From assembly GCA_021325025.1 (NCBI GenBank), contig JAJPHZ010000002.1, positions 1 to 49,293 of the forward strand: DNA of 49,293 bases, in the 5' to 3' direction. The DNA is from Pseudomonadota bacterium. Lineage in GTDB: Bacteria > Desulfobacterota > Binatia > Binatales > Binataceae. The notes beneath the pieces were generated by a model. It was not told where the DNA came from and did not search any database. It saw only the letters and a program-made list of their open reading frames with translations. The position numbers were made by a program, and so were the translations under genes. Shown piece by piece: positions 1 to 49,293 of this stretch; positions within the stretch are counted from its first letter, which is position 1, and the number at the start of each line of letters is the position of its first letter.

Positions 1-25
1 CCGGGGGTTAGGTCTTTCTCCGTTC

Positions 26-1699
26 CTAATCCAACGACTTCGCAACCCGGTTCGACGCCGCATGCTTGCCCGCGTGATGGCCAAACACGATGGCGGGGCC
101 GATGGTCGCGCCGCCCGCCGGATACATCGCGCCGAAGATGTTGGCGGCCGTGTTGCCTGCGGCGTACAGCCCTTCGATAATGCCGCCGCGCAGGCTGCGC
201 ACGCGCCCGTCGACGTCGATACGCAAGCCGCCGTTGGTGCCCAGCGCGCCCAGGTAAATGGGCAGCGCGTAAAACGGCGGCGTGGTAATCGGCGCCAGGT
301 TGGCCGCCGCCGACGGCCCGCCGGCCAGGAAGTTTTCCCAGTACACGGTGCCGCGATGGAAATCGGGATCCACGCCGCGCGCGGCGTTGGCGTTGAAGCG
401 CTCCAGCGTCTCGACCAGCGCGTCGGGCGGCACCCCAATCAACTCGGCCAGACCGCGAATCGAAGTGGAACGGGTCACCCATTGCGGCGCGGGCTGCCCC
501 GGCATCATGTTGAGCAGCACCTGGCTGTCCCTGGCGCGCTGGTCGAAGATCATCCATACCGGCGATTCGTTGGGAAATTCGACCGCGACCGGATCGTAGC
601 TCATCAGCGATTTGGGATAGTCCTGATACGTCGTCCCTTCGTTGGCAAAGCGCCGCCCGTGTTTGTTGACCACGATGGTACCGGCCACGTTGCGGCCGGC
701 GCCCAGATGGTACAGCGGCTTGCCTTCGTAGGTCATGGTCGGATCGCGCATCGCCGGGAACCACCAGGCCGAATTCATGTTGGCCACCGCCGCGCCCGCT
801 TCCAGCCCCATGATCAAGGCGTCGCCCTCGTTGAACGGCGGGCTGAGCGCAGCCAGCGACGGCACACTCAGGAAGGACCTGACCAGCTCGGTATTCCATT
901 CGTAGCCGCCCGCGGCCAGGACCACGCCGCGCCGCGCACCGATCAACGTCGCGGCACCGGCACTTTCCGCGCGTATGCCGACCACGCGCCCGTCGTCGTC
1001 GACCACCAGTTCGCGGGCCGGTGTCTTGGTCAACACCGTCGCGCCGCGATCCAAACATCCCTTGAGCAGCATGGAGATCAAAGCGCCGCCGATCACCGCC
1101 GCACCCGAGCGCGCGCGTGCCGCAATCACCTCCTCCACCGGCCGCCCGTCGCGCAGTTTTCCGCTCAGTCCCAACGAGAATTTTTCTTCCATCGTGAGCA
1201 GCGGCTCGTAGGGACTGATGCGCACGCGCGCCACCCAGTCGCCCAGATGGGTGCGCGCCTCGAATACGTGGGGCTCAAGCGAACGCCCTTCGCGCTTGCC
1301 GCCGGGCATATCGGCGTAGTAGTCGGCGAACCACTTGGTCGGGAACATTTTGACCGGCGTGTTGTCCTCCAGCCACTGCACGACGTCGCCGCCGGTGGCG
1401 ACGAAATCATCGATCAGGGCGGGATCCGGCTCGCGGCCCATCGTCAGCCGCCGGATGTAGCGCAGCGCCTCCTCCGGCGAATCCTCCACCCCGAGCTCCT
1501 TCATGTGGTAGTTGGCAGGAATCCACAGCACCCCGCCCGACACGCCGGTCGTGCCGCCCACCTTGTCGCTCTTCTCCAGTATCGTGACCTGCGCGCCGCC
1601 GGCCGCTGCAGTCACCGCCGCCGTCAGCGCCGCGCCGCCCGAGCCGACCACGACTACGTCGGCTATCCGATCCCATTTGCTAACCTTCCGCAGCAACAT
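26..1699 (-). CDS. KstD-like FAD-dependent dehydrogenase
   Basis: A 557-residue flavoprotein of the fumarate reductase / 3-ketosteroid delta1-dehydrogenase superfamily. The N-terminal dinucleotide fold reads VVVGSGGAALTAAVTAA followed by an acidic strand end (ILEKSDKVGGTTGVSGG), which binds FAD. Near the C-terminus LGTNGGLRIDVDGRV, GLYAAGN and YPAGGATIGPA match the KstD layout, including a Tyr-Pro-x-x-Gly that corresponds to the catalytic Tyr/Gly pair of KstD. Family enzymes insert a 1,2 double bond into 3-ketosteroids with FAD as acceptor; the actual substrate is not shown by sequence. The ATG at 1699 is chosen because a perfect AGGAGG lies 6 bases upstream; a longer frame from 1765 has no such site. 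It diverges from the crotonase starting at 1867. It could equally be another fumarate-reductase-like ene-dehydrogenase. Confidence 0.85.
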   Translation of the reverse strand: MLLRKVSKWDRIADVVVVGSGGAALTAAVTAAAGGAQVTILEKSDKVGGTTGVSGGVLWIPANYHMKELGVEDSPEEALRYIRRLTMGREPDPALIDDFVATGGDVVQWLEDNTPVKMFPTKWFADYYADMPGGKREGRSLEPHVFEARTHLGDWVARVRISPYEPLLTMEEKFSLGLSGKLRDGRPVEEVIAARARSGAAVIGGALISMLLKGCLDRGATVLTKTPARELVVDDDGRVVGIRAESAGAATLIGARRGVVLAAGGYEWNTELVRSFLSVPSLAALSPPFNEGDALIMGLEAGAAVANMNSAWWFPAMRDPTMTYEGKPLYHLGAGRNVAGTIVVNKHGRRFANEGTTYQDYPKSLMSYDPVAVEFPNESPVWMIFDQRARDSQVLLNMMPGQPAPQWVTRSTSIRGLAELIGVPPDALVETLERFNANAARGVDPDFHRGTVYWENFLAGGPSAAANLAPITTPPFYALPIYLGALGTNGGLRIDVDGRVRSLRGGIIEGLYAAGNTAANIFGAMYPAGGATIGPAIVFGHHAGKHAASNRVAKSLD

Positions 1700-1866
1700 C
1701 AAGTGCCTCCTGACGCCGCAACGCGATGCCGCTTGACCTTGCGATTCTTCGGTGTGCGCACGCAAGGATGCGGTCCGGGTTGCGATCCATCGATTCTCTT
1801 AGCACGATGGGTAAGCGTTCATGCAAACGCCGCAACCACGGCGGCGGCCGACAAGGAGGCGGTGCC

Positions 1867-2661
1867 ATGGCGGAATCAGACAGCGACATCCTGTGGGATA
1901 AGTCCGAAGGCATCGCGACCATCACGCTCAACCGGCCCCATCGCCTCAACGCGCTGACGCCGCGGATGTGGCGCGAGCAGCTTCCCGAAATGTGGCAGGC
2001 GGCGGAGAAAGACCCGGCCGTGCGCGTCATTGTGTTCACCGGCGCGGGCGAACGCGCGTTCTGCTCGGGCGCCGACGTGCAGGCGCTGTCGGCGCTGTCG
2101 GAATCCGATCGGCAAAACGCGCCGCGCGATCAGGTGCTGCTGATCTCGGCCCGCCACAACAAGGTGACCAAGCCGGTGATTTGTGCGGTCAACGGAATGT
2201 GCGCGGGCGGCGGGCTGATGTTCGTCGCCGATAGCGATATCGCGATTGCCGCCGAGCATGCCACCTTCTTCAATCCCGCCGTCTCGATAGGCCAACTGGC
2301 ATTCGTCGCGCCCACCACGTGGAGCAGATGGGTGCCCTTCCCTGCCCTGATGGGGATGACGCTGATGGGCAGCAAGGAGCGCCTCGACGCGCGGCGCGCG
2401 CTGGAATTGGGAATCGTCACCGAGGTGGTGGCAGGCGCCGCGCTGGGGCAGCGTGCGCGCGAACTCGCAAGCCTGATCGCGTCCAACTCGCCGGCTGCCG
2501 TCCGCGCCAGCAAGCGCATCCTGTGGGAATCGCTGGAGCGCAACCTGCGCGACGCGCACGCTTTTGCCGAACTGGTCGGCGCCGAATACCGCGGCCATCC
2601 CGACAGCGTCGAGGGACCCAGGGCGTTCATGGAAAAACGGCCGCCGCGATGGAAGGACTGA
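1867..2661 (+). CDS. Crotonase-fold (enoyl-CoA hydratase/isomerase family) protein
   Basis: A 264-residue crotonase-superfamily protein. ITLNRPHRLNALT, the CoA-binding FCSGADVQAL and the oxyanion-hole segment AVNGMCAGGG are typical. AAGGAGG lies 7 bases before the ATG at 1867. By alignment with rat enoyl-CoA hydratase, the position of Glu144 (GGGCEL) reads GGGLMF and the position of Glu164 (QPE) reads NPA, so both catalytic acids of a hydratase are absent. The fold and acyl-CoA binding are secure, but simple hydration of an enoyl-CoA is doubtful; an isomerase, hydrolase or decarboxylase-type reaction is possible. It heads a same-strand run with the PF10118 protein and a second crotonase, and diverges from the KstD-like gene. 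Confidence 0.85.
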   Translation: MAESDSDILWDKSEGIATITLNRPHRLNALTPRMWREQLPEMWQAAEKDPAVRVIVFTGAGERAFCSGADVQALSALSESDRQNAPRDQVLLISARHNKVTKPVICAVNGMCAGGGLMFVADSDIAIAAEHATFFNPAVSIGQLAFVAPTTWSRWVPFPALMGMTLMGSKERLDARRALELGIVTEVVAGAALGQRARELASLIASNSPAAVRASKRILWESLERNLRDAHAFAELVGAEYRGHPDSVEGPRAFMEKRPPRWKD

Positions 2662-2743
2662 GCGCGGCGATGCGGGGCTTGAATTTGGCGCATCGCAGCG
2701 GGCGTGTTAGTTTCCTCACAAGCGGCTCGCACAGGAAGAAGCC

Positions 2744-3547
2744 ATGAAGGTCAGAAAGCCGTCCTGGGACTACAGCGCCTCGCTGCCGCGATGGTGCAGG
2801 ACCTATCCCGAATATTCGCAGGTGGTCAACGTCGCCTCCCTGACGCTGCCCTACCTGGAACCCTATCTCAACACCGTGATGCGCCGCGCGCAGGCCAAGC
2901 TCGGTCCGGCGCATCCTCTGAATGCTGACATCTCCCTGTTCTGCAAACAGGAAGCCGCGCATTACCTGCAGCACGACGCTTACAACGAAGCTTTGCGCCG
3001 CGCCGGTTACGCACGCCTGCCCCAGTTCGAGGAACGCTTTCGCGCCCACTTCGCGCGGCTGCTCGAGGAGCGCTCGCTCAAGTTCAACTGTGCCTACTCG
3101 CTGGGCTTTGAAAGTATCGGGCCGATATATACCGAATGGTGGTTCGAACAGACCGCCGATGTGATGGCGGACGCCGATCCGTCCGTGGTCAGCCTGTGGA
3201 AGTGGCACCTGGCCGAGGAATTCGAGCATCGCACGGTCGCCTGGGACGTCTACCAGGAGCTGTTCGGCGGCTATCACTATCGCATCTACGGTCTGCGTGC
3301 GTTCCTGCGCGACCTGGAGATGATCAACGGCGCAGCCGTCAAGTACCTGTTGAGCGAGGACGCCAAACTGATGACCTCCGAAGAACAACGGGTGTCGCGC
3401 CAACGTTTTGCGGAGATTCGCCGGCGCGAGTCCGCCTTCGTCAACTCGCGGCTGCGCAAGGTGATGTCGCGCTCGTATACACCTTACCGACTGCGCGAGC
3501 CCAAAGGAGTCGCGCAACTCCTGCAAAAGATCGATGCCGCCGCCTGA
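2744..3547 (+). CDS. PF10118-type predicted metal-dependent hydrolase
   Basis: A 267-residue, mostly helical protein that I recognise as the 'predicted metal-dependent hydrolase' family (COG3687/PF10118). Two metal-ligand clusters are visible: KQEAAHYLQHDAYN near residue 67 and HLAEEFEHRTVAWDVY near residue 158, giving ExxH- and EExxH-like ligand sets reminiscent of ferritin-like di-iron helices. No signal peptide or membrane segment is seen, so it is probably cytoplasmic. AGGAAG lies 5 bases before the ATG. It sits 82 bases after one crotonase and 87 before another, so co-transcription is likely. The family's chemistry is poorly known; hydrolase is only its database name and an oxygenase-like di-iron role is equally possible. 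Confidence 0.75.
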   Translation: MKVRKPSWDYSASLPRWCRTYPEYSQVVNVASLTLPYLEPYLNTVMRRAQAKLGPAHPLNADISLFCKQEAAHYLQHDAYNEALRRAGYARLPQFEERFRAHFARLLEERSLKFNCAYSLGFESIGPIYTEWWFEQTADVMADADPSVVSLWKWHLAEEFEHRTVAWDVYQELFGGYHYRIYGLRAFLRDLEMINGAAVKYLLSEDAKLMTSEEQRVSRQRFAEIRRRESAFVNSRLRKVMSRSYTPYRLREPKGVAQLLQKIDAAA

Positions 3548-3634
3548 ATCCCGCCGCCTCAGGGTTCGACTCTGCCCGCGCAATGGGCTACTCACGATGC
3601 GGGACGAAGTGCGCCCCGGCCAGGAGAGTTGTGC

Positions 3635-4435
3635 ATGGAGTATCGCGACATCACCTATGAGACGTCCGACGGGGTGGCCTTGATCACGCTCAACCGGCCC
3701 CATCGCCTCAACGCCTTTACGCTGGCAACCGACGGTGAAATTCTCGACGCGCTGCGCCGGGCCGACGCCGACGACGCCGTCAGGGCGGCGATCATCACCG
3801 GCGCCGGGCGCGCCTTTTCGGCGGGCGCTGATATCGCCGTCCTGGAAGAGGTGCGCGGTCAGGCGGCGGCCGAGGGCCGCGGCGTGATCACCGCCATCCG
3901 CGACCGAGGCAATACCTTCAGCAACATCCTGGCGCTGCGCAAGCCGGTAATCGCGGCAATCAACGGCGCGTGCGTGGGGATGGCGTTCAATCTGGCGGTT
4001 TACTGCGACATCCGCGTCGCCGCCGAAAACGCCCGGATGGGTCTGGTATTCGTGCGGCGCGGCCTGACCACGGAAGACGGCGTCAACTGGATCCTGCCGC
4101 GCATAATCGGAATCGGAATGGCGATCGAACTGCAAATCACCGGACGCCTGGTGGCAGCGCGCGAGGCGCTAGCCATCGGCCTGGTCAACCACCTCGTACC
4201 CGAGGGGCAGGCGTTGGCCAAGGCGCAGGAGATTGCGATGGACATCGCACGCAACTGCTCACCGGCCGCCGTGATGGAAGGCAAACGTCTGGCCTATGAG
4301 GCGTTAAGCTGCGACCTTCCAACCGCGGTTGCCCGATGCGGCGAGACCACCGATCGGATGTATCTGAGTGAGGACTTCAAGGAAGGCGTCAGAGCGTTCG
4401 CCGAAGGCCGTCCACCGCGCTTCATCGGACGTTGA
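3635..4435 (+). CDS. Crotonase-fold (enoyl-CoA hydratase/isomerase family) protein
   Basis: A 266-residue crotonase-superfamily protein with LITLNRPHRLNAF, FSAGADIAVLEE and AAINGACVG. AGGAGA lies 7 bases before the ATG at 3635; an in-frame TTG two codons earlier is a weaker start. The segment matching GGGCELA is VGMAFNLA and the segment matching QPEILLG is LVFVRRG, so both catalytic glutamates of enoyl-CoA hydratase are replaced (Asn and Phe by my alignment). The active site is therefore hydrophobic, which argues for a reaction other than hydration. It follows the PF10118 gene on the same strand and precedes the decayed LLM gene and an SDR. Confidence 0.85.
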   Translation: MEYRDITYETSDGVALITLNRPHRLNAFTLATDGEILDALRRADADDAVRAAIITGAGRAFSAGADIAVLEEVRGQAAAEGRGVITAIRDRGNTFSNILALRKPVIAAINGACVGMAFNLAVYCDIRVAAENARMGLVFVRRGLTTEDGVNWILPRIIGIGMAIELQITGRLVAAREALAIGLVNHLVPEGQALAKAQEIAMDIARNCSPAAVMEGKRLAYEALSCDLPTAVARCGETTDRMYLSEDFKEGVRAFAEGRPPRFIGR

Positions 4436-4474
4436 TTTTGCAATCAGGCTATCGGCGCCCGGCCGGAGATATTC

Positions 4475-4666
4475 ATGAAGTACGGAATTTTCTATTTTCC
4501 CACGGCATATTCGATGCGCGCCGACCAACTCGCGCGCGCCGTCAAGGAGCGCGCTTTCGATTCGATCGCGTCGTGCCGGGCGTGCCGTCGGCCGAAGCCG
4601 GGACGGTGGCGCGCAAGCTAGGCGAGATGGTCAAACTGGCGGGAATCCAGCCTTACAGACACAACT
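4475..4666 (+). pseudogene. Remnant of a luciferase-like (LLM) monooxygenase gene
   Basis: From ATG 4475 (preceded by CCGGAGAT) the frame reads MKYGIFYFPTAYSMRADQLA and continues to AFDS, the classical N-terminus of an F420/FMN LLM enzyme. After residue 31 the frame turns to nonsense and stops at 4618-4620. In the frame one base away, starting at 4561, the sequence becomes FDRVVPGVPSAEAGTVARKL, which resembles the C-terminal segment of the same family (a V-x-G-x-P-S-A motif). The switch coincides with two overlapping TTCGAT hexamers at 4556-4561 and 4561-4566. The simplest reading is one internal deletion of roughly 700-900 bases between short repeats, leaving both ends out of frame. The right edge is arbitrary because the SDR starts at 4667. 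Confidence 0.7.
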
Positions 4667-5455
4667 ATGAGCAGCGCAAGAAAGACCGCGATCGTCACCG
4701 GCGCCAGCCGCGGAATCGGCAAGCAAATCGCTCTACGGCTGGCGCGCAACGGCGTCAACCTGGTGCTCGCGGCGCGCACGCTTGAGGCGGGCAGCTCCAG
4801 ATGGCCCGGCTCGCTGGAGGAAACTGCGGCGGCGGCGCGCGCCCTGGGCGTCGAGGCGACGGCCATCAAGTGCGACGTGACACGTCGCACCGAAGTGGAA
4901 GAGTTGTGCAAGAGCGCCCTGGCCCGGTACGCCGCAGTCGACATCCTGGTCAACAACGCCCTGTATCTGGGCCCGGGCAACTACAATCCCTTTCTTGAGA
5001 CCGCCTTTGAGACCTGGGATCGCAACCTCGAGGCCAATCTGATGGCGGCGGTGGTCGCTAGCAGGACCTGCCTGCCCGCGATGCTTGAGCGTAAGCGGGG
5101 GGTGATCCTCAACCTGACTTCAGTGGTGGCAACGATGAGCGTCGCCACACCGGGTGCGTTGGGCATCGGCGCACCGTACGCTGTCTCCAAAGCGGCGTTG
5201 AATCGCTTGGTGGTGGCGCTGGCGCTGGAAACCAGGGCCGCCGGCATCGGCGTATTCGCGCTCGATCCGGGAGCGGTACTGACCGAACGCGCGGACCATG
5301 AGATTCGCACCGGCCGGCGCCCCAGCATCGGCGTGCGCCAGCCGATGGAGATCCCGGCGGCAGCCGCGGAGTACTTGTGCTGTCAATGCCCGCTGGAGTT
5401 AAGCGGCCAGGTGCTGGTAGCGCGGGAGTTGGTGGATCGATTCAATTTAGTCTAG
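4667..5455 (+). CDS. Short-chain dehydrogenase/reductase (SDR)
   Basis: A 262-residue classical SDR. It has the NAD(P)-binding TGASRGIG at residue 12, LAARTLEAG after beta-2, CDVT and the structural VNNA motif. The catalytic Ser lies in LNLTSVV and the YxxxK in APYAVSKAA; the Ser-Tyr spacing is longer than usual because of an inserted SVATPGALGIG. Arg in AARTL after beta-2 suggests NADP preference, an inference only. The ATG at 4667 has only a weak upstream purine stretch, so the start is the least certain part; no other start precedes the Rossmann motif closely. It ends 13 bases before a bidirectional terminator. Likely reaction: alcohol/ketone interconversion on a catabolic intermediate. 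Confidence 0.87.
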   Translation: MSSARKTAIVTGASRGIGKQIALRLARNGVNLVLAARTLEAGSSRWPGSLEETAAAARALGVEATAIKCDVTRRTEVEELCKSALARYAAVDILVNNALYLGPGNYNPFLETAFETWDRNLEANLMAAVVASRTCLPAMLERKRGVILNLTSVVATMSVATPGALGIGAPYAVSKAALNRLVVALALETRAAGIGVFALDPGAVLTERADHEIRTGRRPSIGVRQPMEIPAAAAEYLCCQCPLELSGQVLVARELVDRFNLV

Positions 5456-5468
5456 AACGGCAAAAAAG

Positions 5469-5540
5469 AACCGGCGCGCAGGCAACGGCCGAACGCAAGG
5501 GCGTCTTCTTGAGTTTGTAACGCAGATCCCGGCGCCGGTT
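5469..5540. terminator. Long-loop bidirectional terminator between convergent genes
   Basis: AACCGGCGC at 5469-5477 pairs with GCGCCGGTT at 5532-5540. The left arm is preceded by AAAAAAG and the right arm followed by TTTT, so either strand presents a GC stem followed by a U tract. The 54-base loop is unusual but contains further short inverted repeats. It lies between the SDR (ending 5455) and the convergent CaiB/BaiF gene (ending 5548). Confidence 0.6.
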
Positions 5541-5547
5541 TTTTGCT

Positions 5548-6762
5548 TCAGCCGATGACTTTCTTTTCCTTCAACCGCGCGATCTCCTCCCAGCTCTTGC
5601 CCAGCTCGAGCAGGATTTCCTCGGTATGCTGGCCCAGTGCCGGATGGGTGCCGGTCGCGCGCCACGGCGTGCCGCTGTAATCGACAGGCGAGGCGACCAT
5701 TTCGATGGTGTTGCCGTCCTCGGTGGGCACCTCCATGAACACGCCGGCGGCGCGCACCTGTGGATCGCTGAGCAGGTCCTCGGTGGTCTGCACCGGCGCC
5801 CACCATACGTCTTCGCGATCGAACGCCGCCGCCCATTCCGCAACGGTGCGGGTGGCGAAGATCTCGTCGAGCATCCTGACCAGTTCCTGACTGCGCTGAC
5901 TGCGCTTGGCCGCCGTATTGTAGCGATCGTCGTCAATCAGTTCAGGCCGGTCGATCGCGCGGCACACCAGCGGCCACACCCGGTCGCCCTGCAGGCCGAG
6001 CAGCGAGAACCATTTCCCGCCCTTGGCCTGATAGGGAATGATCATCGGGTTTAGCGTCTCCTCGCGCTGCTGCTTCTTGCGCGGCCGCCCCAGCATCTGG
6101 TCGAACAAATTGAAGCTGATGAAATAGGCCGCGGTGCGCAGCATCGAGACGTCCACCAACTGACCCTTGCCAGTGCGCTCGCGGGCGTACAGCGCCGCGC
6201 ACGTGCCGGTCACCCCGGCCATCGCGGTGAAATGGTCACCAATGCCGCCGGCCAAAAACAGCGGCGGGATGCCGTCGGGAAGCACGGTCGCTGCCACGCC
6301 GCCCCGTCCCCACCATGCGCCGGAGTCAAACGCCGGGCGGTTGATCTCCTTGCCCCTGATGCCGTAGCCGGTAACGATCGTGTAGATCAGGCGCGGGTTG
6401 ATCTCCTTGAGGATGTCCCACGTCATCTTGAAGCGCTCCAGCGACTGCATCCTGATGTTGGTCAGGAACACATCCGCGCGCCGGATCAGTTCGTAGGCGA
6501 TCTGGCGTCCCTCTTCGGTTCGGACGTCCAGCGTCATGCTGCGCTTGGCGCGATTGTCCAGGCGGAATTGCGGGCTGTCCTGCCCCTCGTTGGAGCGCTG
6601 CACGACCAGGGCGCGATAAGGGTCGCCTTCCAGTGGTTCGACCTTGATGACGTCGGCACCCCAATCGGTGAAGATCGCGCCGGCCGCGGGCCCTGCCGCC
6701 CACATGCCGATTTCGACGACCTTGATGCCCTTGAGCGGACCTGACTTTTCGATTGCTGCCAC
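5548..6762 (-). CDS. CaiB/BaiF family (class III) CoA-transferase
   Basis: A 404-residue class III CoA-transferase. The N-terminus LKGIKVVEIG, GADVIKVEPLEGDPYR, RLDNRAKRSMTLD and the GTGKGQ-type ERTGKGQLVDVSM are diagnostic. The nucleophilic aspartate that forms the aspartyl-CoA thioester in formyl-CoA transferase corresponds to Asp in GGIGDHFTAMAG. It moves CoA between carboxylic acids without ATP, probably activating a carboxylate made by upstream oxidation. A GTG at 6762 is chosen because AGAGGA lies 5 bases upstream and the protein then begins one segment before the conserved LKGIKV; the longer frame to 6849 has no family match. It is 150 bases downstream of the LLM gene on the same strand. 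Confidence 0.9.
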   Translation of the reverse strand: MAAIEKSGPLKGIKVVEIGMWAAGPAAGAIFTDWGADVIKVEPLEGDPYRALVVQRSNEGQDSPQFRLDNRAKRSMTLDVRTEEGRQIAYELIRRADVFLTNIRMQSLERFKMTWDILKEINPRLIYTIVTGYGIRGKEINRPAFDSGAWWGRGGVAATVLPDGIPPLFLAGGIGDHFTAMAGVTGTCAALYARERTGKGQLVDVSMLRTAAYFISFNLFDQMLGRPRKKQQREETLNPMIIPYQAKGGKWFSLLGLQGDRVWPLVCRAIDRPELIDDDRYNTAAKRSQRSQELVRMLDEIFATRTVAEWAAAFDREDVWWAPVQTTEDLLSDPQVRAAGVFMEVPTEDGNTIEMVASPVDYSGTPWRATGTHPALGQHTEEILLELGKSWEEIARLKEKKVIG

Positions 6763-6912
6763 GTTAGTCCTCTGAATGGATGATGTGGGGAACGGATGGA
6801 TTAAAGCGGCGCCACCGAGGTGAGTCAAACGCGCCGTCCGCTCGCGCACCGGAGTGACCTTCGGAAAGAAGCTCGCGGCGTTGCGGGAGCCGCGGCTCGA
6901 ACCGGCTCTTCG

Positions 6913-7788
6913 TTACGCGTGCTGCAGGCGCTCGACCGTGGGGGCGAGCCGGCGCACGATCTCCAGCGCGCGGCCGGCCGCCATCTCGATCGCGTCCCTT
7001 TGCGAAAACATCACCAGATGATCGGCGCCCGCGTCCTTGAAGAACTTCAGTTGGTCAAGCGAAAGCCCATCCTCACCGGGCGCGACAAATCCGGTAAAGC
7101 GCAGCGTGTCGGGATTGCGCCCGCGCTCGGCGGCCAGCTTGCGCAGCGCCGCGATATCGCGCTTGAAAGACTCGGGCTTGCCCACCACCGGACACCATCC
7201 GTCGTAGCTGCGCACCACGCGCTCCAACGCCTTGGGGCCGCGCGCGCCGAGCAAAACCGGCGGGCCGCCCTTTTGCACCGGCTTCGGCTCGCATCGCACC
7301 GGCGGGAAACGCACCAGCTCGCCTTGGTACGCGGCCTCCTTTTGCGTCCACAGCACGCGCATCGCTTCGGTGCTTTCGCGCAGCCGCTTCCAGCGTTTGA
7401 CGAACTGCGTCCCCATCACTTCGGTCTCTTCGCGCAGCCATCCGGCGCCCACTCCCAACACGACCCTGCCACCAGAGATAACGTCGAGCGTCGCGATCAC
7501 CTTGGCGGTGAGGATCGGTTCGCGCTCGGGCAGCAGGCAAATCCCGGTGCCGAGCTTGACGCGCCGGGTAACCGCGGCCGCCACACTGAGCGCGACAAAG
7601 GGATCCATCCAGCGGCCGTAATGCTCGGGCAACTCCCCGCCCAGCGGCGGCCTGGTCTTGAACCCGATCGGGATGACCGGATGTTCGGGGATGAAAAACG
7701 AGGCGAAGCCGAGGTTTTCCACTTCGCGGGCGATCTCGGCGATGTCGCCGGTCTCCGCTGTCGCCGCGATCATGACTCCTACTTCCAT
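6913..7788 (-). CDS. LLM-class, probably F420-dependent oxidoreductase (TIGR03619-like)
   Basis: A 291-residue bacterial-luciferase-like TIM barrel. Visible hallmarks are FASFFIPEHPVIP, KLGTGICLLPEREPI, ATLDVISGGRVVLGVGAGW and VLLGARGPKALERV near the cofactor site. Such enzymes use F420H2 or reduced flavin; the short form with the GVGAGW segment is usually assigned to the F420-dependent group, but that is family knowledge, not proven here. GGAGG lies 8 bases before the ATG at 7788. It leads into the CaiB/BaiF gene and diverges across 367 bases from the large SBBP protein. Likely role: reduction or monooxygenation in substrate degradation. Confidence 0.88.
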   Translation of the reverse strand: MEVGVMIAATAETGDIAEIAREVENLGFASFFIPEHPVIPIGFKTRPPLGGELPEHYGRWMDPFVALSVAAAVTRRVKLGTGICLLPEREPILTAKVIATLDVISGGRVVLGVGAGWLREETEVMGTQFVKRWKRLRESTEAMRVLWTQKEAAYQGELVRFPPVRCEPKPVQKGGPPVLLGARGPKALERVVRSYDGWCPVVGKPESFKRDIAALRKLAAERGRNPDTLRFTGFVAPGEDGLSLDQLKFFKDAGADHLVMFSQRDAIEMAAGRALEIVRRLAPTVERLQHA

Positions 7789-8155
7789 CGCTCAAACCTC
7801 CGTGCGCGCACCCGCCATCGTCGGGCCGAATGACAAGGCAGCCCGATGCTTGGTGATTCGTTCGCCGCGATCGACCCGATAGCACACGAGGACGCCGGTT
7901 GAAATCGGAGCGCAAGACCGGTCGTGGGCCGGACGTCCAGCCGCTGATGCAAGATTGCGCAATAGCGCGGAGAATTTTGATACGTATTGCTGACTGCTCA
8001 GTTGGATAGCTTCCGCACTAATCGTAGCGTATTACATTACAAGCGCGCTTTTGATTGCTCTTAAGGTCGAAATAATGCTATCGGTTTTCGCGTTTTGAAC
8101 GGGCGGGACTGGTCGGCTTTAGGTCCCACAGTGAACAGGTAGGAGTGGTTCCGAC
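7789..8155. other. Divergent intergenic region, no gene found
   Basis: These 367 bases separate an LLM gene (minus) and the SBBP gene (plus). The segment around 7965-8100 is clearly less GC-rich than its surroundings and must hold both promoters, but no hexamer pair is convincing. The only firm signals are the ribosome sites at the edges: GGAGG for the minus gene and AGGAG near 8140 for the plus gene. Confidence 0.5.
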
Positions 8156-11100
8156 ATGCGTCCGACAATCTCTCATGGCCGTCCGGCCCGACTATCGCGT
8201 GTAGTGGTTGTAACGATCGCGATCGTGGCGATAATCGCGCTCGGCGCTGCAGCAAAATACGGGCTGCGCGCGCAAAATGCCGGCTTGCAGCCCTCAGCCA
8301 AGATCCCCCAGCCTTCGTTGCGGGACTACAAGACCTTCCCGGTCTACTTTGAGCAAAACCGCGGGCAGACCGATGCGCGGGTGCGTTTTTTGTCGCGCGG
8401 TCCGGGCTACACGGTATTCCTGACCGGCCAAGGAACGGTGCTCGCCTTGCGCAGGGCGAGCGTTTCGGCGCAACCCCGCTCGGCTGGGCGCAATACCAAT
8501 CCCGCCGCCGCGCAGCCGGTCAAGCTGACCACCGCCTCGGTGTGGATCAATCTGGCCGGGGCGCGGCGCGACGCCCAGGTTGAGGGAATCGATCCGCTGC
8601 CCGGACGCGTCAATTACCTGATCGGCAATGACCCATCGCGCTGGCATACGAATATCCCGACCTATGCCCGGGTCAGATACCGTTCGATCTACCCGGGAAT
8701 TGATCTGGTCTATTACGGCACACCGCAGGCGCTTGAATACGACCTGATCGCAGCGCCGGGTGCCGACCCCGGCTTGATCCGGATGGAGCTTGAGGGCGCA
8801 CAGCAAGCCCGCCTCAACCAATCGGGCGATCTGGTAATTACCACGGCGGCAGGGGACCTGACGATGCGCAAGCCGCGCGTTTATCAGGACAGCGCTTCGG
8901 GCGAGCGCGTCGCCGTGGACGCGCATTACGTGGCGAGTTCGGCGGGCGGCAAACGCACGATTGCGTTGGCGCTGGCCGATCACAATCCGCGTCTGCCGCT
9001 GCTGATCGACCCGGAGCTGGTCTATTCGACCTACCTGGGCGGCAAGGGCGATCGCAGCGGCCCGCTTCAGGGTTTCGCCTCGCTGCCGTCGGGCTTGCTG
9101 CCCAACAACTTTTCCGACGCCGCGATCTCTCTGGCGCTGGGTCCGGGCAACACCGTTTTCACCACCGGCCTTGCCTACTCATCGAACTTTCCCACCACGC
9201 CGGGCGCTTTCCAGACCACCAACCAGGCCACACCGAACACGACACCCAACGGGTTTGTCGCGAAGTTCGACACCACCAAGGTCGGCGCCAATTCCCTGGT
9301 CTACTCCAGCTATTTGGGCGGCAGCGGATGCAGCACGTCGCCGTGCACGCCCGGTCATGACGGCGACCAGGGTACGGGGATCGCGGTGGATACCAGCGGC
9401 GACGCCTACGTGGGCGGCTTCAGCTACTCGAACGATTTTCCCAACGTCGGCTGCGGAACCTTCGGCACCGGCAACAACCATTCCGCACCCGATAACAACA
9501 ACGGTTTTGTTGCCGAACTCAATCCGACCGGCAGCGGACTGGTCTACTCATGCTTTGTCCATGGCAGTGACGATGCGGCGGTGACCGGAATTGCGATCAA
9601 GCCCGGATGCGCAAGCAATTGTGCGGCGTACGTGGCCGGCAACACGCGTTCGGCGGCGGGTGATTACATAGTCACCGCCGGCAGCGCGTTCCAGGCCACC
9701 AATCCCGATACCAACAAGAACAGCGCAGGCTACGTCCAGGAAATCGCCGGCGGCGGCAAGTCGCTGGTCTATTCAAGCTTCCTGGGCGGCAGCGGCACGC
9801 CCACCGGCGGCGAGTCGCTGACCCGGGTGGCGGTCGATTCCAGCGGCAGGATGTACGTCACGGGCGCAACCTACTCGACGGACTATCCGACCAAAAACGC
9901 CTTTCAATCAGCCAACAACGGCTCGGGTCTGGGCGTTCAAAACGCAGTGGTGTCCGAGATCGATCCGACCAAGATCGGCGCGAACTCACTGGTGTATTCG
10001 ACCTATCTGGGCGGCAGCGGGCTTTCGATCCTCTTTGTAGGAAACTTCGGCGACATCGGCGCCGGAATCACGCTGGATTCCAGCAATCGTATCTACGTGG
10101 CCGGAATCGCCGTATCCAATAACTTTCCGGTTAACGGAAGCAAGCCGGCCTATCAGTCCACCAACGCCGCTAACCCGGGCGCTAACGCTTTTGTCAGCGA
10201 ATTGGATCCCAGTCAGGTCCCTGCCAAGCAGCTGGTGTATTCGACTTATCTGGGCGGCACCTCCAATCTGTTGGGAACTCCGCCCAGACCGGGCGACGCC
10301 GCCACCGATGTCGCCGTGGATAGCACCACCGGCAAGATCTACCTCACGGGCGGCGCGACGTCGGACAAATTTCCGGTCATCAACACCTGTTCACGGATGG
10401 CGACCATCGATGCCAGCGATCAGATGGACGCCTTTGTCAGTATTCTCAACCCCAACGCCGCCTCTGCTTCCGCTCAACTTGAATTTTCCACTTACCTGGG
10501 CGGCGCCGAAATCGACGCGGCTGGCGCAATCGCGCGCGATTCAACCAACAAGATTTACGTGGCAGGCGTGACGTTTTCCGGCGACTTTCCAGTCACCGGC
10601 AGCGCTTACCAGTTCGGCAACAACGCCTTCGCGGCCGGCACCACTAACGCGTTTATCACCAAGCTGGATCCATCCAGCACAGTCTGTCCGACGCCGATCC
10701 CGAGTCCCAGCGTCACCGTAACCGCGACTCCCAAGCCAACCGCGACTCCCAAGCCGACCGCGACCGCCAAACCCACCTCCACCGCTACGCCGACCCACAC
10801 GCCGATTGCTCCCACGGCGACCCCGACCGCGGCTCCAATCGTGCCGCACATCAGTTCGCTCAGCAGCGGCACGATCCTGGTGGGCGGCAGCTTCAGTATC
10901 AATGGCACGGGCTTTACGCCGGGTGCAGTGATCAACTTCTTCGTGTCCACCTCCAGCGGACCGGTCAACCATGGACCGCTGTCACCGCGTCCCGGTCATA
11001 GCTCCACGGCCATGACCATCGACGTGCCCGATACGATCCCGCTTGGAGAGGGGTTTGCCTCGGTCCAGGTGATCGACACGGACCAAAGCTTCACCGTGTC

Positions 11101-11824
11101 CAACACCGTCTACGCGCTGCTGCAGGGCAACCCGGCGGCGGGCATCCCAAGCCTTACCAGCATCAACGGCACCGGCCTGGCGGCGACCAGCAGCGATCCG
11201 AACTTCGCCACCAACAATGTGCAATCGCTCGTGGTGCAGGGCAACACCGTAACGCTGGGCGGGACGGGCTTCGACACCACCAACGGTGTCGCCGTCGATA
11301 TATTCTGCGCCTGCCCCAAGACCGGCAACAAGGTGGGGCCTTACTTCCTCAACCCCGGCAATCCGGGGCTGAGCAGCACCCAGATCCAGTTTACTGTGCC
11401 CAGCGGGATGGCCGGGCCGGAGACCGGGCCGGGTTCCTTCGTGATCAGCAACGGCGGGCCGACCCACGATTACACCAAGAAGAGCAACGCGGTGTCGGTG
11501 CCGATCGGCGCGCTCCTTAGCATCACCTCCGTGACACAGACCGGCAGCGGAGTCGGCAGTACGGTGACGGTTAAAGGTACCGGGTTCTCGACGCTGACGG
11601 TAATCAATCTGTTCAACGCTCAGGGCGGCGGAGTAGTGAATCTGGGCGGTATCAAATCCGGTAAGGCGGCGATTGCGCTGAATCTCGTCAATGACACGCA
11701 ATTCACCTTCACTGTGCCGTCCGGCGCGATGGCGGGACCGGCCTACCTCCAGGCCTTCAATCCGCCCTTCGTACCTTACACCAGTTCGGACAGCGATCCG
11801 GACGGCGCGTTCACATTGAAGTGA
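8156..11824 (+). CDS. Large exported SBBP beta-propeller / IPT-TIG repeat protein
   Basis: A 1222-residue exported protein. Residues 14-36 form an uncleaved-anchor or signal segment (VVVVTIAIVAIIALG). Residues 55-290 match the DUF7948-type N-domain that starts FEQNRGQTDARVRFLSRG. Residues 295-835 carry repeated SBBP-type units built on the pattern LVYSTYLGGS ... IAVDSSG-YV-G ... FPTTPGAFQ. Residues 842-895 are a Thr/Pro/Ala linker of TATPKPTA repeats. After it come three IPT/TIG-like Ig domains (about 899-988, 995-1118, 1120-1221), each with a V-x-G-T-GF strand. AGGAG lies about 11 bases upstream of the ATG. It stands alone, ended by a hairpin. A surface adhesive or matrix role is likely by family; substrate and partner are unknown. 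Confidence 0.85.
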   Translation: MRPTISHGRPARLSRVVVVTIAIVAIIALGAAAKYGLRAQNAGLQPSAKIPQPSLRDYKTFPVYFEQNRGQTDARVRFLSRGPGYTVFLTGQGTVLALRRASVSAQPRSAGRNTNPAAAQPVKLTTASVWINLAGARRDAQVEGIDPLPGRVNYLIGNDPSRWHTNIPTYARVRYRSIYPGIDLVYYGTPQALEYDLIAAPGADPGLIRMELEGAQQARLNQSGDLVITTAAGDLTMRKPRVYQDSASGERVAVDAHYVASSAGGKRTIALALADHNPRLPLLIDPELVYSTYLGGKGDRSGPLQGFASLPSGLLPNNFSDAAISLALGPGNTVFTTGLAYSSNFPTTPGAFQTTNQATPNTTPNGFVAKFDTTKVGANSLVYSSYLGGSGCSTSPCTPGHDGDQGTGIAVDTSGDAYVGGFSYSNDFPNVGCGTFGTGNNHSAPDNNNGFVAELNPTGSGLVYSCFVHGSDDAAVTGIAIKPGCASNCAAYVAGNTRSAAGDYIVTAGSAFQATNPDTNKNSAGYVQEIAGGGKSLVYSSFLGGSGTPTGGESLTRVAVDSSGRMYVTGATYSTDYPTKNAFQSANNGSGLGVQNAVVSEIDPTKIGANSLVYSTYLGGSGLSILFVGNFGDIGAGITLDSSNRIYVAGIAVSNNFPVNGSKPAYQSTNAANPGANAFVSELDPSQVPAKQLVYSTYLGGTSNLLGTPPRPGDAATDVAVDSTTGKIYLTGGATSDKFPVINTCSRMATIDASDQMDAFVSILNPNAASASAQLEFSTYLGGAEIDAAGAIARDSTNKIYVAGVTFSGDFPVTGSAYQFGNNAFAAGTTNAFITKLDPSSTVCPTPIPSPSVTVTATPKPTATPKPTATAKPTSTATPTHTPIAPTATPTAAPIVPHISSLSSGTILVGGSFSINGTGFTPGAVINFFVSTSSGPVNHGPLSPRPGHSSTAMTIDVPDTIPLGEGFASVQVIDTDQSFTVSNTVYALLQGNPAAGIPSLTSINGTGLAATSSDPNFATNNVQSLVVQGNTVTLGGTGFDTTNGVAVDIFCACPKTGNKVGPYFLNPGNPGLSSTQIQFTVPSGMAGPETGPGSFVISNGGPTHDYTKKSNAVSVPIGALLSITSVTQTGSGVGSTVTVKGTGFSTLTVINLFNAQGGGVVNLGGIKSGKAAIALNLVNDTQFTFTVPSGAMAGPAYLQAFNPPFVPYTSSDSDPDGAFTLK

Positions 11825-11881
11825 TATGTGAGGGCTCGCGCGGCCTTCTTCCCCCGGTCTGCAGCGCCGCCGCGGACCAAA

Positions 11882-11910
11882 AAGCCGGCAGGCTTTGCAC
11901 CTGCCGGCTT
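11882..11910. terminator. Hairpin terminator between convergent genes
   Basis: AAGCCGGCAGG (11882-11892) and CCTGCCGGCTT (11900-11910) form a perfect 11-bp stem with a 7-base loop, between the SBBP gene ending at 11824 and the convergent DUF1329 gene ending at 11941. An A run precedes the left arm, giving a U tract on the minus-strand transcript. Confidence 0.75.
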
Positions 11911-11940
11911 GGTCATATTCTCACCCTAGAGGAGTGAGCT

Positions 11941-13266
11941 TTACTGCATCACCTGCGCCATACCGCCCGGGGTCGCCCAGCGATTATAGTCGTCATATCC
12001 TTTGGCGTTCTCGTTAATCTGCCCATCGCTTTGTATGTCGAGGCTCATGTGATTGTTCTGCACATCCCAGAACGTGTAGTCGCCGTCGCCGGGACCGCCG
12101 GCGCCGGTCGCCACGTCGCCGCTGGTGCCGGGAATCGGCATCGGGCGGTAAATCGACGGACCGATCTTCCACAGATGCAGTTCCGCGTCGTACAGGTCCA
12201 TCCAGATCGGCTGCCAGGTTTCCTTGTCGATATAGGCCATGCGGCTGCCGTAGCAATATCCGCCTGACTTGGCCGGGACGCGCCGGATATCGAGCACCGC
12301 CACTGGCCGCACCTGCCAGGTAACCGCCGCGGGCCCGGGGAAATACAGAGGCTTGTAGTAGTTATTCTTGTCTGTATAGCCCGGCGCGGGATATCCGACC
12401 AGGATGTTCTTGTAACCCAGGAAACGCGCCTGGAAGATGGGTGGCTGCAGGTTCATCGAGCGCTCGTCGTCCTGAGTATAGTCGCTGCCGACCAACGGCG
12501 AGCATCGCGCCGCCGTAGTCAGACGAATCGAGCGGCGCAGGGAGGGCACGAACACGTAGGAATCGGGCAGGTCGGCTGGATTGTCGTGGAAGATCTGGAG
12601 CGCGTTGACGTACTTGGACTGCTCGGGCTCCATGATGATGTTGTTCTGGGTAAGAAAGGTATCGCCGACGCCGGGCAGATTGATCGGCTTGCCCGGGTCG
12701 CTCAGGTGCTTTAGTTTGAAATTGACTTCGCGAACGCCGCTTACATACTTGTTACCGAACTTGTCCATGTTAAAACCAAGGTGCGCATACGTGGTGATCA
12801 AGTATGGAATATAGGCATAGTATTCGTTATACATGATCTGGGCGCCGGCCTGCGGACCGCCGGGCCTTGGAAAAGGCACCCCCGCCACGTAGCCCTTGAT
12901 TTCGTAGCCGCCGTCGGCGTTCTTAACCAGCGTCACCTGGCTGGCGTACTTTTCGGTATCCTCCCGATACTTTTTGGGCAGCGGGGTTGGCGTCGTGGCG
13001 CCCACCACCATCTGCGCGTCGGCTGGCAGATGCCAGAACAACTTGCCGGTCCACAACTGCTGCATTCCGACCGGCATGAAATCCTTGTACTGCTGCCAAT
13101 TCTGGGCGTTGATCCGCGTTCCCGGCGCAATCGTCTTGGACGAGTCCGCGGAAACCAGGCTGTCGTAGCTTTGCTGACTCCAGCTTACCTGTGCGGCAGC
13201 CAGCCCCGAAGCGCATAACCACAGGACTCCAGCCGCGCTTAGCAAAAACCCTCTCTTTGCTGTCAT
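11941..13266 (-). CDS. DUF1329 exported protein (copy A)
   Basis: A 441-residue DUF1329 (PF07044) protein. Residues 1-25 are a Sec signal peptide ending ASGLAAA before QVSW. The mature part has the family's conserved features: APGTRINAQNWQQYKDF, PVGMQQLW, EPEQSKY, PSLRRSIRL, AARCSPLVGSDYTQDD and RMAYIDKETWQPIW. The family is periplasmic, has a LolA/LolB-like fold by structure prediction in the literature, and is often encoded beside RND exporters and DUF1302; neither is present here. ATG 13266 follows a purine-rich GAAGGGAAGGA; an ATG 11 codons earlier would put a hydrophilic tail before the signal peptide. It is very similar along its length to the copy at 14950-16275, and less so to the middle one. 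Confidence 0.88.
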   Translation of the reverse strand: MTAKRGFLLSAAGVLWLCASGLAAAQVSWSQQSYDSLVSADSSKTIAPGTRINAQNWQQYKDFMPVGMQQLWTGKLFWHLPADAQMVVGATTPTPLPKKYREDTEKYASQVTLVKNADGGYEIKGYVAGVPFPRPGGPQAGAQIMYNEYYAYIPYLITTYAHLGFNMDKFGNKYVSGVREVNFKLKHLSDPGKPINLPGVGDTFLTQNNIIMEPEQSKYVNALQIFHDNPADLPDSYVFVPSLRRSIRLTTAARCSPLVGSDYTQDDERSMNLQPPIFQARFLGYKNILVGYPAPGYTDKNNYYKPLYFPGPAAVTWQVRPVAVLDIRRVPAKSGGYCYGSRMAYIDKETWQPIWMDLYDAELHLWKIGPSIYRPMPIPGTSGDVATGAGGPGDGDYTFWDVQNNHMSLDIQSDGQINENAKGYDDYNRWATPGGMAQVMQ

Positions 13267-13418
13267 TCCTTCCCTTCTCCAGACCGATACAGACTGCAAA
13301 CCAGCGATAACGCCTAACCGGCTGCCGCGGTACAGTCAATCGCGTCTGCGGTTCAGCTACGAAAGCGGTCTGTTGGTGTGCTCAGATTGAGGTGAGAAAA
13401 AGCGCAGTTGCGCGGAGA

Positions 13419-13437
13419 GGCGCCCACTTCGGGCGCC
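13419..13437. repeat. Short perfect hairpin in the DUF1329 intergenic region
   Basis: GGCGCCC (13419-13425) and GGGCGCC (13431-13437) form a 7-bp stem with loop ACTTC, upstream of the DUF1329 copy A gene. Function unknown; it could shape the 5' leader. Confidence 0.4.
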
Positions 13438-13497
13438 AACACAGCGCCGGCGCGGGCGTCGGGCTGTTTCCTGCACGCGGTATGGCAAATGTCACAC

Positions 13498-13529
13498 CCG
13501 CCGCGCCCGGTTCAAGCCGGGCGCGGCGG
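13498..13529 (-). terminator. Strong GC hairpin after the middle DUF1329 gene
   Basis: CCGCCGCGCCCGG (13498-13510) and CCGGGCGCGGCGG (13517-13529) make a perfect 13-bp stem with a 6-base loop, starting 18 bases past the stop of the minus-strand gene that ends at 13548. No U tract follows, so it may act as a transcript stabiliser or attenuator of readthrough into DUF1329 copy A rather than a full intrinsic terminator. Confidence 0.55.
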
Positions 13530-13547
13530 CGCCATGGCGGCGAATGA

Positions 13548-14876
13548 CTACCTCAATATCCGATCCAGTCCACCCGGCGAACTGAGGACCGCAACATCGC
13601 GGTAAGCCTCGGGAACCTGCTCGTCGATGGTCGGATGGGTCGCCCAGCCGATGGTGGTGTGCACGTTTTGGAAGTCGATCATCTGGGGCGCGGAGTAACC
13701 ATCCAGAAACAGGAACGGTTGGCCGTGGAAGTCCAACGGTGCATACTTGTTCCATCCCATCTTCCAGAATTTGCCCTGATTGTCGTACTCATCAATCACC
13801 ATCGGTACCCAAGTCTCACGGTCGACGTAAAAGACGCGATGGGAAAAGCAGTAGGGTCCCAGCGACGGAATCCATTCCAGGTCGATTATCGCGACGGTGC
13901 GGGGTTCGAAATGCCCGGTCCCCGCCTTGGGCCATCCGGGAAAGTCGCCGGCGCTACTGTCCGCGATGCCGACATAGGAATTGGCGCTGAAGGCCTTGGC
14001 AGGATCCTGGATGTTCATCAGCACCTTTTTCTCGCCCAGAAAGTTGACCTTGAAATAGGGCGGGTTCCACGCGTTGTCATCCTGCACCCAGTCGGTGCCG
14101 AGGATCGGCGAACACCGGGCCGCGCTCGACAGGCGCAGTGAACGGCGCAGCGAGGGCAGAAAAACATAGGTCTCGGGAACGCGGGTGGGATCATCGGGCT
14201 GCGACTGCAACTGCGTGGTGTACTTCGACTGCTCGGGCTCGATCACCATAAAGCGCGATACATAGAACATCCCGCCGGCATACGACATGTTCGTGCTCAT
14301 GTTCGGTTCGCTCAGATGCGAGAGCTGAAAGAAGCTGTCGTCGCTGGTGTTCTGGGTGCGGTTTCCGTAACGGTCGACCAGCCATCCATCGGATTGCGAA
14401 TGCATATTGAACGGGCGCAGGGGTGTCCAGGCGTTATACATGATTTCCACGCCCTGGTTTGGTCCCGACGGGTTTGGAAACGGCGGTCCGGCCATCCAGT
14501 TGTGCATGACGTAGCCACCCTGCGGGGTGCGTTCCAGGCGCGTTTGACCGCCGTACTTCTCGCCGTCTTCCCTCCACTTCGACGGCATCGCAAAGTGCGT
14601 CGTGGGTTCCACCACGATCGTGTATTGGGGATCCGCGGTAATGTGATACGGATAGGACCCGCCGAAAGCCGCCCACAAACTGATAGGAAGGAAGTCTTTG
14701 TACTGGCGCCAGTTGGCGACGGTGATGCGCGTTCCTGGCGGAATTGTCCGCGGTGAATTCGCATCCACCAGTTCCCGGTAATTCTGTTCATTCCAGGTCA
14801 TTTGCGCGTTGGCTGCGTATGCCGCCCAAAGGGTCCAGGCCAACGCCAGCCACGCGAGCGCCATAATTTTTTTCAT
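13548..14876 (-). CDS. DUF1329 exported protein (copy B, divergent)
   Basis: A 442-residue DUF1329 protein with a signal peptide (MKKIMALAWLALAWTLWAAY, cleavage after YAANA). It shares PPGTRITVANWRQYKDF, EPEQSKY, PSLRRSLRL, AARCSPILGTDWVQDD and VFYVDRETWVPM with its neighbours, but most of the rest differs, so it belongs to a separate branch. AGAGG lies about 12 bases before the ATG at 14876. It starts 73 bases after copy A' ends, on the same strand, so the two are probably co-transcribed, and it is followed by a 13-bp hairpin. Predicted periplasmic or outer-membrane-associated lipid-handling protein; function of the family is unproven. Confidence 0.87.
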   Translation of the reverse strand: MKKIMALAWLALAWTLWAAYAANAQMTWNEQNYRELVDANSPRTIPPGTRITVANWRQYKDFLPISLWAAFGGSYPYHITADPQYTIVVEPTTHFAMPSKWREDGEKYGGQTRLERTPQGGYVMHNWMAGPPFPNPSGPNQGVEIMYNAWTPLRPFNMHSQSDGWLVDRYGNRTQNTSDDSFFQLSHLSEPNMSTNMSYAGGMFYVSRFMVIEPEQSKYTTQLQSQPDDPTRVPETYVFLPSLRRSLRLSSAARCSPILGTDWVQDDNAWNPPYFKVNFLGEKKVLMNIQDPAKAFSANSYVGIADSSAGDFPGWPKAGTGHFEPRTVAIIDLEWIPSLGPYCFSHRVFYVDRETWVPMVIDEYDNQGKFWKMGWNKYAPLDFHGQPFLFLDGYSAPQMIDFQNVHTTIGWATHPTIDEQVPEAYRDVAVLSSPGGLDRILR

Positions 14877-14949
14877 GACATTGCTTTGCCTCTTGGTTTC
14901 ATGTGTTGGGTCCGGTCAGGCATGGCACCCGGACGCACAGCACGCCCGT

Positions 14950-16275
14950 TTACTGCATCACCTGATCCATTCCGCCCGGCGTACCCCAGCGGGCATAGTT
15001 GTCGAACTGGCCCGCATCCTGGTTGATTTGGCCTCCGCTCTGTATGTCAAAGGTAAGATGGTTGTTCTGGATGTCCCAGAACATGTAGTCGCCGTCGCCG
15101 GGCCCGCCGGCTCCGGTCGCAACATCGCCATTGGTGCCTGGAATAGGCATGGGGCGGTAAATCGACGGGCCGATTTTCCACAGATGGAGTTCAGCGTCGT
15201 ACAGATCCATCCAGATCGGCTGCCAGGTTTCCCGGTCGATGTACGCCATCCGGCTTCCGTAACAATATCCGCCCGTCATCGACGGTACGCGGCGGATGTC
15301 GAGTACGGCTACAGGACGCACCTGCCAGGTCACCGCCGCAGGACTCGGAAAGTACAGGGGTTTGTAGTAATTGTTTTTCTCGGTGTAGCCGGAGGTCGGA
15401 TAGGCGACCAGGATCTTCTTGTATCCCAAAAAGCGGGATTGGAAGATCGGCGGCTGCAGGTTCATCGAACGCTCGTCGTCCTGCGTGTAGTCGCTGCCGA
15501 CCAGCGGGGAGCAGCGCGCCGCGGTGGTCAGGCGAAGCGAGCGGCGCAGCGAGGGCACGAACACGTAAGACTCGGGCAGGTCGGCGGGATTGTCGTGAAA
15601 GATCTGGAGCGAGTTGACGTACTTGGACTGTTCGGGCTCCATGATGACGTTGTTTTGGGTGAGGAATACATCGCCGGTACCCGGCAGGTCGACGGCCTTG
15701 CCCGGGTCGCTCAGATGTTTGACCTTGAAGTTGACTTCCCGGACTTCGTTTACGTACTTGTTGCCGAATTTATCCATCGTGAAACCGAGTTTGGCGTATG
15801 TCGTAATCACGTACGGGATATAGGCATAATATTCGTTGTACATGATCTGAACGCCGGCCTGTGGACCGCTCGGATGTGGAAACGGAACGCCGGCGACATA
15901 ACCCTTGATGTTGTATCCGCCGCTGGGATCGGGAACGAGCGACACCTGGCTGGCGTATTTCTCGGTGTCATCACGATACTTCTTGGGCAGCGGTGTCGGC
16001 ACGGTAGCAACCACCTGCATCGCCGCGTTGGCGGGCAGGCGCCAGAAGAATTGATTCGCCCATAGCTCCTGCATCCCGACCGGCATGAAGTCCCGGTACT
16101 GCTGCCAGTTGCGCGCAGTGATAAGCGTTCCGGGCGCAATGGTGCTGGAAGAATCCGCCCCGACCAGATTGTTGTAACTGGTCTGGTTCCAACTGACCTG
16201 CGCCACGGCGGGGCCCGGCAAGCACAGCCAGACCAGCGCCGCGGCAACCAGCAAAGGCACTGTCATCGATTTCAT
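14950..16275 (-). CDS. DUF1329 exported protein (copy A')
   Basis: A 441-residue DUF1329 protein with a signal peptide (MKSMTVPLLVAAALVWLCLP, cleavage near AVA-QVSW). It is a near-duplicate of the protein at 11941-13266: segments such as LPKKYR-DTEKYASQV, YNEYYAYIPY, NLQPPIFQ, RPVAVLDIRRVP and GPSIYRPMPIPGT are the same. The start at 16275 is chosen because GGAG lies 9 bases upstream and the signal peptide then begins normally; a longer frame to 16314 adds a non-signal-like tail. It follows the small exported protein at 16390-16734 by 114 bases. The A-B-A' order suggests duplication of A followed by insertion or divergence of B. Confidence 0.88.
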   Translation of the reverse strand: MKSMTVPLLVAAALVWLCLPGPAVAQVSWNQTSYNNLVGADSSSTIAPGTLITARNWQQYRDFMPVGMQELWANQFFWRLPANAAMQVVATVPTPLPKKYRDDTEKYASQVSLVPDPSGGYNIKGYVAGVPFPHPSGPQAGVQIMYNEYYAYIPYVITTYAKLGFTMDKFGNKYVNEVREVNFKVKHLSDPGKAVDLPGTGDVFLTQNNVIMEPEQSKYVNSLQIFHDNPADLPESYVFVPSLRRSLRLTTAARCSPLVGSDYTQDDERSMNLQPPIFQSRFLGYKKILVAYPTSGYTEKNNYYKPLYFPSPAAVTWQVRPVAVLDIRRVPSMTGGYCYGSRMAYIDRETWQPIWMDLYDAELHLWKIGPSIYRPMPIPGTNGDVATGAGGPGDGDYMFWDIQNNHLTFDIQSGGQINQDAGQFDNYARWGTPGGMDQVMQ

Positions 16276-16389
16276 TGTCAGCATCTCCAACGTCCGCAAA
16301 ATAGAAAACGTCACGCGGCGGCGTATGCTCGCCGCTGCTGAATCAACAGACGACGCAATGTTTGAAACCCGGGCAGATCCCGGCAGCGG

Positions 16390-16734
16390 CTAGTGGCCGT
16401 CGGGTTCGGAAGAATTGATTCGACGCAGTATTCGGCCGCTCCAAAATGAACCGAGCGGGATAAACTCAAACTTGGGCGCCGAGGTGTCAATCGCTGCCGA
16501 GTCAACTCCATCATCGGCCTCGATCGAGCCAAGCTGGCGCGGTGCTTGGATATCCGCCGCGGCGGCGGGCGCCTCCAGTGCGATGTGACGGGTCAGCGCC
16601 CTATGCGGCGCGGACAGCGCGGATGCCGCATCGGTCGTGATTGAGCGCAGCGGACGCGCGACTTCGGCGACGGCCAGAAGCACAAAGCACGTCAGGAGAA
16701 GGGACGTGGCGAGCAATTTCAAGCGTCTTGCCAT
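16390..16734 (-). CDS. Small exported hypothetical protein
   Basis: A 114-residue protein I do not recognise. Residues 1-25 (MARRLKLLATSLLLTCFVLL then AVAEVA) form a clear signal peptide or single membrane anchor; the rest is Ala-rich and low in complexity up to a C-terminal APKFEFIPLGSFWSGRILRR segment with aromatic and basic residues. It lies upstream of, and on the same strand as, the DUF1329 cluster and may be its first gene. No clear ribosome site precedes the ATG, so the gene is moderately supported: the evidence is the signal peptide, high-GC codon use and position. Confidence 0.5.
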   Translation of the reverse strand: MARRLKLLATSLLLTCFVLLAVAEVARPLRSITTDAASALSAPHRALTRHIALEAPAAAADIQAPRQLGSIEADDGVDSAAIDTSAPKFEFIPLGSFWSGRILRRINSSEPDGH

Positions 16735-16914
16735 GCGCGACGCTTAACCCGCGCCATCAGTAAGCAGGAGCGGCGACACTGAACAATCCTTGGTCCAGAT
16801 ACCTCAAGCGTGTCACAACCGAAGCACGCGGGCAATCGCTTTGTCCAAGCAAGGGGACAGCCCCGGCCCCGCTCCTCGCTGCGGCGCCCCGATAACTGCG
16901 CACGGACGCAGCGG

Positions 16915-17427
16915 TTACTGGCGCGGCCCTTTGAGATTTTCGATCATCTCATAAGCCTGGCGGTCGTATTGCACGACCTCGACCGCCGACCCGATGCGCT
17001 CACGCAGGTCGAAGTAGGCGAAATGAAACTCGCCGTTTTGGCTTTCCAGGATGCGCGGGACGCCGGCGGCGCGCAGTTCGGCGGTGGCCTTCTCCCAGTC
17101 GGGCACCAGAAAGGCGATGTGATGAATGCCGGGGCCAACCGTCTTGATGAATTCGCTGTAAATATCGTCGCCGAGCGCAAGCGGCTGTATCAGTTCGATC
17201 TCGTTGCTGCCGCCCGCTCCCACCCGTCCCACCGCCAGCTTGATCCGGAACGGCTGGTCAACCGGCTTGCCGCGCATGAGCAGCGGTGCCTGCATCGGCA
17301 CTTCCATCATCCCGAAGTGCTTGACTCCCATCAGCCGCATGAACGATTCGCGAACCGCTTCGATATCGCGCACGACATAGGAGACATGCAGGTAATATGG
17401 CGCCAGTCCCTCCAGTATCTCGTCCAT
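16915..17427 (-). CDS. VOC (glyoxalase/epimerase fold) family protein
   Basis: A 170-residue vicinal-oxygen-chelate protein. The two beta-alpha-beta-beta-beta units start at YYLHVSYVVRDIEAVRESF and GIHHIAFLVPDWEKATAEL, and the metal-ligand candidates are His in LHVSYVV, His in GIHHIAF and Glu in SAVEVVQYD. This layout resembles methylmalonyl-CoA epimerase-like and glyoxalase-like members; the reaction cannot be fixed. GGAGG lies 10 bases before the ATG at 17427; upstream in-frame codons have no family match. It diverges from the LLM gene at 17549 with only 121 bases between them, so the two may share regulation. Confidence 0.85.
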   Translation of the reverse strand: MDEILEGLAPYYLHVSYVVRDIEAVRESFMRLMGVKHFGMMEVPMQAPLLMRGKPVDQPFRIKLAVGRVGAGGSNEIELIQPLALGDDIYSEFIKTVGPGIHHIAFLVPDWEKATAELRAAGVPRILESQNGEFHFAYFDLRERIGSAVEVVQYDRQAYEMIENLKGPRQ

Positions 17428-17548
17428 TTTCCCCAGCCTCCGATTTTTGACCTCAGCCCGGCCGGATGCGATGATTGCACACATTGGGTCGTTCGCGGTA
17501 CCGCCGACACCCAGCGCGCGGTTGACACATCGCACGGGAGGAGTCCGG

Positions 17549-18655
17549 ATGAAAGTTGGCGCCAATGTCACGATGATCAATCCTGCCGGCAGCAATCGCT
17601 CCGACGACGAGATTTACCACGACGAACTCGCACTGATCGACCTGGTTGAGCCGCTCAACTTCGACTCGCTGATGTGCGTCGAGCACCACTTTACCGGCTT
17701 TGCCATGATCCCCAACAACACCCAGTTGCTGGCCTACGTCGCCGGACGCACCCGACGCATCCAACTGGTGACCGACGTGATTGTGCTGCCCTGGCACGAC
17801 CCGATCCGCGTTGCAGAAGAGGTCGCTTCCCTCGACGTGCTGTCGGGCGGGCGCACCATCTTCGGCTTTGGGCGCGGCGCGGCGCCGGTGGAATACGAGG
17901 GTTTCGGCGTGCCGATGGAACAATCGCGTGAACGCTTCAAGGAGGCGGCCGAAATTGTGCTCAAGGGGCTCACCCACGAGCGCTTCTCTTACCGCGGCAA
18001 GCACTTCAACATCCCGGAGATCAGCATCCGGCCGCGCCCCGTGTCCCATCCCGAGCGCCGCTTTTACGCCGCCTCGATCAGCCCCGAGTCGGCTGAAATC
18101 ATGGCGCGCCTGGGTTTCGGTGTCTTCATCATCGCGCAAAAGGACTGGGATAGCGCGCGCGCCGACCTGGAGCGCTACCGCCAGACCGCGCTCAGCGTTG
18201 GCCTCAAGCCGCGTCCTCCGATCTGCACGGTCAACGTGATGGTGGGCGAAGACTCAGCCGAGGTCTGGGAGCGTGCCCATCTTTACTTCGGCAACATGTT
18301 CAAGGCCATCAACAGCCATTACGGCTTCGCCCAAGGGCGGCTTCAGGGTGTAAAGGACTTCGAATTCCATGCCCGCTTCGAAAAGACCTTTGCCAAGCTG
18401 ACCGCCGACTCATCGGCCGAAGCCCGGGCGCTGGAATATTTCATGAAGCTGCACGTGATCGGCACGCCGCACCAAGTGCTGGAGCAATTGGAGACGATTC
18501 AGAAGAAGATGGGAATGGAGCATCTGGGCGTGGGGTTCAGCTTCGGCGGAATGCCGCGCGCCGAGGTCGAACGCAGCATGCGGCTGTTCGCCGACAAGGT
18601 CCTGCCCGTGCTCCATCACGACCCCGCTTTCGCCGTCGCGGAGAGCTATACCTAG
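17549..18655 (+). CDS. LLM-class flavin-dependent monooxygenase ('EHHFTG' group)
   Basis: A 368-residue luciferase-like TIM-barrel protein starting MKVGANVTM with GGGAGGAG 5 bases upstream of the ATG. Hallmarks are FDSLMCVEHHFTGF, VIVLPWHDPIRVAEE, VLSGGRTIFGFGRGAAPVEY and ASISPESAEIMA, which line the flavin/F420 pocket. The C-terminal helix segment ends HVIGTPHQVLEQLE ... ADKVLPVLHHDPAF, a signature shared with three other LLM proteins here (22376, 24046 and 35918). Such enzymes oxygenate organic substrates using a reduced flavin delivered by a partner reductase, or use F420. It diverges from the VOC gene and converges on the small protein at 18679. Confidence 0.9.
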   Translation: MKVGANVTMINPAGSNRSDDEIYHDELALIDLVEPLNFDSLMCVEHHFTGFAMIPNNTQLLAYVAGRTRRIQLVTDVIVLPWHDPIRVAEEVASLDVLSGGRTIFGFGRGAAPVEYEGFGVPMEQSRERFKEAAEIVLKGLTHERFSYRGKHFNIPEISIRPRPVSHPERRFYAASISPESAEIMARLGFGVFIIAQKDWDSARADLERYRQTALSVGLKPRPPICTVNVMVGEDSAEVWERAHLYFGNMFKAINSHYGFAQGRLQGVKDFEFHARFEKTFAKLTADSSAEARALEYFMKLHVIGTPHQVLEQLETIQKKMGMEHLGVGFSFGGMPRAEVERSMRLFADKVLPVLHHDPAFAVAESYT

Positions 18656-18678
18656 CAGGCCACGGGCGTTGGGCCCGA

Positions 18679-18966
18679 TCAGAGCTCGATTAACGTACCC
18701 ACAACGCCCAGGAATGCGCCGACATCGTTGCGCCGGATGACGCTGAAGCTGCGCGCTTCATTGTCGAGCATCGCGTCAAAAGCGGCCTGGTCGTCGGAGC
18801 TGACCACGCCCGGCAGCGAGAGCACCCGTGCGCAGTTGAAAAAGCCGCCAGGGGCGAGGTCCCAGGCGGCCAAGATGGCGCAGCGCACCAGCAGTGCGCG
18901 GGCCATCGCAATCGCGCCCTGTGGCTCACTGCCGCCTTCTGCCCCAATCAGAATGCGATGAATCAT
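18679..18966 (-). CDS. Small conserved-looking hypothetical protein
   Basis: A 95-residue protein that I do not recognise. It has no signal peptide or membrane helix and is a mixed alpha/beta sequence (MIHRILIGAEGG at the start, ending VGAFLGVVGTLIEL). Support comes from a good ribosome site (GGAGG about 10 bases before the ATG) and its position 29 bases after the SGNH hydrolase gene on the same strand, so translation as the second gene of that unit is likely. Function unknown. Confidence 0.55.
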   Translation of the reverse strand: MIHRILIGAEGGSEPQGAIAMARALLVRCAILAAWDLAPGGFFNCARVLSLPGVVSSDDQAAFDAMLDNEARSFSVIRRNDVGAFLGVVGTLIEL

Positions 18967-18995
18967 TTGTTTGGCCCTCCACCGACGCGGTCGCG

Positions 18996-19898
18996 TTAGA
19001 TTCGGCCGGGAAACTTACCGCGCAGCGTGTCAACGAATCTGGCGGCAATCTTTTTAAAACCGTCGGGAAAAGGATGCAGTTCATTGGCCCAATCCTGGGG
19101 GCCAAGCGAGCCTTGCGTGGCAACCAGGAAGAAATTGTGATCGGGGTTGCTCGCCAGCCGCTCCAGCAGGTTTCTGAATTCGATCAGCGCCTGGCGTACA
19201 ATCGCCATGCCTGCGTCAAGATCGGTCCAACCGCTGTAATCCAGCGACGGTTTGAGCCACGGGCCGGCGCAATCGGGATGCGCGCCGTTCGGAATGGGGA
19301 AGTCGTAGCAATGACCGAAAATTGGCACGCCAGGAGCATACCGATCCCGAAAGGCGAACAAGTCAAGGTAGGAGGCTTCCACCATGCCCAGCGCCTTTTC
19401 CAGGCGGGCGATGTTCAAGCCGGAAGTGCCAGGTGTGGCGTAATTGAGAAAGATGCAGAACTGATCGCCGGCGATATCGTTGCCGCCGCCCGAGAACAGG
19501 ATCGCGTCGGGCGCCGCCGCCTCCAGCCAGTTGGCCGAATCGCTCAAAGCGTCGATCATGCGCTGCTGTTTGGGCCACGACAGCTCATCGGTGGACGCGT
19601 CGCCGTAATGGGAAACATTGAGGATGATCGGATTGACCTGGCCCATCGTGCGCAACTGCGCGATTACATCGGTGTCGCCCAGGGACAGGCCGTTGCCGGC
19701 CAGCGGGTAGTCGAACCACGAATCGCCGTGCGCAAGCATCACCAGCGGCGCCGCCGCCGGCGCGGCCCCGGCCAGCGCCATGGTTCTTCTGGCGCCCTTC
19801 AATCTCGCGATGGTTGCCTGATGAGCTCTGGCACGGGCCGCGATCTCCTGCTCGATCGAGTCGCGCATCTGCCGATGAATGGCAAGACTCCGGCGCAT
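18996..19898 (-). CDS. SGNH/GDSL-like hydrolase
   Basis: A 300-residue SGNH-fold hydrolase. Block I is AHGDSWFDYP (nucleophile Ser), block III is SGGGNDIAGD (oxyanion Asn) and block V is WANELHPFPDGF with the catalytic His; the residue three before that His is Asn rather than the usual Asp. The first 55 residues are basic and Ala-rich, with no clean signal peptide. ATG 19898 is preceded by GGGGGG four bases upstream. It is followed by a small protein gene and lies 130 bases after an SDR gene on the same strand. Probably an esterase or lipase-like enzyme; substrate unknown. Confidence 0.8.
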   Translation of the reverse strand: MRRSLAIHRQMRDSIEQEIAARARAHQATIARLKGARRTMALAGAAPAAAPLVMLAHGDSWFDYPLAGNGLSLGDTDVIAQLRTMGQVNPIILNVSHYGDASTDELSWPKQQRMIDALSDSANWLEAAAPDAILFSGGGNDIAGDQFCIFLNYATPGTSGLNIARLEKALGMVEASYLDLFAFRDRYAPGVPIFGHCYDFPIPNGAHPDCAGPWLKPSLDYSGWTDLDAGMAIVRQALIEFRNLLERLASNPDHNFFLVATQGSLGPQDWANELHPFPDGFKKIAARFVDTLRGKFPGRI

Positions 19899-20028
19899 AA
19901 AACCCCCCACGCGCAAGACCGGATCGACACGGACGCTAAATCAAACTGTTAAAAATCCTAACGGGCAGGCGTGCCCGATGTCAAAGCGATTCGCCGTTCG
20001 GGCACACCAAGACCACGGCACCGCGCGC

Positions 20029-20808
20029 TCAGGCAAAGCCCATCAGGATGGATTGGCCGGTCGTCGTGCCGCCCAGATCGCTGGCCAGAAACACGGCCAG
20101 CTCCGCAATTTCCTCGGGCTCGACGATGCGGCCGGTGGTATGCGCCCTGGCGGTGACCCTGGTGTATTCCTCCATCGTCATGCCCAGCGCGCGGGCCGCC
20201 TTGCCCGCCCCGCCCTCGCTGATTGTCCATCCTGCGCGCACCGAGCCCGGGCAGATCGAATTGCAGGTCACGCCCAGTTTGCCGCACTCCAGCGCGATGG
20301 TCCGCGACAGTCCCTCCACGCCGTGCTTGGCGGCGGCGTAGCTGGCCATGTTGGGCAGGCCGCGCAGGCCCGCGATCGACGAGATGTTGACGATGCGCCC
20401 GTAGCGCCGCTCGATCATGTGCGGCAGGAGCGCGCGGCAGAAGAAGAACACGCTGTGCAGGTTGAGCGCGATGTTGTCGAACCACCACGCATCGTCCGCC
20501 TTGCCCACCGACGCATGGCGCGCGACATCGCCGCCGCCGGCGTTGTTGACCAGGATGTCGAGGCGGCCGAAATGGCGCAGCGCGTTTTGCACGAATGCCA
20601 CGCACTGCTCGTTAACGGTTACGTCGCAGGTGCCGATAAAGCATTGCCGGCCCAGCTTTTCGACCTCGGCGGCAGTGCTTTTAAGCTCGCTTTCGGTACG
20701 CGCGCAGATCGCCACATCGGCGCCCTCGCGCGCAAAGGTCAGCGCCACCACCCGGCCGACCCCGCGGCCGCCGCCGGTAATCAGCGCGATTTTATCGGCT
20801 AACCGCAT
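20029..20808 (-). CDS. Short-chain dehydrogenase/reductase (SDR)
   Basis: A 259-residue classical SDR with ITGGGRGVGRVVAL (cofactor loop), AICARTESE, CDVT, VNNAGG, catalytic Ser in VNISSIAG and Tyr/Lys in ASYAAAKHG, and CPGSVRAGW after the active site. ARTE after beta-2 suggests NADP use. GGAG lies about 10 bases before the ATG. It starts 38 bases after the TetR stop, so crotonase, TetR and SDR form one transcription unit. It likely oxidises a hydroxyacyl-CoA or alcohol intermediate of the same pathway, being FabG/hydroxysteroid-dehydrogenase-like; the exact reaction is unknown. Confidence 0.9.
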   Translation of the reverse strand: MRLADKIALITGGGRGVGRVVALTFAREGADVAICARTESELKSTAAEVEKLGRQCFIGTCDVTVNEQCVAFVQNALRHFGRLDILVNNAGGGDVARHASVGKADDAWWFDNIALNLHSVFFFCRALLPHMIERRYGRIVNISSIAGLRGLPNMASYAAAKHGVEGLSRTIALECGKLGVTCNSICPGSVRAGWTISEGGAGKAARALGMTMEEYTRVTARAHTTGRIVEPEEIAELAVFLASDLGGTTTGQSILMGFA

Positions 20809-20846
20809 GAACTTGCACTCCGTCCCGCCTGCTAGCCGCGGCCGCG

Positions 20847-21542
20847 TTAGCGCGCGGCGGTGCTTTGCAGACTTCTTCTAAGCGAGGTGATGACCTCGTT
20901 GGTTATCGCGTCCAGGGCGATCGCGTTGGGATCCTGACACCACTGGATTTCGATGCCGCGCAGCATGCCCAAGATAAGCACTGCCTGCTCGGCCGGACGC
21001 ACGTCCTTGCGAATCTCACCCGCCTCGATACCCTGCTCGATCAGTTTGCGCAGCACCGCCTTGAAGTTGCGGTTGAGGCTGTTGATGTCGGCCAGGATTT
21101 CCGGCACCGGACCCAGCGCCTCGCCCGCCAGCACGGTCAGCGCCCGGATCACGCGCGCGCTGGTGGTGCCCTCGGCCAGCAGGTTGAGGCTGCTTCTGAC
21201 CACTTCGAGCAGCGCCTCCAGGCCGGCGCGGCGCTGGGTGATTTCGCTGAGCTGACGGCGCGTAAAATCGCGCTGCAGGTTCTTGATCAGGCGCCGGACC
21301 AGGCCGCTCTTGGAGCCAAACCGATGGCCCACCAGGCCGTGCGTGTAACCCGCCACTTTGCCGATTTCCACCAGCGTGGTGCGGCCGCTGCCCTGGCGTG
21401 CGAACAGCTCGACGGCGGCGGCCAGCATGCGGCTTTCCGAGCGCTCGCGGCGCTGGTCCTGGGTCAGTCGCCGTGGCGGTGTGCGCGTTTCGGATTCCGC
21501 GGCCATCTCGTTGATTGCGCGACGCGCCCGCAAGCGGCTCAT
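20847..21542 (-). CDS. TetR/AcrR-family transcriptional regulator
   Basis: A 231-residue TetR-family repressor. The helix-turn-helix lies at about residues 54-75: TTLVEIGKVAGYTHGLVGHR, followed by FGSKSGLVRRL. The rest is the ligand-binding helical domain. Its ATG overlaps the stop of the upstream crotonase gene (ATGA at 21539-21542), so the two are translationally coupled. A candidate operator is the promoter-embedded palindrome at 25248-25263 upstream of the first LLM gene of this strand run; the assignment is inference. TetR regulators of this kind commonly respond to acyl-CoAs or hydrophobic substrates. Confidence 0.92.
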   Translation of the reverse strand: MSRLRARRAINEMAAESETRTPPRRLTQDQRRERSESRMLAAAVELFARQGSGRTTLVEIGKVAGYTHGLVGHRFGSKSGLVRRLIKNLQRDFTRRQLSEITQRRAGLEALLEVVRSSLNLLAEGTTSARVIRALTVLAGEALGPVPEILADINSLNRNFKAVLRKLIEQGIEAGEIRKDVRPAEQAVLILGMLRGIEIQWCQDPNAIALDAITNEVITSLRRSLQSTAAR

Positions 21543-22354
21543 TGGCGAAACGGCCCGTCGCGGGCCTCCAGCGCCGCTTTGAGCCCCTTTTCCTTGATCA
21601 TGCGCATCCAGTTGCGCACGGTGTCGGTCTCGTGCGCGATTACGTCGAGGTCGGCGGCCGACTGCTCCGCCGCGCGGATTCCCATCACCTCCAGGTAGCG
21701 ATTGACTGCCGCCTTGTGCAGCATCAGCAGCTCCACCGATACCATTGCCACGCGGCTGGCATAGTTGAGCGTCTCCTCGTCCAGGCGCTCGCGCGGATAG
21801 ACGCGGTTGACCAGACCCCAGTCATGAGCCTGGCGCGCGGTGAACGGGTCGCCGGTGAAAAACAACTCCTTGGTGCGCCGCGGTCCCATCATCGTCGGCC
21901 ACATCGACATCGTGGGCAGGATACCCATCGTGCGGCCCGGCTGATTGCCGAAGGTGGCGTCCTCGGCGGCGAAGATCAGGTCGCAATGGCCGGCCAGTTC
22001 GGTGCCGCCTGCGATACAATGGCCGTGGACCTGCGCGATGGTGGGCTTGAGCAGGCCCCACAGGCGCATCCAGCGCGTCACCAGACCCTGCATCGCCGCC
22101 CGATCGCGCATGATCCGCGAGCCCGAGCCGCGCTTCTGATCGATGCCCAAGTCATAGCCGGCGCAAAACGAACGGCCCGCGCCGCGGATGATCATGACGC
22201 TGAGTTCGGGGTCCTGCTCGAACTCGTCCATCGCGCTGTCCAGTTCGGCCAGCAATTCCGGCGACATCGCGTTCATCCGCTCGGGCCGATTCAAAGTGAC
22301 ACGGGCCACCTTGTCGGCCGGCTTGTCATAGATGATGTTCCTGTATTCCGCCAT
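21539..22354 (-). CDS. Crotonase-fold (enoyl-CoA hydratase/isomerase family) protein
   Basis: A 271-residue crotonase-superfamily protein with VTLNRPERMNAMS, FCAGYDLGIDQ and QVHGHCIAGGTELAGHCD. Glu in GGTELA keeps the position of catalytic Glu144 of enoyl-CoA hydratase, but the second segment reads FGNQPGRTMG, where the Glu164 position is not conserved, so it has one of the two acids. That pattern is seen in isomerases and other crotonases. It starts 21 bases after the LLM gene (22376-23515) ends and overlaps the TetR start by 4 bases. Part of the LLM-crotonase-TetR-SDR unit. Confidence 0.88.
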   Translation of the reverse strand: MAEYRNIIYDKPADKVARVTLNRPERMNAMSPELLAELDSAMDEFEQDPELSVMIIRGAGRSFCAGYDLGIDQKRGSGSRIMRDRAAMQGLVTRWMRLWGLLKPTIAQVHGHCIAGGTELAGHCDLIFAAEDATFGNQPGRTMGILPTMSMWPTMMGPRRTKELFFTGDPFTARQAHDWGLVNRVYPRERLDEETLNYASRVAMVSVELLMLHKAAVNRYLEVMGIRAAEQSAADLDVIAHETDTVRNWMRMIKEKGLKAALEARDGPFRQ

Positions 22355-22375
22355 CTGCCCCCAGCCAAACCGCGA

Positions 22376-23515
22376 TCAGGCGTGCACACCGGGCTGCTCG
22401 TCGCCGGTGCGCGGCGCGAAAGCAGGGTCATTCTTTAACACCGGAGCAATCTTTTCGGCAAACAGTTTCATGCTGCGGCGGGTATTCTCGAAGGACAGCC
22501 CACCGACGCAAAACTGCCCCAAAAAGTCGCTGGCACCGGTCAATTGATGAATATAGCGCAGCTTCTCCAGCGCCTCGGCCGGCGTGCCGGTGACGTTGAG
22601 GTCCCCGGCCTTCTTCCTGGGCGCCGCGGCCGGCGTGGCGGTCTGTTGCGCCTTTTTGGCCCCACCCACCTTGGCGTAGGTCTTCGCCATCCTGGCGTAG
22701 AACTCATATCCCTTAAGCCCCGCCAGATGCCCGTCGGAAAACCGGTAGTGGTTGTCGATCGTCTTCATGTAGAGGCGCAGATGCGTATGCGTCAGGTCGC
22801 GCGCCTCGGACGGATCTTCGGCCACGATTACGTTGGCCAGCGCCATCACCGGACGCACCCGATGGCCGCAGGCAGCCGCGGTGGAGCGATAATGCTGGAC
22901 GTCAACCGCCGCCGACTCCCAGTCCTTCTGGCCGATGATCATCATTCCGAAACCCATGCGCGCCATCAGCTCCGCCGACTCGGGACTCACCGAAGAAGCA
23001 TAGAAGCGCTCGACCGGATTGGAGATCGGCTGCGGACGAATCGACGTTTCAGGAATCCTGAAGAATTTGCCCGCGTAGGAAAAACGCTTTTGCGTCAGCG
23101 CCAGGCGCACGATCGTGGCGATCTCCGCAAAGCGATCGCGCGACTCTTCCATCGGGATGCGCAGCCCGTCGTACTCCACGGAGCCCGCGCCGCGGCCGAA
23201 GCCGAAGATCGTGCGCCCGCCCGCCATCACATCGAGCATCGCGATTTCTTCGGCAACCCGCACCGGGTCGTGCCAGGGCAGCACAATTACCGCGGTCCCC
23301 AACTGAATGGTGCGGGTGCGGGCGGCATAGTAGGTCAGGAACTGGACCGGATTGGGAATCATCGAGTAGCCGGTGAAATGGTGCTCCAGGCTCCACAGCG
23401 AATCGAAGCCTAGCGGTTCGGCCATGTCCGCCAACGCCATCGCCTCTTCGTACAACTGCCGGTCGGACTTCGTTTCGTCCACCGCAGTCACGACGGGCAC
23501 ATAACCAACTTTCAC
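22376..23515 (-). CDS. LLM-class flavin-dependent monooxygenase ('EHHFTG' group, tandem copy 2)
   Basis: A 379-residue luciferase-like enzyme. The start is GTG at 23515 with GGGAG 9 bases upstream, giving MKVGYVPVVTAVDE. Hallmarks are SLEHHFTGYSMIPNP, TAVIVLPWHDPVRVAEE, VMAGGRTIFGFGRGAGSVEY and SSVSPESAELMARMG. Residues about 292-312 are an Ala/Lys/Pro-rich insert between YAKV and the conserved GTP segment; the neighbouring copy at 24046 has a different insert at the same place. It is followed after 21 bases by a crotonase. Same family and very similar sequence as the 24046-25200 gene, so a tandem duplication is likely. Confidence 0.9.
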   Translation of the reverse strand: MKVGYVPVVTAVDETKSDRQLYEEAMALADMAEPLGFDSLWSLEHHFTGYSMIPNPVQFLTYYAARTRTIQLGTAVIVLPWHDPVRVAEEIAMLDVMAGGRTIFGFGRGAGSVEYDGLRIPMEESRDRFAEIATIVRLALTQKRFSYAGKFFRIPETSIRPQPISNPVERFYASSVSPESAELMARMGFGMMIIGQKDWESAAVDVQHYRSTAAACGHRVRPVMALANVIVAEDPSEARDLTHTHLRLYMKTIDNHYRFSDGHLAGLKGYEFYARMAKTYAKVGGAKKAQQTATPAAAPRKKAGDLNVTGTPAEALEKLRYIHQLTGASDFLGQFCVGGLSFENTRRSMKLFAEKIAPVLKNDPAFAPRTGDEQPGVHA

Positions 23516-23670
23516 TATAAATCTCCCTATCTGGCCGATTTATGCAGCAATCTCGTCCGCGCCGGTCACGGATTATCGACGAATGGTGGAAGACTTCAAG
23601 CACCAGACGCGATGCGCCGCCAAAACCCTCCAGCGGTGCACCGCACGTGAGCCGGCCTCGCAAAAACTTG

Positions 23671-23685
23671 TTATCTAACTAACGA
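23671..23685 (-). promoter_or_regulatory. AT-rich imperfect palindrome upstream of an LLM gene
   Basis: On the minus strand TAGTTA and TAACAA flank a two-base centre, with five of six pairs matching. It stands out as AT-rich in a GC-rich region and lies about 155 bases upstream of the GTG at 23515. It shares the GTTA/TAAC half-site words with the operator-like site at 25248-25263, but spacing differs, so a common regulator is only a suggestion. Confidence 0.25.
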
Positions 23686-23964
23686 ATCTTTTCACGGACG
23701 GCAACCGCGCGGCCAAAGTACCGAACGCCGCCAGCCCGTTCCGCATGCGCAGCGCGTCTGCAGAGGCTGCCGATCTTCGGACGGTCAGGGTTGGATTGGC
23801 GTCTCCCCGGAGGAGAGAGGCCAGCGTACAGCGCCCGGTGAGTCTGTCAAGCGCGTTGCGCACCGTGATGGATGAAACTTTTGTTTGGCGGAGCGTGGAC
23901 GCCAGGCAGCAAAATCTCAAAGCGCTGCGCTGAAAAAATGGCGCCGCGCGCCAAGGACCCTCAC

Positions 23965-23995
23965 CATAATCCTCTCGCTTCCGGGAGAGGACATC
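23965..23995. repeat. Degenerate CTCTCCC/GAGAGG intergenic hairpin element
   Basis: A stretch that reads, on the minus strand, CCTCTCCCGGAAGCGAGAGG and then TTATGGTGAGGG. CCTCTC pairs with GAGAGG across an 8-base loop. It resembles the small palindromic elements ending GGTGAGGG found between genes in many GC-rich bacteria. Only this one copy is well preserved in the window. Confidence 0.35.
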
Positions 23996-24045
23996 AAAAT
24001 CTTCGTCGGCTTGCGTTGCGCTGCCGATAAAATCGACCGTCTGCC

Positions 24046-25200
24046 TCACGCGCCGGGCTGCGCGGCCGGCAGGTCGGGAATGCGGGGCGCGAAGGCGGGA
24101 TCTTTTTGCACCACCGGGGCGACCTTTTCGGCGAACAGCGTCATGCTGCGCCTGGCGTTCCGGAACGAGATTCCGCCGATTGTGAACTGGCCCAGAAAGT
24201 CGCTGGCGCCGGTCAATTCATGGATGTAGCGCAGCTTCTCCAAAGCCTGCGCCGGCGTGCCCCACACGTGCAGGTTGTCCATCGATGCCGAGGGCTTTTT
24301 TGGAGGCGCTGACGCCCCCTCGCCGTTACTCTTCCTGGCCGTCGCCTCACTGATCTTGGCGTAGGTTTTCGCAACCTTCGTGTAATACTCGTAGCCTTTG
24401 ACGCCGGTCAGATGACCGTCGGAGAAGCGGTAGTGGTCGTCCACCGATTTGGCAAAGGCGCGCAGATGGGTCTTGGCGAGGTCGCGGGCCTCGGCCGGAT
24501 CTTCGGACAGGATCACGTTGCCCAGAGCGATCACCGGGCGTACCGGCTTGCCGGCGGCCTCGGCCGTGGCGCGATAGCGCCGGCAGTCAAGCGCCGCCGA
24601 CTCCCAGTCTTTCTGCGAGATGATCATCATGCCGAAGCCCATCTTCGCCATCAGCTCGGCGGATTCGGGACTGACCGTGGAGGCATAAAAACGCTCCTCG
24701 GGATGGGAGATCGGACGGGGCCGAATCGAGGTTTCAGGAATTTGGTAGAACCTGCCCTGGTAGGAAAAACGCGGGCGGCTGAGCGCCAGACGGACGATTT
24801 CCGCGATTTCCACGAAGCGCCCGCGCGCTTCGTCCATCGGCACGCGAAAGCCGGCGTATTCCACCGACCCCGCGCCGCGGCCGAAGCCGAACACGGTGCG
24901 CCCGCCGGCCATCACGTCGAGCAGTGCAATCTCTTCGGCGATTCGCACCGGGTCATGCCAGGGCAGCACAATCACCGCGGTGCCCAACTGGATGCGCCGC
25001 GTGCGGCCCGCATAGTAGGAGAGGAACTGGAGCGGGCTGGGCGTCATCGCGTAGCCGGTGAAATGATGCTCCAGACTCCACAGTGAATCGAAGCCTAGCG
25101 GTTCCACCAGATCGGCCAGCGCCATCGCATCCTGGTAGAGTTCGAGGTCTGTCATCGCATCGCCGACCGCGGTCAAAAAAGGCACGTAACCGGTTCTCAT
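24046..25200 (-). CDS. LLM-class flavin-dependent monooxygenase ('EHHFTG' group, tandem copy 1)
   Basis: A 384-residue luciferase-like enzyme, closely similar to the protein at 22376-23515. Hallmarks are SLEHHFTGYAMTPSP, VIVLPWHDPVRIAEE, VMAGGRTVFGFGRGAGSVEY and STVSPESAELMAKMG. Residues about 286-308 (KSNGEGASAPPKKPSAS) form a Ser/Pro/Lys-rich insert before the conserved WGTP. The ATG at 25200 has GGGAG 8 bases upstream; a GTG five codons earlier would overlap that site. A TATAAT box and a 16-bp inverted repeat lie just upstream (25239-25263). First gene of the minus-strand run that leads to LLM, crotonase, TetR and SDR genes. Confidence 0.9.
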   Translation of the reverse strand: MRTGYVPFLTAVGDAMTDLELYQDAMALADLVEPLGFDSLWSLEHHFTGYAMTPSPLQFLSYYAGRTRRIQLGTAVIVLPWHDPVRIAEEIALLDVMAGGRTVFGFGRGAGSVEYAGFRVPMDEARGRFVEIAEIVRLALSRPRFSYQGRFYQIPETSIRPRPISHPEERFYASTVSPESAELMAKMGFGMMIISQKDWESAALDCRRYRATAEAAGKPVRPVIALGNVILSEDPAEARDLAKTHLRAFAKSVDDHYRFSDGHLTGVKGYEYYTKVAKTYAKISEATARKSNGEGASAPPKKPSASMDNLHVWGTPAQALEKLRYIHELTGASDFLGQFTIGGISFRNARRSMTLFAEKVAPVVQKDPAFAPRIPDLPAAQPGA

Positions 25201-25238
25201 CGTCTGGTCTCCCACACGCAGGCCGAAAAACTATTGTA

Positions 25239-25263
25239 ATTATACGGCTAACAAATATGTTAG
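25239..25263 (-). promoter_or_regulatory. TATAAT promoter with operator-like palindrome in the spacer
   Basis: On the minus strand a perfect TATAAT (25244-25239) is preceded, four bases upstream, by the inverted repeat CTAACA-TATT-TGTTAG (25263-25248), which fills the space where the -35/-10 spacer would be. The site is strongly AT-rich against the local GC background. It lies about 40 bases upstream of the ATG at 25200. A repressor bound there would block RNA polymerase; the TetR protein of the downstream unit is the obvious candidate. No good -35 hexamer is visible, which would fit activator dependence or a weak promoter. Confidence 0.55.
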
Positions 25264-25309
25264 TCCGCGTCAAACTGGCCACGAATGCCGTGGCCCGCCA
25301 GGTTTGAAG

Positions 25310-26500
25310 TCAATCCTTGGGCAAGCCGAGGCTGCGCTCGCCGATGATGTTGCGTTGAATCTCGCTGGTGCCCCCGGCGATTCTGAATTGCAGGCAGCTA
25401 ATCACCCTGCTCTGCCAGCGCGGCGCCTCCGGCACCGCGGGCAGCGCGTCGCCCAGTTGTGCGTACGGACCCAGCAGTTCGGTGGCAAGATGCGCGATGC
25501 GCACTCCCAACTCCGAGCCGAACAGCTTCAGCATCGAGCCCTCGGGTCCCGGCGGCAGACCGCGCAGTTGGCGCGTCAGCGACCGCAGCTGGGTGTACTT
25601 CGCAGCCTGACATTCGATCGCAAGCGCGGTGAGGCGCTGACGCACCCACGGCACCTGCCATGCCGGCTGTCCCTGCACTTCGACACGCTGGGCCAGTTCG
25701 ATCAGCGCGCGAACGGCTTCGGCCTGCCCTTCGCCGCCGACAAAGGCGCGCTCGTAAGACAGCGTGGTCATCGCCACGCGCCAGCCTTCGTTCTTGGGAC
25801 CGACCAGGTTTTCGCGCGGCACTTCAACGTCATCGAAGAAGACTTCGTTGAAATGGGCGTGGCCGCTGGCCACGACCAGCGGACGCACTGTGACGCCCTT
25901 GCTCTTCATGTCGAGCAACAGGTAGCTGATGCCCTTGTGCTTGGGCGCGGTGGGGTCGGTGCGCGCCAGCAGGAACATCATGTCGGCGTACTGCGCGGCA
26001 GAGGTCCAGATCTTCTGCCCGTTGAGCACGAAGTAATCGCCCTTGTCCTCGGCGCGGGTCTGGATCGCAGCCAGGTCGGAGCCGGCGCCGGGCTCCGAGT
26101 AGCCCTGACACCAGATGTCCTCGCCGCTCAGGATGCGCCTGACGTAGCGGCGCTTCTGCTCCTCGGTGCCGTACTGGATAAGCGTGGGTCCGCACATCCC
26201 GATTCCCAGGTAGCCGGGCACGATCGGGGCGCGGGCGCGCGCATACTCCTCGTTGTAGATAATTTGTTCAATCAGTCCGGCGCCGCGGCCGCCGTATTCT
26301 TTGGGCCAGGCGATCCCGGCCCATCCGGCCGCGTACAGCTTCGCTTGCCACGCGCGGCGCTTTTCGAAGACCTCGCGCGAGGCGGCGACTCGCTCGTCCA
26401 TCGCGTCGTAAACGCGCAGCTGCGGATCGAGGTTAGCCTCAAGCCACCGCCGCAGCTCCATCCGGAACGCTTCCTGTTCGGGGGTAAACGAAAAGTCCAT
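25310..26500 (-). CDS. Acyl-CoA dehydrogenase (tandem copy 2)
   Basis: A 396-residue acyl-CoA dehydrogenase. The helical N-domain starts FSFTPEQEAFRMELRRWLE; the beta domain has CQGYSEPGAGSDLAAIQTRAE and GQKIWTSAAQYAD for FAD and substrate; the C-domain ends IAGGTSEIQRNIIGERSLGL. The position of the MCAD base (Glu376 in YEGTS) is Gly here, so the catalytic base is probably Glu in SYERAF, the helix-G position used by isovaleryl- and long-chain enzymes. ATG 26500 has CAGGA 6 bases upstream. It follows the paralog at 26541 by 40 bases. It introduces the alpha,beta double bond into an acyl-CoA and passes electrons to ETF; chain type unknown. Confidence 0.92.
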   Translation of the reverse strand: MDFSFTPEQEAFRMELRRWLEANLDPQLRVYDAMDERVAASREVFEKRRAWQAKLYAAGWAGIAWPKEYGGRGAGLIEQIIYNEEYARARAPIVPGYLGIGMCGPTLIQYGTEEQKRRYVRRILSGEDIWCQGYSEPGAGSDLAAIQTRAEDKGDYFVLNGQKIWTSAAQYADMMFLLARTDPTAPKHKGISYLLLDMKSKGVTVRPLVVASGHAHFNEVFFDDVEVPRENLVGPKNEGWRVAMTTLSYERAFVGGEGQAEAVRALIELAQRVEVQGQPAWQVPWVRQRLTALAIECQAAKYTQLRSLTRQLRGLPPGPEGSMLKLFGSELGVRIAHLATELLGPYAQLGDALPAVPEAPRWQSRVISCLQFRIAGGTSEIQRNIIGERSLGLPKD

Positions 26501-26540
26501 GTCCAATCCTGCCTTGTCAATGCCTTGAGCGCCGCTGCGG

Positions 26541-27725
26541 CTACCTGGGCAGCTTCAGCGTACGCTCGCCGATGATGTTGCGCTGAATCTCGCTGGTGCC
26601 GCCGGCGATCGTGTACTGGCGGGAGTTGATCACCCGATTCTGCCATCGCGGCGCATCTGCCAGCGCCGGCATCGGCTGGGCGAGCTGCGCGTATGGCCCC
26701 AGCATCTCGGCGGCGAAAAACGCGATGCGCACGCCCAACTCCGTGCCGAACAGTTTCAGCATCGAGCCCTCCGGTCCAGGCGGCTGCCCCTTGAGCTGAC
26801 GCGTCAGCGAACGCAGACGCGTGTATTTGGCGGCCCGCGACTCGATCGCCAAATGCGCGATGCGCTGGCGCACCCAGTCATGCTCCCACGCCGGCCGTCC
26901 GTCGATTTGATGGCGATGGGCGAGGTCCACCAGGCCGTGAATTTGCGAATCGTAACCGCCGCCGCTGGCGCCGCGCTCGTACGACAGGGTGGTCATCGCC
27001 ACCTTCCATCCCTGGTTGGCGGGCCCGACCAGGTTTTCCTTCGGTACCTCGACGTCCTCGAAGAACACCTGGTTGAAATGGGCATGGCCGGCGGCGGTCA
27101 CCAGCGGGCGCACCTCCACGCCCTTGCTCCTCATGTCGAGCAGCAGGTAGCTGATGCCCAGATGGCGGGGCGCACCGGGTTCGGTGCGCGCCAGCAGATA
27201 CATCCAGTCGGCGTACTGGGCGGCCGAGGTCCAGACCTTCTGCCCGTTGAGCACGAAGTAATCGCCCTTGTCTTCGGCCCGGGTCTGGACGGCGGCCAAA
27301 TCGGAGCCCGCGGCGGGTTCTGAATAGCCCTGGCACCAGATGTCCTCGCCGCTCAGAATACGCTTTAGAAAGCGGCGGCGCTGTTCGTCGCTGCCCCATT
27401 GCGCAATGGTCGGTCCGCACATGCTGATTCCCGAATAGCCGGGCAGGATCGGCGCCCGCGCGCGGCCGTACTCTTCGTTGAAGATGACCTGCTCGAGCAG
27501 GCCCGCGCCACGCCCGCCGTACTCTTTGGGCCAACCGATGCCGACCCATCCCGCGGCGTACATCTTGGCCTGCCAGGCGCGCCGGCGCTCGAAAATTTCG
27601 CGGCTGGCTGGCACCCAATCATCCACCGGATCGTCGATGCGCAGTTCGGGCGGCAGATTTTCGGCAAGCCAGCGCCGTACTTGCATACGGAATGCTTCCT
27701 GCTCCGGCGTGTATGAAAAGTCCAT
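26541..27725 (-). CDS. Acyl-CoA dehydrogenase (tandem copy 1)
   Basis: A 394-residue acyl-CoA dehydrogenase, strongly similar to the next gene. It starts MDFSYTPEQEAFRMQVRRWL and has CQGYSEPAAGSDLAAVQTRAE, GQKVWTSAAQYADW, the helix-G candidate base in TLSYERG, and a C-terminal IAGGTSEIQRNIIGERTL that again has Gly where MCAD has its Glu. The ATG at 27725 has AAGGA 7 bases upstream; the frame continues far upstream but without family sequence. The pair could form homotetramers or a mixed complex. It diverges from the F420-type LLM gene at 27864 with 138 bases between them. Confidence 0.92.
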   Translation of the reverse strand: MDFSYTPEQEAFRMQVRRWLAENLPPELRIDDPVDDWVPASREIFERRRAWQAKMYAAGWVGIGWPKEYGGRGAGLLEQVIFNEEYGRARAPILPGYSGISMCGPTIAQWGSDEQRRRFLKRILSGEDIWCQGYSEPAAGSDLAAVQTRAEDKGDYFVLNGQKVWTSAAQYADWMYLLARTEPGAPRHLGISYLLLDMRSKGVEVRPLVTAAGHAHFNQVFFEDVEVPKENLVGPANQGWKVAMTTLSYERGASGGGYDSQIHGLVDLAHRHQIDGRPAWEHDWVRQRIAHLAIESRAAKYTRLRSLTRQLKGQPPGPEGSMLKLFGTELGVRIAFFAAEMLGPYAQLAQPMPALADAPRWQNRVINSRQYTIAGGTSEIQRNIIGERTLKLPR

Positions 27726-27863
27726 CGCGTCTTCCTTGCACCCGCGCCTGGGTGCGATCTTTTCTTGATTGGCGTGCGGCTGGCAAGCGGAGTGAAAGTA
27801 TAGGATAAGGCGCTGCGTGCGGATGCCGCCGGTTACATCGCCCGAGCGCCGAAGGAGGATGCG

Positions 27864-28691
27864 ATGAAGTTCGCCGTTGCGATTCGCAACATGGGAGCGC
27901 AGTCCACGATGCCCACCATCAAGGCCTGCGCGCTGGCCGCGGAGCGGCTGGGCTACGACGCGCTGTTCGTATCCGACCATCTGTGCATCCCGCCCGATCA
28001 GACCGAAGGCTCAGGCGGGCGCTACCTCGACGTGCTGGCGACGCTGGCCTTTTTGGCCGGCACCACGGCGCGCATCCGGCTGGGCATTTCGGTCCTGGTG
28101 CTGCCCTATCGTCCCGCGGTGTACACGGCCAAGCTGGTCGCGACCATCCAGGAGTTGTCGGGGGAGCGGATGATCCTGGGCGTCGGCAGCGGCTGGATGG
28201 GTGCGGAGTTCGAGGCGCTGGGCGTGGACTTCAAGCGGCGCGGCGCGATCACGACCGAGACGCTCCGCGTCATCCGCCATCTGTTTGCGCACGAGGCCGA
28301 ACCCTACCACGGCAAGTTGGTAAGTTTTCCCTCCTTTGTGTTTAAACCGCGTCCCAAGTGTCCGCCGATTTGGATCGGCGGCAACGGGCCCGCTGCGATT
28401 GCGCGCGTGATGGAGTTCGGCGACGGATGGCATCCGATGCTGCGTGCCGGCGAGTTGAAACCCGCGGTGGAGCGCGTCAAGCGCGAAACCGCCGCGCGCG
28501 GCAGGACGGATCTCGAAATCGTGGTCCGCTCGGGATTCCCGCTCGACGATCCGGTCCGCGCGCGCGAACGCCTGGACGGATACAAGAACGCCGGCGCCAG
28601 CTACGTCATCCTGGATTTGGGCCGCTACGCCGACGCCGACCAGTTCATGCGCGAGGCGGAAAGCTTCATGGCCCGGGTGGCACGGCCGTAG
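27864..28691 (+). CDS. LLM-class, probably F420-dependent oxidoreductase (TIGR03619-like)
   Basis: A 275-residue luciferase-like protein starting MKFAVAIRNMGAQST, with AAGGAGG 6 bases before the ATG. Hallmarks are YDALFVSDHLCIP, RLGISVLVLPYRPAVYTAK, ELSGERMILGVGSGWMGAEFEALG and PPIWIGGNGPAAIARV. This compact form with the GVGSGW segment belongs to the group usually assigned to coenzyme F420, like the protein at 6913-7788 and unlike the 'EHHFTG' group. It converges on the CaiB-like gene with only 7 bases between stops. F420 use is family-based inference; no F420 biosynthesis gene is in the window. Confidence 0.88.
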   Translation: MKFAVAIRNMGAQSTMPTIKACALAAERLGYDALFVSDHLCIPPDQTEGSGGRYLDVLATLAFLAGTTARIRLGISVLVLPYRPAVYTAKLVATIQELSGERMILGVGSGWMGAEFEALGVDFKRRGAITTETLRVIRHLFAHEAEPYHGKLVSFPSFVFKPRPKCPPIWIGGNGPAAIARVMEFGDGWHPMLRAGELKPAVERVKRETAARGRTDLEIVVRSGFPLDDPVRARERLDGYKNAGASYVILDLGRYADADQFMREAESFMARVARP

Positions 28692-28698
28692 GCTGCCC

Positions 28699-29943
28699 TC
28701 AGATCACGCCAGCGGCGCGCAGTTGCGCGATCTGGGCCTCGCTCAGGCCCAGCACCCGCCCGTAGACGAGGTCGTTGTCGTGGCCGATTTTCACCGAGCC
28801 GCGCCAGATTTTACCCGGCGTGCGGCTGAACCTGGGCACGATGCCCATTCCCTTGACGGTGCGGCCCAGTTGTTCGTCGCGCCATTCGACATGCACGCCG
28901 CGCGCCTGGTAATGCGGGTCGGCGGCCATCAGGTCGCTGGACATGATGCGCGAGCACGGCACCTGCGCCTCGTTCATCGCCTGCACCACCTGCTCGATGG
29001 TGCGTTCGTTGATCCACCCGCGCAGTATCGCGTCGAACTCGATTCCCTCGACCGATTCCAGGTTGACCCGCGCGCTCTGCCATTTGGGATCGTCGCCGTC
29101 GAGTCCGATCACCCGGCATAACCGTTTGTAGACATCCGCTACGGCTCCGATGACGACCCATCCGTCCCTGGCGGCGAACGTGTCCAGCGGCTGGAAACCC
29201 TGCGCACGGTTGCCGCTGCGCTCGCGTACCAGCCCCTGTTCGAAGTATTCCATCATCGTGCCGCCCAGCGTGCGATGAACCGCTTCGTACTGGGCCAGAT
29301 CGATCGACTGCCCCTGACCGGTGCTGCGCGCGTAAGTCAGCCCCGCCAGCGACGACCACAACGTGAACAGCGCAGTGATGTAATCGGCCGTCCACGGCGC
29401 GGCGCGGGTGGGCGGGTCGGGGTCGGGAAAGCCGGTCTGATACATCATGCCGCCGAAGGCCTGCCCCACAATGTCGTAGGAGGCGCGCTGAATGTAATGC
29501 GGGTCGCCGGTCTGCCCGTAGCCGGAAACGTGGGTGATTACCAGTTTGGGATTAACCTTGAAGATGGTCTCATCGTCCAGGCCGAATTTGGGATAGGTGC
29601 CGGGCTTGGAGCTTTCCATCCAGATGTCGGCGCGCGCCGCCAGCTTTAGGAACAGCTCGCGGCCCTGCGGCTTGGACAGGTCCAGCGATACGCAGAACAT
29701 GTTGCGCCGCTCCTGGATCCAGTTGGTTGCCACCGGCGGGCTGCCGTCGGCCGTCTCCAGGCGGATACCCAACGTGCGCCATCCGCTGTCGCCCACGCCT
29801 GGCCGCTCGATTTGAATCACCTCCGCCCCCATTTCGGAGGCCAGCTCGGCCGCCCATGGCTGAGCGATCAAAGTGCCGCTGGAGATTATCCGCACACCCT
29901 GCAGCGGGCCGAAGCGTTCCGGAACCAGGTTGTCGATGCTCAT
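28699..29943 (-). CDS. CaiB-like class III CoA-transferase
   Basis: A 414-residue CoA-transferase whose layout follows CaiB (crotonobetainyl-CoA:carnitine CoA-transferase): FGPLQGVRIISSG, GAEVIQIERPG, NPKLVITHVSGYGQTGD, PWTADYITALF (the Asp of TADY matches the aspartyl-CoA nucleophile), TGQGQSIDLAQYE and PGKIWRG near the C-terminus. It therefore differs from the BaiF-like protein at 5548-6762. GGAG lies about 12 bases before the ATG at 29943. Carnitine itself is not implied; other Cai proteins are absent, so an unknown carboxylate CoA-transfer is more likely. Divergent from the FHA gene. Confidence 0.88.
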   Translation of the reverse strand: MSIDNLVPERFGPLQGVRIISSGTLIAQPWAAELASEMGAEVIQIERPGVGDSGWRTLGIRLETADGSPPVATNWIQERRNMFCVSLDLSKPQGRELFLKLAARADIWMESSKPGTYPKFGLDDETIFKVNPKLVITHVSGYGQTGDPHYIQRASYDIVGQAFGGMMYQTGFPDPDPPTRAAPWTADYITALFTLWSSLAGLTYARSTGQGQSIDLAQYEAVHRTLGGTMMEYFEQGLVRERSGNRAQGFQPLDTFAARDGWVVIGAVADVYKRLCRVIGLDGDDPKWQSARVNLESVEGIEFDAILRGWINERTIEQVVQAMNEAQVPCSRIMSSDLMAADPHYQARGVHVEWRDEQLGRTVKGMGIVPRFSRTPGKIWRGSVKIGHDNDLVYGRVLGLSEAQIAQLRAAGVI

Positions 29944-30169
29944 CGTCGTTCGCGCTCCATTTCTCCCCCAAAGCCGCGGTCACCATCATCGTCCGCCTAA
30001 TCCGGTCCGTCCACCATTAACAGGATGTTGAGCGTGGATCTCAAGGTAAACTTCATGGTCGAGGCTTCTCAACAGGGCTGCGGAGGGCTGCTTGTTCCTG
30101 TTTACGGGCAGGATATGATGTTTTAAAAGTTGCGCAACCGCACATGGGGCACGCGCAGTCGATTTGGAG

Positions 30170-31426
30170 ATGGACGGGGTTATCAACCGACGCGATCTGA
30201 CCTTCAAAAGCCTGGCCGGACTGCTGGGCGGGGCCGTGGGATGGCTGCCAGTGGAAATCGCCACCCACGGTCATTCGCTCACCGAAGCACCTTCCGCCGC
30301 CGCATTTTACCTTAATTTCGGCGCATTGGCGCTGCTGTCAGGTCTGATTGGCGGACTGATCAACGCCGCACAGGCCCAGGTGCTGGAACTGACGCCGCTG
30401 GTCAAGCGGCGCTTCATGCAGGGATTTATCATCTGCGCCCTGCTCTCTCTGCCGTCGACTTACTATTCCAACGTGGCCTTCGCCGCGATCCTCAACGCCG
30501 GCGGATGGCGCATTGGTCAGGCCGGCTCCATCGCCTACCTGATTTTCGGACGGCTGGTGGGATGGAGCTTGATGGGAGTGATGCTCGGCGCCGGCGTCGG
30601 TATTGCAACGTTTTCGGCGCCCAACATCTTCAAGGGCGCGGCGGGCGGACTGGCCGGCGGCTTCTTAGGCGGCGTGCTGTTCGACGCCATCAGCGCGCTG
30701 TCGGGCGGCGGACTGGCCTCGCGCCTGTTCGGGCTGAGCGCCATCGGATTGATGATCGGGCTGTTCATCGGCCTGGTTCAGGAACTGACCAAGGTGGCGT
30801 GGCTGACGGTGGAGGCGGGACGTCTGCGGGGACGCGAGTACCGGCTGGAAAAGGCGCTGGCAATTGTCGGTCGCGCCGAGGAGTGCGACGTGGGGCTGTT
30901 CGGCGATCCCGCGGTGGCGGCGCGTCATGCCACGATCGAGCGCAAGGGCGCCGATTTCACCATCAAGGACCTGACGCGCGAGCCTGGCACTCTCGTCAAC
31001 GGACAGCGCATCGAGAGCGCGCCGCTGCATCCGGGCGACCTGATCACGATCGGCGGCTACCAGGTACGCTTCAACATGCGCAGCGCGGCGCCCGCTCGCA
31101 GCGCCGCCCCATCGCTGCCCGCGGCGTATCCGGAGGCAGCGGCGGGTGCCGGCCCGTGCCTGATCGATGCGGACGGGCGGCGGCTGGAGTTGCGCCGCGA
31201 CGCACCTACCACCATCGGCCGCTCGCTGGATAACGATCTGGTGCTGCCCTATCAGTCCATCTCGCGCCATCATGCCAGAATTGCACAGGTCGGCGGCGCC
31301 TTTCGCCTGCACGACCTGGGCAGCCAAAACGGCTGCTTCGTGGACGGCAAACGGGTCAGCGAGGCGCCGCTGCGCGACGGTGATATGATTAAGCTTGGTG
31401 ACGCGCAGTTCAAATTCCGGGCCTGA
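30170..31426 (+). CDS. Multi-pass membrane protein with two C-terminal FHA domains
   Basis: A 418-residue protein. Roughly residues 15-220 hold five or six hydrophobic, Gly-rich membrane segments. FHA1 (about 223-311) has IVGRAEECDV, ARHATI and LVNGQRI; FHA2 (about 329-417) has TIGRSLDNDLVLP, ISRHHARI and GSQNGCFVDG. FHA2 keeps the Gly-Arg, Ser-x-x-His and Asn-Gly residues that bind phosphothreonine; FHA1 has Ala in place of the binding Ser. The start is uncertain: ATG 30170 has GGAG directly abutting it and a TTG lies two codons earlier. Stop is 7 bases before the zinc-ribbon gene, then the kinase. Likely a membrane receiver of kinase-phosphorylated partners. Confidence 0.85.
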   Translation: MDGVINRRDLTFKSLAGLLGGAVGWLPVEIATHGHSLTEAPSAAAFYLNFGALALLSGLIGGLINAAQAQVLELTPLVKRRFMQGFIICALLSLPSTYYSNVAFAAILNAGGWRIGQAGSIAYLIFGRLVGWSLMGVMLGAGVGIATFSAPNIFKGAAGGLAGGFLGGVLFDAISALSGGGLASRLFGLSAIGLMIGLFIGLVQELTKVAWLTVEAGRLRGREYRLEKALAIVGRAEECDVGLFGDPAVAARHATIERKGADFTIKDLTREPGTLVNGQRIESAPLHPGDLITIGGYQVRFNMRSAAPARSAAPSLPAAYPEAAAGAGPCLIDADGRRLELRRDAPTTIGRSLDNDLVLPYQSISRHHARIAQVGGAFRLHDLGSQNGCFVDGKRVSEAPLRDGDMIKLGDAQFKFRA

Positions 31427-31433
31427 CGCGGCG

Positions 31434-31802
31434 ATGGCGGCTCCACGCTTTTGTTCCAGTTGCGGCCATCCGGTGGTGGTTGGCGACGCGCGCTTTTGCA
31501 AGGACTGCGGCGCGGCGCTGGCTACCGGCCTGCGCTTCAAGCACGACCTGAACTGGAATCCGTGGTTGGCCGCCTCGCTCAGTTTGATACCGGGGCTGGG
31601 CCAATTCTATAAAGGAGAGCGCTGGCAAGCCGGGTTGTGGTTTGTTGGCGTTGTGATTCTTTACGCGGCGGGACCGGTCGGTCCGCTGGTGCATCTGATC
31701 TGCATCGCCAACGCGGCGCTGGCCGGCGCGATCGATTTTCCCGCCGCGCGCCTGCCGGCGGCCTCCGCGCGCGGTGCCAATAGCCTGGCGAACCGGCCAT
31801 GA
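31434..31802 (+). CDS. Zinc-ribbon membrane protein
   Basis: A 122-residue protein. It opens with a zinc ribbon (CSSCGHPVVVGDARFCKDCG), followed by a short linker, then PWLAASLSLIPGLGQFYKGE, a TM2/DUF5683-like motif, and two hydrophobic segments up to residue 105. The start at 31434 gives a protein that begins just before the first Cys; an upstream GTG at 31395 would overlap the FHA gene by 32 bases. Its stop overlaps the kinase start (ATGA at 31799-31802), so translation is coupled. A similar ribbon occurs in the kinase (residues 301-318). Probable scaffold or regulator in the same membrane complex. Confidence 0.75.
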   Translation: MAAPRFCSSCGHPVVVGDARFCKDCGAALATGLRFKHDLNWNPWLAASLSLIPGLGQFYKGERWQAGLWFVGVVILYAAGPVGPLVHLICIANAALAGAIDFPAARLPAASARGANSLANRP

Positions 31803-33304
31803 TTGCTCCCAACACCGTCATCGGTAACCGCTATCGTGTGACGCGGCTGTTAGGCGGCGGCGGCATGAAGATGGTCTATCTGGCCGAGGACATGCGTCTG
31901 GCCGATCGGCCCTGCGCGTTGGCCGAGATGGTCGACGCGATCAGCAACCCCGACTTGCAACAGCAGGCCTCGGCCAGTTTTCAGCGCGAAGCCGACATGC
32001 TGGCCGAACTCGATCACCAGCACATTCCCCGCATCTACGACCGCTTCAGCGAGCAGAACCGCCATTACCTGGTGATGGAATACGTTGCCGGCCAGACGCT
32101 GGAGGAGCAGCTCAAGGAGGCCGGCGGCAAGCTGCCCCAGGAGCGTGTGATCGATATCGCGCTGCAGGTGCTCGACACCCTGGAGTACCTGCACCATCGC
32201 GAGCCGCCGGTCATCTACCGCGACCTCAAGCCCTCCAACATCATGATCACGCCTGGCGGGCAGGTAAAGCTCATCGACTTCGGTATCGCGCGCCATTTCC
32301 AACCGCTGAGCAGCGCCACAATGGTGGGAACGCAGGGCTACGCGCCGCCCGAGCAGTATCGCGGCAAGGTCGAAACGCGCTCGGATCTCTACGCGCTGGG
32401 CGCAACGATGCATCACGCGCTGTCGGGCCGCGATCCGACTACCGAGCCGCCCTTCAGCTTTCCCGTGCTACGCAAGTTTTGCCCCGAACTCAACGCCGCG
32501 CTGGCCGATTTGGTCAGCGACGCACTGGCCTATGACGTCGAGCAGCGCATCCGCGACGTCGGCGAGATGAAGCGCCGGCTGCTCGCCATCAAAAACGGCG
32601 CGGCGGCGGCGGCCAACGGCGCTCAGGCCGCCGCGCCGGCCGGTCAGCCGCAGTTGAAACTGCCGCTGAAGACGCCGCCGGCTGCCGCCTCCGCGTCGGC
32701 TCCTACGCTGCTGACCAACGAGATCGCCTGTCCCGCCTGCACGCGGGCGATCCCCGGGGATTCGCGCTTTTGCAGTTATTGCGCCGCCGACCTGCGCAAC
32801 GTGCTGGAACTCTTCCAGGTGGTCAGCGATCCCAACGCGCAAACCATCACGCTCAGCCAGCCTTCGCCGGGACATCCCCGCACCGCTGCCGCGCCGCCCA
32901 TCGGCCGTCCCTGGCACCGGCGCGGACGCCGCTCGCCGCTCCTCCTCACAGTGCTGGTAGTGGTCCTGCTGGCGGTTGCGGTCGTCAAGTTGCTGCTGTT
33001 TCTGTCCGATGTGGTCTCCGCGATCCAGTCGGGCGCCAGCGCGCCGCCGGTCCCGCCCGTCGCCCGTTCTGACAACCCCTGGGGCGAGTCCGAAGCCGAC
33101 CCTGTCGATCCGCTTCGAACCACGATGCTGCGCCAGATGCTCGATGCGCAGGGCTACGGCGCGGTCCGCTTCAAACTGAGCGGCTCGACGATCTCATTGT
33201 GGGGCAAGGTGCGCAGCGACGCCGACCGTGAAACGATCGAAAACGAAGCCTCGATGATCACCGGCGCGATGAATATCGAGGATCATCTGCAGCTCGAAGA
33301 GTAA
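31799..33304 (+). CDS. Ser/Thr protein kinase with relocated lysine, zinc ribbon, TM and BON-like domain
   Basis: A 501-residue protein. Kinase domain residues 10-255: P-loop GGGGMKMVY (19-27), alpha-C Glu64 in READML, YRDLKPSN (catalytic Asp132), IDFGIAR (Asp150) and YAPPEQY. The lysine of the VAIK motif is Ala42 (CALAEM), while Lys24 (codon AAG, 31868-31870) occupies the third Gly of GxGxxG, the position of the catalytic lysine in WNK kinases. All other catalytic residues are kept. Then come an Ala/Pro linker, a zinc ribbon (C301, C304, C315, C318), one TM helix (about 370-393) and a BON-like domain outside (about 430-501). It likely phosphorylates Ser/Thr on partners read by the FHA protein. 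A pseudokinase is the alternative. Confidence 0.9.
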   Translation: MIAPNTVIGNRYRVTRLLGGGGMKMVYLAEDMRLADRPCALAEMVDAISNPDLQQQASASFQREADMLAELDHQHIPRIYDRFSEQNRHYLVMEYVAGQTLEEQLKEAGGKLPQERVIDIALQVLDTLEYLHHREPPVIYRDLKPSNIMITPGGQVKLIDFGIARHFQPLSSATMVGTQGYAPPEQYRGKVETRSDLYALGATMHHALSGRDPTTEPPFSFPVLRKFCPELNAALADLVSDALAYDVEQRIRDVGEMKRRLLAIKNGAAAAANGAQAAAPAGQPQLKLPLKTPPAAASASAPTLLTNEIACPACTRAIPGDSRFCSYCAADLRNVLELFQVVSDPNAQTITLSQPSPGHPRTAAAPPIGRPWHRRGRRSPLLLTVLVVVLLAVAVVKLLLFLSDVVSAIQSGASAPPVPPVARSDNPWGESEADPVDPLRTTMLRQMLDAQGYGAVRFKLSGSTISLWGKVRSDADRETIENEASMITGAMNIEDHLQLEE

Positions 33305-33323
33305 GGCGTTGCGGCCCAAGCGC

Positions 33324-34448
33324 TCACCATTGCAGGACCCCGGCCATGCGCCGCTTGTGCCATTTCGGATCACCCAGGTAATTGAACAGCGTGCGCGACA
33401 ACTGGGTATGCGGCGTCAGGCCGTATTCGTGGACCGAGCCGATGCCGGCGTGGACTTCGTGCGCGGCGTTGCACGCCTCCATGTGCGCCTCGGCGGTGAC
33501 CGCCTTGGCCAGATGCACGCTGTCGGCGGCGGGCCGCCCGGCGTCTAACTTCCACAGCGCTTCGTAGGTCGTCCAGCGGGCGGCATCCAGATGGTTGACC
33601 AGGCGCACGATGTGGTCCTGCACACGTTGAAAGCGGCCAATCGGAACGCCGAACTGGATGCGGGTGTTGCTGTATTCCACCGACATCTCGAACACCGCCT
33701 GACAACTGCCGACCTGAAACGCGCATAGCACCGCAATCGCGCGTTCCATGGCGCGCGTCAGCGCCGCCCATCCGCTATTCTCGCGGCCGCCCAGCAGTGC
33801 ATCGGCGGGAACCTCGACGCGCTCGAACCTGACCTCCGCCTGCCAGCTCAGCAGTCCCGGCAGATTGCGAGCCGAAACGCCTTTGGCCTGCTTGTCAACA
33901 ATCAGCAGGCTCACACCATCGGCGCCGGGGCCGGTGCGCACGGCCACGATCAGATGCGAGGCGGCGACCGCGTCGCTGACAAATAGTTTGACGCCGTCGA
34001 GTACGTAGCGATCGCCCACGCGGCGCGGTTCCATTGCCACGCCCTGCGGCCCCCACGACCGATGCGGCTCGGTGATCGCGACGCTAAAGATTTGCCGCCC
34101 CGACGCGATCTCCGGCAGGATCCGCCGGCGCTGGGCGTCGTCGCCCGCCTCCATCACGGTCAGCGCGCTGAGCACGCCGGAACTGAAGAACGGTCCGGGC
34201 AGCGGTCCGCGCCCGAACTCCTCGTACAGCGCGGCGGCATCGGTCAACGTCGCGCCGCCCCCGCCGTAGGGGGTGGGAATCAGCAATCCCAGCCATCCCA
34301 ACTGCGCAATCGTGCTCCATATCTGCGGCTCATACCCGCTTTCCGATTTTTGCAGCGCCACGACCGCGGCTTTCGGCATCCGCCGCTGCATAAACGTCCG
34401 CGCACTTTGCGCCAGCATCCGCTGATGTTCGTTATACGAGAGATCCAT
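33324..34448 (-). CDS. Acyl-CoA dehydrogenase (beta-like subunit of a pair)
   Basis: A 374-residue acyl-CoA dehydrogenase family protein, shorter and more divergent than its partner. It begins MDLSYNEHQRMLAQSARTFM, with PTPYGGGGATL, ITEPHRSWGPQGVAMEP in the FAD/substrate loop and AMERAIAVL at helix G. The end (EVHAGIGSVHEYGLTPHTQL) lacks the GTSEIQR motif that normally follows. It lies 12 bases after the full-length enzyme at 34461-35690, the arrangement seen for two-subunit (alpha2beta2) steroid acyl-CoA dehydrogenases such as ChsE1/ChsE2. It converges on the kinase gene with 19 bases between stops. A GTGGGG stretch precedes the ATG. Confidence 0.88.
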   Translation of the reverse strand: MDLSYNEHQRMLAQSARTFMQRRMPKAAVVALQKSESGYEPQIWSTIAQLGWLGLLIPTPYGGGGATLTDAAALYEEFGRGPLPGPFFSSGVLSALTVMEAGDDAQRRRILPEIASGRQIFSVAITEPHRSWGPQGVAMEPRRVGDRYVLDGVKLFVSDAVAASHLIVAVRTGPGADGVSLLIVDKQAKGVSARNLPGLLSWQAEVRFERVEVPADALLGGRENSGWAALTRAMERAIAVLCAFQVGSCQAVFEMSVEYSNTRIQFGVPIGRFQRVQDHIVRLVNHLDAARWTTYEALWKLDAGRPAADSVHLAKAVTAEAHMEACNAAHEVHAGIGSVHEYGLTPHTQLSRTLFNYLGDPKWHKRRMAGVLQW

Positions 34449-34460
34449 GGCGCCCCACCC

Positions 34461-35690
34461 TCATAAGACCTTGCCGGCGGCTTCACGAGTGGTGCGGCCG
34501 ATGCCGATGCGGCGCGCCATGCTGACCTTCTGGATGTCGGCGGTGCCGCCCGGATGCATCAGGACGATGCCGTTGCGCTGCTGGGCGTCGAGGAAGCCCT
34601 CCTCCGAGCCCCAAACCGGATCCGTGGTCAAGGCCGCGGGGCCAACCACTTGTAGGATTTGCTGCGTCATCCACAGTCCCGCCTGCTTCATGTATAGCGA
34701 CAACTGCGGTCCCTCGTAGGACCTCGGCTGCCTGGCGTAGGTCAGCCAGAAGTTGCGCAGGCCGAACAGCCGTCCCACCTGGCTTCTGATGTAGATGTCG
34801 GCCAGCGTGTCACGCACGTCGGGGTCCTCGACCAACGGGCGGCCGTCGCGCTGGGTGGTACGGCAGTAATCCAGTAGGCTGTGCCAGAAGCGATTGCGTC
34901 CGATATGTCCGCCGCCGCCGTGCTCCAGTTCCAGATGGGTGGACGCAACGCGCCATCCGTTGTTCTCTCCGCCGACCAGGCATGAGGCCGGCACGCGTAC
35001 GTCCTCGAAGAAGATAGTGTTCTTCTGTCCGCTGCGCGCGCTGCTCTCGCCCGCCCCCAGCAAATCCATCGGCTGCACGGTAATCCCCGGCAGGCGCGCA
35101 TCGACCATGAACCAGCTCAGGTTTTTGTGCCGCTCGCCGTTGGGGTCGGTGACCGCCAGCGTCCACATCCAGTCGGTGCCGTTGTCGCTGCCGATAAACA
35201 CCTTCTGGCCGTTGAGCACATAATGATCGCCGTCGCGAATCGCGCGCATCCGCACTCCCGCCAAATCCGAGCCGGCCTCGGGCTCCGACAGCAGTTGCCA
35301 CACGCGCACGTCGCCGTGATAGATGGGCGGCAGCAGCGTTTTGCGCTGCTCCTCCGTGCCCCACACCAGGATGGTGGGCGCGCCCAGCGTGCCGCCGCTG
35401 TTGTAGTAGGGTGGCAGCGACAAGTCGAGACGGTCGGCCTCTTCTTCCAGCACGATTGCGTGATCGACGTCCAACCCGCCGCCACCGTACTCTTTGGGTG
35501 CCATCGGATACAGCCATCCCTTCGCGCCCAGCTTGCGCCCCAGTTCGCGGCGCATGCGGTAGTTGGCCGCCGACTCCGCGTCGGTGGTGGGCCGCCGCGT
35601 GATCCCCGCCGGCACGTTGGCCTCCAACCACGCACGCACCTCGGCCCGAAAGCGCTGCTGCTCCTCGCTGTAGGTCACTTCGAAGTCCAT
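34461..35690 (-). CDS. Acyl-CoA dehydrogenase (alpha-like subunit of a pair)
   Basis: A 409-residue acyl-CoA dehydrogenase. It starts MDFEVTYSEEQQRFRAEVRA, has PKEYGGGGLDVDHAIV, WQLLSEPEAGSDLAGVRMRA and NGQKVFIGSDNGTDWMW, and ends MHPGGTADIQKVSMARRIGI. The MCAD base position is Gly (PGGT), so catalysis would depend on another acid or on the partner subunit. AAGGG lies 7 bases before the ATG at 35690; the frame extends 10 codons upstream without family sequence. Its stop is 12 bases from the next acyl-CoA dehydrogenase start, and it diverges from the LLM gene at 35918. Confidence 0.9.
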   Translation of the reverse strand: MDFEVTYSEEQQRFRAEVRAWLEANVPAGITRRPTTDAESAANYRMRRELGRKLGAKGWLYPMAPKEYGGGGLDVDHAIVLEEEADRLDLSLPPYYNSGGTLGAPTILVWGTEEQRKTLLPPIYHGDVRVWQLLSEPEAGSDLAGVRMRAIRDGDHYVLNGQKVFIGSDNGTDWMWTLAVTDPNGERHKNLSWFMVDARLPGITVQPMDLLGAGESSARSGQKNTIFFEDVRVPASCLVGGENNGWRVASTHLELEHGGGGHIGRNRFWHSLLDYCRTTQRDGRPLVEDPDVRDTLADIYIRSQVGRLFGLRNFWLTYARQPRSYEGPQLSLYMKQAGLWMTQQILQVVGPAALTTDPVWGSEEGFLDAQQRNGIVLMHPGGTADIQKVSMARRIGIGRTTREAAGKVL

Positions 35691-35917
35691 GTCGCGCCCT
35701 TCCCGGCCATGGCTTGGCACGCCGCGGCCGCCGGCGCCGCGGCGGATCGATGGTGTGACGGGCGCATCGTAGTTCAGCGCCCAACAAACCTCAAACCGCG
35801 CGCACTTCCGTCATCGGCGCGCCGCGGCTACAGTGTCGGCCAGATGTGCCGCGCGGTCGGCCGCCGCCTGCCGGGCGCTGCTTTGGCGATCGAAACCACA
35901 AGCGAGAGTCGCAACAG

Positions 35918-37036
35918 ATGAAAGCAGGAATTGCGCTTACCCTGGCCGGACTGGGTCTGGATCGTCCCGACCATCAACTCTACCAGGAGGAGTTGAAGCT
36001 GGCCGACATGGCTGAGCCGCTGGGCTTCGATTCGATCTGGAGCCTGGAGCACCATTTCACCGGTTACAACATGGTGCCCAATCCGACCCAGATGCTGAGT
36101 TACTTCGCTGCGCGCACCAGCCGTGTACAGCTCGGCACGGCGGTAATCGTGCTGCCCTGGCACAACCCGGTGCGGGTCGCCGAAGACATCGCGCTGCTCG
36201 ACGTGCTGTCGGGCGGGCGGACGATTTTCGTCTTTGGCCGCGGCACGGCGACGGTCGAGTTCGAGCGCCTGGATAGCCCGCAGGAGCAGTCGCGCCAGCG
36301 CTTTGCTGAAGCCGCCACGATTATCCGCAAGGCGCTGACGCAGGAGGTGTTCGAGCACGACGGCCAGTTTTGGAAGGTCCCGCCGACCACGATCCGTCCG
36401 CGCCCCATCTCCCATCCCGAGCGCCGCTTCTATGCCTCCACCGTCAGCCCCGAGTCATCCGAGATGATGGCGCAAATGGGCTTCGGCGTGATGATCATCG
36501 CGCAGAGCACGTGGGAGAAGGCGGCTGACGACTACCATCGCTACTGCGACGTTGCGCGCGCCAACGGCTACGGCGTCAAGCCGCCGATCGCGCTGATGAC
36601 GGTGCTGATGGCGGAAGATGCGGCCGAGGCGCGTGACTTGGGCGACATCTACATCGCCAAGGGTTTCGAGCACGTCGACCTGCATTACGGGCTGTCCGAC
36701 GGACACCTGGGCAAGGTCAAGGGCTATGAGTTCTGGGCCAAGATGGCCAAAACCTACTCGCGGTTGAATTCCCCCGAGGAGCGCGCCCGGGCGGTGGAGT
36801 TCTTCAAGAACCTGCAGATGGTAGGGACGCCGGCGCAGGTGCTGGAAAAGTTTCGCCACGTGTTCAGTCTGACCGGGTTGGGGCACGCCGCTGCGCAGTT
36901 CCTGCCCGGCGCAATGCCCTACCATTTGGGCGAGCGCAGCCTCAAGCTGTTCGCGGAGAAGGTGTTGCCGGTCCTCCAGCGCGACCCGGCCTTTCAGCCC
37001 AGGGAAGAGCCCGAGGCGGCCGGCGCCCGCGCCTGA
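35918..37036 (+). CDS. LLM-class flavin-dependent monooxygenase ('EHHFTG' group)
   Basis: A 372-residue luciferase-like enzyme with SLEHHFTGYNMVPNP, TAVIVLPWHNPVRVAED, VLSGGRTIFVFGRGTATVEF and STVSPESSEMMAQMG. The second Gly of the usual FGFGRG is Val here (FVFGRG). The C-terminal part has MVGTPAQVLEKF and VLPVLQRDPAF, as in the other three members of this group. The start at ATG 35918 is taken from the conserved MKxG opening; the upstream frame is not conserved and the ribosome site (GCGAGAG) is modest. It ends 32 bases before the convergent terminator. Likely oxygenates a substrate processed by the adjacent acyl-CoA dehydrogenase pair. Confidence 0.9.
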   Translation: MKAGIALTLAGLGLDRPDHQLYQEELKLADMAEPLGFDSIWSLEHHFTGYNMVPNPTQMLSYFAARTSRVQLGTAVIVLPWHNPVRVAEDIALLDVLSGGRTIFVFGRGTATVEFERLDSPQEQSRQRFAEAATIIRKALTQEVFEHDGQFWKVPPTTIRPRPISHPERRFYASTVSPESSEMMAQMGFGVMIIAQSTWEKAADDYHRYCDVARANGYGVKPPIALMTVLMAEDAAEARDLGDIYIAKGFEHVDLHYGLSDGHLGKVKGYEFWAKMAKTYSRLNSPEERARAVEFFKNLQMVGTPAQVLEKFRHVFSLTGLGHAAAQFLPGAMPYHLGERSLKLFAEKVLPVLQRDPAFQPREEPEAAGARA

Positions 37037-37054
37037 CGCGCCGCCGGGCTGCGC

Positions 37055-37099
37055 AAAAAAAAAGAACCAAGAGGCGGGCCGCGATGCGGACCGCCTCTT
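37055..37099 (-). terminator. Intrinsic terminator for the secreted-protein gene
   Basis: AAGAGGCGG (37069-37077) pairs with CCGCCTCTT (37091-37099), with an inner CCGC/GCGG extension closing on a GAT loop. On the minus strand the stem is followed by GGTTC and nine T's (37063-37055), a standard intrinsic terminator downstream of the gene ending at 37152. It may also stop the convergent LLM gene. Confidence 0.85.
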
Positions 37100-37151
37100 C
37101 ACTATCGCCTTAAAACGTTCTGCCGCTCAGCCGACTCGGCCGGCATCGCCC

Positions 37152-38372
37152 TCAATGCACCGTCACGGTCACGGTGGTGGTCGTGCGGCCGTAGGCGTTG
37201 GTGGAATACAAAGTGTAAGTGGTGGTGGCCGATGGAACGACGCTGACACTGGTACCGCGTACCGGGCCTAGGGCGGGCGAGATGAGGTTGTAATCGGCGC
37301 CGCTGGTGCTCCAGCCGAGCGTCACCGGCTGGCCCTTGGCCACTGATGACGGATTGGCGGTAAAACTCAGAATGGTGGGCGCGGGTCCGCTCGGCACGTT
37401 GCCGGGAGTGTAGATCGTGCCCATTGCCACCACGTCGAAACTGGCCGCGGTGATCTTTTTGAGATTGCTCAGGTCGCTGTTGTTCCAGCGGTTGTCGGGC
37501 GCGCCGCTGATGAAGATCCCGCTGCCGTTGTCAGCCAGGATCATCCCGTATTTCTTGAGCGCGGTGAGAAGCACCCGGTTGGCCGCGGAGTAGCCCGAAA
37601 TGTCGAAACTCGCCTTAAGCCGCAGCCGCGTGCCCATCGGCGGCGCACTCGTGCTGGTGTCGGTCGACGCCCAATGAGAGGCGGGCGCCACAAAGGCCTG
37701 ACGCGTGGCCGGCACCGTGAAGCGCAGCGCATGGTTGATCGCACCCGCCGCGACTTCATCGTAACGCACCAGTCCCGGGAAGATCGGCAGCCCGGCCGCG
37801 TCTGCCGAAGTCCAGGTGTAGGGCCGCTGCTGGCTGATCGTCATGTCCCACACCGCGGCGGAATCCGCCTTCCAGCTTCCGTTTTTCTGCAGATAGGCAT
37901 GATACAGCTCGTAGAGCCAGCAGCCGTCCTTCTCCAGCACCAGTACGTGCCGGTCGCCGTTGCCGGGCTTGGGATAACCCTCAATCAGCGCATTCTGTGG
38001 AATCGGCATCGGCCCCGGATCGCTCTCGTCGGGATAAAGGCCGAAGATGATCGGCACCTTGGCCTGACTGCCCGCCACCACCTGGTAGGGAATGCCGATG
38101 GTCTGGCGGTTGTAGTAGCCCGCCCCGAAGTCGGGATGCAGTGTGGTAGCGGGGCCGATGAAATTGATGATGTTGGTGGAGTTGGGATCGACCGGCGCGG
38201 ATGAAACGTCGGCGTTCCACAGGCTGTTGGTGCCCTGGAAGGGAACGAAACCATTGAGGCTTGTGAGCTGGCCGACCGTCATCCCCGCGCAGGTGCCGGC
38301 CTGCGCAACCGCCGAGCCGCGCAGCGCCAGCAGCACCGCCAGGGTGATGAGAGAGATTTTCACGGGCCGCAC
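37152..38372 (-). CDS. Secreted protein with C-terminal Ig-like domain
   Basis: A 406-residue exported protein. Residues 1-24 are a signal peptide (VKISLITLAVLLALRGSAVAQ). The body (about 40-310) contains NSLWNADVSSAPVDPNS, DESDPGPMPIPQNALIEG, GDRHVLVLEKDGCWLYELY and RLKASFDISGY, a family I recall as uncharacterised and common in Acidobacteria. Residues about 322-406 form an Ig-like domain: PTILSFTANPSSVAKGQPVT ... SATTTYTLYSTN. The GTG start at 38372 has GGGAGG 7 bases upstream. A TTGACA promoter lies upstream and a strong terminator follows, so it is a single-gene unit. No function can be named; a carbohydrate- or surface-related role is only a guess. Confidence 0.82.
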   Translation of the reverse strand: MRPVKISLITLAVLLALRGSAVAQAGTCAGMTVGQLTSLNGFVPFQGTNSLWNADVSSAPVDPNSTNIINFIGPATTLHPDFGAGYYNRQTIGIPYQVVAGSQAKVPIIFGLYPDESDPGPMPIPQNALIEGYPKPGNGDRHVLVLEKDGCWLYELYHAYLQKNGSWKADSAAVWDMTISQQRPYTWTSADAAGLPIFPGLVRYDEVAAGAINHALRFTVPATRQAFVAPASHWASTDTSTSAPPMGTRLRLKASFDISGYSAANRVLLTALKKYGMILADNGSGIFISGAPDNRWNNSDLSNLKKITAASFDVVAMGTIYTPGNVPSGPAPTILSFTANPSSVAKGQPVTLGWSTSGADYNLISPALGPVRGTSVSVVPSATTTYTLYSTNAYGRTTTTVTVTVH

Positions 38373-38393
38373 GCTCTTTCCTCCCGTAGTGGA

Positions 38394-38423
38394 ATTTAAC
38401 TACATGTTGATAATTAATGTCAA
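38394..38423 (-). promoter_or_regulatory. Candidate sigma-70 promoter for the secreted-protein gene
   Basis: On the minus strand a perfect TTGACA (38423-38418) is followed after 18 bases by TTAAAT (38399-38394), in an AT-rich patch. It ends about 20 bases before the GTG at 38372, so the 5' leader would be short. Confidence 0.5.
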
Positions 38424-38591
38424 ATTCTCCTACGCTATACAACAGTCCATAGTTTTGCGCAGTTTATTTGAAAAATAGGCAGCCCATCACCCAAGCTGGC
38501 AGTTCTGCCGCTTTGCACCGCAAGCCGAAGCGTTCTAAGCTGCGGACCGGCGCATCTGCCCGGGCGGCGGCGCCGGGAAGGATAAAGCGGG

Positions 38592-39239
38592 ATGGCTTTG
38601 AAGGTTGTCGGCGCCGGGTTCGGACGAACCGGTACGCTGTCGCTGAAGAACGCGCTGGAAAAACTCGGCTTCGGACCCTGCTATCACATGTTCGAAGTGC
38701 TGGAGCGGCCCGACCACATCGCGCTGTGGCATCGGTTAGCCTTCGGCGGCGCGGTCGATTGGGACCTGCTGTTCAGGGATTTCCAAGCCACCGTGGACTG
38801 GCCGGCGGCGCGCTACTGGCGCGAGCTGGCGGCGCATTATCCCGACGCCAAGGTGCTGCTGTCCTTGCGCGACCCGGAGTCATGGTACAAGAGCATGACC
38901 GATACCATCTACCAGGGGCTTAAGATGCCCATACCTGACGGCATCGCCGCCGCACGCCGCCAGCAGATGGAGATGGCGCGCAAGGTCGTGCTCGAAGATA
39001 CCTTTGACGGGCGCTTCGAGGACAAGGCACACGCGCTCGAGGTGTACAACCGGCACAACCGGGAAGTACAGCGCGCCATCGCACCGGGCCGCCTGCTGGT
39101 GTTCGACGCCAAACAGGGATGGGAGCCGCTATGCCGTTTTCTGGGCGTGGCGGTGCCTGATGAACCCTTCCCCCATCTCAACGACACCGCCGCGATTCAG
39201 GCGATGATGAAGCAGATGCGCCAGTCGGGCCGCCCGTAA
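38592..39239 (+). CDS. Sulfotransferase-family protein (Sulfotransfer_4-like)
   Basis: A 215-residue P-loop protein. GAGFGRTGTLSLKNALEKLG at residues 7-26 is the PAPS 5'-phosphosulfate loop of the short sulfotransferase family, and KVLLSLRDPESWYKSM is the 3'-phosphate-binding motif. FPHLNDTAAI near the C-terminus is also family-typical. The ATG at 38592 has GGAAGGA 9 bases upstream. It begins a plus-strand run with the alcohol dehydrogenase 18 bases downstream, so the two are likely co-transcribed. Substrate is unknown; in bacteria these proteins often stand beside lipid or xenobiotic genes, and PAPS use is inferred from the motifs. Confidence 0.85.
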   Translation: MALKVVGAGFGRTGTLSLKNALEKLGFGPCYHMFEVLERPDHIALWHRLAFGGAVDWDLLFRDFQATVDWPAARYWRELAAHYPDAKVLLSLRDPESWYKSMTDTIYQGLKMPIPDGIAAARRQQMEMARKVVLEDTFDGRFEDKAHALEVYNRHNREVQRAIAPGRLLVFDAKQGWEPLCRFLGVAVPDEPFPHLNDTAAIQAMMKQMRQSGRP

Positions 39240-39257
39240 TCGGGCAGGGGAACAGTC

Positions 39258-40343
39258 ATGAAGGCAGCCGTATTCCGCAAAGTGGGACAGCCGCTGGCGA
39301 TCGAAGAGGTCGCGGTCGACGCGCCGGGCCCCAATGAAGTGCTCATCCGCACCGCCGCCTGCGGCGTCTGCCACAGCGACCTACATATTGTTCAGGGCGT
39401 CCTGCCATGGCCGCCGGGCGCGGTGATGGGGCACGAGGCGGCGGGCACCGTGACCGCGGTGGGCAGCGCGGTCAGCTACGTCAAGCCCGGCGACCGCGTG
39501 GTCGCCTGCCCATCGCCGTTTTGCGGTAAATGCTCCCAGTGCCTGACCGGCCATCCCCATCTATGCGCCGGGCGCGGCACCTTGCGCCGCCGCCGCAACC
39601 AGCCGGCGCGTTTATCGGCCGGCGGCGAAGCGCTGACCCAGTTCGCCGACATCGGCGGATACGCCGAAGAACTGCTGCTGCATGAAAACGCAGTGGTCAA
39701 GGTGCCCGACGCGATGCCGCTGGATCGCGCGGCACTGATCGGATGCGGCGTGACCACCGGGATGGGCGCGGTGCTCAACACCGCCCGGGTCCATACCGGC
39801 GCCAGTGTGGCGATCTTCGGCGCCGGCGGCGTCGGGCTGGCCGCGATTCAGGCCGCGCGGCTGGCGGGCGCCGCCAAGATCATCGCCGTCGATCTGCTGG
39901 AGAACAAGCTGGCCGCGGCGCGCAAGATGGGCGCCACGCACACTGTCGATGCGAGTTCGTCGGATCCAGTCGCCGAAATTAAGAACATCACCGGCGGCGG
40001 TGCGGACTACGCCTTCGAGGTGATTGGAATTGCCAGGGTGGTCGAACAGGCGCTGGCCTGCGTGGGGCCGGGTGGAACGGCGGTCAGCGTCGGCGTAGTG
40101 CCGCCCACCGATCCCATCAAGGTGCAGTGGAACGACTTGTTCCAGGAGAAGAAACTGACCGGCAGCCAGATGGGCTCCAACCGCTTCCGTATCGACATCC
40201 CCACCTACGTCGATTTCTACTTGCAGGGGCGGCTCAACCTCGACGACATGGTGACGCGCCGCGTCAAGCTCGAGGACATCAACGAGGCGTTCCGCGCGAT
40301 GACCGCCGGGGAAGTGCTGCGTTCGGTCGTGGTGTTCGAGTAA
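39258..40343 (+). CDS. Zinc-dependent alcohol dehydrogenase (MDR family, class III-like)
   Basis: A 361-residue medium-chain dehydrogenase. Catalytic zinc ligands are in CGVCHSDLH and GHEAAGTV; the structural zinc lobe is CPSPFCGKCSQCLTGHPHLC; the NAD fold is IFGAGGVGLAAIQAARLAGA followed by IAVDLLENKL, whose Asp indicates NAD preference. The variable segment RLSAGGEALTQFADIGGYAE is like class III and mycothiol- or glutathione-linked enzymes, but the cofactor thiol cannot be read from sequence. GGGGAA lies about 7 bases before the ATG. It oxidises an alcohol or thiol adduct to aldehyde or thioester. Followed by a hairpin and the alpha/beta hydrolase. Confidence 0.92.
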   Translation: MKAAVFRKVGQPLAIEEVAVDAPGPNEVLIRTAACGVCHSDLHIVQGVLPWPPGAVMGHEAAGTVTAVGSAVSYVKPGDRVVACPSPFCGKCSQCLTGHPHLCAGRGTLRRRRNQPARLSAGGEALTQFADIGGYAEELLLHENAVVKVPDAMPLDRAALIGCGVTTGMGAVLNTARVHTGASVAIFGAGGVGLAAIQAARLAGAAKIIAVDLLENKLAAARKMGATHTVDASSSDPVAEIKNITGGGADYAFEVIGIARVVEQALACVGPGGTAVSVGVVPPTDPIKVQWNDLFQEKKLTGSQMGSNRFRIDIPTYVDFYLQGRLNLDDMVTRRVKLEDINEAFRAMTAGEVLRSVVVFE

Positions 40344-40350
40344 GACGACG

Positions 40351-40375
40351 GCGGCGCCGCGCATCGCGCGGCGCC
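40351..40375. terminator. GC hairpin after the alcohol dehydrogenase gene
   Basis: CGGCGCCGCGC (40351-40361) and GCGCGGCGCCG (40365-40375) form an 11-bp stem on a 3-base loop, 8 bases after the stop at 40343. There is no U tract, so it may be a weak terminator or an RNA-stabilising hairpin. Confidence 0.5.
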
Positions 40376-40505
40376 GGCCAACCGCCCGGTGCGGGACTGT
40401 TCATCCTCAAGCCAAATGCGCTAATAGATTGAGTAAACCGCCGCTGAACGCGCATTACCTGGCGGCTCGGCGGGGCGGAATACGACAGAGTTGCGGAAGG
40501 TCTAA

Positions 40506-41297
40506 ATGGCGGAAAAAGCGCAGTGGCATCAGGAAACGGTTAACCTCGACGGCGCCGAGCTGCAGGTGATAAAAGGCGGCGCGGGCCGTCCGTTGCTGGT
40601 TTTGCACGAGGAAATGGGCCATCCGGGCTGGCTTAAGTGGCACACCGAACTGGCCCGCGAGCACTCATTGATAATCCCGCTCCATCCCGGGTTCGGCGTC
40701 AGCCCACGCATCGACTGGATCTGGAATGTGCGCGACCTGGCCGGCTTCTATGCGCGCTTCCTGCGCCAGCAAAAGCTCAATCCGATCGACGTGATCGGCT
40801 TTTCGCTGGGCGGATGGGTCGCGGCGGAGATGGCGGCCAACAACCAGGAGCAGTTCCGCCGCATGGTGCTGGTGGGGGCGGCCGGCGTGCGTCCGCCCCA
40901 GGGCGAGATCCTCGACATCTTCCAGCTCATGGCGCCGGCCGAACTGGCGGCCAGCGTGCTGGATCCCGAGAACACGCCGGAATTCGACCAGCTCTATGGC
41001 GGCATCGGCCCGGCCGCGTTCGAGCTGTGGGAAGAGGCACGCGCCGCAACCGCGCGGCTGGCCTGGGTACCCTACATGCACAACCCCAGCCTGCCCCATC
41101 TGCTGCGCGTCATCGACAGCCTGCCGACGCTGCTGGTGTGGGGACGCGAGGACCGCGTGGTGCCGCTCAGCGCCGGTGAGGCCTACCAGCAGGCGATCGC
41201 CGGCTCGCGCCTGGTGGTGCTCGACCAATGCGGGCATCGCCCCGAAATCGAGCAGAACGCGGCGTTCGTCCGCGAAGTCAAAGGGTTTTTGAGCTAG
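40506..41297 (+). CDS. Alpha/beta hydrolase
   Basis: A 263-residue alpha/beta hydrolase. The nucleophile elbow is IGFSLGGWVAAEM (Ser at about residue 99), the acid is in LVWGREDRVVP and the His in DQCGHRPEIEQN. The usual HG oxyanion segment appears as LHEEMGHPGW. No signal peptide, so cytoplasmic. GGAAGG lies about 6 bases before the ATG. Its stop is 23 bases from the next LLM gene, so the two are probably one unit. Likely reaction: hydrolysis of an ester, thioester or carbon-carbon bond of a ring-fission product; the substrate is unknown. Confidence 0.88.
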   Translation: MAEKAQWHQETVNLDGAELQVIKGGAGRPLLVLHEEMGHPGWLKWHTELAREHSLIIPLHPGFGVSPRIDWIWNVRDLAGFYARFLRQQKLNPIDVIGFSLGGWVAAEMAANNQEQFRRMVLVGAAGVRPPQGEILDIFQLMAPAELAASVLDPENTPEFDQLYGGIGPAAFELWEEARAATARLAWVPYMHNPSLPHLLRVIDSLPTLLVWGREDRVVPLSAGEAYQQAIAGSRLVVLDQCGHRPEIEQNAAFVREVKGFLS

Positions 41298-41320
41298 TCT
41301 CGAACAGGGAGGATTTGACC

Positions 41321-42712
41321 GTGCATTTAGCGTATTTTACCGAGCGTCCCTACCGCTACGCGCCGCAGGATCGCGTTATCGAGAAGGGCTTCTTTGGGAC
41401 TCCCAACAGTTTTTTCGATCCCGCCAAGGGACACGAACTCTATCACGAGTATATCGACGAAAAGATCTTGTGCGAGGAGCTGGGCTTCGACGGTGTCGCG
41501 CTCAACGAGCATCATGACACGCCCTTTACGATGGGCGCGGTGATGGATGTCGAGGCGTCGATCCTGGCGCGCGTTACCAAGAAGGTGAAGATCATTCTGA
41601 TCGGCAATCCGCTGCCGCTAGGCGGTCCCCTGCGGCTGGCCGAGGAGCTGGCGATGATCGACGTCATCTCGGGCGGCCGGCTGGTCGCCGGATGGGTGCG
41701 CGGCGCGGGCAGCGAGCAATTCGCGCACAACGCCAACCCGGCCTACAATCGCGAGTATTTCAACGAGGCCCACGACTTCATCGTCAAGGCGTGGACCCAG
41801 CCCGGTCCATGGCGCTACGAGGGGCGCCATTTCCATTACCGCTTTGTCGATCCGTGGCCGGTGCCGATGCAAAAGCCGCATCCGCAGATGTGGATCCCAG
41901 GCCTGCTAAGCCCCGAAACCGCCCTGTGGTGCGCCGAAAAACGCTATCCGTACATCGCGCTGGCTACCTTCCTGGAGCCCACCGTGGAGTTGTGGAACAT
42001 CTATCGCGACCGCGCCGCCGAGTTGGGCTACCAGGTCGGTCCGGAAAATTTCGGCTACATGCAGAAAGTGTACGTGGCCGAGACCGAGGAGAAGGCACAG
42101 GAAATCGCCAAGTTCGACATGTTCGGCGGCGCCGGCAGCGGCTACAGCCTGTTCGCGCAGCCCGCGTACAACTTCCCTCCGGGCTATAACTCCAAGCTTG
42201 CCACCCGGCGTATCGCCACGCAGTTCTCCGACCCCAACAAAAAACGCAGCAGCTCGCCCTTCCAGGCGGCGGGCGAGACCTCGCGGGCGGAAGTATCGGC
42301 CGCCCAGGTCGACCATCGCTCGCGCTTCTGGCAGGAGGCCACGGTCGACATCGAACAGACGCGCAAGGCGATCTTCGGTCAGCTCCCCGACGTGCTCAAT
42401 TCCTTCGGTATCATCTGCGGCACCCCCAAGAGCGTCATCCCGAAGATCCGAGTGGTGCTGGAAACGCTGCGCCCCGGAATCTTCATCATCTGGCAGAACG
42501 ACGGCCCCATCACGCGCAAGGATCGCGAAAACAACCTCAAGCTGCTCGCCGCCGAGGTAATGCCGGCCGTGCGCGAGATGGGCAAAGAGCTCGATCTGAA
42601 GTCGCCCTACGAGGCCAAGCCCGGAGCGCGCCCGCTCGCCCATGCCGGCAAGCCCGAGTCGGTGGGTTCGCTCGAGCCGTGGAAGGCCTGGCGCCAAGCG
42701 CATCCGTACTGA
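41321..42712 (+). CDS. LLM-class flavin-dependent monooxygenase (long form)
   Basis: A 463-residue luciferase-like enzyme, the longest of those here. GTG 41321 follows GGGAGG at 9 bases. It opens VHLAYFTERPYRY, an N-terminus distinct from the MKxG of the other group, and has ALNEHHDTPFTMG, VISGGRLVAGWVRGAGSEQF and PGLLSPETALWCAE. A long insert (about residues 295-365, including SDPNKKRSSSPFQAAG) precedes the conserved IICGTPKSVIPKI, and a Lys/Pro-rich tail follows. It may act with the alpha/beta hydrolase immediately upstream, for example by Baeyer-Villiger-like oxygenation followed by hydrolysis; that is inference. Followed by two hairpins. Confidence 0.88.
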   Translation: MHLAYFTERPYRYAPQDRVIEKGFFGTPNSFFDPAKGHELYHEYIDEKILCEELGFDGVALNEHHDTPFTMGAVMDVEASILARVTKKVKIILIGNPLPLGGPLRLAEELAMIDVISGGRLVAGWVRGAGSEQFAHNANPAYNREYFNEAHDFIVKAWTQPGPWRYEGRHFHYRFVDPWPVPMQKPHPQMWIPGLLSPETALWCAEKRYPYIALATFLEPTVELWNIYRDRAAELGYQVGPENFGYMQKVYVAETEEKAQEIAKFDMFGGAGSGYSLFAQPAYNFPPGYNSKLATRRIATQFSDPNKKRSSSPFQAAGETSRAEVSAAQVDHRSRFWQEATVDIEQTRKAIFGQLPDVLNSFGIICGTPKSVIPKIRVVLETLRPGIFIIWQNDGPITRKDRENNLKLLAAEVMPAVREMGKELDLKSPYEAKPGARPLAHAGKPESVGSLEPWKAWRQAHPY

Positions 42713-42732
42713 AGCTGCAACCTAACCCCTGA

Positions 42733-42755
42733 CCCCTTCCCTGAGAAGGAAGGGG
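42733..42755. repeat. Hairpin (first of two) downstream of an LLM gene
   Basis: CCCCTTCC (42733-42740) pairs with GGAAGGGG (42748-42755) over a 7-base loop. It is 21 bases after the LLM stop and directly precedes a second, stronger hairpin with related sequence, so this is probably an intergenic palindromic element. Confidence 0.45.
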
Positions 42756-42757
42756 AA

Positions 42758-42790
42758 CCGGGCCCCTTTCCGTTTTGGGAAGGGGCCCGG
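42758..42790 (+). terminator. Strong hairpin terminator after the LLM gene
   Basis: CCGGGCCCCTTTCC (42758-42771) and GGGAAGGGGCCCGG (42777-42790) form a 14-bp stem with one wobble pair and loop GTTTT, followed by TCTTTG. It is the likely end of the sulfotransferase-to-LLM run. Confidence 0.7.
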
Positions 42791-42963
42791 TCTTTGCACA
42801 TTTGCTGGGCAAGAAGTAGCCTGCCTCTTCCCCCGGTCGTGCGGCTTGCTCGCAACCGCATCCGCCCACGATCATCCAGGCTCCACCGCAATCGGTTACG
42901 CTGCGCGCCGTTGCCAGCGGTCGTACTTTGCAGCGCGGGCGAGGAGTCCGCCATCCAACCGTC

Positions 42964-43131
42964 TTACAGGCTGGAGCCGATGGCGGCCAAGACGCTGTTG
43001 ATGTGACCCGTAAAGGAGACCACCACGGCCGCCATCACGGCGCCGACCATCCCCATTATCACGATATATTCGACGAAACGGCGAAACTCCTCCTGACGCA
43101 AACGAACTACGAATCTTGTTAGCCGATTCAC
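42964..43131 (-). CDS. Flp-like pilin, small orphan gene
   Basis: A 55-residue protein encoded from GTG 43131 to TAA 42964, with GGGAGAGGGGG ending 5 bases before the GTG. The sequence has a short basic head (VNRLTRFVVRLRQEEF), then RRFVEYIVIMGMVGAVMAAV, a hydrophobic helix, then SFTGHINSVLAAIGSSL. The Glu-Tyr pair at the head of the helix and the short polar tail match the Flp/Fap pilin family (PF04964). The usual Gly directly before the TadV/CpaA cleavage point (G-xxxx-EY) is Phe here, so processing is in doubt. No tad genes are visible in the window. An AT-rich upstream region with palindromes probably holds its promoter. Confidence 0.7.
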   Translation of the reverse strand: MNRLTRFVVRLRQEEFRRFVEYIVIMGMVGAVMAAVVVSFTGHINSVLAAIGSSL

Positions 43132-43466
43132 GCCGGCCCCCTCTCCCGTAAAAGGCTGGAAACAGAGCGTACCTTTCTCGTCCGTCCGCCGGCGCGAAAA
43201 AGATTCCTGCTATCCCAGTTTGTAAATGCCTTTGACGGGGAGAAGTCAAGACAGAAAATGCAAAAGAAATAAGTTTTCTACTATACTTGTAGTATGCAAT
43301 TAATAACAAGAATTTCCGGATTTCTTGATAGAAAGACGAAGCACATAGACAAACCGTCAGTATTGTTAATGACTATACTGTACGTATACTATTTGCCGCC
43401 GATCGCCGTTCCGCGCCGCGCACCCAGCGTCCCGCCGTCAGCGCAAGCAGCGAAGGGCGGGCGGCT
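43132..43466. other. AT-rich intergenic island upstream of the Flp-like gene
   Basis: These 335 bases contain no further gene. The part from about 43255 to 43395 is the most AT-rich stretch of the window. It contains two related near-palindromes built on ACTATACT at 43279-43294 and 43372-43392, and promoter-like words on the minus strand. The downstream edge borders the nadB stop at 43467. Confidence 0.6.
43280..43309 (-). promoter_or_regulatory. Candidate promoter for the Flp-like pilin
   Basis: On the minus strand TTGTTA (43309-43304) and TATAGT (43285-43280) are separated by 18 bases. The TATAGT box is inside the inverted repeat TACTACAAGTATAGTA (43294-43279). A second possibility is TTGACT at 43249-43244, which is closer to the gene but has a poor -10. 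Confidence 0.35.
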
Positions 43467-45068
43467 TCAATCGCGGATGATGGTGTCGTGCAGCCAGTGC
43501 GCGTCGTCGGTCTGCGGATGGTCGATATTGTAGTGCAGGCCGCGCGATTCCTTGCGCTGCATCGCCGAGCGCACGATCAGCTCCGCCACCACCGCCAGGT
43601 TGCGCAGCTCGATCAGGTCGGAGTCCAGCAGATAGTCCCAGTAGTACGAATGGATCTCCTCGCGCAGCAGGGCCAGGCGCCGATAGGCGCGCTCAAGGCG
43701 CCGATCGCTGCGTACGATGCCGACGTAATTCCACATCAGGCGGCGGATTTCATCCCAGCTCTGCGTGATCAGTACGCGCTCGTCGCTGCGAATGGCGCGC
43801 CCCGGATTCCAGGCCGGAAAATCGGGCGGCGAGCCAACGGCGCGCGCTGCGCCCCGTTCGGCGATGTCGACAAAGGCGCGCCGCGCCATCACCGCCGCCT
43901 CCAGCAGTGAGTTGGATGCCAGGCGATTGGCGCCATGCAGCCCCGTCATCGCCACCTCGCCGGCGGCATATAGTCCCGCCAGCGCGGTACGGGCGCTGAG
44001 GTCCGTGACCACGCCACCGCACATATAATGCGCCGCGGGAACCACCGGGATCGGCTCGTGGGTGATGTCGATGCCCAGCGCGGCGCATCGTGTATAGATG
44101 TTGGGGAAGCGGCGGCGGATGAAATCGGCGCCGCGATGGCTCAAGTCGAGGTACACGCAATCCAGACCATGGCGCTTCATCTCGGCATCGATCGCGCGCG
44201 CCACGATATCGCGCGGCGCCAACTCAGCGTCGGCGCTGTAGCGTTGCATGAACGGCTCGCCATTGGGCAGCTTCAGAATCGCGCCCTCGCCGCGCAGCGC
44301 CTCGGAAATCAGGAACGATTTGGCCTCGGGATGGTACAGGCAGGTGGGATGGAACTGGTAGAACTCCATGTTGGCGATCGGCACGCCCGCCCGATGCGCC
44401 ATCGCCACGCCGTCGCCCGAGGCGATGTCGGGATTGGTGGTGTACAGGTAGACCTTGCCGGCGCCGCCAGTGGCCAGCAGCGTAAAGGGCGCCACGAAGC
44501 GGCGAATGGTGCCGCTGCGCCGGTCCAGGGCGTATGAACCCCAGCATCGCGCGTCAGGCCGGCCACGATTTGCAATCAACAGGTCAACCGCCAGATGCTC
44601 GTCGTAAAAAACGATATTAGGCCGGGCGCGCACCGCCTCCCACAGGGCGCGCATGATCTCCTGCCCGGTCAGGTCCTGGGCGTGGAGGACCCGGCGATGA
44701 CTGTGGCCGCCCTCACGTCCGAGGTCGTATTCGTGTTCGTTGCCTTCGGGCACCCGGGTAAAGCGCGTTCCCAGCCTAATCAATTCGCGCACCACCTCCG
44801 GACCGTCGCGCACAATCGCCTCCACTGCCGCGCGATGGCACAATCCGGCGCCGGCTTTGAGCGTGTCTTCGACATGGGATTCGAAGGAGTCGTCCACGCT
44901 CCAGACGCTGGCGATTCCGCCCTGCGCGTAGGAGGTGTTGGCGTCGGCGCTGCCAGCTTTGGCCAGCACCGCCACGGTGCCAAGCGCGGCGGCCTTAAGG
45001 GCGAAGCTGAGGCCGGCGATTCCGCCGCCGATCACCAGGAAATCAGTGGTTATTCGCGTGTTAGGCAT
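43467..45068 (-). CDS. nadB: L-aspartate oxidase
   Basis: A 533-residue FAD enzyme that oxidises L-aspartate to iminoaspartate, the first step of de novo NAD synthesis; NadA then makes quinolinate. The N-terminal fold is FLVIGGGIAGLSFALKAA; TSYAQGGIASVW, EGGHSHRRVLHAQDLTG, MEFYQFHPTCLY, SEALRGEGAIL and PAAHYMCGGVVTD are diagnostic, with AAGEVAMTGLHGANRLASNSLLE closing the FAD site. The C-terminal helices (SRGLHYNIDHP) are the family's usual end. Length is normal. A TACAAT box on the minus strand at 45118-45113 lies about 45 bases upstream; the ribosome site is weak. nadA and nadC are not in the window. It diverges from pgsA. Confidence 0.97.
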   Translation of the reverse strand: MPNTRITTDFLVIGGGIAGLSFALKAAALGTVAVLAKAGSADANTSYAQGGIASVWSVDDSFESHVEDTLKAGAGLCHRAAVEAIVRDGPEVVRELIRLGTRFTRVPEGNEHEYDLGREGGHSHRRVLHAQDLTGQEIMRALWEAVRARPNIVFYDEHLAVDLLIANRGRPDARCWGSYALDRRSGTIRRFVAPFTLLATGGAGKVYLYTTNPDIASGDGVAMAHRAGVPIANMEFYQFHPTCLYHPEAKSFLISEALRGEGAILKLPNGEPFMQRYSADAELAPRDIVARAIDAEMKRHGLDCVYLDLSHRGADFIRRRFPNIYTRCAALGIDITHEPIPVVPAAHYMCGGVVTDLSARTALAGLYAAGEVAMTGLHGANRLASNSLLEAAVMARRAFVDIAERGAARAVGSPPDFPAWNPGRAIRSDERVLITQSWDEIRRLMWNYVGIVRSDRRLERAYRRLALLREEIHSYYWDYLLDSDLIELRNLAVVAELIVRSAMQRKESRGLHYNIDHPQTDDAHWLHDTIIRD

Positions 45069-45112
45069 CGCAGGCGCCAGACGCCATCCGGTGGTAGCAT
45101 TTCCTTAACGCA

Positions 45113-45118
45113 ATTGTA
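45113..45118 (-). promoter_or_regulatory. Candidate -10 box for nadB
   Basis: TACAAT on the minus strand, 45 bases upstream of the nadB ATG, matches five of six consensus positions. No good -35 is seen at the right spacing. Confidence 0.35.
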
Positions 45119-45289
45119 ACAGAAAAGTGCCCGCGAGCCGCGCGCGCCCTCGCCCGAGGTCTCGTCAACGATTCAATCGCGCGGCGCGTCTTTTCACATG
45201 ATTGCCCGACTCGCTCGATTGCCCTATTGTCGAGGTAGAAAAGGCCGCCATTTAAGCTGCTTCGACCATCGATTCAAGGTTAGCCAGCC

Positions 45290-45901
45290 GTGGTGTTAAC
45301 CGTCCCCAACATCGTGACCCTCTTCCGCATCGGTTTGGTGCCAGTGCTGATGGTCCTGCTGCTGTTCACCGGACCCACCGCGTCGTGGCTGGCGGCGGGC
45401 GTCTTTCTAATCGCCACGCTGAGCGACTACCTCGACGGCTACATCGCGCGCAACTACCGCTCGGGCAGCGTGCTGGGGACTTTTCTCGACCCGCTGGCCG
45501 ACAAGCTGTTGGTCAGCGCCGCACTCATCATGCTGGCCGGGATGGCGCGCACGCCGCGCGTGCCGGCCTGGATGGTGGCGGTCATCGTGGGGCGCGAAAT
45601 CATGGTCACGGCGCTGCGCGCGGTGGCAGCCAGCGAAGGGCTGGTAGTCGGCGCGGAGGAGATGGGCAAGTACAAGATGACCCTGCAGGCGATCGCGCTG
45701 GAGGCGCTGCTGGTCCACTACACGCACTGGCACATCGACTTTTTCGGCGCCGGGATGTTCCTGCTGTGGATTTCGATGGTGGTCAGCATCTGGTCGGGCG
45801 TCGAGTACTACCTGAAGCTGCACTGGCTGCTGCGCGAAGACGCCCACGCCCGCGCGCAGGCCGGCCAGCAATCCATCGGCCGCACCGCCCAGGGCCGCTG
45901 A
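45290..45901 (+). CDS. pgsA: CDP-diacylglycerol-glycerol-3-phosphate 3-phosphatidyltransferase
   Basis: A 203-residue integral membrane CDP-alcohol phosphatidyltransferase. It makes phosphatidylglycerophosphate from CDP-diacylglycerol and glycerol-3-phosphate. The catalytic motif D-x2-DG-x2-AR-x8-G-x3-D-x3-D is complete: DYLDGYIARNYRSGSVLG then TFLDPLADK. Five or six membrane segments span residues 8 to 170, with a hydrophilic tail. It begins LTVPNIVTLFRIGLVP, typical of PgsA. GTG 45290 and GTG 45293 are both possible; AAGG precedes them. PgsA is favoured over other CDP-alcohol transferases by the NIVTLFRI opening and length. It diverges from nadB and is followed by tRNA-Gly. Confidence 0.93.
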   Translation: MVLTVPNIVTLFRIGLVPVLMVLLLFTGPTASWLAAGVFLIATLSDYLDGYIARNYRSGSVLGTFLDPLADKLLVSAALIMLAGMARTPRVPAWMVAVIVGREIMVTALRAVAASEGLVVGAEEMGKYKMTLQAIALEALLVHYTHWHIDFFGAGMFLLWISMVVSIWSGVEYYLKLHWLLREDAHARAQAGQQSIGRTAQGR

Positions 45902-45961
45902 GCCGCTCGGGGTCGGCGCAGGCTTCTTAAGGCTGCGCGCTTCACGCGCACCGATTGCGAA

Positions 45962-45990
45962 TTGACACGGACCGCGACGGCGGATAAATC
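45962..45990 (+). promoter_or_regulatory. Candidate promoter for tRNA-Gly
   Basis: TTGACA at 45962-45967 is followed after 17 bases by TAAATC at 45985-45990, and the tRNA begins 27 bases later. The -35 is perfect, the -10 is poor. Confidence 0.5.
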
Positions 45991-46016
45991 CTTAATACCG
46001 GCCTTCCCCAAGGCGA

Positions 46017-46092
46017 GCGGGTGTAGCTCAGTTGGTAGAGCGTGTGCTTGCCAAGCACAAGGTCGTCGGTTCGAAACCGATCACCCGCTCCA
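46017..46092 (+). tRNA. tRNA-Gly (anticodon GCC)
   Basis: A 76-base cloverleaf including an encoded CCA. The acceptor stem GCGGGTG pairs with CACCCGC, with discriminator T (46089) and CCA at 46090-46092. D-arm AGCTCAGTTGGTAGAGC, anticodon arm GTGCTTGCCAAGCAC with anticodon GCC, and T-arm TCGGTTCGAAACCGA are all regular. It reads GGC and GGU glycine codons. Confidence 0.98.
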
Positions 46093-46194
46093 CAAAGAAT
46101 AGCGCCTCCAGGACGAACCATACGCCTGTGCGGTTTATCACCTGCCAGAATCGCAATCGAGTGTCTCGGGGCCCGACAGCCGCTGCGAGCTCGA

Positions 46195-47565
46195 CTACGG
46201 GGCGACCAGGCGAGGGCGGTTGTCGACTTCTTCCAGGGCGGGCAGTTCGCGCGGGCCGGCGGTGCCCAGATCCGCCAGGCGCTGGGCGGACGGCATGACA
46301 CGGTAGTTGAACGAGCCGATGGTCGAGTTGAAGGCCTCCACCGATTTTTCCAATGACTGGCCCAGGCGGCTCAGGTGCTCGAGCATCGTGGTCAGACGCT
46401 GATGCAGCTCGCGCCCTAGTTCGCTGATGCGTTGGGCATTGTCCGCCATCCGCTGCTCGCGCCATCCGTAGGCCACCGCCTTGAGCATCGCCAACAGCGT
46501 GGTCGGCGAGGCCAGGATGATGCCCTTGTTGGCGCTCTCTTCGATTAGTTCGGGCGCGGCGCGCAGCGCGGCGCTGAAGAACACCTCGCCGGGGATAAAC
46601 AGGACGACGAATTCGACGCTGCGCCCCAGCCGCTGCGCGTAGTTTTTGGAAGCCAGTTCGCTGACGCGCGCCCTGACCTGCTGCGAATGCTCGCGCAGCT
46701 TGGCGGATTGAACTTCCTCGCTGGGCGCTTCCAGCGCCTCCAGGTAGGCCTGGAGCGAAGCCTTGGCGTCGACCGCAATCTGGCGGCCCCCGGTTAGCTT
46801 GATAATCATGTCGGGCCGCACCCCGCCCTCGCCGCCGATCCCGGTCTGCTCGACGAAGTCGCAGTATTCTTCCATCCCAGCCAGCTCCACGACGCGGCGC
46901 AACTGTACCTCGCCCCAGCGTCCGCGCACCACCGGCGACCTGAGCGCCTGCGCCAGGTTGGCGGTCTCCAATTGCAACTGGCGTTGCGCCTGCGCCAGCG
47001 AACTTACCTGCTCGGTGAGCATGCCGTAGGCTTCGCGGCGCGTGCCCTCGATTTCCTGCAATTGGCGATCGACGCGGCTGAGCGACTCGCGCACCGGTTC
47101 GACAATTCCGGCGATCGCGTTCTGCGCGCTGGCCAGGCCGGCTTCGGTCTGCTTCTGCACTGCGCCCAACCGCTCGCCGGCCAGCTTAAGGAAGTCCTCG
47201 TTAGTGGCGCGCAAGGTTTCGGCGGCCAGCGCCCTGAAGGTTTCCGACAGCCGTTCGCGGTCCTGCTCCAGGGTGGCGCGCTGCTGCTCGAAGCTGCGCT
47301 GCATCTCCTCGAGCCGCGCATCGGCGGCGGCGCGCGCGCCGTCGGCGCGGCGCAGCGCCTCAGTCAGGTTGTCCGCCTGCGCCTTGAGCGGCTCGAGCTG
47401 GGCGCGCAGTTCCTGCGCTCCGGCCTCGGCCGCCGCTGCGCGCCCTTCCAGTTGGCGGATGAGGTCCTGAGATGCGGTGCGGGCCCGCGCCGACGCCACG
47501 ACCCATCCCAGGACACCGCCCAATCCAGCCGCCAATCCGACCGCCAATGCCAATTGGATCCCCAC
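46195..47565 (-). CDS. rmuC: DNA recombination protein RmuC
   Basis: A 456-residue RmuC-family protein, a nuclease-like protein thought to limit DNA inversions at repeats. Residues 1-25 form a membrane anchor (IQLALAVGLAAGLGGVLGW); residues 30-200 are a long coiled coil rich in Ala/Glu/Arg; the core has SPVVRGRWGEVQLRRVVELA, GVRPDMIIKL, IAVDAKASLQAYLEAL, VVLFIPGEVFFSAAL and IILASPTTLLAMLKAVAYGW. The family core with Asp-x-Lys (VDAK) resembles PD-(D/E)XK nucleases. GTG 47565 is chosen because AAAAGGAG lies 7 bases before it; a GTG 7 codons earlier lacks a site. It ends opposite the tRNA-Gly gene and diverges from the ArsA-like gene. Confidence 0.95.
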   Translation of the reverse strand: MGIQLALAVGLAAGLGGVLGWVVASARARTASQDLIRQLEGRAAAAEAGAQELRAQLEPLKAQADNLTEALRRADGARAAADARLEEMQRSFEQQRATLEQDRERLSETFRALAAETLRATNEDFLKLAGERLGAVQKQTEAGLASAQNAIAGIVEPVRESLSRVDRQLQEIEGTRREAYGMLTEQVSSLAQAQRQLQLETANLAQALRSPVVRGRWGEVQLRRVVELAGMEEYCDFVEQTGIGGEGGVRPDMIIKLTGGRQIAVDAKASLQAYLEALEAPSEEVQSAKLREHSQQVRARVSELASKNYAQRLGRSVEFVVLFIPGEVFFSAALRAAPELIEESANKGIILASPTTLLAMLKAVAYGWREQRMADNAQRISELGRELHQRLTTMLEHLSRLGQSLEKSVEAFNSTIGSFNYRVMPSAQRLADLGTAGPRELPALEEVDNRPRLVAP

Positions 47566-47779
47566 CTGCCTGCTCCTTTTAGCCACAATCCATTGTGTTA
47601 AGTTTAGCTTTCAGGCTGCTCCAGCCACAAACTCGGCGCAGAGCGTTATCCCCAATTCTCCACGCCCGACCGACAACGGTTGGCAGCAGCGCTCGGTTTG
47701 CCCGGCTTGAGAAGCGCGATGCGCGAAATGCTATGCCTTGCTATGTTTCTAACCCGGGCGCCGACGCCGCCCGCATAAT

Positions 47780-48997
47780 TTGAAGGAGTTGTTGACAAAG
47801 GGCTCGACCCTGATCGTGCTCGGCAACGGCGGGGTGGGCAAGACAACAGTCGCGGCCGCGATGGGGCTGGTGGGGGCGCGCTTGGGGCTCAAGACTGCGC
47901 TGATCACCGTGGACCCGGCGCGTCGGCTGCGCGATGCGCTGGGTGTGGAACAACTGGGCGGCAAGCCGACCAGCCTCGGGCGCCATCGTCTGGAGGCCGC
48001 CGGACTTGACCCATCGCTTGAACTTTTCGCGATGGTGCTGGACGCCAAGCGGGCGTGGGACGGCCTGATCGAGCGCTTCACCACGGACCGTGCCGCGCGC
48101 GACCGCATCCTGAACAATCCCTTTTATCGTCAACTTACCGGCCAGTTTGCCGGCTCCGAAGCCTATGCCGCGCTGGAGCAACTCTACGACCTGCATTCGC
48201 GCGGTGACTTCGACCTGATCGTGGTCGATACGCCGCCGGCGGCCAATGCCTTCGAATTTCTCCAGGCGCCCGCCCATCTGGCGCGCCTGCTGGATTCGCC
48301 GATGGCGCGATGGCTGTTCGCGCCCTACTTTTTGGGCGGCCGCTTCGCGATTCGCCTGGCCAGCGGCGCGGCGCGCTTCGTGGTGCGCGAACTGGAGCGG
48401 TTTGCGGGTGCGTCCGCGCTGACCTCGATTTCCGAATTCTTCATCGCCGCGCAGGAAACCGTTGACGGACTGCTCGAGCGCCTGCGCAAGACCGAGGCGC
48501 TGCTGCATTCCGGACACGCCGCCTTCGTGCTGGTGACGACCGCCGAAGAGGAACGGCTGCGCCAGGCGCCCGCGCTGATCGAAGAGATGCGCGCGGAGCG
48601 GCTCAATCTGTCCGCAATCATCATCAACCGCTTTCTCGACGAGGAAAGCTGGCGCTACCTGGCGGGGAGCAGCCGGGGGATGCCGCCCGGGGTGGCAGCG
48701 ATCGACGGCTTGCGCAGCGCGCTGGGAGGGATCCTTGACCGCCGCCCCGGCCTCGACGCGCTGGTCAAGTATCTGGAGAGTTATCGCACACGCGCCTGGC
48801 ACGATATCGCTCGGACCGCGGCATTTGCGCAGGCGCTGCCAGCGGGAGTGCGACTGGCGATCACGCCCGAGATTCGGCGCGGCGTGCTGGGCTTGCAGCA
48901 ACTGGCGCACTTCGCGGAGTATCTGGAGGAACCGCGCCTTAAGGAGGCGCGGCTGCGCGCGGCAGCGATGCGATATGAGGCCGGAGTGAGCCTGTAA
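47780..48997 (+). CDS. ArsA-like (GET3/TRC40 family) ATPase
   Basis: A 405-residue P-loop ATPase of the ArsA/MinD type. LIVLGNGGVGKTTVAAAMG is the deviant Walker A with Asn where the signature lysine of GKGGVGKT is usual; ITVDPARRLRDALG is switch I; LIVVDTPPAANAFEFL is Walker B/switch II. This resembles the ArsA-like ATPases of Actinobacteria and Myxobacteria rather than true arsenite pumps; no arsB or arsR is present, and no arsenic-binding Cys cluster is seen. The start is uncertain: TTG 47780 opens the frame, but GAAGGAG follows it at 47782-47788, so TTG 47792 may be used. The stop codon overlaps the 3' end of rnpB on the other strand. Confidence 0.88.
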   Translation: MKELLTKGSTLIVLGNGGVGKTTVAAAMGLVGARLGLKTALITVDPARRLRDALGVEQLGGKPTSLGRHRLEAAGLDPSLELFAMVLDAKRAWDGLIERFTTDRAARDRILNNPFYRQLTGQFAGSEAYAALEQLYDLHSRGDFDLIVVDTPPAANAFEFLQAPAHLARLLDSPMARWLFAPYFLGGRFAIRLASGAARFVVRELERFAGASALTSISEFFIAAQETVDGLLERLRKTEALLHSGHAAFVLVTTAEEERLRQAPALIEEMRAERLNLSAIIINRFLDEESWRYLAGSSRGMPPGVAAIDGLRSALGGILDRRPGLDALVKYLESYRTRAWHDIARTAAFAQALPAGVRLAITPEIRRGVLGLQQLAHFAEYLEEPRLKEARLRAAAMRYEAGVSL

Positions 48998-49293
48998 GCC
49001 GGGTTCTGTACCCGCGCCGCGGCGCGGGTGACGGCCATTCCTCTGGACCGCCGATTGCTCGGCGGCTCTAGCGACCATACCCGAGGGTTGGGCGGGCCAC
49101 CCATTCCCTCCTATTTGGTCTTGCTCCGGGTGGGGTTTGACATGCGCGCGCGATCACTCGCGCGCCGGTGGGCTCTTACCCCGCCGTTTCACCCTTACCC
49201 TTGCGGGCGGTCTGTTTTCTGTGCCACTTTCCGCGGATCGCTCCGCGCTGCCGTTAGCAGCCACCCTGCCCTGTGGAGCCCGGACTTTCCTCC
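48980..49293 (-). ncRNA. rnpB: RNase P RNA, bacterial A type (5' end cut by the window)
   Basis: Read on the minus strand from the window edge: GGAGGAAAGTCCGGGCTCC (P4 5' strand region), GGGTGGCTGCTAACGGCAG, GTAAGGGTGAAACGGCGGGG then TAAGAGCCCACCGG, AGCAAGACCAAATAGGAGG and, at the end, ACAGAACCCGGCTTAC (P4 3' strand and P1 approach). These are the universally conserved segments of the catalytic RNA that trims tRNA 5' leaders. The P1-P3 start lies beyond position 49293. The exact 3' end is estimated; the mature RNA reaches to about 48980-48990 and so overlaps the end of the ArsA-like gene. Confidence 0.95.

Follow-up and report, generated by a model that had tools for sequence, protein, structure and literature searches.

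A Ser/Thr-type kinase found throughout the Binataceae has alanine in place of the lysine of strand β3 and carries a lysine at the last position of its glycine-rich loop (G-loop). We put at roughly 0.8 the probability that this Binataceae-wide kinase is active, with the loop lysine likely replacing the β3 lysine as in the eukaryotic WNK kinases, a reading drawn from sequence. It is likely that a bacterial kinase reached the WNK arrangement independently. In the mechanism we propose, Lys24 would take over the pairing with Glu64 and with the phosphates of ATP, in the manner of WNK; ATP would be bound through Lys24, catalysis would follow the ordinary chemistry of a DFG rather than a DLG kinase, and the WNK site would not sense chloride. 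The kinase may then signal, through phosphothreonine, to the FHA-domain protein encoded beside it.

Sequence, Motifs, and Architecture of the Kinase

The gene lies in a window of 49,293 nucleotides, by which we mean the whole stretch of DNA that was analysed. Its features, and the two genes upstream of it, are as follows.

30164..31426, + strand: upstream gene for a protein with a hydrophobic N-terminal half, then two FHA domains (FHA, 135.7 bits, 2 stretches)
31395..31802, + strand: upstream gene for a small zinc-ribbon-like, likely membrane protein (Pfam zinc-ribbon matches below cut-off)
31799..33304, + strand: Ser/Thr kinase gene, 501 aa; Pfam Pkinase (PF00069) at 135.5 bits against a cut-off of 31.7, which places it in the superfamily
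31832..32443, + strand: kinase domain core (residues 12-215 in Pfam; the final predicted helix runs to residue 273)
31868..31870, + strand: Lys24 codon AAG, at the last Gly position of the G-loop (PKA G55, WNK1 K233)
31922..31924, + strand: Ala42 codon GCC, in place of the β3 lysine (PKA K72)
31988..31990, + strand: codon GAA of Glu64, the retained αC glutamate, in predicted helix 51-69 (121/121 rows of the homologue set described below)
32222..32239, + strand: Asp142 to Asn147 of YRDLKPSN, retained (D142 codon 32222-32224; D142 in 120/121 rows, N147 in 121/121)
32276..32284, + strand: Asp160-Phe161-Gly162, DFG where WNK has DLG (D160 codon 32276-32278; 121/121 rows)
32717..32797, + strand: zinc-ribbon-like stretch, residues 307-333, CPAC...CSYC (weak Pfam matches below cut-off)
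32939..32995, + strand: predicted transmembrane helix, residues 381-399 (Kyte-Doolittle mean 3.09)
33128..33295, + strand: weak BON-like domain, residues 444-499 (17.5 bits, cut-off 27; 23.6 bits in homologue P0012, also below)

The protein thus consists, in order, of a kinase domain, a zinc-ribbon-like stretch, one predicted transmembrane helix, and a weak BON-like C-terminus, and residues 381-399 would serve as its membrane anchor. The G-loop and β3 read LGGGGMKMVY...RPCALAEM, and GYAPPE is found downstream of the activation loop. Lys24 was assigned to the last glycine of the loop through the GxGxFG motif and Ala42 to the position of the VAIK lysine; the equivalence of PKA G55 and K72 to the WNK positions is given in excerpts of PMC1821047 and PMC5130182. 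Lys24 is the sole lysine in residues 1-105 of the kinase, and in 47 of the 121 rows (query plus best 120 homologues) position 24 holds the only lysine within residues 1-96. In the AlphaFold2 model (mean pLDDT 87.6), Lys24 is the first residue of predicted β2 (residues 24-31) and Ala42 falls within predicted β3 (residues 37-44). A single-sequence AlphaFold2 model, with a mean pLDDT of 38.7, was set aside.

An earlier note on this DNA had described a P-loop GGGGMKMVY with Lys24 (AAG), a VAIK motif that reads CALAEM with Ala42 (GCC), and an intact PPE motif, all of which are found in the open reading frame at the positions listed above. Its statement that Glu64, the catalytic Asp, and the DFG Asp are intact holds as well, but its numbers for the two aspartates, 132 and 150, have to be raised by ten, to D142 and D160.

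Conservation of the Exchange in Binataceae

Homologues were represented by the best 120 of 7995 passing matches (8000 scored candidates), taken with no motif filter, which together with the query make 121 rows. The earlier note had proposed conservation of K24 in homologues as a test of its reading: K24 is present in all 120 rows that cover the column (P0060 is incomplete there), and A42 in 121/121. Compared with canonical bacterial Ser/Thr kinases, therefore, the β3 lysine is missing throughout this set, and the αC Glu, the catalytic Asp and Asn, and the DFG Asp are present. E64, K144, N147, D160, F161, G162, and the activation-loop threonines T174 and T178 are each found in 121/121 rows, as is Ile163 (DFGI throughout); D142 is found in 120/121, with Tyr at this position in P0105. 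Across 43 distinct DNA stretches, collected by a search that took only Lys codons at 24 and Ala codons at 42, K24 is encoded by AAG in 32 and by AAA in 11, and A42 by GCC in 32, GCT in 5, GCG in 5, and GCA in 1. This synonymous variation of both codons implies that selection, and not merely recent copying, maintains K24 and A42. Together with their conservation, it also shows that the exchange is neither chance nor a sequencing error, the latter having been judged unlikely in the earlier note.

The distribution of the exchange was followed with a DNA pattern, MKxVY...CA[hydrophobic]xEM, in which the β3 residue was left free. Among species-representative genomes it picked out 35 stretches, of which 33 are kinases, every one with Ala at β3; the remaining two (L030 and L040) are not kinases and were discarded as chance matches. 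When 297 genomes were drawn from the phylum, the pattern was present in 6/6 of the own family, 0/6 of other families of the class, and 0/285 of the rest. It occurs in 35 of 41 Binataceae genomes, in all cases with an Ala codon at β3, and five of the six pattern-negative genomes do have K24 and A42, spelled CALAEV or SALAEM, so that the pair is kept in 40/41. In the 41st genome, which is 53% complete, the swap was not found, only canonical and degenerate kinase pieces. The alternatives offered by the earlier note, a lineage-specific family or an independent swap, are supported in part, by fixation in 40/41 family genomes, but they were drawn too narrowly, as a second independent bacterial family exists.

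Several variants were met along the way. The own genome encodes, on contig C43 (L113:1019-3466), a kinase-PDZ-BON protein with another type of swap, GGGGQKQMY...CALAEL; the exchange is shared by its protein record and seven relatives (P0242-P0249). Outside the FHA operon there is a divergent swap kinase (L009, L114) that reads GGGGMKRVY...CALAEM and has a Cys-rich stretch at its N-terminus. On a contig labelled Acidobacteriota (L038:3774-5136), a swap kinase with CAVAEM extends across two overlapping frames, for which a frameshift and misbinning are both possible.

Operon and Genomic Context

The stop codon of the zinc-ribbon gene overlaps the start of the kinase gene by 4 bases (ATGA). A homologue of the FHA protein is found at 30/33 kinase loci and one of the zinc-ribbon protein at 27/33; L009, L015, and L038 have neither, and L012, L016, and L032 have no detectable zinc-ribbon protein. 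FHA domains are readers of phosphothreonine, so the operon is most simply read as containing an active threonine kinase. By its neighbourhood, the FHA protein is likely the partner of the kinase. In the same genome there are three matches to PP2C phosphatase and, in total, seven to Pkinase, canonical sisters among them.

Between 24046 and 41297 of the window lie genes for luciferase-like monooxygenases, acyl-CoA dehydrogenases, a family III CoA-transferase, a sulfotransferase, and an alcohol dehydrogenase, neighbours with no obvious tie to the kinase. A 406-aa frame at 37152-38372 (- strand) has, by eye, a signal-like N-terminus and gave no Pfam match at E 0.001.

A Second Family with the Same Exchange

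When 58 genomes of the class were searched at the protein level, kinases with GEGAKKRVHLA...VAIA and GEGARKRVYLA...VALG came up. With one of these as query, the best 120 of 7868 passing matches (7997 candidates) were mostly fusions of a kinase, an AAA ATPase, and a cyclase, with Pfam PF13191 and PF00211, which we take to be the AAA ATPase and the cyclase, respectively; many are named class 3 adenylate cyclase by their source. The sources are named as Deltaproteobacteria, Myxococcota, Chloroflexota/Dehalococcoidia, and Binatia, and the family therefore spans several phyla. A lysine at the G55 position with no β3 lysine is found in 113 of the 120 listed proteins, the other 7 being canonical. At β3, these 113 have Ala (99), Ser (7), Gly (6), or Met (1), and the E, D, K, and N residues and DFG are kept in 113/113. 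A Gemmatirosa plasmid, the first-ranked plasmid match, was considered as a cultured host of this second family and rejected, its kinase being canonical (GGMATVY...VAIK).

Exclusion between the Two Lysine Positions

The relation between the two positions was read in 432 distinct kinase domains, selected by a catalytic-loop and DFG pattern that leaves degenerate kinases outside by construction, and P0141 as well. The set is rich in swap kinases because these were the queries. A loop lysine without the β3 lysine occurs in 368/432 domains, and the β3 lysine with G, A, or S in the loop in 60/432; the other 4/432 are cut in the loop. Each of the 428 readable domains has one of the two lysines and never both; given how the set was drawn, the absence of domains lacking both can be stated only for those that carry the catalytic-loop and DFG motifs. 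The residue at β3 of the swap kinases is mostly Ala (356/368), with Ser in 8, Gly in 3, and Met in 1. Swap and canonical rows were also compared over columns 8-269 (262 columns), 256 against 29 in one family and 109 against 21 in the other. Apart from the group-defining columns 24 and 42, no column of the 262 differed in parallel in both swap families at the thresholds used.

Origins of the Exchange

Trees were built without columns 23, 24, and 42. The first, of 66 rows, required 4 label changes and grouped the long row L086 with L009; a tree of 60 rows was made by leaving out the long rows L086, L089, L094, L099, L100, and L101. A single clade of all loop-lysine kinases was rejected with p-AU of 0.0002 (60 rows) and 0.0001 (55 rows), where each p-AU compares two trees under one model. 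It is therefore very likely that the swap arose at least twice in bacteria.

The direction of change within the Binatia is a separate matter. In the best 55-row tree, canonical Binatia kinases with CAIKEM sit inside a grade of loop-lysine rows with branch supports of 98/86 and 98/92, a nesting that would mean that the β3 lysine had returned. It is tempting to propose on these grounds that the loop lysine is ancestral in the Binatia and that the CAIKEM kinases later regained the β3 lysine, all the more so as POMK is reported to tolerate its lysine being moved back (excerpts of PMC10211241). Against this reversed history, the grouping of the loop-lysine rows of Binatia as a single clade was not rejected (p-AU 0.31, and 0.23 with 55 rows), the outgroup sits on a long branch, and the tree program issued a warning about long branches meeting, so we regard it as possible but doubtful. 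The broader generalization, equally tentative, would be that the lysine of bacterial Ser/Thr kinases is movable, having moved at least twice from β3 to the G-loop (in the FHA-operon kinases of Binatia and in the multi-phylum kinase-AAA-cyclase family), always in an all-or-none manner, and once back, in CAIKEM. That a eukaryotic WNK gene was instead gained by horizontal transfer is hardly credible. By sequence, bacterial kinases give the best PDB matches (the trees hold no WNK). In the Foldseek list several other eukaryotic kinases come before WNK1, which has rank 39, so the fold shows no special tie to WNK.

Active Kinase or Pseudokinase

Fixation of the swap in the lineage and retention of the remaining catalytic residues make an active kinase the best reading. 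Excerpts of PMC5130182 offer a biochemical precedent: PKA with K72A and G55K has about 400% of wild-type activity, and K72M with G55K and K72H with G55K are inactive alone and reach about 2% on coexpression with PDK1. The conserved residues alone would also be compatible with a regulated or very slow kinase.

According to portions of PMC12599244, the VAIK lysine is one of three standard markers by which active and dead kinases are told apart, and its loss alone qualifies a domain as a pseudokinase when activity data are absent. By this rule the domain would be likely inactive, or would bind nucleotide only, and act as a scaffold in the FHA operon. We consider this improbable, although a reading to be taken seriously, since the other catalytic residues are present in 120-121/121 rows and K42 is never lost without K24 among the 428 readable domains, all of which have the catalytic-loop and DFG motifs. 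Degenerate domains in the same bacterial family look different, too: those of L110, L111, and L123 (three read, of 13 loci scanned) have lost the catalytic-loop and DFG motifs. As for ion regulation, the move of the lysine to subdomain I may be what permits chloride binding in WNKs (excerpts of PMC7606576), and an empty β3 position could likewise form an inhibitory chloride pocket here. The WNK1 site, however, lies at the DLG region and uses Leu, and both L369F and L369F with L371F make WNK1 insensitive to chloride, as reported in parts of PMC7606576 and PMC13397483. The Binataceae kinases have Phe161 and Ile163 in 121/121 rows where WNK1 has Leu369 and Leu371, and the second family has Phe at the DLG-Leu position in 113/113 swap members, with Leu at the L371 position. 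With Phe at the DLG-Leu position, the kinases are not expected to sense chloride at the WNK site, and an anion sensor of the WNK kind appears very improbable. The earlier note had remarked on DFG here against DLG in WNK, and correctly so; its suggestion of WNK-type ion regulation is not supported, given Phe161 in the place where WNK1 has Leu369.

A likely true pseudokinase is encoded elsewhere in the own genome. On contig C38 (176819-178150), between two canonical kinases, there is an open frame of 697 aa that matches PP2C and, partially, a kinase. Its relatives (L110, L111, L123) read VNDICPxSV at the catalytic loop, DFG being lost.

Significance and Comparison with Known Systems

In the literature searched, we found no description of the swap in bacterial Ser/Thr kinases and none of Binatota kinases; an atlas of bacterial kinases, reportedly by O'Boyle and colleagues and underlying the bacterial pseudokinase review, may list the families under another name. 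The bacterial swap is not described in the excerpts of PMC1821047, PMC12599244, PMC10211241, and PMC7586955, the first of which states, in 2007, that no functional eukaryotic-type kinase family other than the WNKs lacks K72. The presence of this exchange in two bacterial families would make the swap a repeatable evolutionary route rather than a eukaryotic oddity, and bacterial swap kinases would be mislabelled as pseudokinases. The order and reversibility of both changes could be tested in natural sister enzymes of about 54-56% identity. The absence of the WNK chloride-site leucine would separate the move of the lysine from ion sensing.

The kinases resemble WNK1-4 in the lysine at the last G-loop Gly, the loss of the β3 lysine, the retained αC Glu, and the predicted placement in β2. 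They differ from them in having Ala and DFG, where WNKs have Cys at β3 and DLG, in being bacterial, and, likely, in having no chloride site; by sequence they are closest to bacterial kinases. With bacterial Ser/Thr kinases of the PknB/StkP type they share fold and motifs, and these are the best PDB matches by sequence and by structure, but those enzymes retain the VAIK lysine and lack one in the loop. Among the bacterial pseudokinases ActPs1-3, GLW, CP1, DYD, and DLHK, several also lack the β3 lysine (portions of PMC12599244). Compared by description, most of those families also alter the catalytic loop, DFG, or the αC Glu, all intact here, which tells against membership in most of them; CP1 can lose a single motif, and a G-loop lysine is not described for any of them in those portions of the review.

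POMK likewise has a migrated lysine in β2 and is active, but it is a eukaryotic glycan kinase in which the canonical Asp motifs are missing as well (excerpts of PMC10211241). In the CAK-chloro small-molecule kinases, positive charge has also shifted from position 72 to 55, with Arg55, Met72, and Phe91 in place of the Lys24, Ala42, and Glu64 of the present kinase (excerpts of PMC1821047). The closest parallel in the residues exchanged is PKA with K72A and G55K (excerpts of PMC5130182): the two substitutions are the same and the enzyme is highly active, but there they were made in the laboratory, and here they are natural and fixed.
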